Position numbers and translations under genes: made by a program | Part shown: in pieces, positions 1 through 34,762 of the stretch | How positions within the stretch are numbered: position 1 is the first letter of the stretch | Layout: each line of letters begins with the position of its first letter | Notes under the pieces: model-generated | Database searches by the model: none | Seen by the model: the letters and a program-made list of their open reading frames with translations, nothing else | What the model was told of the DNA's origin: nothing | DNA from: Bacteroidota bacterium | GTDB taxonomy: Bacteria; Bacteroidota; Bacteroidia; Bacteroidales; JAGONC01 | NCBI GenBank assembly: GCA_026391695.1 | Contig: JAPLDP010000047.1 | Span: 1 to 34,762 of the forward strand | DNA: 34,762 nt | Reading direction: 5' to 3'

Positions 1-137
1 ACCTGAACAATGAATTTTGTCAAAACAAAAACTGCATCAATATCTTACAAATTATCCCAGCTTGCCTAATTTTTTGTATTCGTCCTGGAAATAGTATAGC
101 TTTTTATCCGAATTTTGGATTTATGAATTATTCAGGT
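1..137. mobile_element. possible mobile-element end or MITE-like segment at the contig edge
   Basis: The first bases (ACCTGAACAAT) and bases 126-137 (AATTATTCAGGT) form an imperfect terminal inverted repeat, 10 of 11 matching. Between them the minus strand has a 22-codon open stretch, about 55-120, that reads like a protein C-terminus (ends KKLGKLG, stop at 52-54). The adjoining gene looks cut at this boundary. I infer an insertion-sequence end or short inverted-repeat element. The family is not identified, and the contig may simply begin inside a repeat. Confidence 0.35.
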
Positions 138-187
138 TAGATGCAGTTGAAAGACATCTTGAAATTGCTAAATCTCCAATTGTTGCT

Positions 188-2299
188 TTGTTTGAAGAAG
201 ACCCAGGTTTTCTAACAGCACACAGTTATCATACTGGGCTGCTTTGGGCACTAGAAAGCCTTGCATGGTTTCCTAAATACTTGTCAAGGGCAGCATTAAT
301 CCTTGCAAGGCTTTCTACAATGGACCCAGGAGGAAGTTTATCAAACAGACCAATTAATAGTTTATCCGAAATATTTAAATCATGGCACTATCAAACACTT
401 GCATCATTTGAAGAAAGAATGCAAGTGCTGAAACTTATTTCCGAAAAAGAACCTGAAATAGCATGGAAAATTCTAATTCGCATGCTTCCCGATTCAATGC
501 GGAGTGTAGCATTTCCTACCTACAAATGTAGATGGCGTATGTTTGAATTAGAAACAGAAAAACCGATAACTTACAAGGAGATTTACAAAACACATTCAGC
601 GGTTGTTGAAATCTTAATTGCAATTTTTGATTTTACTGAATCGAAACTTGCAACACTAATTGAAGAGTCTGTTAACTTACTTCCTCATGAACGTAATAAG
701 GTTCTATCGTTTGTTGAGAAAGTTGTACACGAAGTAAAACAAGTGGAATTTGTAGCTTGGCATACTCTTCGAAAAATTCTTTCTCATCATCGTTCATATC
801 CAGATTCTCATTGGGCATTGCCAGAAAGTGAATTGGTTAGGCTTCAAAATCTTTACGATTTGCTGAAACCAGCCGATGAAATTAACTTAACGATTTGGAT
901 GTTCAATGAACAATGGCCAAACTTTCCCGAAGGTTACAAATATGAAAGAGGATCAGAAGATGAACAAGAAAAGCTCATTCATGAGAAGAGGATTAAAGGA
1001 CTTACTGACATCTACCATAAATATGGGTTAGGGAAAATAATTGAACTCAGCGAGACGGTTAAAGAATCATGGATTTTAGGTGATGTATTAGGCCACATTG
1101 TAAACACAGATGAAGAAATAATAAAGTTATGTGAACTTCTTGTAAAAGAAAATTATGACCTTCGATTTATTCAAAGTTTCATATTCAGAAAATCTATCTT
1201 GAATAACCTTGATTGGGTTTTTATTCTGTTTGAAAAATTGGAAAAATTAGGATTTAGCAATTCATCTTTGGCGAAACTTCTTGTTCCATTAAATCAAACT
1301 CAAAAGCTTTGGGACTTTATTGAATCAACAGAAGAAGAAATAATACGTGAGTATTGGAAAGAAATTTACCCACGCTTTCTCGGAGTGACTCCTGACGAAA
1401 AAATCTTTGGGCTTAAAAAACTAATTGAACATAAGAGATTTCTAGGTGCAGTTCGCATTTGCTCTCACTTCGTTGAAGAAATTCCAAGCGAATTAATTGT
1501 TGAAATCCTTCATAGTGCAGGAACAGAAAAGACTGAAGAGCATGTTCTTTTAGATAGCTATCAGGTAAACCGCCTATTTGAAACTCTTGATAAAAGAAAC
1601 GATATTGATCCAAGTATTCTGATACAACTTGAGTGGATTTTTCTCCCCCTATTGACTTCTTACGATAACAATAGAAAACCGAAACGACTACATGAAGAAC
1701 TCAGTCGAAATCCAGCTTTTTTCATGGAAGTGTTAAAGTGGATTTACAAACCTGACGATGAATCTGAAATTGTAGAACTCAGAAATGGTTTGACCGATAA
1801 GCAAATACAAAACAGGGCAAGACAAGCTTATGATTTGCTCCATTCATGGAAAAAAATTCCAGGAGTTGATGAAACTGGAAAAATTGATTATGACTTTTTG
1901 AAAAATTGGGTCGATAAATTAAGAGAATTGGCAGCCGAATATGGACATATTGAGTTAGCAGACAATTATATCGGACAAGTATTAGCCCAGTATCCTGAAG
2001 AACAAGACAAAGTGTGGCCACCTGATGAAATATGTGATTTAATTGAAACCTTAAAATCTGACAACTTAAACAGGAACTTCTCGATAGCAACATTTAATAA
2101 AAATAGCTCATCCACACGTGGACCATTTGATGGTGGCGATATTGAGAGAGCAAAAACAAATTACTTTCACAAACTTGCAGATTCACACCGAAATAAATTT
2201 CCGACCATTGCAGGGATTTTTGAAAAATTAGCAAAGGGATTTGAAGAAGATGCGAAAAGAATGGATGAACAAGCGGAACGAGACCGACTTGAATACTAA
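188..2299 (+). CDS. C-terminal part of a large unrecognised helical protein, 5'-truncated
   Basis: This is a 703-residue reading frame from a TTG codon, with no recognised catalytic motif. The composition is strongly alpha-helical and charged (many E/K/L), as in HEAT/TPR-like or effector-sensor proteins. The C-terminal tail contains a notable RGPFDGGD motif (about residue 645) followed by a charged helix. The frame stays open upstream to base 95 and still reads as plausible protein (RHLEIAKSPIVALFEEDPGF), yet has no ATG, so the true N-terminus appears missing. The break coincides with the inverted-repeat segment ending at 137. The gene is AT-rich like the restriction genes that follow, and it may belong to the same defence island, possibly as part of a much larger NTPase-type protein. 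That role is inference only. Confidence 0.6.
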   Translation: MFEEDPGFLTAHSYHTGLLWALESLAWFPKYLSRAALILARLSTMDPGGSLSNRPINSLSEIFKSWHYQTLASFEERMQVLKLISEKEPEIAWKILIRMLPDSMRSVAFPTYKCRWRMFELETEKPITYKEIYKTHSAVVEILIAIFDFTESKLATLIEESVNLLPHERNKVLSFVEKVVHEVKQVEFVAWHTLRKILSHHRSYPDSHWALPESELVRLQNLYDLLKPADEINLTIWMFNEQWPNFPEGYKYERGSEDEQEKLIHEKRIKGLTDIYHKYGLGKIIELSETVKESWILGDVLGHIVNTDEEIIKLCELLVKENYDLRFIQSFIFRKSILNNLDWVFILFEKLEKLGFSNSSLAKLLVPLNQTQKLWDFIESTEEEIIREYWKEIYPRFLGVTPDEKIFGLKKLIEHKRFLGAVRICSHFVEEIPSELIVEILHSAGTEKTEEHVLLDSYQVNRLFETLDKRNDIDPSILIQLEWIFLPLLTSYDNNRKPKRLHEELSRNPAFFMEVLKWIYKPDDESEIVELRNGLTDKQIQNRARQAYDLLHSWKKIPGVDETGKIDYDFLKNWVDKLRELAAEYGHIELADNYIGQVLAQYPEEQDKVWPPDEICDLIETLKSDNLNRNFSIATFNKNSSSTRGPFDGGDIERAKTNYFHKLADSHRNKFPTIAGIFEKLAKGFEEDAKRMDEQAERDRLEY

Positions 2300-2349
2300 A
2301 AATGAATAGGCTAATGTCCTGCTAAAATGGTACACTAAATACTATTATA

Positions 2350-3282
2350 ATGAATTACAAAGAGCAACAACGGAAGAAGGCTATCAGACTCCGAGACGAA
2401 GTATTCAGAGATCCTGGATGTGGACAATTTCAAAATCTTGACCGAGAATTTGTCCTTAAAGACCCAGCCTTAAACATCTGGGCAGGTGTTAGAGATGATG
2501 TTATTAATTATTTCAAACGAAATAATATTCAATTCTGGGACACCAAAAACGAACCAACAGGACATTTACTTTCGTCGCAAATTGCCTGCTTAAACCATTT
2601 GTATTTTGTCCGGCAACGAAGAGACATTGCAACAGCAATTCTGCAAGGCATTGACAAGAAAGTAAGGAATGCTTTAATAATGAACAACGGATCAGATAGT
2701 GGCTATGTTGACTTTGAAATTATTGGGGCCAAAAATTACCTTGGTGAGAAAATACATACCCGAGGAGCAAACTCAACTTCGGTTGACGCAATGATGTTAG
2801 CAGGACTTGACAATGGATTACGCAAATTATACTTCATTGAATGGAAGTATGTAGAGAGTTACCCCAAAACTTCAAAAGCAGAGGGAGATAGCGGAAAAAC
2901 AAGGATAAAAACTTATACTCCACTTTTAGCCCAATCCGACTGCCCAATTAATGTCACAGATGTTGAGGGACTTTTTACAGAACCATACTATCAATTGATG
3001 CGGCAAACTTTACTCGCACACGAGATGATTAAAGCTAAAGAATATGGAGCAGATTTATATTTTCATATACATGTAATTCCTAAAGACAATAAAGAATTAA
3101 AAGACACCAATACTGCAGAAGGAAAATTGATAGGAAAAACGCTTGAGGAAACTTGGAAAAACGTGTTGAAATCACCTGACCTATATAAAGCAATTGACCC
3201 AAAAGACTTTCTTGATCCAGCACGAGCATGTATAGATTGCATTGCACCCCTGACATATTTAGAACAACGGTACTGGAAATAA
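2350..3282 (+). CDS. PGN_0703-family putative restriction endonuclease
   Basis: This 310-residue protein resembles the PGN_0703 family of putative PD-(D/E)XK restriction endonucleases first named in Porphyromonas. A likely active site is visible: D146 in SVDAMM, then E164 and K166 in FIEWKYVE, which gives the D...ExK signature after a beta-rich stretch. Two Cys near the C-terminus (ARACIDC) could bind a metal or be structural. It starts 50 bp after the preceding gene and ends 36 bp before the type IIG enzyme, so the three probably form one transcript. Family members often sit next to restriction-modification genes, which fits here. Cutting specificity cannot be read from the sequence. The ATG at 2350 lacks a Shine-Dalgarno site, which is normal for this phylum. 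Confidence 0.75.
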   Translation: MNYKEQQRKKAIRLRDEVFRDPGCGQFQNLDREFVLKDPALNIWAGVRDDVINYFKRNNIQFWDTKNEPTGHLLSSQIACLNHLYFVRQRRDIATAILQGIDKKVRNALIMNNGSDSGYVDFEIIGAKNYLGEKIHTRGANSTSVDAMMLAGLDNGLRKLYFIEWKYVESYPKTSKAEGDSGKTRIKTYTPLLAQSDCPINVTDVEGLFTEPYYQLMRQTLLAHEMIKAKEYGADLYFHIHVIPKDNKELKDTNTAEGKLIGKTLEETWKNVLKSPDLYKAIDPKDFLDPARACIDCIAPLTYLEQRYWK

Positions 3283-3318
3283 ACCTTTAAAATTTAAAAG
3301 GGCACTGCTTATAACAAA

Positions 3319-5220
3319 ATGACCGTCCAAGATTACATTGACAAACTAAATACCCGTTACAAAACCGGAATTTCCCGGGAGCATAGTTACCGGGGCGATC
3401 TTCAGAATTTAATGGAAACTCTTTACCCTGGTATTTTGGTTACCAACGAGCCTGCCCGTGTGGCCTGTGGCGCTCCCGACTATATCTTGACCCAAAAAAA
3501 CATTCCTGTCGGTTACATCGAGGCCAAAGATTTGGGTGCTAATCTTGACGACAAAACCTATAAAGAACAATTCGATCGTTATCGTGTTTCGCTGCCCAAT
3601 TTGATTTTCACTGATTATATTCAATTTCAATTATACCGGGATGGGGTTTTTGCAACTTCTGTTTCTATTGCAAAAATTGAAAATGAAAAAGTAATCGGTC
3701 AGCCGGATAATTATGACGATTTTAAAAATCTCATATCCGATTTCAGCACCTATAGTTCTCAAACCATCCGGTCAGCCGAAAAGCTTGCCAGGATGATGGC
3801 AGGCAAAGCACGGATGCTGGCTGCGATCATCGAGAAAGCGGTTGAAAGTGATGCATCGGAAGACGTAAATATGCTCTTCGAAGCGGCAAACAATACTTTG
3901 CGTGATCAGTTGGCTGCCTTCAAACAAGTGCTGATCTATGACATTAAACCAAAAGAGTTTGCCGACATCTATGCCCAGACCATTGCTTATGGCATGTTTG
4001 CCGCTCGTTTGCACGACCCGTCGCTCGAATCATTCACACGGCAGGAAGCGGCTGACCTTATTCCCAGAACAAATCCTTTTTTGCGAAAGCTGTTTCAATA
4101 CGTCGCAGGTTACGATCTCGACGACCGCATAAAGTGGATCGTTGACGACCTGGCTGATATTTTCAGGGCTACTAATGTAGCTGAATTGCTCAGGGACTTT
4201 GGTAAGGCTACCCAGCAAAATGACCCGATGATTCACTTCTACGAAACTTTCCTGTCAGAATATAACCCTGCGCTTCGCAAAAGCCGTGGCGTATGGTACA
4301 CGCCCGAACCTGTGGTGAGCTTTATTGTGCGTGCCGTAAATGATATTCTGATTACCGAGTTTGGTTTGCCACAAGGTTTAGCTGATAGCTCTAAAACCAA
4401 AATAACGGTAAAAATACCTACCCACGATAAGCGATACACCGCAGGGCAAAGAGATTACGAACAGGAAGTGCATAAAGTACAGATACTTGACCCTGCCGCC
4501 GGCACTGGCACTTTTCTTGCCGAAGTGGTAAAGCTCATATACAAAAGGTTTGAAGGACAGCAGGGCATTTGGAGCAACTATGTGGAAGAGCACCTGATAC
4601 CGCGCCTGAATGGGTTCGAGATTCTGATGGCATCGTATGCCATGGCACACCTGAAACTTGATTTACTGCTAACGGAAACCGGCTATATACAGAAAAAAGA
4701 ACAACGTTTCAGGGTTTATCTTACCAACAGCCTCGAAGACTATCACCCCGACACAGGAACTCTATTTGCTAATTGGCTAAGCACCGAAGCCAACGAAGCT
4801 AATCATGTGAAAAGGGATACGCCAGTGATGGTAGTATTGGGAAATCCGCCGTACTCTGTAAGCAGCAGCAATAAAGGGGAATGGATACAAAACCTAATTG
4901 CAGATTACAAGAAAGACCTAAACGAGAAGAAACTAAACCTTGATGATGATTACATCAAATTTATCCGATATGGGGAATATTTCATTGATAAAACAGGAGA
5001 AGGTATATTAGCTTTCATCTCAAACAACAGCTTTATTGACGGTGTTACGCACCGCCAAATGCGTAACCATTTGCTCGAAACATTTGACAAAATCTATATT
5101 CTCGATTTGCACGGAAACGCCAAGAAAAAAGAAACCGCACCTGATGGCTCATCTGAACAGAATGTATTTGATATTATGCAAGGTGTGAGCATAAACATTT
5201 TTGTAAAGAAGAAAAAATAA
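3319..5220 (+). CDS. type IIG/ISP-like restriction-modification enzyme, N-terminal nuclease plus methyltransferase part
   Basis: This is the front two thirds of a single-chain restriction-modification enzyme. An N-terminal PD-(D/E)XK nuclease is visible (D54 in GAPDYIL, E68 and K70 in YIEAKD), then a helical linker, then an N6-adenine methyltransferase. The SAM-binding motif I is LDPAAGTGTF (about residue 390) and the catalytic motif IV is NPPYS (about 508). It stops at residue 633, just after SINIFVKKKK. Relatives normally continue from there into a target-recognition domain. That missing part lies at 6008-7261 in the same orientation, separated by a toxin-antitoxin cassette. GC content is higher here than in the preceding gene. 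Whether the two halves work together in trans is unknown. The nuclease and methyltransferase motifs themselves look intact. Confidence 0.88.
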   Translation: MTVQDYIDKLNTRYKTGISREHSYRGDLQNLMETLYPGILVTNEPARVACGAPDYILTQKNIPVGYIEAKDLGANLDDKTYKEQFDRYRVSLPNLIFTDYIQFQLYRDGVFATSVSIAKIENEKVIGQPDNYDDFKNLISDFSTYSSQTIRSAEKLARMMAGKARMLAAIIEKAVESDASEDVNMLFEAANNTLRDQLAAFKQVLIYDIKPKEFADIYAQTIAYGMFAARLHDPSLESFTRQEAADLIPRTNPFLRKLFQYVAGYDLDDRIKWIVDDLADIFRATNVAELLRDFGKATQQNDPMIHFYETFLSEYNPALRKSRGVWYTPEPVVSFIVRAVNDILITEFGLPQGLADSSKTKITVKIPTHDKRYTAGQRDYEQEVHKVQILDPAAGTGTFLAEVVKLIYKRFEGQQGIWSNYVEEHLIPRLNGFEILMASYAMAHLKLDLLLTETGYIQKKEQRFRVYLTNSLEDYHPDTGTLFANWLSTEANEANHVKRDTPVMVVLGNPPYSVSSSNKGEWIQNLIADYKKDLNEKKLNLDDDYIKFIRYGEYFIDKTGEGILAFISNNSFIDGVTHRQMRNHLLETFDKIYILDLHGNAKKKETAPDGSSEQNVFDIMQGVSINIFVKKKK

Positions 5221-5232
5221 TTGGAAATGCAA

Positions 5233-5291
5233 TTGGCCAACATCCTGTTGGCCAACTTGAAGATGAAATTGTCGAACAACCAGTTCGACAA
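5233..5291. repeat. two tandem perfect hairpins after the methyltransferase stop
   Basis: TTGGCCAACA (5233-5242) pairs perfectly with TGTTGGCCAA (5246-5255) around a 3-nt loop. TTGTCGAAC (5269-5277) pairs perfectly with GTTCGACAA (5283-5291) around a 5-nt loop. There is no T-run directly after either. They lie between the interrupted restriction gene and the toxin-antitoxin promoter, so they may be a transcription or translation barrier, or part of the inserted unit. Confidence 0.6.
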
Positions 5292-5329
5292 AGGGGGGCT
5301 TGTTGAACAAATCGTTGATTTATGACCAG

Positions 5330-5360
5330 TTTGAAATACGTTTCAATATTCCTACCTTTG
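5330..5360 (+). promoter_or_regulatory. Bacteroidota-type promoter for the PIN toxin-antitoxin cassette
   Basis: TTTG at 5330-5333, a 19-bp spacer, then TACCTTTG at 5353-5360 match the -33/-7 consensus of the Bacteroidota primary sigma factor exactly. The toxin ATG follows 17 bp downstream of the -7 element, which implies a very short leader. The cassette therefore carries its own promoter. Confidence 0.7.
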
Positions 5361-5376
5361 TACTAAACAAAGCTAT

Positions 5377-5844
5377 ATGAAACCAAGAGTTTACATTGAT
5401 ACATCTGTTGTTGGCGGATATTTCGATGAAGAATTTGAAAATGATACCAAAAAGTTCTTTGAAAGAATTATTAACGAGGATTTCATTATCTATTTTTCGG
5501 AAATAAGCGAAACTGAATTATCATTAGCTCCTGCTTTTATCAAAGAGTTGAAGAACAAAATCCCAAAGTCATGTTACAGATATATTGAACTTGATGATGA
5601 ATCGAAATATCTGGCTCAGGTCTATATAGACGAAAAAATTCTTGGTGTGGCAAGCTATAACGATGCATATCATATTGCTTTAGCTACTGTTAACCGTTTA
5701 GATGTCCTTGTAAGTTGGAATTTTAAGCATATCGTAAATTTTGATAAGATAAAATTGTTCAATTCGGTTAACATGAAATTGGGTTATCCTATTATTGATA
5801 TTCGTTCACCTTTAGAATTTATTGACCATGAAAACAATGACTAA
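5377..5844 (+). CDS. PIN-domain toxin (VapC-like ribonuclease)
   Basis: This 155-residue protein has the PIN fold signature: D8 in YIDTSVVGG, acidic residues E42/E45 in SEISETEL, D96 in YNDAYHIA and the closing SWNFKHI motif. PIN toxins are Mg-dependent endoribonucleases that stop translation when freed from their antitoxin. The gene is first in a two-gene unit; its stop lies inside the downstream small gene (17-nt overlap), so the two are translationally coupled. It has its own consensus promoter. The whole unit sits between the two halves of the type IIG restriction enzyme, which may help keep the locus in the population. The RNA target is unknown. Confidence 0.85.
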   Translation: MKPRVYIDTSVVGGYFDEEFENDTKKFFERIINEDFIIYFSEISETELSLAPAFIKELKNKIPKSCYRYIELDDESKYLAQVYIDEKILGVASYNDAYHIALATVNRLDVLVSWNFKHIVNFDKIKLFNSVNMKLGYPIIDIRSPLEFIDHENND

Positions 5845-5977
5845 GAAATCATTTGATACAGTCAAATTTTTTCGTCAAATAAAAGAAAAATTGGCAGAAA
5901 AATTATCCTCAATGACCCTTAAAGAGCAAAAGGAATATTTGAGTAAAATTCGATCTGGAGAAATAAAGATTGAATAA
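5828..5977 (+). CDS. small antitoxin partner of the PIN toxin
   Basis: This 49-residue basic protein starts at an ATG inside the end of the PIN gene; a second in-frame ATG lies at 5837. It is predicted mostly helical, with an FFRQIKEKLAEKL helix and a C-terminal KEYLSKIRSG segment. Its order (toxin first, antitoxin second), size and overlap fit a reverse-order type II toxin-antitoxin unit of the kind common in Bacteroidota. No DNA-binding motif is obvious, so promoter autoregulation cannot be claimed. The call rests mainly on position and size. Confidence 0.65.
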   Translation: MKTMTKKSFDTVKFFRQIKEKLAEKLSSMTLKEQKEYLSKIRSGEIKIE

Positions 5978-6007
5978 GCGCCTCGTGCTCTGATAATCCA
6001 CCTAACA

Positions 6008-7261
6008 ATGAATAGCAAAAGAAAAGCACAGGTATTTCATTTTGACCTATATGGCAAGCGGGAGGCAAAATACCACTTCCTTAACCAACAATCAGTTGAT
6101 AACATTCAATGGGCAGTTCTGGAAGTAAAAGAACCGTATTTCTTTTTTGTACCAAAGGATTTTAGTTTAGAGAGTAATTATCTGAAAGGATTTAAGGTAG
6201 ATGAATTATTAATTCTAAATTCAAATGGTATTGAAACTAAGTGTGATTTATTAGCTATACATTTTGAAAAAAAATCATTACAAAAAGTCATAGACAATTT
6301 TAAGTCCGAAGATATTAATGATTTAAAAATCAAATATAAAGAAAAAGAAGAATCAAGTGGATGGAATTTTGCTGATGCAAAAGCGAGTATAATTTCAGAC
6401 GTTTTCTACTTTCAAAAAATTCAATACCGTCCTTTTGATTATAGGGAAACAATCATTACCAAAAATTCAGGAGGTTTTATTGGTCGTTCAAGATTTGAAG
6501 TAATGCAGCATTTTCTTCAACCCAACTTAGGACTTATTATTCCTCGTCAAACTACTCAAGAATACAGGCATTGTTTTGTATCAAATATAATTGTTGAAGG
6601 AAACATTACAGCTAGTGCAAAATTATTTGGGACTGGTGCTATTTTCCCTTTGTATATCTATAACACAGAAGATATTATATATAAAACAACAAGAATTCCT
6701 AATCTTGATTTAAAAGTTGTCAACCTAATAGCTACAAATCTTGGTTTACAATTCACCAATGAAAAGGCAGAATCTGAAGTTACTTTCGCACCCATAGATA
6801 TTCTCGATTACATCTACGCCATATTGCACAGCCCCACCTATCGCTCGAAATACAAAGAGTTTTTAAAGATAGATTTCCCCAGGGTTCCTTATCCGAAAGA
6901 CCAAGTTACCTTTTGGCAATTGGTAAAGCTGGGCGGCGAGCTTAGACAAATACACCTGCTGGAAAGCCCGGTTGTGGAAAAGTTCATTACCACCTACCCA
7001 CATGACGGTTCAAATGAAGTAAACAAACTTAAATACGAAGGCGGTAAAGTGTGGATAAACGTTCAGCAATATTTCAACAATGTTCCTCTGATAGCATGGA
7101 ATTTCTACATCGGCGGCTACCAGCCCGCCCAAAAATGGCTCAAAGACCGCAAAGGGCGTGAATTGTCGTTTGAAGATATTTTGCATTATCAAAAAATAAT
7201 TGTCGCTTTAACAGAAACAGACAGAATTATGTCTGAAATAAAAAAAATAGAAATAGAATAA
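6008..7261 (+). CDS. type IIG/ISP-like restriction-modification enzyme, C-terminal target-recognition part
   Basis: This 417-residue product picks up where the methyltransferase part stopped. It opens with VFHFDLYGKREAKYHFLN, a stretch that in relatives directly follows the methyltransferase region. It then has KIQYRPFDYRETI and NLGLIIPRQTT segments typical of the specificity region, and a C-terminal domain containing FPRVPYPKD and a helical end. It has no nuclease or methylation motif of its own. The start at 6008 (AACAATG) is 30 bp after the antitoxin stop, so it could be expressed from the cassette promoter as a free specificity subunit. Alternatively it is the silent remnant of an interrupted gene. 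The frame is intact over its whole length, which argues for either recent interruption or continued use. Confidence 0.82.
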   Translation: MNSKRKAQVFHFDLYGKREAKYHFLNQQSVDNIQWAVLEVKEPYFFFVPKDFSLESNYLKGFKVDELLILNSNGIETKCDLLAIHFEKKSLQKVIDNFKSEDINDLKIKYKEKEESSGWNFADAKASIISDVFYFQKIQYRPFDYRETIITKNSGGFIGRSRFEVMQHFLQPNLGLIIPRQTTQEYRHCFVSNIIVEGNITASAKLFGTGAIFPLYIYNTEDIIYKTTRIPNLDLKVVNLIATNLGLQFTNEKAESEVTFAPIDILDYIYAILHSPTYRSKYKEFLKIDFPRVPYPKDQVTFWQLVKLGGELRQIHLLESPVVEKFITTYPHDGSNEVNKLKYEGGKVWINVQQYFNNVPLIAWNFYIGGYQPAQKWLKDRKGRELSFEDILHYQKIIVALTETDRIMSEIKKIEIE

Positions 7262-7437
7262 CAAGAAACATTAACTATAACAGGATTTTATAAAATGGCA
7301 GATGAAATTGTTAATTGAGCAGTGTGAATCTAATCAACTTTTTTGGTGGTTTGATGCAGTTGTACTTCGAATACCACTACTTCGCCAAGCCCCGGACCGT
7401 TAAGTAAGATAGCCAGCCTTCATTAAATTAAAATATC

Positions 7438-8097
7438 ATGAATAAATTTCAGTACTCGCCACCCAAAAATGCACCAGTTACATCAGAAGATCTGCTTAAA
7501 GATTTACAATCAGTTGCTGGAAAATTGAACACTAAAAAAATATCTCAAAGTCTTTATTTAAAAAACGGGAAATATGGCTCAACAACCATTAAAAGACGTT
7601 TTGGTACATGGAATAAAGCATTATTTAAAGCAAACTTAAAATTAGCAAAAATCAATTACCATTCAAACAAGAAACTATTCGAAAATTTACTAAACGTCTG
7701 GCAGAGAAAAGGCGCACAACCTAGACAAAGTGATATAGACTCCAGTATGTCAGAAATTAAATCTGGAGTTTACAAAAAACGTTTCGGCAACTGGACAACT
7801 GCTGTCAAAAAATTCATTGAATATGCTAACGAAAAAGATATTTCAGCAACTGAAAAACATGATACTAAAATATCTAAGAAAAAAACTAGCAGAAATCCTT
7901 CATTGCGTCTTCGTTTCAATGTTTTAAAGAGAGATAATTTTTCATGCGTTAAATGTGGAGCAAGTCCAGCAAAAAATCCAAGTGTTGTTTTAGAGATTGA
8001 TCATATAATACCTTGGAGTAAGGATGGTGAGACTGAAATTTCTAATTTACAAACATTGTGTCAAAATTGTAATTTAGGTAAAAGTAACCTTGATTGA
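7438..8097 (+). CDS. HNH endonuclease with N-terminal homing-type repeats
   Basis: This 219-residue protein has two copies of the homing-endonuclease-associated repeat (about residues 15-65 and 70-130; each contains a YG/YKKRFG-W core: TTIKRRFGTWNKA and VYKKRFGNWTTA). A basic linker and a C-terminal HNH nuclease (about 155-219) follow. The HNH part shows the zinc-knuckle pairs CVKC and CQNC, the metal-site LEIDHIIPW and the NLQTLCQNCN ending. Such proteins act as restriction or mobile-element nucleases; the repeats probably bind DNA. It lies 176 bp after the restriction halves in the same orientation. That gap holds only a short open stretch (MADEIVN) and no recognised site. It may be part of the island's defence set or an independent selfish nuclease. 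Confidence 0.85.
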   Translation: MNKFQYSPPKNAPVTSEDLLKDLQSVAGKLNTKKISQSLYLKNGKYGSTTIKRRFGTWNKALFKANLKLAKINYHSNKKLFENLLNVWQRKGAQPRQSDIDSSMSEIKSGVYKKRFGNWTTAVKKFIEYANEKDISATEKHDTKISKKKTSRNPSLRLRFNVLKRDNFSCVKCGASPAKNPSVVLEIDHIIPWSKDGETEISNLQTLCQNCNLGKSNLD

Positions 8098-8207
8098 GGA
8101 CATGCTACAATCGCCTAAAAACGGGCTGGCCAGTTCGCTCACTACATAAGATTATTTTTTAACTCACCACATGAAATAGTACTTATCACGATCATAATTG
8201 CAGCAAG

Positions 8208-8340
8208 TGTAGATTCCAGATGATACTGACCCCCCATTCCAGAGCAAGCTAACCCCCCATTCCGGGATACAGACCCCCTGTTTTGAAATGATGTCATTGA
8301 GGACAAAATGTTAAAGATTAGTCAATTGTTTTTTGTATTA
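8208..8340. mobile_element. IS21-like terminal relic with repeated C-rich motifs
   Basis: Starting at TGTAGATTCC (8208), the sequence carries ACCCCCCATTCC twice (C-runs at 8230 and 8253) and a third related ACCCCCTGTTTT (8273), about 21-23 bp apart. Multiple spaced repeats within the terminal region and an outer TG are typical of IS21-family ends. Downstream, ATGTTAAAGATTAGTC (about 8308) opens a frame that dies after about 25 codons and may be a decayed transposase start. No intact transposase is present. Confidence 0.4.
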
Positions 8341-8403
8341 AAAAATGCCAACTTCCTCCACTTTTGTCCGGGAGGTTCATGCTAACAGTTATTCGGGATT
8401 CTA

Positions 8404-8574
8404 TTATTGCTCCCTGCGCACGCCTTTGTGTGGCTGTCCGTTTTGGTTCACATCAATAACGTGTCCGGTTTCCTTATCACGTTTATACCAATTCCCATTA
8501 GGATGTTGGAACTGCGAATGGTCTCTGACCGCACCATTTCTGTGTCCATCACCGGTTTTACCATTCTTTGCCAT
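8404..8574 (-). CDS. small conserved protein of unknown function (56 aa)
   Basis: This minus-strand gene encodes a 56-residue basic, hydrophilic protein beginning MAKNGKTGDGHRNGAV, with a central NGNWYKRDKETG and ending KGVRREQ. This resembles a widespread family of short proteins with a GDGHRNGAV...WxKRDxxTGxF...KGVRKE layout that I recall from bacterial genomes and mobile elements; I know of no proven function. The regular pattern of conserved-looking Gly, Arg and Trp, and the start/stop at the expected places, make it a real gene rather than chance. It is shorter than common gene-calling cut-offs. It sits alone between the IS21-like relic and the PIN toxin operon, with no promoter I can identify. 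Confidence 0.7.
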   Translation of the reverse strand: MAKNGKTGDGHRNGAVRDHSQFQHPNGNWYKRDKETGHVIDVNQNGQPHKGVRREQ

Positions 8575-8715
8575 GATTCACCATTTTTATAACTCATAAG
8601 CTATTTAATACTAAGGCGCTTATGATTTGCCCAAGGAATAAATTTGGTAGTCTTATAAATATTTCTACTTTTAGGATTGAAAATATTATCCCGCCAGGGA
8701 AATAAATTTCAACCT

Positions 8716-8741
8716 CCGAAGCTTTATTCCATAGACTTCGG
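8716..8741. terminator. possible terminator after the PIN toxin operon
   Basis: CCGAAG (8716-8721) pairs with CTTCGG (8736-8741) around a 14-nt loop, 5 bp downstream of the minus-strand toxin stop. The T-rich tail lies on the + side, so termination in the minus direction is only a guess. Confidence 0.35.
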
Positions 8742-8746
8742 CATTT

Positions 8747-9244
8747 TTATTTAAACCATTTTAGCAGCTCATCTATTTCATCGTGGGGCAAACCGGTATT
8801 TATTAGTTTCAACTTCTCCAATAATTCAGCCCCTTTGACCTTTGTTATTATCTCTTTTTCAACAAGTACGCTAATTACCCAAATGCTTCCATGTACCTCA
8901 AGTTTCAAATCTTCGGTTTCTTTTCGCAACTTTTTGTCACCTGTAAGCAGTGGACATTTTAGTTGGTGCGATTTCCAAAGAACTGTTTTATCGGTTATTC
9001 CTTTGAAAAATCGCTTGGTTGGGAAGTTGTGTATTTCTTCAATCTCGTTGGCCGTGAGTTTAAAAACGTTAAGCTTCTTTGCCCTTATAAACGATTCAAT
9101 TTGTTCTTTCTGGTCTGATTCCACTATTTCTTTGACCACAAAATCGGTTGTGCAAATTTCAAAGTCCAACGCAAAAAACTCCGGCAATGCACCAATGCTG
9201 ATGATGTCGAAAAAAACGTTTGCGTCTGTTATGATCAGCTTCAT
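8747..9244 (-). CDS. PIN-domain toxin paired with an XRE-ImmA antitoxin
   Basis: This 165-residue protein starts at the ATG whose first bases overlap the upstream stop (ATGA, 9241-9244). Choosing this start rather than one 33 bp upstream puts the PIN motif at the N-terminus: MKLIITDANVFFD with D7. Further acidic residues are at KEIVES and GITDKTVLW, and PLLTGDKKLRKE is the typical PIN segment before the last strand. PIN proteins are metal-dependent RNases. The 4-nt overlap with an XRE-ImmA/IrrE gene is a recognised toxin-antitoxin layout, in which the upstream protein neutralises and represses. The RNA target is unknown. Confidence 0.78.
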   Translation of the reverse strand: MKLIITDANVFFDIISIGALPEFFALDFEICTTDFVVKEIVESDQKEQIESFIRAKKLNVFKLTANEIEEIHNFPTKRFFKGITDKTVLWKSHQLKCPLLTGDKKLRKETEDLKLEVHGSIWVISVLVEKEIITKVKGAELLEKLKLINTGLPHDEIDELLKWFK

Positions 9245-10314
9245 ACCAAGGGTTGCATTTGTTCTCTGAATCGCCATACCGAAGTGCCTGCAAAATAGGC
9301 TGCTTCATTTACAGAAATTAACTCTTTACCTAAAGCCAAATATATCAATCGCTCAAAGCGAACAGGTTTTTCCTTGCTCCGGTAATGACCGGGTTCTTTC
9401 CCGGGTTCATGCAATTTTCGTTGCCTGTAACCTATGTTTAGTTGTTTATAAACATAGTCGTTAATTATTCCTAACTGTAATGCACGGGAAAATATAGCTG
9501 AAAACGATATACCCCAACGTTCTTTTATTAAAGCCAGTTCGTTTTGATAAAAATGAAAACGGTCTTTATGCAGGTCTTTACGTGCCATATCTGCGGGATA
9601 CAACAACGCACAGGCAAAGGCATGACAAAGTTTTTCTTCACTTTTAGGTTCAATGTCCTTCGGGAAAGTAAGGGCATGATGCGCCAGTTCGTGAAGAGTA
9701 GTAAAACGTTTTCTTACAATATCGTCGTCCGGTGGTGATTTCCGTAGAACAATTAACCTTTGGATTCCGGTATCCGCTTTTAAACCGTCAAACGAGTCCG
9801 GAGCTTCAATTTCAGTGACTTTATAACCCTTATCTTCGAGCATTTCAACTACATCTGGAATGGGGTCGTACCCTAAATTCCATTCTTTACGTAATGCTTG
9901 TGCCGCATCTTCGGCTTCTTTGGCATTCGTTATAATAGTTGGATATTCAAAGTAGGAGGCAGGCTCCACTAAATTTAGTATGTTTTCGAGTTCAAAATAT
10001 CGTTCAAATGCTTCTTTAGCCTTTTCTTTAATTGACTCTTGCTCGGTTTTCGATAATTTTGAATGGTATTCTCTAAAGTCAACATTCTTTAATTCAACCG
10101 CAACAGCTGGTTCAGAGAAAAAGAAATCTACCGGAACATTTAAAATGCCCGCAAGCGAAATAATTAAATCACTGTCAGGTTTCATTTTACCCTGCTCATA
10201 CTTATTCAGCGACTGTTTAGATACTACATTACCCAGCCTGTCGGCTAAGTTTTGTAGCGATAAACCCGCCATTTTACGGGCTGCTATAAGTCTGATAGCA
10301 AAATTGTTTTTCAT
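9241..10314 (-). CDS. XRE-family regulator with ImmA/IrrE metallopeptidase domain (antitoxin)
   Basis: This 357-residue protein combines an N-terminal XRE-type helix-turn-helix (about residues 5-65: GLSLQNLADRLG...SKQSLNKYEQGK) with a central ImmA/IrrE zinc-peptidase domain. The active-site motif is HELAH at 208-212, preceded by RFTTLH and followed by the acidic helix around EEKLCHAFACALLYP. A C-terminal helical region of about 100 residues follows. Family members act as repressors that are cleaved or cleave in response to stress; those paired with small toxins act as antitoxins. Here it is the first gene of a two-gene operon with a PIN protein. A TAATTTTG -7 element and a palindrome lie just upstream, suggesting autoregulation. 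Confidence 0.85.
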   Translation of the reverse strand: MKNNFAIRLIAARKMAGLSLQNLADRLGNVVSKQSLNKYEQGKMKPDSDLIISLAGILNVPVDFFFSEPAVAVELKNVDFREYHSKLSKTEQESIKEKAKEAFERYFELENILNLVEPASYFEYPTIITNAKEAEDAAQALRKEWNLGYDPIPDVVEMLEDKGYKVTEIEAPDSFDGLKADTGIQRLIVLRKSPPDDDIVRKRFTTLHELAHHALTFPKDIEPKSEEKLCHAFACALLYPADMARKDLHKDRFHFYQNELALIKERWGISFSAIFSRALQLGIINDYVYKQLNIGYRQRKLHEPGKEPGHYRSKEKPVRFERLIYLALGKELISVNEAAYFAGTSVWRFREQMQPLV

Positions 10315-10337
10315 GGTTGTTTATTGGTTTATGTTGA

Positions 10338-10377
10338 CAAAATTAATAAAAAAATATTAATCGTCTACAATTATTGT
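10338..10377 (-). promoter_or_regulatory. promoter and possible operator of the XRE-PIN operon
   Basis: On the minus strand TAATTTTG (10338-10345) matches TAnnTTTG. About 21 bp further upstream the -33 position carries TTGT, inside the perfect 11-bp palindrome ACAATTATTGT (10367-10377). A palindrome covering the -33 region is a natural binding site for the XRE regulator; that role is inferred. Confidence 0.5.
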
Positions 10378-10510
10378 ATAATATTTATCAACAATGTAAA
10401 CCTATTTTAAATTTTTGGATCATAACAATGATACGTACCTAAGCCCCTCCAATTTTCAGGACAACTTTAAAATAGAGATTTCCGGGATTAGGTAATGTTA
10501 TGCTGTGGAA

Positions 10511-11815
10511 TTATTGTGAGTAGGCAACGTTAAAACCTATACCTCCAAAACCGTAAACTCCCTTTTTCCATGGTTTTCCTATCAGGCTGCCATACGTTTT
10601 ATAACCTAAACTTGCCAGCACATTGACTCTTTTAAACTTATATTGAATGCCGGAAGTTATGTTGAATCCATTTTTGTTCCAATAATCTCCCTGAAAGTTT
10701 AAAATCAGGTGATCTGATGCCTTAACTTCAGATATCTCTGCTCCAAAGCCATAGATGTTTTCAACTAAATTTCCTCCATGTCTGTAATAAATAGAAAATG
10801 GCAATTTATTTTTATACAGAAAATGCATGTCAAAATAATTTTCAATGCCCCACATGCCCATATTGGCACGAATGGATGGCATAAATTTTATTTTTCCGGC
10901 GGGTATCATAAAAACATTGGAATATAAATCACCGGTCAGGATATATTTTACTGAAGCATATAAACTGTTAATTATCGATGGATCGAACAAGGCAAGTAAA
11001 TAGGATGTTCGCATCCTCTTAAACTGGTCTGCTAAAAAATCATTTTTGTACAAACTTATATCGTCAGGCTCCCATAGCCATATGCTGTCTTTTGGTAACC
11101 ATGAATCATAGTAACCATATTGTTCTGCAAGTGTTATAGTAAATCCTAATGGATCAAATTTCAAAGGTGACCGGTCCTTACTATAATTGTCTTTCTTCTC
11201 ATTTAACCATTGGTTTGGATCTTTTTCAAAGCCTTTTACTCTTGAATAATAGTTATATCCATCAACATATTTTGCCCCTATTTGAAAAATTGAATAATGA
11301 GGCGGAATGGGTTTTCCGGAATACATATCTTTTATCTGTTGATAGGATACCAGAGTTGATAATTCAGGGCCTGCAGTTGTAATCATAAGCCGTTCAACAG
11401 GGGTATTCTCATTCAGCTTGGTATTAACTGTGTAATATCCCCCCATGAATTTTGCCTCAAGATGAATTTTTATATCCTCGACTCCACTTTCTTTACCTCT
11501 CAGGTAATGAGCCGTCTCATGTGGAATGGTAATGAGTATCCATGTGCCGATAGAACCTTGAAATCCCAGATTTAGGAAGCGGACAACCCAATTGTTGATA
11601 TATTTGGAATGACTATTGGCAATACCATAATTCATCTGTTCAAATAAAAGAGATGAAGTTGAATGAATATTTATGGATAGAGCTTCAATATTTGGTTTAT
11701 TTCCCCATACAAATTGATAATTTCGTTCAGTTTGTAATGAATCCTGAGCAATAAGCCTGGAAGAGACTAGAACCAATGTTAATGACAGATACTTAAATAA
11801 AACAGATGTTCTCAT
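10511..11815 (-). CDS. exported protein with an HExxH motif, function unknown
   Basis: This 434-residue protein begins with a signal peptide (about residues 1-23, ending LIAQD, a Bacteroidota-like cleavage site). Around residue 100 a hydrophobic stretch leads into IPHETAHYLRG, an HExxH zinc-peptidase-type motif; a further hydrophobic stretch follows with TTAGPELSTL. This arrangement recalls M50-like membrane metallopeptidases, but the third metal ligand is not certain. The C-terminal third (about 290-434) is rich in alternating aromatic and glycine residues and ends in a Phe/Tyr-containing strand, which suggests beta-barrel-like outer-membrane strands. The two flanking intergenic regions show no partner gene. 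I treat it as a possible envelope protease or structural protein; the function is unproven. Confidence 0.6.
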   Translation of the reverse strand: MRTSVLFKYLSLTLVLVSSRLIAQDSLQTERNYQFVWGNKPNIEALSINIHSTSSLLFEQMNYGIANSHSKYINNWVVRFLNLGFQGSIGTWILITIPHETAHYLRGKESGVEDIKIHLEAKFMGGYYTVNTKLNENTPVERLMITTAGPELSTLVSYQQIKDMYSGKPIPPHYSIFQIGAKYVDGYNYYSRVKGFEKDPNQWLNEKKDNYSKDRSPLKFDPLGFTITLAEQYGYYDSWLPKDSIWLWEPDDISLYKNDFLADQFKRMRTSYLLALFDPSIINSLYASVKYILTGDLYSNVFMIPAGKIKFMPSIRANMGMWGIENYFDMHFLYKNKLPFSIYYRHGGNLVENIYGFGAEISEVKASDHLILNFQGDYWNKNGFNITSGIQYKFKRVNVLASLGYKTYGSLIGKPWKKGVYGFGGIGFNVAYSQ

Positions 11816-12251
11816 TTCTTGCAGTGTATTTTACAGTTCGTATTTTCCGGAATATCCCTTTAAGGCTCCTTTTATGATTTGAGATATTTCCCGGGCTAAA
11901 AAGTTATCGGAAAACTTAATATCAGAATGAAAACAACAATTACTCTTTGTTTTATCTCTGATATTTTACAAAAAGACAATAAAAAAAAATAAGGGTTGCA
12001 TATATAATTCAGACAATGTTGCCTGATACGAGCTTAGGGTAATGGCGGGTGACTTGTCGGGGCGTTCGAGAGTCCCGAAAGACAGCCGCAGTCATTAAGA
12101 CCTTCAACTGCCTCAAAAATAAAATGATAAAATATGTAATATGTGGGATATTTTACACTATCTTTGCTGTTCAAGTTGAGAAGTAGTTGGATTATACCAA
12201 TTGCGCTCAAGAGTTTTATAATTTTTTTATTAATTTTAATTTTAAATTTTC
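11816..12251. other. intergenic region, 436 bp, no confident gene
   Basis: This separates the divergent exported HExxH gene and the RRM gene. It contains a 21-codon frame (11927-11992, MKTTITLCFISD...) that may be chance, and a GC-richer patch (12030-12110) with a short TCGGG/CCCGA hairpin. The last 40 bp before the RRM gene are almost pure A/T. I see no tRNA, riboswitch or CRISPR repeat. Confidence 0.5.
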
Positions 12252-12545
12252 ATGAACATTTTTGTTTCAAATTTAAGTTTCGGAGTTAACAGCGAAGACT
12301 TAAAGCAGTTATTTGCCGAGCATGGCGAAGTAACATCAGCCAATGTGATTACCGATAAATTTTCGGGCAGATCAAGAGGTTTCGGATTCGTAGAGATGAA
12401 AAACGATGAAGAAGCCAAGAAAGCCATTGAAGAATTGAACCAGGCAGAATTTGATGGCAAAGTCATTTCCGTATCGATAGCTAAACCTAGAACAGAACGG
12501 AGAGATAGTCCAGGCGGCGAAAGACGTAATTTCAGCCGATATTGA
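12252..12545 (+). CDS. RRM-domain RNA-binding protein
   Basis: This 97-residue protein is a single RNA recognition motif with both signature segments: RNP2 as IFVSNLSF (residues 3-10) and RNP1 as RGFGFVEM (about 43-50). A short charged tail rich in Arg and Ser follows (TERRDSPGGERRNFSRY). Bacterial RRM proteins of this size bind single-stranded RNA through the aromatic residues of RNP1 and are often cold-induced. The tail resembles the Gly/Arg tails of cyanobacterial Rbp proteins. The gene is single and ends in a strong intrinsic terminator about 85 bp downstream. The very A/T-rich leader has no ribosome-binding site. Confidence 0.9.
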   Translation: MNIFVSNLSFGVNSEDLKQLFAEHGEVTSANVITDKFSGRSRGFGFVEMKNDEEAKKAIEELNQAEFDGKVISVSIAKPRTERRDSPGGERRNFSRY

Positions 12546-12562
12546 TCAGTCATCTTCGGAGC

Positions 12563-12617
12563 CCCGCATTCTGCGGGATAAACTCCGCAGCATCCCGCAG
12601 AGCGAAGCGAATGCGGG
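12563..12617. repeat. GC-rich nested palindrome
   Basis: CCCGCATTC (12563-12571) pairs with GAATGCGGG (12609-12617), and inside it CTGCGGGA pairs with TCCCGCAG around a short CCGCAG-containing loop. The right arm contains AGCGAAGCGA, a core also present in the palindrome at 12718. It resembles the small dispersed palindromes seen between Bacteroidota genes. Confidence 0.6.
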
Positions 12618-12630
12618 AACGGCAATCGAC

Positions 12631-12666
12631 AATAGGCAGTCAGGAAATGACTGCCTATTTTTTTAA
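12631..12666 (+). terminator. strong intrinsic terminator of the RRM gene
   Basis: AATAGGCAGTCA (12631-12642) pairs perfectly with TGACTGCCTATT (12648-12659) around a GGAAA loop, followed directly by a run of T. It is a textbook rho-independent terminator in the + direction. Confidence 0.88.
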
Positions 12667-12717
12667 TGAGACTCAAATTTTACAAACAAAGTGCAATAAA
12701 ATTTGTAAGTCGAATTA

Positions 12718-12743
12718 ATCCCGACTGCGAAGCGAGTCGGGAT
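12718..12743. repeat. small palindrome with GCGAAGCG loop
   Basis: ATCCCGACT (12718-12726) pairs with AGTCGGGAT (12735-12743) around GCGAAGCG. The loop core is shared with the palindrome ending at 12617. Between it and the patatin gene (about 300 bp) I see nothing else except a purine-rich AAGGGGAG at 13033, which fits a Shine-Dalgarno site for that gene. Confidence 0.55.
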
Positions 12744-13048
12744 CAGTTATATATCCCGAAGCTTATGTATGCTTCCCCTAATTGGAAACCTTTAATTTTA
12801 GATTTTTTTCTGTTTTTGTCCCCTGTTGAGAAATAGGAAATCCTGATCGCAAGAAGGCTCTTTAGGTTAGCAAAAAAGCATAATACCTATTCAGATGCTT
12901 AACGAACTATGTGGCATTTGATGTGTAAAGTCCGTTAGTAAAAGATTATTAGCAACTTTCGAAATATAGAGAAAAAAGAAACAATAATTTGATCCAATTT
13001 GTCGTATAGAGACGAGTCTAAGCTACATCTAAAAGGGGAGAAAATAAC

Positions 13049-13903
13049 ATGATGAAAAAAAATATTGCATTAGTATTATCCAGTGGTGGTGCAAGAGGTT
13101 TTGCACATATTGGAGTCATTAATGTGCTGGAAAAGAACGGTTTTACCATCACCTCAATCGCCGGAACTTCTATGGGTGCATTGGTTGGCGGCATATATGC
13201 CACAGGCCAGTTCAACCTTTTTGAGGAATGGGTAAGCTCGTTGAATATTAAGGAAGTACTTAAACTAACTGATTTTTCCATTAGCAATAAAGGACTTTTA
13301 AAGGGCTCAAGAATAATAAAGAAAATGAAAGAACTTGTGCCTGACAGAAATATAGAAGACCTGCCTATTCCCTTTTGTTCGGTGGCTACTGATATAATTA
13401 ATGGCACTGAAACAGTCTTTACGGAAGGAAACCTGTACGATGCCATCAGGGCATCAATATCGATACCTACTGTTTTTCAACCTTTTAAAGTAGGAGATAA
13501 TTATTTTGTGGATGGCGGTGTATTAAATCCTATTCCAATCGACCGTGTTAAGCGGCAAACAGATGATTTGCTGGTTGTAGTGGATGTAAACGCACAGATA
13601 CCCTATGAAAAAAGGAAAGTAACTGAAGAAAAACTATTGTATAATAGGTATTTCGAGCAAATCAAAATGATACGTAATAAACTGAATACGACTATTCCAA
13701 GAAATAAAACAGACCATATAGGTATTTTTAATTTAACCAATAGAAGCATCAGCCTGATGTTGCATAAAATTTCATTACTGACTCTTGAAAAACACCAACC
13801 TGACCTGTTAATTAACATTTCAAGACATTCATTTGGCACGTACGATTTTTACAAGCAAAAGATATCATTAAAGAGGGTGAATTGGCTGCACAAAAGGCTA
13901 TAG
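13049..13903 (+). CDS. patatin-like phospholipase (RssA/NTE-like)
   Basis: This 284-residue protein has every element of a patatin lipase: the oxyanion-hole glycine loop SSGGARG (11-17), the nucleophile elbow GTSMG with Ser41, and the catalytic Asp155 in VDGG followed by VLNPIP. Such enzymes hydrolyse acyl esters of phospholipids with a Ser-Asp dyad. There is no signal peptide or membrane segment, so it is probably cytoplasmic or membrane-peripheral, like E. coli RssA. The length matches that group. An AAGGGGAG sequence about 10 bp before the ATG is an unusually clear ribosome-binding site for this genome. It is apparently a single gene, convergent with the symporter gene. Confidence 0.88.
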   Translation: MMKKNIALVLSSGGARGFAHIGVINVLEKNGFTITSIAGTSMGALVGGIYATGQFNLFEEWVSSLNIKEVLKLTDFSISNKGLLKGSRIIKKMKELVPDRNIEDLPIPFCSVATDIINGTETVFTEGNLYDAIRASISIPTVFQPFKVGDNYFVDGGVLNPIPIDRVKRQTDDLLVVVDVNAQIPYEKRKVTEEKLLYNRYFEQIKMIRNKLNTTIPRNKTDHIGIFNLTNRSISLMLHKISLLTLEKHQPDLLINISRHSFGTYDFYKQKISLKRVNWLHKRL

Positions 13904-13982
13904 AGCGTCAATTAAAATAATTCAGATTATTAAGCATGAAATATGAAGCATGAAATATTAAATACTTATGACGCCAGCCTGA

Positions 13983-14031
13983 AGGCTGTCTCAAAATCAC
14001 AGCCTGTGCGTCCAATGTCGCAATGAGACAG
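13983..14031. repeat. GGCTGTCTCAAAA repeat copy
   Basis: AGGCTGTCTCAAAAT (13983-13997) matches the ends of the inverted-repeat element at 21814 and the solo copy at 24073. CTGTCTCA here is also inverted as TGAGACAG at 14024-14031, so this may be a shortened version of the same MITE-like unit. It lies between convergent genes. Confidence 0.45.
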
Positions 14032-14073
14032 GAATACTTTAAATCTAAATCATCATCATCCGTCCATTTCTCC

Positions 14074-15471
14074 TTACTTTACCAGCGAATTACCAGGTGG
14101 CGTTTGTGAACGTGCGTTCACCTGGTATTCCCCTTCCCATTTGGCGATGACGACTGTAGCCAGGCAGTTCCCAATGACATTGACGCCAGTGCGGGCCATA
14201 TCCATTAGCTCATCGATGCCCAGGATGATGAATATCGGCCATGTAGGAAGTCCAAAGCTGGCGGCCGTGCCCAGCAGGATCACCAGCGAGGCTCGCGGCA
14301 CAGCAGCAACACCTTTGCTGGTGAGCATCAGGGTGAGCATCATGACGATCTGTGTCTGAAAGGAGAGGTGCACACCAGCCATATTGGCTAAAAAAATTGA
14401 CGCCATAGCCAGGTATAGCGCAGTGCCGTCGAGGTTGAAGCTGTAACCTGTAGGGATCACAAATGCGACGATTTTGCGTGGTATGCCGAATTCCTCCATG
14501 TTCTCCATTGCCCGCGGCAACGCCGATTCACTGCTGGTAGTGGCAAAAGCTATCGTTGCCGGCTCAGCCACCGCCCTGATAAATTTACGAAGCGGTATCT
14601 TCAGAAATAAGATGATGGGCAGCAGAACACAGAGTAGAAAAATAAGCAGTGCCACATACAGCGTAGCCAGCAGCTCGAATAGATTTAGCAGGACATTCAG
14701 ACCCATATGACCAACGCTATAAGCCATAGCCGAAAATACAGCAACAGGAGCAAAGAGCATGACCATGTTGGTGAACTTAAACATCACCACCGACAAAGCC
14801 TCGGTGAAGCGCAGCACAGGCGAGCGGAACTGCTCCTTCACCATAGCCACTGCGATGCCAAACAGGATGCTGAAGACGACGATCTGCAGAACCTGCCCTT
14901 CGGCAATGGCCTTGGCGATATTCTCGGGGAAGATGTGGAGGATGACATCACGGGCATCCTGACTGGTCACTTCAGGCAGCGCACCCTGTGTCATCTCAGC
15001 AGGCACCTGCACCCCTATGCCGGCGCCGCTGATGTTGATGGCTGCCAGGCCAATGAAAAGAGCTATTGTGGATACCACCTCGAAATAAACCAGCGACTTC
15101 CAGCCCATGCGTCCTACCTGCTTCAGCGTGGCATGACCAGCAATGCCGGTCACCAGCGTGCCGAAAAGCAACGGCGCAATAATGGTCTTCACCAGGTGAA
15201 TGAATATCTGGCTCACAATATTCAACTCCTTTGCTATCACCGGAACATCATAGCCGAATTCCACGCCCATCAGCATGCTGACAAAAATCCAGGTCGTAAG
15301 CTTTTTCTTTTTGGTGGCGTAGAGCAAATAAAAGATCAGAGGAATCCAGCGAAGGGCGATGAGAATACCTATGGGCAAGTTGATAGCTGTATAATGATTC
15401 ACCACGTGGATCACGATGGCCAGCGTCAGCGAGATCAGGAACCACTGAAGAAGCTTTTTAGAAGTCAGCAT
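14074..15471 (-). CDS. dicarboxylate/amino acid:cation symporter (DAACS family)
   Basis: This 465-residue inner-membrane protein has about eight to ten hydrophobic segments and the family hallmarks. The serine-rich re-entrant loop is TTSSESALPRAMENMEEFGIP, and a second motif PTGYSFNLDGTALYLAMASIF (about 340-360) is the substrate and sodium site. MLTSKGVAAVPRASLVIL near the C-terminus is the second hairpin loop. GltP, DctA and GltT use these regions to carry glutamate, aspartate or C4-dicarboxylates with H+ or Na+. An unusual feature is an extra N-terminal hydrophobic region of about 60 residues before the usual first helix. The true substrate cannot be assigned. No partner genes are adjacent. 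Confidence 0.9.
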   Translation of the reverse strand: MLTSKKLLQWFLISLTLAIVIHVVNHYTAINLPIGILIALRWIPLIFYLLYATKKKKLTTWIFVSMLMGVEFGYDVPVIAKELNIVSQIFIHLVKTIIAPLLFGTLVTGIAGHATLKQVGRMGWKSLVYFEVVSTIALFIGLAAINISGAGIGVQVPAEMTQGALPEVTSQDARDVILHIFPENIAKAIAEGQVLQIVVFSILFGIAVAMVKEQFRSPVLRFTEALSVVMFKFTNMVMLFAPVAVFSAMAYSVGHMGLNVLLNLFELLATLYVALLIFLLCVLLPIILFLKIPLRKFIRAVAEPATIAFATTSSESALPRAMENMEEFGIPRKIVAFVIPTGYSFNLDGTALYLAMASIFLANMAGVHLSFQTQIVMMLTLMLTSKGVAAVPRASLVILLGTAASFGLPTWPIFIILGIDELMDMARTGVNVIGNCLATVVIAKWEGEYQVNARSQTPPGNSLVK

Positions 15472-15620
15472 GCATTAAGGTTTGGATGAGATGGCCAAAG
15501 ATAAGAAAAATGACTATTTATTCTGAAGACTATATTGCCGAATACATAAAAGCGGCTTTCGTCAACGAACACCGTTTACCGGTGTCCCCAACCTGAAATT
15601 ATGATTAAACGGATGATATT

Positions 15621-16154
15621 TTATTTCTTCTCTGAAGGATCAATCTTTGTGGTCTCAAACATCCACTCTTCAGTCAGGTCAGGTGGAGCAAGAATCATTA
15701 TGCCGGCAGTTTCATACATGTTATCCACTAAAGATAAATCCTCGATGGCGGTATTATCTGCAGGAACTGCAGTTGAGTACCTGTAACTCAATACCTGTGA
15801 TGTGCCATAAAGCACGCAGGCAGTTCCCTGTGGCGTATTGCAGGTGGTTTTGATGATATGACATTTGGCAGGATCAATTGAGGAATAATCACCCGTTAAC
15901 AGGCTGCCCTGGCCAATCACCAGGTTAACCATTCCGTGTGCATCAGTCAGCGGATGATGAAGCTCAGTGTAAACGACAGAACCATCAATTCCGGCTTCCC
16001 TGATGGTGATTTTGATGGAGACGGTCTGTTTCGGGATAATTTGACCATCCTTGTCTCTAATGGTCGACTGCAGGGAGAGTTCCCTCGGCATCTGTCCGGC
16101 TAAGTAGAAGACAGTCAGAAGCATAGCTGTTAAAGTCAGGGTGAAATTTTTCAT
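15621..16154 (-). CDS. exported protein with a Bacteroidota adhesin-head-like module
   Basis: This 177-residue protein has a signal peptide (about 1-20). The body follows a pattern common at the N-terminus of large Bacteroidota surface proteins: LQSTIRDKDGQII, QTVSIKITI, then VVYTELHHPLTDAHGMVNLVIGQG, and later YGTSQVLSYRYS in place of the usual GTSQLLSVPYA. The protein stops soon after this module rather than continuing into repeats or a tail fibre, so it is either a minimal member or a shortened relic. The two Cys of the central segment may form a disulphide in the periplasm. It is isolated, and its partner is unknown. Confidence 0.55.
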   Translation of the reverse strand: MKNFTLTLTAMLLTVFYLAGQMPRELSLQSTIRDKDGQIIPKQTVSIKITIREAGIDGSVVYTELHHPLTDAHGMVNLVIGQGSLLTGDYSSIDPAKCHIIKTTCNTPQGTACVLYGTSQVLSYRYSTAVPADNTAIEDLSLVDNMYETAGIMILAPPDLTEEWMFETTKIDPSEKK

Positions 16155-16309
16155 AGTTCGCAGTTAAATCATGTTAATGCGAACATAGGAAGGGTAGTAG
16201 TGTTTAATCAGGAAATCTGCAAAAGGTAATCTACTAAACTTAAAAATTTTTTCCTGCCTGTGGATTTCAGCTTTTTTCCGCAAAATTTTTTTATTTCAAT
16301 TTAATGTCG

Positions 16310-16317
16310 TATGTTTG
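16310..16317 (+). promoter_or_regulatory. -7 element of the ArsR-led operon
   Basis: TATGTTTG matches TAnnTTTG. It overlaps the upstream TTG at 16315, so the protein must start later, at the ATG of 16339. The bases that follow (AACGTT and AACA steps) are a plausible site for the ArsR repressor. Confidence 0.6.
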
Positions 16318-16338
16318 CAACGTTCAACATTAGATTTT

Positions 16339-16671
16339 ATGACGAATAATAAATTTGAAGAGTTTAACCAGTACCAGAAAGAGCTTGCGCTTCATGGAAA
16401 GATCTTTTCTCATCCTGCCAGAATTGCCATTATTCAGCTTCTGGCCGAAAAAAAGGAAATTAAGGCAGGCAACATTTCCGATTTTTTACCCATCAGCCGG
16501 CCCACTGTATCCCAGCATTTGAAAGAGCTGAAAACACTCGGCATCATTAAAGGTACCATTGATGGATTAAAAATTCATTATTGTCTGGATATGAATAAAT
16601 TACAAAAAATCAAAGAACAATACGACAACTTCTTTAAAAAAACGATCAGTACATTCCAATGTGAGTGCTGA
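16339..16671 (+). CDS. ArsR-family metal/redox-type transcriptional repressor
   Basis: This 110-residue winged helix-turn-helix protein has the ArsR layout: HPARIAIIQLLAEKK (helix 1-2), then the recognition region ISRPTVSQHLKELKTLGIIKG (about 50-70), then the wing and a dimerisation helix. It ends in FQCEC. This Cys pair, absent from the recognition helix, may bind a thiophilic metal or react with an oxidant. The start at 16339 is preferred because the TTG at 16315 lies inside the promoter. It heads an operon with an exported thioredoxin-like protein and an ABC transporter, which it probably represses. The inducer is unknown. Confidence 0.87.
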   Translation: MTNNKFEEFNQYQKELALHGKIFSHPARIAIIQLLAEKKEIKAGNISDFLPISRPTVSQHLKELKTLGIIKGTIDGLKIHYCLDMNKLQKIKEQYDNFFKKTISTFQCEC

Positions 16672-16701
16672 ATTTGATATTAATGATATAAACCTTAAAA
16701 A

Positions 16702-17550
16702 ATGAAAACTTGTTTAATTTCAACTAAATACATCGGTTTTTTGCTGATGTCCGGATTATTGACCACGGCATTTCCTTATTTTTCAGCTTCCGGTAATACG
16801 GCCCGGTTTTTATTTCCGGAACCGACCCAGGTGAATGTTGACCTACCTGCCCTGAATCTTACAGAAACCATTATCTCAGCGGTACAGTCAGAGCTCGACA
16901 AAGCCAGGAATGAAGGTAAAGTCGTTTTTCTGGTGGTCACCGGCGCAGTGGCCGCCGATAATGAAAAGGCTATCGCAGTTGCTGTTCAGGCCAATAAGCT
17001 GAAAAACAATTCAGCGGTCATAAAGATGAACCGTGATGACCAAGCCAATAAGGATTTGGTTTCGAAATTCGGCATTGCCGGCGTTGCCCCTCCATTGATT
17101 TTAGTCATTTCCCCGGGTGGTGTTGCCGTCGGAGGCTACCAGCTCGACAATGCCACGGCCGAGAATCTTCTTAAACTCCTTCCATCACCCAAAAAAGATG
17201 AGGTGTTGGTGGCCATCAACAATAAAATGCCCGTATTCGTTATCGTCTCAAAAAAGTCATTCACAGATCAGGTAAAAAGTCTAGAAAGCTGCAAATCTGC
17301 CCTGACTCAAATGGGAAATAATGCGAAAATCGTTCAAATGGATCTTGATGACAGTAAAGAAATGGAATTTATTAATCAACTGGGTGTCAATACGGTGTCA
17401 GCTACAACTGCCACTGTGGTGATTAATACGGCCGGTCAGATTACAGGAACCTATTATGGACCGGCAGACGCTACCATTTTAGCCAATTCGGCTAAAAAAG
17501 TCATGAGCGGTTGTTGTCCCGGAAGCAGTAAAAAAAGTTGCGGGAAATAA
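16702..17550 (+). CDS. exported tandem thioredoxin-like protein with Cys-rich tail
   Basis: This 282-residue protein has a signal peptide or N-terminal membrane anchor (about 1-30). Two similar domains follow (about 50-165 and 175-270). Each has the beta-alpha-beta pattern of a thioredoxin fold (KVVFLVVTGAVAADN...KFGIAGVAPPLILVISPGG and MPVFVIVSKKSFTD...LGVNTVSATTATVVINTAG), but neither has a CXXC redox motif. The protein ends in GCCPGSSKKSCGK, a likely metal-binding or redox tail. It lies between the ArsR gene and the ABC permease in an apparent operon, so it may bring a thiol-binding metal or oxidised substrate to the transporter. The substrate is not known, and the domain call is from visual pattern. 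Confidence 0.6.
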   Translation: MKTCLISTKYIGFLLMSGLLTTAFPYFSASGNTARFLFPEPTQVNVDLPALNLTETIISAVQSELDKARNEGKVVFLVVTGAVAADNEKAIAVAVQANKLKNNSAVIKMNRDDQANKDLVSKFGIAGVAPPLILVISPGGVAVGGYQLDNATAENLLKLLPSPKKDEVLVAINNKMPVFVIVSKKSFTDQVKSLESCKSALTQMGNNAKIVQMDLDDSKEMEFINQLGVNTVSATTATVVINTAGQITGTYYGPADATILANSAKKVMSGCCPGSSKKSCGK

Positions 17551-17567
17551 ATACGAGCATATCAATT

Positions 17568-18785
17568 ATGAATATTTTCAAGATCGTTTTATTGGAAATG
17601 TGGCAGCGGAAGTCACAGCTGATATCGGGTATATTGGCAATTACACTTGGTATCGGTATCATTGTCGGCATACGTTCCATTTCCGTTGTATCAGAAAAGG
17701 CAGTGTCGATAAACCTCGACAATCTCGGAGCAAACATACTGGTTCTGCCGCAGGGAGCAAGTGTTGACAACTATTATTCGGCAGATGTGGATGCCCCCAC
17801 ATTTCCTGAAGATTATGTGGAACGTATTGTCACCTCCACATTACCCGGCGTGGATAATTTGTCTCCCAAGCTGACGCGCAGGGTAGCTATTGGCAATGAA
17901 AAAGTTGTCCTTACGGGAATACTTCCCAAAAATGAACTGGCCTCCAAACCAATATGGCAAACGTCAGGGCTGATGGGCAGCGAGCTACAGGCTGCCTGTG
18001 GGCCAAATCCTGTAAACGAATCATTGGGTTACAAAGATGAAAAACTTCAGAGGAAATCAGTGGATTCACTCAGGATTTCCGATTGTCTGGCGGGCTCTTC
18101 GATAGCCATGAAATTAAACCTGAAAGAAGGTGATAGCATAACTATTATGGATACCCGGTTTGCGGTCGCCAAAATCCTTGGCGAAACCGGAACCATTGAT
18201 GATGACCGTATTTTCATACATCTGCAGGCGGCACAAGATCTGCTGGGTACCGGCGAACAGGTGAGCGCTATTGAAATCATGGGATGCTGTAATGCCATCT
18301 CCGATGGATTACTCGGTAAATTGCGCAACATTCTACCCGATACAAAGGTGACCACCATCGGGCAGATCGTTTCAACACAAATCAAGACCAATAAACTCAT
18401 GGACCAGATTTCCCTTATTTTCCTGATTATTATCCTGGTGGTCGGTGGCATTTCCATCGGAAATTCAATGTGGGCCAATGTCAACCAGAGGAAAAAGGAA
18501 ATCGGGACACTGCGCATGATAGGTTATCCACGGTCGTACATTTATAACCTGCTGCTTTACAAGGCTGCGTTGATGGGCATAACAGGCGGTATTTTGGGGT
18601 TTCTTTTGGGTTCGGTGGTCGCATCGGTGTTAGGGCCTCCGTTAGCCAGCATAACCGTGCAGCCTATTCCGATTCTGCTAATATGGTCGGTGCTGCTGTC
18701 TATCCTGATCTCTCTCCTTGGAGCAATAATCCCTGCTTATGTCGCTTCGCGGTTTGAGCCTTTTTCAAATATCCAGGAGGAATAG
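17568..18785 (+). CDS. MacB/FtsX-type ABC transporter permease
   Basis: This 405-residue protein has one N-terminal membrane helix (residues about 14-38), a large periplasmic domain with several Cys (AACGPN, ISDCLAG and the pair in MGCCNA), and three C-terminal membrane helices, the standard MacB/LolC/FtsX plan. The start at 17568 (MNIFKIV) is 17 bp after the previous stop and places the first helix correctly. An earlier start at 17538 would overlap the upstream gene. Its ATPase follows 2 bp downstream. Such permeases usually work by moving substrate across the outer envelope rather than by translocating it through the inner membrane. Unusual Cys content fits an operon concerned with a thiol-active substrate. 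Confidence 0.82.
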   Translation: MNIFKIVLLEMWQRKSQLISGILAITLGIGIIVGIRSISVVSEKAVSINLDNLGANILVLPQGASVDNYYSADVDAPTFPEDYVERIVTSTLPGVDNLSPKLTRRVAIGNEKVVLTGILPKNELASKPIWQTSGLMGSELQAACGPNPVNESLGYKDEKLQRKSVDSLRISDCLAGSSIAMKLNLKEGDSITIMDTRFAVAKILGETGTIDDDRIFIHLQAAQDLLGTGEQVSAIEIMGCCNAISDGLLGKLRNILPDTKVTTIGQIVSTQIKTNKLMDQISLIFLIIILVVGGISIGNSMWANVNQRKKEIGTLRMIGYPRSYIYNLLLYKAALMGITGGILGFLLGSVVASVLGPPLASITVQPIPILLIWSVLLSILISLLGAIIPAYVASRFEPFSNIQEE

Positions 18786-18787
18786 TC

Positions 18788-19474
18788 ATGTTTCTTGAAA
18801 TCAGTAATTTATCAAAACAGTATCACCTCCGTAACAGCGTGGTGGATGCACTGAAAGATGTTTCCTTCTCGGTTAAGGAAGGTTCATTTGTAACGATTAC
18901 AGGTCCATCAGGATCAGGTAAGACAACCTTGCTGCTGGCGATGAGCGGATTAATACGGGCGACATCAGGGAAGATTCAGTTTAAAGATCAGTCATTGGAA
19001 AAAGCTAAAGACCGGGAGTTGGCATATTTCCGCAGAAATGAGGTGGGTTTCATCATGCAGAATTTTTCACTTATCCCATATCTTTCAGCTATTCGTAATG
19101 TGATGATTCCGCTGGCCTTGCAAAAAATATCTGCTGATAAGCAGGTGGCCCTCGCCACAGCGGTGATGGAAATGGTCGGCCTTGAAGACCGGCTGTACCA
19201 TTTACCACGTGAATTGTCGGCCGGCCAGCAACAGCGTGTGGCCATCGCACGCGCCATTGTCAATAAGCCATCAATCATATTTGCCGATGAGCCAACAGGC
19301 AACCTCGATCCCGTTCTCGCTATCGAGATCCTGGATTTTCTCCGGGATATTAACCGGCAAAAAGGTATTACCATTATCATGGTCACACATAGTCCTCTGG
19401 CAAATGGTTATGGGACTATCAGGATACACCTGAAAGAAGGCCGCGTTGAAACATATTCGGAGGCAGCTGGCTGA
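18788..19474 (+). CDS. LolD/MacB-type ABC transporter ATP-binding protein
   Basis: This 228-residue ATPase has a clear Walker A (GPSGSGKTT, about residue 40), Q-loop (IMQNFSLIPYLSA), signature LSAGQQQRVAIARAI and Walker B (IIFADEPTGNLDP), followed by the H-loop in MVTHSP. It lies immediately after its permease and ends the ArsR operon. The short length, with no extra C-terminal domain, matches LolD and MacB-type cytoplasmic subunits. It powers the permease by forming a homodimer. Confidence 0.92.
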   Translation: MFLEISNLSKQYHLRNSVVDALKDVSFSVKEGSFVTITGPSGSGKTTLLLAMSGLIRATSGKIQFKDQSLEKAKDRELAYFRRNEVGFIMQNFSLIPYLSAIRNVMIPLALQKISADKQVALATAVMEMVGLEDRLYHLPRELSAGQQQRVAIARAIVNKPSIIFADEPTGNLDPVLAIEILDFLRDINRQKGITIIMVTHSPLANGYGTIRIHLKEGRVETYSEAAG

Positions 19475-19667
19475 CAGATTTGCTTCCATTTGGCAGACAT
19501 TTAGTAGATGGGATTTACGGTATACGGTATTCGTTTACGAAACCCGTATCGGCATACGGCTATCGGCCTGAGGCTGTTTTGAATGACCGAAAATACAAGC
19601 TGTCTTTTTCGTTGGGTACTTTCTTTTAAACGCTACTGTCTACAACGACAGTGAAATGGTTGTTCCT
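19475..19667. terminator. convergent intergenic region with a hairpin terminator
   Basis: ACTGTC (19635-19640) pairs with GACAGT (19647-19652) around a 6-nt loop between the ABC operon and the pta gene, which converge here. No other gene is seen. A TACGG-rich stretch (19517-19565) holds short self-similar steps (TACGGTATACGG, CGGCATACGGCTATCGG). Confidence 0.4.
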
Positions 19668-21764
19668 CTACTTCTTCTTCGCCATCTGAGCCTGAATGGC
19701 GGTGATCATCACCGTATTCACAATATCTTTAACGGTACAGCCGCGGCTGAGGTCATTGACAGGTTTGTTGAGTCCCTGCAGCACAGGGCCCACGGCCACG
19801 GCGCCGGAAGCTCTCTGTACAGCTTTATAGGTGTTGTTGCCTGTGTTGAGGTCGGGGAAGATGAACACCGTTGCATGTCCTGCCACTTCGCTGCCGGGCA
19901 TCTTCTGCCTGGCCACCGTTTCATCAATGGCTGCATCATACTGGATGGGTCCTTCGATTTTCAGGTCGGGGCGGCGGCTACGTGCTATCTCCGTTGCCTT
20001 GCGCACCTTTTCAACCTCCTCGCCTTTGCCCGACTCACCGGTGGAATACGACAGCATAGCCACCAATGGTTCTATGCCAAACATCATTGCCGTGTCGGCC
20101 GAGCTGATGGCTATGTCGGCCAGCTGCTCTGAGTTGGGATTCGGATTCACGGCACAGTCAGCATACACCAGCACACGGTCTTCAAAGCACATGAAGAAGG
20201 AGCTGGAGACGATGGAAAAGCCCGGCTTGGTTTTGATGAATTCAAAGGCCGGCCTGATGGTATGCTGGGTAGTATGTGCCGCTCCCGACACCATGCCATC
20301 GGCATGGCCCTTATAAACCATCATGGTACCCAGGTAGCTCACATCGCGCATAATGTCAATAGCGCCTTCTTTGGTCACCCCTTTATTTTTCCGCAGGTTA
20401 TAATAGGTGAATGCATAATCATTGATGAGGTCATTGTCATAGGGATCGATGATGTTGGCCCCATTCAGCTTGATATGAAGTGATGCTGTCTTTTTGGCTA
20501 TCTCCTGTTCATTGCCCAGCAGGGTGATGTCGACGGCATTACGGCGGAGCAGGATCTCGGCAGCTCTCAGGATGCGTTCATCCGTGGATTCTGGCAGCAC
20601 AATATGCTGGCGGTTGGACCGTGCACGCTCATACAGCTCATACTCGAACATGATGGGCGTCATCACACTCGACCGGGTGATGGCTATCTTCTCCTTTAAC
20701 CTGGCTGTGTCGACATTTGCTTCAAAGTGGCCCAGGGCTATGGCTATCCGCCTGTCGTTGTCATGCGACAGCAATGGCTTTATTTTGCTGACATTCATGG
20801 CTGTGACATAGGTGTCGGTGTCGACCTTGAAAACAGCGACGGGTAGTTTTTTGATGCCGCGTATGAGCCGCATCACATCGCTGTTAGGTGGATGACCGCC
20901 GGTGAGGATAATGCCGGAAATCTTCGGAAAGCTGTCGGATAACAGTGTCATAAACAGCCCGATGATGATATCCGACCTGTCGCTGGGTGTGATCACCAGG
21001 GTGCCATTGCTGGTATACTTCAGGATATTCTCGATGCTCATGGCGCCGACTTTGAAGTCGATGACGTCGAAATTCAGGATGTCGTCAGCGCCATAAATCC
21101 GCTCAGCGTTGAGGGCAAAAGCTATCTGCCGGATGGAAAGCTTTTGCAGCAACTCCTGTTCGGGTATGACAAAATCGATTTCTTCCTCGATTTTGAATTT
21201 GTCCAGCACTTCGATAATGGATTTTACATCAACGATTTTCGCCCTGTTGACGAATAAACCCATGAATGCGCATTTTTCGCGCATCAGCACCCCTTTAAAA
21301 ACCTGTATCGTGTCGGCGATATCCGTTACACTTTTCCCATGACCGTTCACCACGGCCAGTACAGGCGCTCCAAGATTATTGGCCAGGCGGGCATTGAAGT
21401 CAAATTCGAAAGCCTTGAGAGATGAGGTATAATCGGTACCCTCGCATAAAATGAAATCACACGTCGCCTCCACCTTCTTGTATTTATTTAATATCCTTGT
21501 GTACAGCGTATCCATGTCGTTGGCCTGTATCAGGTCGAAGGCTTCATTGGTGTTCAGGCCATACATCGAATCATAATCCAGATGAAGATTATAAAGACGT
21601 GTAACCAATTCGATATCATGATCTTTCTGTTGGCCGGCATCGATCAATGGTCTGAAAAATCCCACTTTTTTGATGTTCCGTGAAAGGATATCCATGATGC
21701 CGAGGACAATCAGCGATTTCCCCGAATCGGCTTCTGCCGCAACGATGTAAAGGTTTTTTGACAT
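19668..21764 (-). CDS. pta: phosphate acetyltransferase, long form
   Basis: Phosphate acetyltransferase interconverts acetyl-CoA plus phosphate with acetyl phosphate plus CoA, the first step of acetate formation. This 698-residue protein is the long form known from E. coli (714 residues). Its N-terminal region is P-loop-like/DRTGG-related (starts NLYIVAAEADSGKSLIVLG), with a middle regulatory domain around residues 215-330. The C-terminal catalytic PTA domain runs from about 370 (MFEYELYERARSNRQHIVLPESTDERIL) to GPVLQGLNKPVNDLSRGCTVKDIVNTV. No acetate kinase gene lies next to it in this window, which is unusual, and it is convergent with the ABC operon. The -7 element TATTTTTG is 39 bp upstream. 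Confidence 0.95.
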   Translation of the reverse strand: MSKNLYIVAAEADSGKSLIVLGIMDILSRNIKKVGFFRPLIDAGQQKDHDIELVTRLYNLHLDYDSMYGLNTNEAFDLIQANDMDTLYTRILNKYKKVEATCDFILCEGTDYTSSLKAFEFDFNARLANNLGAPVLAVVNGHGKSVTDIADTIQVFKGVLMREKCAFMGLFVNRAKIVDVKSIIEVLDKFKIEEEIDFVIPEQELLQKLSIRQIAFALNAERIYGADDILNFDVIDFKVGAMSIENILKYTSNGTLVITPSDRSDIIIGLFMTLLSDSFPKISGIILTGGHPPNSDVMRLIRGIKKLPVAVFKVDTDTYVTAMNVSKIKPLLSHDNDRRIAIALGHFEANVDTARLKEKIAITRSSVMTPIMFEYELYERARSNRQHIVLPESTDERILRAAEILLRRNAVDITLLGNEQEIAKKTASLHIKLNGANIIDPYDNDLINDYAFTYYNLRKNKGVTKEGAIDIMRDVSYLGTMMVYKGHADGMVSGAAHTTQHTIRPAFEFIKTKPGFSIVSSSFFMCFEDRVLVYADCAVNPNPNSEQLADIAISSADTAMMFGIEPLVAMLSYSTGESGKGEEVEKVRKATEIARSRRPDLKIEGPIQYDAAIDETVARQKMPGSEVAGHATVFIFPDLNTGNNTYKAVQRASGAVAVGPVLQGLNKPVNDLSRGCTVKDIVNTVMITAIQAQMAKKK

Positions 21765-21802
21765 TGAATTAAATCTGGTCGTATGTATTAATCTGCTGAT
21801 TA

Positions 21803-21834
21803 CAAAAATAAGTAAAAAGAGGCTGTCTCGAAAG
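21803..21834 (-). promoter_or_regulatory. promoter of pta
   Basis: Minus-strand TATTTTTG (21803-21810) fits TAnnTTTG. The -33 position (TTTC at 21830-21833) falls inside the arm of a GGCTGTCTC inverted repeat, so the repeat contributes to the promoter region. Confidence 0.5.
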
Positions 21835-21901
21835 TGATTGAAAATTGCTTCTCTGACTTTGTCTTAGAATTCACCAAGGGCTTTTGAGACAACCTCTTTT
21901 T
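21814..21901. repeat. MITE-like inverted-repeat element, GGCTGTCTC family
   Basis: The left arm (21814-21834) and right arm (21881-21901) match as an inverted repeat over 19 of 21 bases; each has a run of A or T outside GAGGCTGTCTCGAAAG or its complement. The total length is about 88 bp with no coding capacity. Copies of one arm are at 13983 and 24073. It may also act as a two-way terminator. The following 300 bp to the Lgt-like gene hold only a weak promoter (TTTT at 22116, TAACTTTA at 22140). Confidence 0.55.
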
Positions 21902-22200
21902 GTTTGTGTGCGTACATGGTAAATCTTCCACGTTTCAAAGCGCAATTATTCGGCATGCATCGCAAATGCACTCCAACATTAGGGAATCTTTATGCAACTT
22001 TCGCAAATCAAGATCATTTGAATGGTGGATTCAGTAAATATTGAGAAGAGCAAAATACCTTTCCCTGATGTTGTCGTAAAATCTGCAACTTAAAAGACCG
22101 CTTTGCATTATCCAGTTTTATATCGTCATACAGGGATCGTAACTTTATGATTACAAATGAAATGTTATACCACATAATCAAAACCTAAAATTTTTGAGCA

Positions 22201-24057
22201 ATGGAATCACTATTTACTATCTCAACCGAACAAGGAGGTTTTTACTTTTCTTTGTTTTATTTTCTGGCTTTCTTTTGTGCCGCCAGTATTTTCATTTATG
22301 ACGGGTTCCGCAGGAAATACCAGAGGGATACTTGGCTTTTGGTCCTATCCTCTGCGACACTCTTTTTCATTCTTGGGAATAAACTTCTGACTTACTCATC
22401 AGATGACTGGAGGTATATCCTTGAGAATTTAAATCTGCCTCCAGCCAGGGGCAAAACAATTCTTGGTGGGATCGCCGGAGTGCTGTTTGGTCTTGGACTG
22501 GCAAAGTACTGGTTTAGAATCCGTCATTCTGTCCTTGACAGCATGGCTATTGCTTTTCCGGTGATGATGGCTATACAACGGGTTGGCTGCCTGATGGCCG
22601 GGTGCTGTTTTGGAAAACCCACAAACCTTCCCTGGGGAATAGAGTACGGTATCCATTCGTATGCCTATCAATCCCACATGGAACAGGGGTTGATCCAGCT
22701 GGGTGACATTACCTCTCTGCCGGTTCATCCCACCCAGCTGTACGATATCCTGTTTTGTCTTTCCATTGCTTTTGTCATTTACCTGACACGAAAAAGATGG
22801 ACTGTGCCTGGGAATAGGTTTCTCTTTACCATACTGCTTTATGCAATCGGCCGGTTTCTTTATGAGTTTCTGAGGGATCCCCGTTCCAACCTGTTTTATG
22901 GAGAGGTATTTCACGGACTCAAATATCTTCAATGGATACTGCTGGCGATTATCCTGATATTGGCGAGTGTTATGTTTATCCGCAAACGGATATACCGGTC
23001 AGTTCACAAAACGGACATTTACAGGGATAATAAAATCAGGATTCTGCTCTTTTTTATCCTTTTCATCTTCGTTTTCTGGCTGGGCAGGAACTGGTTTGAC
23101 AATATGGAATATTTGACACTTCTGATAATCCTGATTCTTGTATTTTTCATTGTAGCATGGCAATGGTACCGGAGCCTAACATTGGCTGAACTGAGATGGG
23201 TGCCACTGGCCGCCTTTTTAGTTTATTTCGTGTTTGTAGGCCAGAAAGTGGAGCAGAAAACAAAAAAGGAGAAATCTTCCTATACGACCATTGGAGTGGA
23301 TACACGGTTTGGCAGATTCGATAATGTCGTGGAAATTAATGAATTTATAAGCAGCGGTGATTGTGGATATTATAGTTTAATTGGTGCAGAATTTTATAAG
23401 CACAGTTACTTTATGGGCGGACCTGGGATTTCTCATACTATCCGTCGTGGTGAATTTAAACAGTTTCAGATGGGTATCCGCACATTTTATGGAAATATCA
23501 CAGAGCCAATACCGGAGATTGAAACCGGTTCACACACGATTTATGGTATTGAACCATATATACAATTCAACAATTGGAAATATTTCGGTTTCGGGATGAG
23601 TATTACATATGGCAATTTTGGCTATTCCTGGAAAAGAGAAAATATTCCTCACGGGTGGTGGGTGGATATCGTCAGGTCGGGTGAACTTTATAGAATCAAA
23701 TTATGTCCTCAGGGTAATATTTCTTTTGGACCCCGATTATTTAATCTGGTTTACAGGTTTGCTCAAAACGGTGCAATTTCTCCTTTCAGCTTTAAACATC
23801 ATGTAGGGATTGGAACAAATTTTAACCTTAAGACGGATCTGGCTGTCGAAGGTGGCATCGCCTTAGGGAAGAGGGAGTCAACCTTCATGGGTTTCTATAT
23901 CTATGCACTGATCCCTGTTAAACAAAGGTTTGAGATCATAGGAAATTTTACTGCAGGAAAACCAAAATTTTTTTATAATAATGTATACAATTATGAGCCG
24001 ATATGGGAATACACTATTGGACTGGGTTTTCATTATCGATTTAATTTTAAACCCTAA
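22201..24057 (+). CDS. Lgt-like membrane domain fused to a beta-rich C-terminal region
   Basis: The first 280 residues form a multi-helix membrane domain with prolipoprotein diacylglyceryl transferase motifs: GGIAG (89-93), RVGCLMAGCCFGKPT (127-141), HPTQLYD (176-182) and YAIGRFLYEFLRDPR (214-228), including the Arg/Glu positions of the Lgt active site. Lgt normally adds diacylglyceryl to lipoprotein Cys and ends near residue 290. Here three more membrane segments (about 280-345) lead to a 260-residue tail rich in Tyr, Gly and Trp, with alternating strands and ending HYRFNFKP, a Phe-containing strand as in outer-membrane barrels. It could be a specialised lipid transferase or an uncharacterised family. 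The fusion spans the whole open frame without a stop. Confidence 0.65.
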   Translation: MESLFTISTEQGGFYFSLFYFLAFFCAASIFIYDGFRRKYQRDTWLLVLSSATLFFILGNKLLTYSSDDWRYILENLNLPPARGKTILGGIAGVLFGLGLAKYWFRIRHSVLDSMAIAFPVMMAIQRVGCLMAGCCFGKPTNLPWGIEYGIHSYAYQSHMEQGLIQLGDITSLPVHPTQLYDILFCLSIAFVIYLTRKRWTVPGNRFLFTILLYAIGRFLYEFLRDPRSNLFYGEVFHGLKYLQWILLAIILILASVMFIRKRIYRSVHKTDIYRDNKIRILLFFILFIFVFWLGRNWFDNMEYLTLLIILILVFFIVAWQWYRSLTLAELRWVPLAAFLVYFVFVGQKVEQKTKKEKSSYTTIGVDTRFGRFDNVVEINEFISSGDCGYYSLIGAEFYKHSYFMGGPGISHTIRRGEFKQFQMGIRTFYGNITEPIPEIETGSHTIYGIEPYIQFNNWKYFGFGMSITYGNFGYSWKRENIPHGWWVDIVRSGELYRIKLCPQGNISFGPRLFNLVYRFAQNGAISPFSFKHHVGIGTNFNLKTDLAVEGGIALGKRESTFMGFYIYALIPVKQRFEIIGNFTAGKPKFFYNNVYNYEPIWEYTIGLGFHYRFNFKP

Positions 24058-24072
24058 AAGTTAAAAGGGGAT

Positions 24073-24090
24073 GAGGCTGTCTCAAAAGTC
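24073..24090. repeat. solo GGCTGTCTCAAAAG repeat
   Basis: GAGGCTGTCTCAAAAGTC matches one arm of the element at 21814 and the copy at 13983. No second arm is seen nearby. Confidence 0.5.
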
Positions 24091-24150
24091 CTCTGTATCC
24101 CTTGGTGATTACCTCCGTGTTCCTCCGTGGTTAATCTAATTAATTGAAAC

Positions 24151-24187
24151 ACAAAGAGTCACAAAGGATACACAAAGTAACACAAAG
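24151..24187. repeat. phased ACAAAG repeats
   Basis: ACAAAG occurs at 24151, 24161, 24172 and 24182, spaced 10-11 bp, just before the DUF3127 gene. This is close to one DNA turn. A CTCCGTG motif also occurs twice upstream (24111-24129). Confidence 0.55.
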
Positions 24188-24233
24188 CCAGAAAAGCAAT
24201 TTTCAAACACTTTTAAAACAATCTCTTTTTCAT

Positions 24234-24241
24234 TAGCTTTG
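24234..24241 (+). promoter_or_regulatory. -7 element of the DUF3127 gene
   Basis: TAGCTTTG fits TAnnTTTG, with TTTT 19 bp upstream (24211-24214). The gene ATG follows 11 bp downstream, so the leader is nearly absent. Confidence 0.55.
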
Positions 24242-24252
24242 TTCCCTCAAAT

Positions 24253-24609
24253 ATGAATGATATGGAATTAACAGGAAGAGTCATCAAAATGCTCCCCTTA
24301 CAAACCGGACAAGGGAAAAGCGGTGAATGGAAGAAGCAGGAATTCATCCTTGAAACAAATGCCCAATTCCCTAAAAAAGTTTGTATTTCGGTATGGGGTG
24401 ATAAAATCGAGCAGTTTAATTTAGCTGAAGGATCCGCAGTAACCGTATCCATCGATCTGGAAAGCCGCGAGTACAATGGCCGGTGGTATACCGATGTCAG
24501 AGCCTGGAAAGTCATTAAAGCAGAGCCTGTTTCACCGGAAGAGCCGGATGTTCTGCCTGAAGGTCCGTTCAATTTAAAAGCGGAGGAGCCAGATGATTTA
24601 CCCTTCTGA
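24253..24609 (+). CDS. DUF3127 protein, OB-fold-like with an SSB-like C-terminal tail
   Basis: This 118-residue protein matches DUF3127, a Bacteroidota family with an OB-fold-like core: MELTGRVIKMLPLQTGQGKS, KKQEFILETN, KVCISVWGDK and the AVTVSIDLESREYNGRWYTD strand. The gene then runs through an acidic Pro/Glu linker and ends EEPDDLPF. This end closely resembles the DDIPF tip with which single-stranded DNA-binding proteins recruit partners. I infer nucleic-acid binding and partner recruitment; the family is formally uncharacterised. Two starts are possible: 24253, or the ATG at 24262 that begins MELTGRV and gives the family's usual N-terminus. The nearly leaderless promoter favours the first. 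Confidence 0.82.
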   Translation: MNDMELTGRVIKMLPLQTGQGKSGEWKKQEFILETNAQFPKKVCISVWGDKIEQFNLAEGSAVTVSIDLESREYNGRWYTDVRAWKVIKAEPVSPEEPDVLPEGPFNLKAEEPDDLPF

Positions 24610-24622
24610 GGAATGTGTAATG

Positions 24623-24842
24623 CAGGTGCGAGCGTTTTGAATATCCAACAGACGAACATTCGAAGTGGCCCGCCCCTGCGCAAGCAGGAGAAGTAGAACT
24701 GGAAGGCGAAGGCGAGGGCGAAATAAATTTTGAAGTCGAATGGTACCTGACATGAGCTCTTAGTGCTGATTGCAAACTAATGAAGTCACATCGACTAATC
24801 GACTAATTTTCAAATTATCTAATTTTCAAATTGTCTAATTTT
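24623..24842. repeat. dispersed composite repeat, copy A
   Basis: It begins with GGTGCGAGCGTTTTGAATAT, continues into a GAAGGCGAAGGCGA stretch and TTTTGAAG, and after about 50 bp ends in CGACTAATCGACTAATTTTC and further CTAATTTTCAAATT steps. The same modules in the same order lie at 26484-26662. It is AT-rich and has no gene. The rest of the 510-bp gap to 25120 contains only a weak promoter (TACCTTTA, 25076). Confidence 0.6.
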
Positions 24843-25119
24843 TTTCCAGTCCGGATAGGGGCGACCTTTTGGTGGAAAAGGTTTTCAAAAATCTTTTTCA
24901 ATAAATCCCACTTCCACAGCTATTATTAGCAGATCCTGCAAATACGGCTCCGTGTTCTTGTAGCATTCCTGAGCTATTAATAAAATCACAACACGTATAG
25001 CATCTAACCGCAGAATTTACAATCATTCAATACCTAAGCCGCAAAAACCGCCATCCGAAACCGGTATATCCTGCTTACCTTTATCCGCATAATCAACTAT
25101 AACCTAAACACATAATATT

Positions 25120-25677
25120 ATGAAAACTCTAAATCTAATCGCATTAATGGTCTTGTGTTTTCTAAGTTCCTTAAATGCACAGGATACTATTCAAAAAATC
25201 AAAATCTACAGGACCTGGGTCTCTTCGTATAATGAACTATTTATAACAAAGGGCGTTTTGTACGAAATTAAAGATTCTTCAATATCACTTTCGAATTCTC
25301 TGGTAAAACAGGATTATTCTTCTGGAAAATTTGAGATTTCAAATTTTCAAATAAATAATATTGAGACAATCAAAACCAGAAGAAACGGCAATATTGGAAT
25401 AGGAATTTTTCTTGGGGCACTTACAGGATTTGCTATCGGTGGGTTGATTGGATTTATATCAGGAGATGATCCAAAAGAGAACTTTATGGGGTATACTTAT
25501 AGTTGGTTTACGGCTGAAGAAAAAGCTCTGATGTATGGTATCCCACTTGCAATTGGCGGAGCTGGTATAGGTGCTTTGATTGGGTCAATCAAAGTAAAAA
25601 TTCCTATAAATGGGAGTTTTGATGATTATAATAGAAACAAAGACAAACTGAGAAAATATTCCATAAAGAAAAATTAG
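25120..25677 (+). CDS. exported protein with two glycine-rich membrane hairpins, function unknown
   Basis: This 185-residue protein has a signal peptide (about 1-20, ending LNAQD), then a beta-rich stretch of about 70 residues. Two glycine-rich hydrophobic segments follow: GIGIFLGALTGFAIGGLIGF (about 91-110) and IGGAGIGALIGS (about 147-158). Such GxxxG repeats are typical of glycine-zipper membrane proteins. I do not recognise a named family. The next gene, of similar type, starts 33 bp later, suggesting an operon of envelope proteins. Confidence 0.6.
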   Translation: MKTLNLIALMVLCFLSSLNAQDTIQKIKIYRTWVSSYNELFITKGVLYEIKDSSISLSNSLVKQDYSSGKFEISNFQINNIETIKTRRNGNIGIGIFLGALTGFAIGGLIGFISGDDPKENFMGYTYSWFTAEEKALMYGIPLAIGGAGIGALIGSIKVKIPINGSFDDYNRNKDKLRKYSIKKN

Positions 25678-25710
25678 AGCTTTCATCAGAAAAAATCAAA
25701 TAAACAAACC

Positions 25711-26472
25711 ATGAAAAAGATTATTACTATTTTTCGGCCATGCATTTTCGTGCTCGCTTTAATACCGGGAATATCCCTGAATGTATCCGGACAGAGTCAG
25801 ATGAGTGGAATGGTTTCATTGATACCACAAGATGGATTTATCATTTTAAATACAGGAGACACTATACCCGGAAAGATTGCCTATTCTAAGCTCACAGAAA
25901 ATTTTATGTCCCGGATCAAGTTTTTTGGACCAGACGGGGTAAAAACCCTTTATAATGCTGGTGAAATTTCAGGACTCGGAATAGAATGGAACTGGTACAA
26001 TTATGATGATGATTCTCAATCATTAATCCCGACTTCTCATTTCTGGGATATTTATGAATGCAGGCCCTCCCCCAAAAAAGGGATTATGGTATTCATGAAC
26101 AGATTTTCGGGAGGCAAGATCAATGTATTCCAAAACCGCAGCAGTCTGATTCATTCAAATGCAAGGATCGAAACAAGCTCAAAAATTGATGGAATATCAT
26201 TCCACTATTCGTCGGATGAAGGATTAGTTATTGGGCCATCTTACAAAGTAACAACCAGATATATTGAGTCGAGGAGCTGGTATTCAAGTTACTATGTGGA
26301 AAAGGAGGGAGTGGGATTTATAAAGGTTGACAAAGGCAACTTTGAATTGCTTTGGCCTGCCCTGTTCGGCGATTGCCTTGGTATCACTGAGGAAATCGAT
26401 AAGAATCCCGACCTTAAAAAATTCAAGAATTTCCTCCTGGTTATCGAAGTATATAACCAGATCTGTAAATGA
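25711..26472 (+). CDS. exported protein of unknown function
   Basis: This 253-residue protein has an N-terminal signal peptide (about 1-27, ending VSGQSQ). The rest is soluble and beta-rich, with frequent aromatic residues and a GFIILNTGDTIPGKIAYSK segment of a type seen in small Bacteroidota exported proteins. No catalytic motif is visible. It lies 33 bp after the glycine-zipper gene, so the two are probably transcribed together. Both may act in the envelope; the role is unknown. Confidence 0.6.
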   Translation: MKKIITIFRPCIFVLALIPGISLNVSGQSQMSGMVSLIPQDGFIILNTGDTIPGKIAYSKLTENFMSRIKFFGPDGVKTLYNAGEISGLGIEWNWYNYDDDSQSLIPTSHFWDIYECRPSPKKGIMVFMNRFSGGKINVFQNRSSLIHSNARIETSSKIDGISFHYSSDEGLVIGPSYKVTTRYIESRSWYSSYYVEKEGVGFIKVDKGNFELLWPALFGDCLGITEEIDKNPDLKKFKNFLLVIEVYNQICK

Positions 26473-26483
26473 TCATTATCTGT

Positions 26484-26662
26484 CAGGTGCGAGCGTTTTG
26501 AATATCGAATATCGAGCATTCGAGGTAGAAGGCGAAGTGTAAGGCGAAGTAGAAGGCGAATTGATTTTTGAAGCTAAGGACACATGAGAGAGTATCTGGA
26601 GCAAGCCGCTATCTCTTACAGCCAAATTGACTAATCGACTAATTGACTAATTTTCAAATTAT
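26484..26662. repeat. dispersed composite repeat, copy B
   Basis: This repeats the modules of copy A (24623): GGTGCGAGCGTTTTGAATAT, then GAAGGCGAAG steps, then TTTTTGAAG, and finally GACTAATCGACTAATTGACT with an ATTTTCAAATTAT end. It fills the gap between the convergent exported-protein gene and lpxD and touches the end of lpxD. Confidence 0.6.
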
Positions 26663-27681
26663 TCCTTTCTTTCTTTCTCCAATTTATCTATGCGTTCAAC
26701 TATTGCCGGAAAGTTCCGGAAACATGCGACCGATCTTCTGAACTTATGGACCTCCATTGCAGGCGATCCGAGATAGGTCAGCCCGGGTTTAGTCAGGCTT
26801 CCTGATACACCGGTTGCGCCACCTATCATGGTACCATCGGCAATGGTGAGATGCGGGGCAATGGCGACATGCCCGCTGATCAGGCAGTTTTTGCCCACCT
26901 TACATGACCCGGCGATCCCTGTTGCAGCAGCAATATAGGTATTCTCTCCTATCTCACAATTGTGGGCAATGTGGATCAGGTTATCAAATTTCACCCCCTT
27001 ACGAATAATGGTGGAACCCAAAGTTGCCCTGTCGATGGCACAGTTGGCGCCCATCTCCACGTCATCCTCGATGATCACATTTCCAATCTGTGGTATTTTT
27101 TTATCTCCTTCATTTTGTGGTGCAAACCTGAATCCATCACTTCCAATGACCACACCCGCGTGAAAAATGCAGTTCTTCCCGATGATGTTATCGGAATAGA
27201 TTTTCACGCCGGGAAACAGAATCGTGTTTTCACCCACGGTTGTATTGTCGCCGATGTAAACCTGCGGATGAATTTTTACATTATTTCCGATGACGGTGTT
27301 TTCGCCGATATAGGCAAATTCACCCACATATAAATTATCGCCCAGATTGGCAGTTTCAGCTATATAACATTGTTTTGAAATGCCTGTCTTGTTGTTTTTT
27401 ATTTTGTTATAGAGTCCCAATAGCTTGCCAAAAGCGACTTCCGCACTTTCAACCCTGATGAGTGTACTCGTTATGGGATGTTCAGGAACGAATGAGCTAT
27501 TGACAATGACAATGGAGGCGCCTGTTTTGTAGATGTATTGCGTATAAAGCGGATTCGAAAGGAAAGAGATGGAACCGGGTTCTCCCTCCTCTATTTTCGA
27601 TACTTTATGAATGCTAACATCCGGATTGCCTTCCACAATCCCATTGATCAGTTCTGCGATCTGCTTAGCGGTAAAATTCAT
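26659..27681 (-). CDS. lpxD: UDP-3-O-acylglucosamine N-acyltransferase LpxD
   Basis: LpxD adds the N-linked 3-hydroxyacyl chain to UDP-3-O-acylglucosamine, an early step of lipid A synthesis in the cytoplasm. The 340-residue protein has the expected N-terminal uridine-binding domain (about 1-100) and a left-handed beta-helix built from hexapeptide repeats such as [12 protein letters not shown] and IGDNTT (about 105-310). The catalytic His is H240 in [10 protein letters not shown], and the C-terminal helix follows. The length matches the enzyme. No other lipid A gene lies next to it, although lpxA/lpxC/lpxB often cluster in other bacteria. Bacteroidota often carry more than one LpxD-like gene, so this could be the second copy. 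Confidence 0.93.
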
Positions 27682-27730
27682 GAATTAAGGATTAAATTAT
27701 TAATAAGACTAGTGATTTCAATATGTCAGT

Positions 27731-27738
27731 CAAAACTA
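27731..27738 (-). promoter_or_regulatory. -7 element of lpxD
   Basis: Minus-strand TAGTTTTG fits TAnnTTTG. No good -33 box is seen at the right distance, but the repeat at 27751 lies where it would be. Confidence 0.4.
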
Positions 27739-27750
27739 CGCAATATTTTA

Positions 27751-27800
27751 TTGTCTTGTCTAAAATCGGGTTACACCCACATCGAACATCGGCGATCGTC
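27751..27800. repeat. upstream repeat shared with the ABC transporter gene
   Basis: TTGTCTTGTCT, then GGGTTACAC and TCGAACATCGG occur here and at 34532-34591 with the same order and spacing. Each copy is directly upstream of a minus-strand gene. It may be a shared regulatory segment or a dispersed repeat. Confidence 0.5.
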
Positions 27801-27971
27801 TATCGTCCAATCTCCTCCTCCCAGCCCCCTATGGAAGATATTCAATAGAAAAATTGCAGGGCAATATAAATGAGAGCATGTCGGGGCGATACATCTTTTT
27901 GATAGTGGATTTTTCAGGTCTCAAAAAAGAATGAGATCGTTATTATGCGGGCTTTATTGATGATTAATTTT

Positions 27972-28005
27972 CTTCTTTTTTTGTCTGCTAAACAAAAAAG
28001 AGAAG
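27972..28005 (-). terminator. A/T-rich hairpin downstream of the FISUMP gene
   Basis: CTTCTTTTTTTGT (27972-27984) nearly pairs with AACAAAAAAGAGAAG (27991-28005). It lies about 120 bp after the minus-strand FISUMP gene and is a plausible transcript end. The rest of the 440-bp gap shows no gene. Confidence 0.35.
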
Positions 28006-28124
28006 CAAAGAACCGAGCGAACCGAGCTCACGAATACCCTATTATTCAAGCAAATACATGAGTAAAAATCGAGAATGGCCTTCCCGGCGACCTAAATCCG
28101 GCTCAAGGACTGAAGGAAATGACA

Positions 28125-29459
28125 TTAATTATCCTTAAGACACCTTACCATATAAGCAGCCGGTGCAACGTTATAACCATGGTACATATCGGGACCATAG
28201 TAAAATATACCTCTTAATATGGGATATATATTGTCGTACGTTGAGGAAGTCCAGTATTTAGTTGTCTGAAAAAGATCAACAAACGACATTTCTCCTGACC
28301 AATAGCCACCTGGAAGGCTTGTAAATCCAAAGAGGTCAGTCCCGTTTTGACCATTAAACCAGCCGGTCAATGATTTCAGGTTTTTCCCACAATCAAATCC
28401 ACGCCAACCCAAAATATCCCAAACAGGATCACCTGCGCCATAATAACTATCTGCGAAACCTTCTAATACTTTCCAATCCGCATCTGTGGGGATGTGCCAG
28501 CCTGCCGGACAGATACCCTGTATCCCACCAGTGGTGGTATATTGCATAACTTCATCCCACCTATATAAACCACCATATATATCACAATTATCCTGATTAT
28601 TGCCGTAACAATACTTTTCAATGACGCCATTATTTTCCATCGTTTCATTATCAGGTATCATAATCCCTACATTCAGGTTTTCTTTCATCCAACATTGGCT
28701 AAAAATCTGTACGGTATTGTATACCTGGTCCTCATAAGTAATTGCCGGCAAACCCGGACAAGGTACATGGGTGGCAAATTGAAAAATATAAGTCACATCG
28801 GACAAGGGGCTGGCAGCCATCCCCGACTCCAGGGTTCCGGTATAACCCATCATCAATAACTGATCACCAATAGAGTACATAAACTTTTTTACTTCCAGTT
28901 GGGATCTCAAAATTACCGGAGCTCCTTCTAATCCTCCATATTCTAATTTACAGCTATTTCGCAGGCTAAAGTTAAGATTTACAATAGGTATGCCGATGGT
29001 AATGGAGTTCCAGACGGCCGAAAAGATATATATTTCCTCTCTCCCTGTGAAAAATATGACTTTATGATGACCTGCACAAAATTTTTGCTTCATTGTAGCT
29101 AATGTCCTTCCAAATATATCTGTAATATAAAGCTCCACCAGGCCTTCATCAGGTACATAAATCATTAGTGAAGTTTGACCATCGGCAGGATTCGGAAAGT
29201 TCCGGAACACTTTGAAATGGGTGTTTGTGAACATATTTTTTTCATCCACGGCATTAGCACCTAGTACTAACACTGTATCAGGCCAATAAAGCATAGTATC
29301 GCAGCTTTGGGTTAAATTTTCGATATAAATACTGTCTAATCGGATATATTCACTATTCATGGAAGCAGTGAAAGTCAATTCGATTGCTGATGACTGAGAG
29401 AACAAAATCTTTGGGATGGAAATGGCTATAAAAATAAGTGAGAAAAATATTTTTTTCAT
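28125..29459 (-). CDS. exported FISUMP-domain protein with an internal sorting-type domain
   Basis: This 444-residue secreted protein uses the ATG at 29459: only that start gives an N-terminal signal peptide (MKKIFFSLIFIAISIPKI...). Around residues 75-155 there is a beta-sandwich like a type-A C-terminal sorting signal (FRNFPNPADGQTSLMIYVPDEG...DIFGRTLA). The C-terminal half is a FISUMP domain (Fibrobacter paralogous): QCWMKENLNVG, CYGNNQDNCDIYGGLYRWDEVM, ICPAGWHIPTDADWKVLE, LPGGYWSG and YWTSSTYD. FISUMP proteins are surface-exposed and of unknown function. A sorting signal is normally terminal, so its internal position here is odd. Confidence 0.8.
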   Translation of the reverse strand: MKKIFFSLIFIAISIPKILFSQSSAIELTFTASMNSEYIRLDSIYIENLTQSCDTMLYWPDTVLVLGANAVDEKNMFTNTHFKVFRNFPNPADGQTSLMIYVPDEGLVELYITDIFGRTLATMKQKFCAGHHKVIFFTGREEIYIFSAVWNSITIGIPIVNLNFSLRNSCKLEYGGLEGAPVILRSQLEVKKFMYSIGDQLLMMGYTGTLESGMAASPLSDVTYIFQFATHVPCPGLPAITYEDQVYNTVQIFSQCWMKENLNVGIMIPDNETMENNGVIEKYCYGNNQDNCDIYGGLYRWDEVMQYTTTGGIQGICPAGWHIPTDADWKVLEGFADSYYGAGDPVWDILGWRGFDCGKNLKSLTGWFNGQNGTDLFGFTSLPGGYWSGEMSFVDLFQTTKYWTSSTYDNIYPILRGIFYYGPDMYHGYNVAPAAYMVRCLKDN

Positions 29460-29609
29460 ATTACATCGTTTTACGAAAACTATGTTGCAATATACAATAA
29501 ATACTTCTTTATGGAACAGAAATGGGTAACTTATATTTTGAGATCTGAGTTCCCGAAGGAGACAGGGTTCCATATTTTTAGAAGTTGTGTTTGAATATTA
29601 AGCCCACTA

Positions 29610-29743
29610 CGAAAAGTAATCGTTTTGGACTAAAGTCCGGTAACTAACTGGTTATCAATTACCCTGGCCTTAAGGCCAGGGTAATGCAAATTGATGGTAT
29701 ATAGGGCTTTAGCTCAATATTGGTTTTTGATAACCACTTTTCG
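29610..29743. repeat. nested palindromic element
   Basis: At the centre is the perfect 28-bp palindrome ATTACCCTGGCCTT with its complement (29658-29685). Outside it, GGTTATCAA (29650-29658) pairs with TTGATAACC (29727-29735), and CGAAAAGT (29610-29617) pairs with ACTTTTCG (29736-29743). On the right the two outer arms are adjacent. On the left they are separated by 32 bp containing GGACTAAAGTCC, as if another palindrome had been inserted. The rest of the gap to 30061 is T/G-rich, with repeated TTTGGAATTT-like steps. Confidence 0.6.
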
Positions 29744-30012
29744 GAGAGGATTCAATTTTTAATAGTTTGGGTTTTGGGTATTGTGATTTATTTAGTATTT
29801 AGTGTCTGAAATTTGGAATTTATTTGGTATTTGGTGCTTGTGGTTTGGATTTTTAGGTTTATGTCGTCGCTGGCGGTTTTGTTCAGAAAAGAAAGCCTGA
29901 TCTATTCAAACCTTTGCCCTGAAAAAGACTTTCTTGTTACTTTTAGTCGCAAAAAAGTAAATGAAAAATACGTGTTCTACTGGGGAATAAATATGGCCCA
30001 TTAACGAAAATA

Positions 30013-30043
30013 TTGATTTATCAGAAGAAAAATCTTAATTTTG
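30013..30043 (+). promoter_or_regulatory. promoter of the MNT/HEPN pair
   Basis: TAATTTTG (30036-30043) fits TAnnTTTG, with TTG at 30013-30015, 20 bp upstream. The MNT ATG follows 17 bp after. Confidence 0.55.
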
Positions 30044-30060
30044 TTTAAAAGAATTAGCCA

Positions 30061-30405
30061 ATGAATTTTCGATCAGACATTTCTGATAAAATTAAAGAAG
30101 TTGTCCAACGAATTGATCCTGAATCGGATATAATAATCTTTGGATCAAAAGCCCGTGGGGATTCCAATATGCATTCTGATTGGGATGTGTTAATATTATT
30201 GCAAACGAATGAAGTTCCGTTTTCACTGGAAAAGGAAATAATTGATAGTTTATATGAAATCGAATTAGAGACCGGAATGATCATATCCCCTCTTATTTAT
30301 TCAAAATCAGACTGGTATAGTAATTACAAAATCACACCATTGTTTGTGAATATAACCAGGGAAGGCATTGTTGAGCATGACAAAACCAGACAGGGAATTT
30401 ATTGA
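30061..30405 (+). CDS. minimal nucleotidyltransferase (MNT) antitoxin of an MNT/HEPN pair
   Basis: This 114-residue protein shows the nucleotidyltransferase core: G28-S29 in FGSKARGDSN and the metal-binding acids D40 and D42 in SDWDVLILL, followed by a short helical tail. MNT partners in MNT/HEPN systems AMPylate the HEPN toxin and thereby inactivate it. The gene overlaps the HEPN frame by 29 bp, a sign of translational coupling. Its size and order fit the two-gene module. Its own active-site residues are intact, so the antitoxin may persist although its partner is interrupted. Confidence 0.87.
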   Translation: MNFRSDISDKIKEVVQRIDPESDIIIFGSKARGDSNMHSDWDVLILLQTNEVPFSLEKEIIDSLYEIELETGMIISPLIYSKSDWYSNYKITPLFVNITREGIVEHDKTRQGIY

Positions 30406-30769
30406 TTACAGGTTAACACGAGCTGAGTAAACCCTTGAAGATGCCAGAATTCTGGCCAGGGAGGAAAGATGGGACTCAGCTATAAACCGGCTTTATTATG
30501 CTTCATTTTATGCAGTTATTGCCTTGCTGAATAAGAACAGTATTGACGCCCATACACACAATGGTGTTAAAAGTGCTTTAAATAAGCATTTTATTAATAC
30601 AGGGATATTACCAAAAGAACTTGGTAAGATATATTCTCAATTATTTACATGGAGGCAAAAAGCTGATTATGATGATATTTTTGATTTTAACAGGGAAAGG
30701 GTTTTGCCTTACCTGGATCTGGTTGAAGATTTTATCAATACAATTAAGCAAGTTATTGACGAGAATTAA
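30377..30769 (+). pseudogene. HEPN-domain toxin gene with an early stop codon
   Basis: From ATG 30377 the frame reads MTKPDREFIDYRLTRAE, then TAA at 30428-30430. It then continues uninterrupted as a typical HEPN protein to 30769: TLEDARILAREERWDSAINR, LYYASFYAVIALL and a C-terminal helix (130 codons in total). HEPN proteins are the RNase toxins of MNT/HEPN pairs. The stop is at codon 18 and a single-base change (for example AAA, CAA or GAA to TAA) would explain it. No ATG restart lies between the stop and the core; a TTG at 30524 would give 81 residues without the front helices. It may be a true inactivation, a sequencing error or, less likely, read-through. Confidence 0.8.
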
Positions 30770-30771
30770 TA

Positions 30772-30793
30772 CCACCTGGTGCCTATCAGGTGG
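30772..30793 (+). terminator. hairpin after the HEPN gene
   Basis: CCACCTG (30772-30778) pairs with CAGGTGG (30787-30793) around an 8-nt loop directly after the HEPN stop. A T-run is not adjacent, so efficiency is unclear. Confidence 0.4.
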
Positions 30794-30896
30794 GTCAGGT
30801 TATAACGACCTATTTTGCCTTCCTTAAAACATTAAAATATATTCTTGAAGTCTATTTCAGGATAAATTCCAACAGATTAACATTCAAATTCCAAAC

Positions 30897-30983
30897 AAAT
30901 TCCAAATCACAAAAGTCAAATTTCAAACAATTGAAAATTGAATGTTGAATTGTTTGGATTAGGATTTTTAGGATTTGGAATTT
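30897..30983. repeat. inverted-repeat-rich low-complexity segment
   Basis: AAATTCCAAATC (30897-30908) pairs with GATTTGGAATTT (30972-30983), and nested within it CAAACAATT (30924-30932) pairs with AATTGTTTG (30948-30956). The same TTTGGATTTTTAGG words appear near 29850. Confidence 0.5.
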
Positions 30984-31000
30984 ATTCGGATTCTTGAAAA

Positions 31001-31035
31001 GAACGAAGAGCGAAGAGCGAGATGCGAAGAGCGAA
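31001..31035. repeat. GCGAAGA tandem repeats
   Basis: GAACGAAGAGCGAAGAGCGA, followed by GATGCGAAGAGCGA, forms short imperfect tandem repeats that abut an AGCTAATTGGCTAATG segment like those in the composite repeats at 24791 and 26628. Confidence 0.5.
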
Positions 31036-31074
31036 TAGCTAATTGGCTAATGCCGACTGCCGACCGACGACCAT

Positions 31075-32157
31075 TTACTCCCCTTTCATCCTCAGCACAA
31101 GGATATTTTTTCCGTTCCCGTAATTATAGACAACGCTTTCGCAGCGGGCTTTGATCATCTTTAATCCGATGTCGTCTTCGAGCACGCCTTCTTCCAGAGG
31201 GTTTACGGGTGCTCCGGTGCTTTCGCATACCAGTTCGAGAGTGCCGTCTTTTTCGGAATAAAAGAGTCTCAGGTTTATATCGGAGAAATCAGATTGCAGG
31301 CACAGCACCTCTTCGGCTATATGCAGGACATACTCCTTTCCCTTTTTCGACAGCATGTGCTTATCGCAGAACGCTTCCATCTCGGCCTGAAGGGCATAGA
31401 GGTCGTAGTCGCGGCTTGTAATATGGTAATGAAAGCTACGGATTCGGTGGATGAAGGCCTTTGTCTTCTCTCTCTGAGGATTCTCGAATATCTGCTGCGG
31501 AGGTCCTTCTTCATAGATCAACCCTTCATCCATATAAAAGACACGGTTCGAGATGTTGCGTGCAAATTCCATCTCATGTGTCACGATCACCATGGTGATG
31601 CCCTCTTTTGCCAGGCGGCGTATGACAGCCAGCACCTCGCTGACCATTGTCGGATCAAGGGCAGATGTCGGTTCGTCAAAAAGCAGGATTTCAGGTTCCA
31701 TCGCCATGCATCGTGCAATGGCGACACGTTGTTTCTGTCCGCCTGATAGCTCGTCAGGGAAGCTGTTGGCTTTTTCGGCCAGCCCTACAATTTTCAGGAG
31801 TTCCATCGCTTTTTTATTCGCTTCAGTTTTTCTCTTGCCCAGTAATTTAACCGGACCGATGGTCAGGTTTTCCATGACGGAGAGATGGGCGTAAAGGTTG
31901 AACGATTGAAAGACCATTCCCATCTTCTGACGGATTTTCGGGACGTCTGTTTTTTTATCGAGCAATGGAACATCATCGATAAAGATGCTGCCGCCTGTTG
32001 GCGTTTCCAGCAGGTTAAGGCAGCGCAGGAAGGTACTTTTGCCGGTGCCCGACGGACCTATTATTGAGACGATCTCGCCATGCCGGATGTCGGTGTTAAT
32101 GTCTTTAAGGACGACAAGTTCGCCAAAATGTTTTGAAAGATGTCTGACCCTGATCAT
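31075..32157 (-). CDS. GlnQ-type amino-acid ABC ATPase with a C-terminal RsbW-like domain
   Basis: Residues 1-240 are a typical polar amino-acid transporter ATPase: Walker [10 protein letters not shown] (34-42), Q-loop ([13 protein letters not shown]), signature [16 protein letters not shown] and Walker [14 protein letters not shown]. Instead of ending there, about 110 more residues follow. That part reads as a degenerate GHKL/RsbW-type ATP-binding fold: [13 protein letters not shown], a strand pair, GAPVNPL, then the near-invariant C-terminal pattern [27 protein letters not shown]. The N-box Asn seems lost. Standard GlnQ is about 240 residues, so this is a real fusion. It overlaps its permease gene by 4 nt (ATGA). 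The tail may sense something or may bind a regulator; neither is shown. Confidence 0.82.
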
Positions 32158-34412
32158 ACCCTGACCTCCCCTGCTTTTTTTATGCGTCTTCGTTTCGGAT
32201 CTACTGAGATCTCAACATGACTCAGCGCCCAGGTCAGCAGCCAGGCAATGATTAAATAGATGATGGCCGCCATGATCAGCGGGAAAAAAGCATCGAATGT
32301 CCTGCTCCGGATAATATCGCTTGCCTTGGTCAGATCCTGAACGGCAATGTAACCGACAATGGATGTCATTTTCACCAGCGAGATGAACTCTCCCTTGTAA
32401 ACCGGGAGCACAATGCGCATAGCCTGCGGCATGATGATATGAATGAATGTCTGGATTTTTGTGAAGCCCGAGGCAATGCCTGCTTCCTTCTGACCTCTGT
32501 CGATGCTTTCGATGGATGTCCTGAACATCTCCGAAACATAGGCACCGAAGTTGATCCCGAACGCAATCACGGCGACGAGTATGGGATTGATATTGACCGA
32601 AGCGAAGATGATGTAAAAGATGATCATCAGCAATACCAGCACCGGCGTACCCCTTATGAGGGTTATGAAAAGAGCGGCTATGACAGAGAGTATCTTTCTT
32701 TTCGACATCCTCATGTAACATACCAGTCCGCCAAGTATGGTGCCCATCAGTGCTGCAAAGAGGGAAATTATGACTGTGATTTTTAATCCGTTTATGATCA
32801 GCAGATACCTGTTCTCGAGGATAAGATTATCATGAATGCTGTTTGACAGTGACTTCAGAAACGACACCTTGCCGGTTTTGGCCTCATCTTCGCGGTAACC
32901 GGCGATATTCTTTTTCAAAGCGATCACGCTGATACCTGATGCATAATAAGGTTCCGAGAAATTGATTTGTTTCTTCCTCTCTTCGGTGATCATCATCGAA
33001 CTGGTAATGATGTCGATCTTGTGTGTTGAGATGGCGGCGATCAGGCTTCCGAACGTCATGTCGGTCGGGACAAACGTTTTGCCAATATAAGCTGCAAAGC
33101 GCGATGCGAGCTCGATGTCGAATCCTATAAGCTTTCCGTCTTTATAAAGTGAATTCGGCATCCCAAGGTCGCTGACGACGCCGACAATAAGGTTTCCGTT
33201 GACCCCTGACGATTTAATCCCGGGCATTTCCATTATTCCTTCTTCCATCCACCGGCTGACAATGTCGTCGTATACACCGTTGGATTTAATTTCACTCAGG
33301 AAAGCATTAAATTGATCTCTCAGTTCGGAACTTTCCTTATTAAAGCCGGCGGCAATGTCGGCGAAATAAAGATCTTTGGTCAGCATCGCGACGCTTTTAT
33401 TGGCTTTGAAGATCTCCGGCACGCCAGACTGGTCGAAAAATGCAACATCCGTCTTTTCTGCAATCAGGGCAGTGAGCAGATCAGAAACATTTTGATACTG
33501 CAGTATCTCAGCATCGGGATATGTTTTAGTTGCATAGGCGTCGTGGATAGAACCGAGCAATACGCCGATCCGCTTATCTTTGATGTCGTCAGCGGTCCTT
33601 AAATTTTTGCCTGAAACAACTTTACCTGTCCCTGTTTTACCTCTGACAGCAGCGGCGATGCCACTAGGATAATAACTCTCAGAGAAGAGCACTTTCTTTG
33701 CCCTTTCTTCCGTAATGGAGAGTCCGGCGCCAATCATATCGACCTTGCCGGCAATCAGCGCGGGAAGCATGGCTCCAAATTCCATGTTCACAACGTCGAT
33801 CTGCTTGTCCAGTTTCTTTGCAACATAAGAAGCGAACTCCACATCGAATCCGACAACTTTTTGATTGCCGTCGACAAACGACATAGGTTCGGTAACAGCT
33901 GCAGTGCCGAATCTTAAAACGCCATTTGTTCCTTTAAGTTCTATAACAGGCATGGGTGCCGGATTTCCTTTTTCGGGGAACCAGCGCTTCATCATGTCGT
34001 CGTATGTGCCATCCGATCTGATTTCGGCAAGCACTTTATCAATAGCCTTTTTCAGTTCCCTGTTTTGAAGCTGAACGGCAAAACCGTATTGATCATCGAA
34101 GAGCATTTCAGGAAGGACAACAATTCCATCATTCTTGGCTGCAATGTTTTGCAGGACGGGCTTGTCGTAGACCGCTGCGTCGGCCTTTCCGGATTTGACC
34201 GCGATGGCGCAATCAAGAATGCTGTTGAAGTACTTTATCCTGGCATCGGGAAATTTCTGCAGCACAAACTGATCGGCAGCAGTTCCTGTCGGGACGGCAA
34301 AGGTTTTTCCTCCTTCCAGCATCAACAGGCCGGTAGTGACTGATTTGTCCTTATCACAACCGGCTAGAGTTACGAGCAGGAAAAGAATCAAAAAACATAA
34401 GCTGTGTTTCAT
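32154..34412 (-). CDS. fused amino-acid ABC transporter: half SBP, whole SBP, half SBP, permease (lipoprotein)
   Basis: The start at 34412 gives a lipoprotein signal peptide with the lipobox LAGC (Cys19); an earlier ATG at 34529 would hide it. In 752 residues the order is a C-terminal SBP_bac_3-type lobe alone (about 36-147), a full SBP (about 165-391; [19 protein letters not shown] through [14 protein letters not shown]), then an N-terminal SBP lobe alone (about 405-500). A HisM/GlnP-type permease domain ends the protein (about 535-745; [15 protein letters not shown] and [17 protein letters not shown] show the EAA-type loop). Together these make the equivalent of two binding proteins, one of them cut in half with the pieces placed outermost. 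It should carry polar amino acids. It overlaps the ATPase gene. Confidence 0.82.
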
Positions 34413-34513
34413 CCGGCGTAAACGTATATTTTGTTGATCATCATTTGGAAGATAAATGGGATCTGTGTGCAGTGTTCCATGCGCCACGACTCTGTTCAAT
34501 GCATTGCATCCTC

Positions 34514-34521
34514 CAAAGATA
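34514..34521 (-). promoter_or_regulatory. -7 element of the transporter operon
   Basis: Minus-strand TATCTTTG fits TAnnTTTG and lies about 100 bp before the start at 34412. An upstream start at 34529 would lie ahead of this box, supporting the later start. The -33 box is weak. Confidence 0.4.
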
Positions 34522-34531
34522 AGAATCATTT

Positions 34532-34591
34532 TTGTCTTGTCTTAATATAGGGTTACACTCACCTCGAACATCGGCCATCGGCAATCGCGCA
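34532..34591. repeat. upstream repeat shared with lpxD
   Basis: This is the second copy of the TTGTCTTGTCT, GGGTTACAC, TCGAACATCGG repeat at 27751. It continues as CGGCCATCGGCAATCG. It again lies upstream of a minus-strand gene. Confidence 0.5.
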
Positions 34592-34728
34592 ATTATTTTG
34601 TTTATCCGACACGCGTTACAACCTAAAATCCGCAGGTCTTGTTAATAAAAAGCTGTAAAACTTTGCTAGGCAATGTCTTACAGCTACTGCATTTTCACCT
34701 AATTTGGTGTTGTCCAAAAAACAGCACC

Positions 34729-34762
34729 ATGAAAGTACTTAATTCTTCTCAAATCACCTCCT
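34729..34762 (+). CDS. start of a possible transposase, cut by the window end
   Basis: The last 34 bases open with ATG and encode MKVLNSSQITS, like the beginning of IS1380-type transposases of Bacteroidota as I recall them. Just upstream are inverted repeats: AGCTGTAA/TTACAGCT (34650-34684) and CACC/GGTG around a TAATTT loop. An insertion-sequence end here would explain why the sequence stops. The short length makes the call weak. Confidence 0.35.
   Translation, partial: MKVLNSSQITS

Follow-up and report, generated by a model that had tools for sequence, protein, structure and literature searches.

The window analysed here, the whole stretch of 34,762 nucleotides, encodes on its minus strand (ORF 32154-34412) a protein of 752 residues that very likely consists of two circularly permuted substrate-binding proteins (SBPs) placed in series on the permease of a type I importer of the amino acid type. 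The repeating unit of this protein and its relatives is most likely a C-half followed by an N-half, that is, a circularly permuted SBP of the PF00497 family.

Domain layout of the receptor-permease protein

Pfam recognizes SBP_bac_3 (PF00497) in three stretches of the protein, together with BPD_transp_1, and the PF00497 score of 214.2 bits against a curated cut-off of 26.4 identifies it as a member of this sequence family. The search of its own genome placed profile positions 97-131 (return segment only), 1-131 (the whole profile) and 10-94 (N part only) one after the other along the gene. We divided the domain further with two half-HMMs built from 36 segments of the permuted family itself, where the N-half corresponds to segment D1a and the C-half to D2 plus the return segment D1b. 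Pfam and the half-HMMs together give a chain of lipobox, SBP C-half, N-half, C-half, N-half and permease, with the boundaries C1 34-158, N1 156-257, C2 258-400, N2 398-499 and permease 531-752 (residue numbers are those of the ORF minus 43). The order of C-lobe, whole SBP, N-lobe and permease on which the initial annotation was built is thus real, and the lobe limits it gave, 36-147 and 405-500, agree with those of the half-HMMs to within about 10 residues. Its lipid anchor and permease are likewise borne out by the lipobox LAGC at residues 16-19 and by BPD_transp_1 at the C-terminal end. As a control, the half-HMMs read the ordinary SBPs of loci L029-L031 as N then C, as expected, while on the more distant ordinary SBPs of L003, L004 and L005 one half scored only. 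The features of the gene and of the one that follows it, all on the minus strand, are:

34356..34412, minus: signal peptide with lipobox LAGC (residues 16-19), residues 1-19, from the sequence
33939..34313, minus: module 1 C-half (D2 and D1b), residues 34-158, by half-HMM
34164-34166, minus: candidate ligand Asp, residue 83, in the module 1 C-half, from the module alignment
33642..33947, minus: module 1 N-half (D1a), residues 156-257, by half-HMM
33702-33704, minus: candidate ligand Arg, residue 237, in the module 1 N-half, conserved in 129/129 aligned modules
33603..33641, minus: linker between modules 1 and 2, residues 258-270, pLDDT 56 in block 261-270 and below 50 at 262-265, variable joint length
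33213..33602, minus: module 2 C-half, residues 271-400 (HMM match from 258), by half-HMM
33432-33434, minus: candidate ligand Asp, residue 327, in the module 2 C-half, from the module alignment
32916..33221, minus: module 2 N-half, residues 398-499, by half-HMM; module 2 superposes on OpuAC 2b4l
32976-32978, minus: candidate ligand Arg, residue 479, in the module 2 N-half, from the module alignment
32862..32915, minus: linker to the permease, residues 500-517, pLDDT below 50 at 509-514
32157..32861, minus: type I ABC importer permease domain, residues 518-752, by PF00528, HEQRo_perm_3TM and superposition on 4yms_C
31438..32157, minus: ABC ATPase, residues 1-240 of the next gene, by PF00005
31078..31425, minus: C-terminal extra domain of the ATPase, weakly HATPase_c_2-like, by tail HMM and Pfam

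Across the family, a regular-expression search finds a lipobox-like motif in all 21 stand-alone members and in 43 of 55 permease fusions. Elsewhere in the window, positions 22201-24057 encode a 618-residue protein whose residues 15-258 match prolipoprotein diacylglyceryl transferase (LGT) and whose remainder is without a Pfam match at E up to 0.001. In the window's genome, a single reading frame at L003:562-2226 combines an SBP_bac_3 domain and a sodium:dicarboxylate symporter (SDF) domain.

The permuted order recurs among relatives

A first genome scan yielded 24 loci, and all 21 proteins longer than 600 residues that were scored (the window protein and 20 relatives) follow the pattern C-(N-C)k-N-permease, with k equal to 1 in nine, 2 in ten and 3 in two of them. 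The loci outside this set comprise three with ordinary SBPs (L029-L031) and one with a permease fragment (L027), which the half-HMMs left unscored. Homologues with the same order, for which the initial annotation had suggested a search, therefore exist: relatives with 66-71% identity share the order, as does Candidatus Formimonas warabiya (Bacillota) with 51%. The complete genome of the latter (G782, the genome of L012) contains four separate array genes with frames of 753, 755, 812 and 1018 codons. Matches were obtained in 19 of 393 genomes of the window's order (E up to 1e-60), in 43 of 395 genomes of the phylum sample (E up to 1e-55; the window's genome is counted in both) and in 3 of 43 genomes from the class of the Bacillota genome (1e-75, that genome included). 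For many rows of the phylum sample the match is confined to the permease part. L080-L090 are 11 loci of this kind; ten of them have a stand-alone C-N gene next to the permease, and in the eleventh the contig starts at the permease.

After removal of duplicates, 87 distinct complete ORFs gave a half-HMM match, and 77 of them show the register C first and N last; ORFs touching a locus end are omitted from the count. The 77 comprise 21 C-N, 18 C-N-permease and 21 C-N-C-N-permease proteins (the latter including the window protein and the start-truncated L059), 14 triples, 2 quadruples and one double with an attached ATPase. Outside the register are L029-L031 (ordinary N-C), L003, L004 and L036 (N match only), L005 (C match only), L108 (C-N-C-permease) and two frames of L051. 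As all searches after the first family search used permuted-unit queries, the counts give no estimate of the share of proteins in ordinary order. A sequencing artefact as the source of the order is ruled out by its recurrence across many separate assemblies at 42-71% identity, including the complete Bacillota chromosome.

Several loci show rearranged or incomplete forms. L097:550-4077 encodes two permuted SBPs, permease and ATPase in one chain of 1176 codons, and L096 is alike and runs off its locus. The whole of L050 (minus strand) encodes, in a single chain, a lipobox-like start, permease, C-half, N-half, a transmembrane-like stretch and an ABC ATPase, and is a rearranged relative with the permuted SBP placed after the permease. 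L051 holds a relative of the window gene in several broken frames (C-half and permease pieces) and looks frameshifted, and in L108 the second unit is incomplete. L059, L051 and the L108 fusion were excluded from the array and module alignments and from the covariation and joint-length sets.

A C-half followed by an N-half as the repeating unit

An ordinary domain would run D1a, D2, D1b, while each unit here reads D2-D1b-D1a. The initial annotation took the central N1-C2 stretch for a whole SBP of ordinary order and had C1 fold with N2, so that the ends of the chain would close into a split SBP around it. The order of the halves permits such nesting, and the candidate ligand residues are kept in both C-halves and both N-halves of the window protein. 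The relatives speak for C-N as the unit instead. The 21 stand-alone C-N proteins measure 261-306 codons from stop to stop and end shortly past the N-half; one of them, L048, aligns through residues 13-260 with residues 5-257 of the window protein (62% identity), and a single fusion from a different genome, L052, aligns with residues 276-744 (61% identity). As only one unit is present in each of the 21 stand-alone and 18 C-N-permease proteins, nesting is impossible in them. In the genome of L048, the stop of the stand-alone C-N gene overlaps an ATG able to start a C-N-permease gene, and the pair together reproduces the layout of the window protein cut in two between N1 and C2. A gene boundary inside the supposed whole SBP would be expected if C-N is the folding unit, but not if N1-C2 is. 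In a tree of 129 modules, a single clade (support 0.999) unites 19 stand-alone modules with 23 first modules of arrays, and the other two stand-alone modules group among last, middle and single-fused modules.

Covariation and joint lengths

Over 54 N-halves from 36 arrays of at least two units, N-half distances correlate with those of the preceding C-half at r = 0.93 and with those of the following C-half at 0.57 (bootstrap difference 0.36, 95% range 0.22-0.49), although duplication by C-N blocks unrelated to folding would also favour C-N in this test. For the last N-half, r falls from 0.90 with the C-half of its own unit to 0.26 with the C-half that opens the array (difference 0.64, 0.50-0.79), and this weak covariation between last N and first C would argue against a pairing of the first and last halves. 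Of the nested permutation put forward in the initial annotation, the permutation stands, as the C-N register of the 77 ORFs documents, while the nesting finds no support in the stand-alone C-N proteins, the single fusions and the r of 0.26; it is very probably wrong, and we give it very little credence.

The joint from C- to N-half is nearly constant: measured between fixed anchors in 71 modules, it spans 23-26 residues (s.d. 1.0), whereas the joint from N- to C-half varies between 31 and 52 residues in 42 cases (s.d. 3.4); 7 of the 36 arrays, which the script could not place, were skipped. The N-to-C joint therefore has the character of a linker between domains. The same figures bear on a domain-swapped chain, in which halves pair across the two subunits of a permease dimer, for example C1 with the N-half of the other chain. 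Such an exchange would suit the dimeric nature of type I importers, the low confidence of the inter-module linker in the predicted structure and the domain swapping known from the Thermotoga maritima protein TmArgBP, one of the nearest PDB matches. The near-constant C-to-N joint and the existence of single-unit proteins count against it, and we place it below even the nested pair in likelihood.

Predicted structures

The AlphaFold2 model of the window protein (71 aligned rows) has a mean pLDDT of 87 and a pTM of only 0.50. Its confidence dips at 262-265 (N1/C2), 509-514 (before the permease) and 699-704 (inside the permease), while both C-to-N joints are confident, with blocks over 141-170 and 391-410 at pLDDT 87-97. 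Residues 265-506 (C2-N2) superpose on OpuAC 2b4l with a Z of 13.6 and 4.2 Å over 209 residues. Ordinary SBPs laid over about 158-351 (N1 and part of C2) deviate by 14-15 Å over 166-176 residues. The compact SBP that the initial annotation expected at residues 156-400 is therefore not what the model contains, given these deviations and a pLDDT of 56 at the joint. Judged by pLDDT and the superposition tables, from which packing was deduced, C2-N2 would be compact and N1-C2 would not, which further weakens the nested pair.

Among the matches listed for the window model, none covers module 1 as a whole, and its compactness for this reason rests on the stand-alone relative L048. The model of L048 (129 rows) reaches a pLDDT of 91.3 and a pTM of 0.83 and fits OpuAC in four matches that extend from residues 23-40 to 261 at 3.8-4.4 Å. 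Altogether, the two-lobed fold of the OpuAC type is found over the whole module with Z 11.4-13.6 and 3.8-4.9 Å over 198-213 residues; the two lobes are pseudo-symmetric, and these fits speak to the fold as such rather than to the order of strands through the hinge. Ordinary SBPs also fit the whole stand-alone module at 3.3-4.6 Å over about 160-175 residues, with 7-16% identity, whereas the N-half alone shares 30-50% identity over 90-95 residues with several of them. As the whole-module identity is this low, we read these fits as probably lobe-exchanged, a reading made from the identity figures. Foldseek with the stand-alone model was uninformative: its matches range over HisG, phosphate-binding proteins and others, most of them at 5-10 Å. 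PDB entry 6svf matches the stand-alone profile in swapped order, with query residues 166-265 on chain residues 4-103 and 39-154 on 114-228; this amino-acid-binding protein we take to be T. maritima ArgBP.

Ligand residues, permease and ATPase

The candidate ligand Arg is present in all 129 aligned modules and the Asp in 88 of them, and both modules of the window protein carry the two residues (R237/D83 and R479/D327). In ordinary members, which hold alpha-amino acids with this pair, the D1 Arg binds the carboxylate of the ligand and the D2 Asp its amino group. Since each domain of the window protein keeps both, each should bind a ligand between its lobes; the absence of the Asp from 41 of 129 modules means that ligands may differ across the family. 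The conserved Arg also bears on the notion of a decayed tandem array, in which the outer halves survive from ordinary SBPs that lost their partners and the middle SBP alone works. The observed order would indeed result if one outer N-half and one outer C-half had been deleted, but the outer halves are conserved, the Arg persists in every module and the register is identical in proteins of one, two, three and four units, so that we hold this notion to be scarcely credible, the least so of the alternatives.

The permease scores 68.3 bits against HEQRo_perm_3TM (TIGR01726; cut-off 42.2), which assigns it to the polar amino acid type, and superposes on 4yms_C with a Z of 20.6 and 3.0 Å over 202 residues. 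Type I importers are built around dimers of such permeases. With an HEQRo-type permease and an adjoining ATPase, the locus has the make-up of a polar amino acid type I ABC importer, and, as judged from sequence, it probably takes up an amino acid or similar ligand with high affinity. The ATPase gene overlaps the receptor-permease gene by 4 bases, and its product scores best among NCBIfam models with GlnQ and TcyN, in both cases under the model's own cut-off. The ATPase ends in an extra C-terminal domain of about 116 residues. Of 41 relatives scanned, 27 have a tail that matches HATPase_c_2 at E up to 0.1, with 8.2e-6 as the best value, and a PDB search with the tail gave two matches, the better at E 0.29. 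With an HMM of the tail, 54 of 60 distinct complete ATPases score; the remaining six comprise four with non-scoring tails of 111-121 residues and two without a tail, the latter from the ordinary clostridial operons L029 and L030. That the tail is regulatory would be a guess.

Proposed mechanism, origin and significance

We propose that the gene product unites receptor and permease in one subunit of a type I ABC importer of the amino acid type, as a lipidated chain that would consist of the anchor, permuted SBP 1 (about 30-257), a flexible linker, permuted SBP 2 (about 265-506), a second flexible linker and the permease. Each permuted SBP would run D2, D1b, a short ordered linker and D1a, an order taken from the sequence with a packing supported by the models, as if the first hinge crossing had been severed and the original chain ends, both in lobe D1, connected to each other. 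Such a domain would close on its ligand and deliver it to its own permease as in GlnPQ, with four binding sites per permease dimer. Owing to the position of the cut, the incoming and the outgoing tether would both attach at the hinge, and one covalent crossing instead of two would link the lobes. The family may have arisen by permutation, probably through tandem duplication and loss of outer halves, and the arrays may later have grown and shrunk by whole C-N units. We regard it as rather doubtful that the permutation is an adaptation, in which tethers at the hinge and a single crossing would couple chain tension to opening and closing, arrays of one to four units would form a mechanically linked string of receptors and the HATPase-like domain of the ATPase would serve as regulatory output.

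The findings point to a natural and recurrent permuted form of a very common receptor fold, present singly or in strings of up to four on a permease. As Pfam displays a whole SBP between fragments, such proteins are easily misread. The free, single-fused and multiply fused versions offer a natural series on how the attachment point of a receptor affects uptake, and the permuted modules are possible scaffolds for amino-acid biosensors.

Comparison with known systems

Like TmArgBP, GlnH and LAO-binding protein, which are ordinary SBP_bac_3 proteins, the modules have a related N-half sequence and keep the candidate ligand residues; unlike them, they have their halves swapped, and the two hinge crossings would be reduced to one covalent crossing. 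OpuAC, which binds glycine betaine, is two-lobed as well and gives the best whole-module superposition, but identity in the superpositions is 8-12%, the ligands differ and the sequence here is PF00497; the four Pfam matches obtained for the window protein (E up to 1) include no OpuAC family. Reports of 'domain dislocation' reportedly exist for ChoX and OpuAC.

In GlnPQ, tandem substrate-binding domains (SBDs) sit on the permease, and the part of the published account used here describes their ligand binding as largely independent and linker length as affecting transport (PMC8025302). The window protein resembles GlnP of Lactococcus lactis, as portrayed in that part, in having receptor domains of the same type in series, joined by flexible linkers to a type I permease (PMC8025302). 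Its two C-N units fused in series to a permease correspond to the GlnPQ-like tandem, the compactness of unit 1 being taken from the stand-alone relative. The domains of GlnPQ have the ordinary order, whereas here each domain is permuted, so that the ordinary SBD topology is absent from the window protein, and their number varies from 1 to 4.

Circular permutation has been reported among betaine- and molybdate-binding proteins and CysB, a family found by CPSARST, according to the excerpt consulted (PMC2395249). TpMglB-2 (Tp0684) of Treponema pallidum, termed 'Type Ic', is a naturally circularly permuted, membrane-tethered lipoprotein SBP, and its authors suggest, in the sections drawn on here, that permutation may suit a tethered protein (PMC4990184). 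Natural permutation in a membrane-tethered SBP is thus common to both, but TpMglB-2 has a type I sugar-binding fold and a different cut, and those sections describe it as a single binding protein, with no fused array (PMC4990184). The window protein shows no type I sugar-binding sequence or fold of the Type Ic kind, its matches being PF00497 amino-acid SBPs. Among the matches listed from an open-licence library, we found no report of permuted SBP_bac_3 (PF00497) proteins or of such arrays, which is weak evidence of absence. Set against the known cases of permutation, the window protein and its relatives stand apart by their sequence family (PF00497), by the permease fused directly to the receptor and by strings that number 1-4 permuted units.
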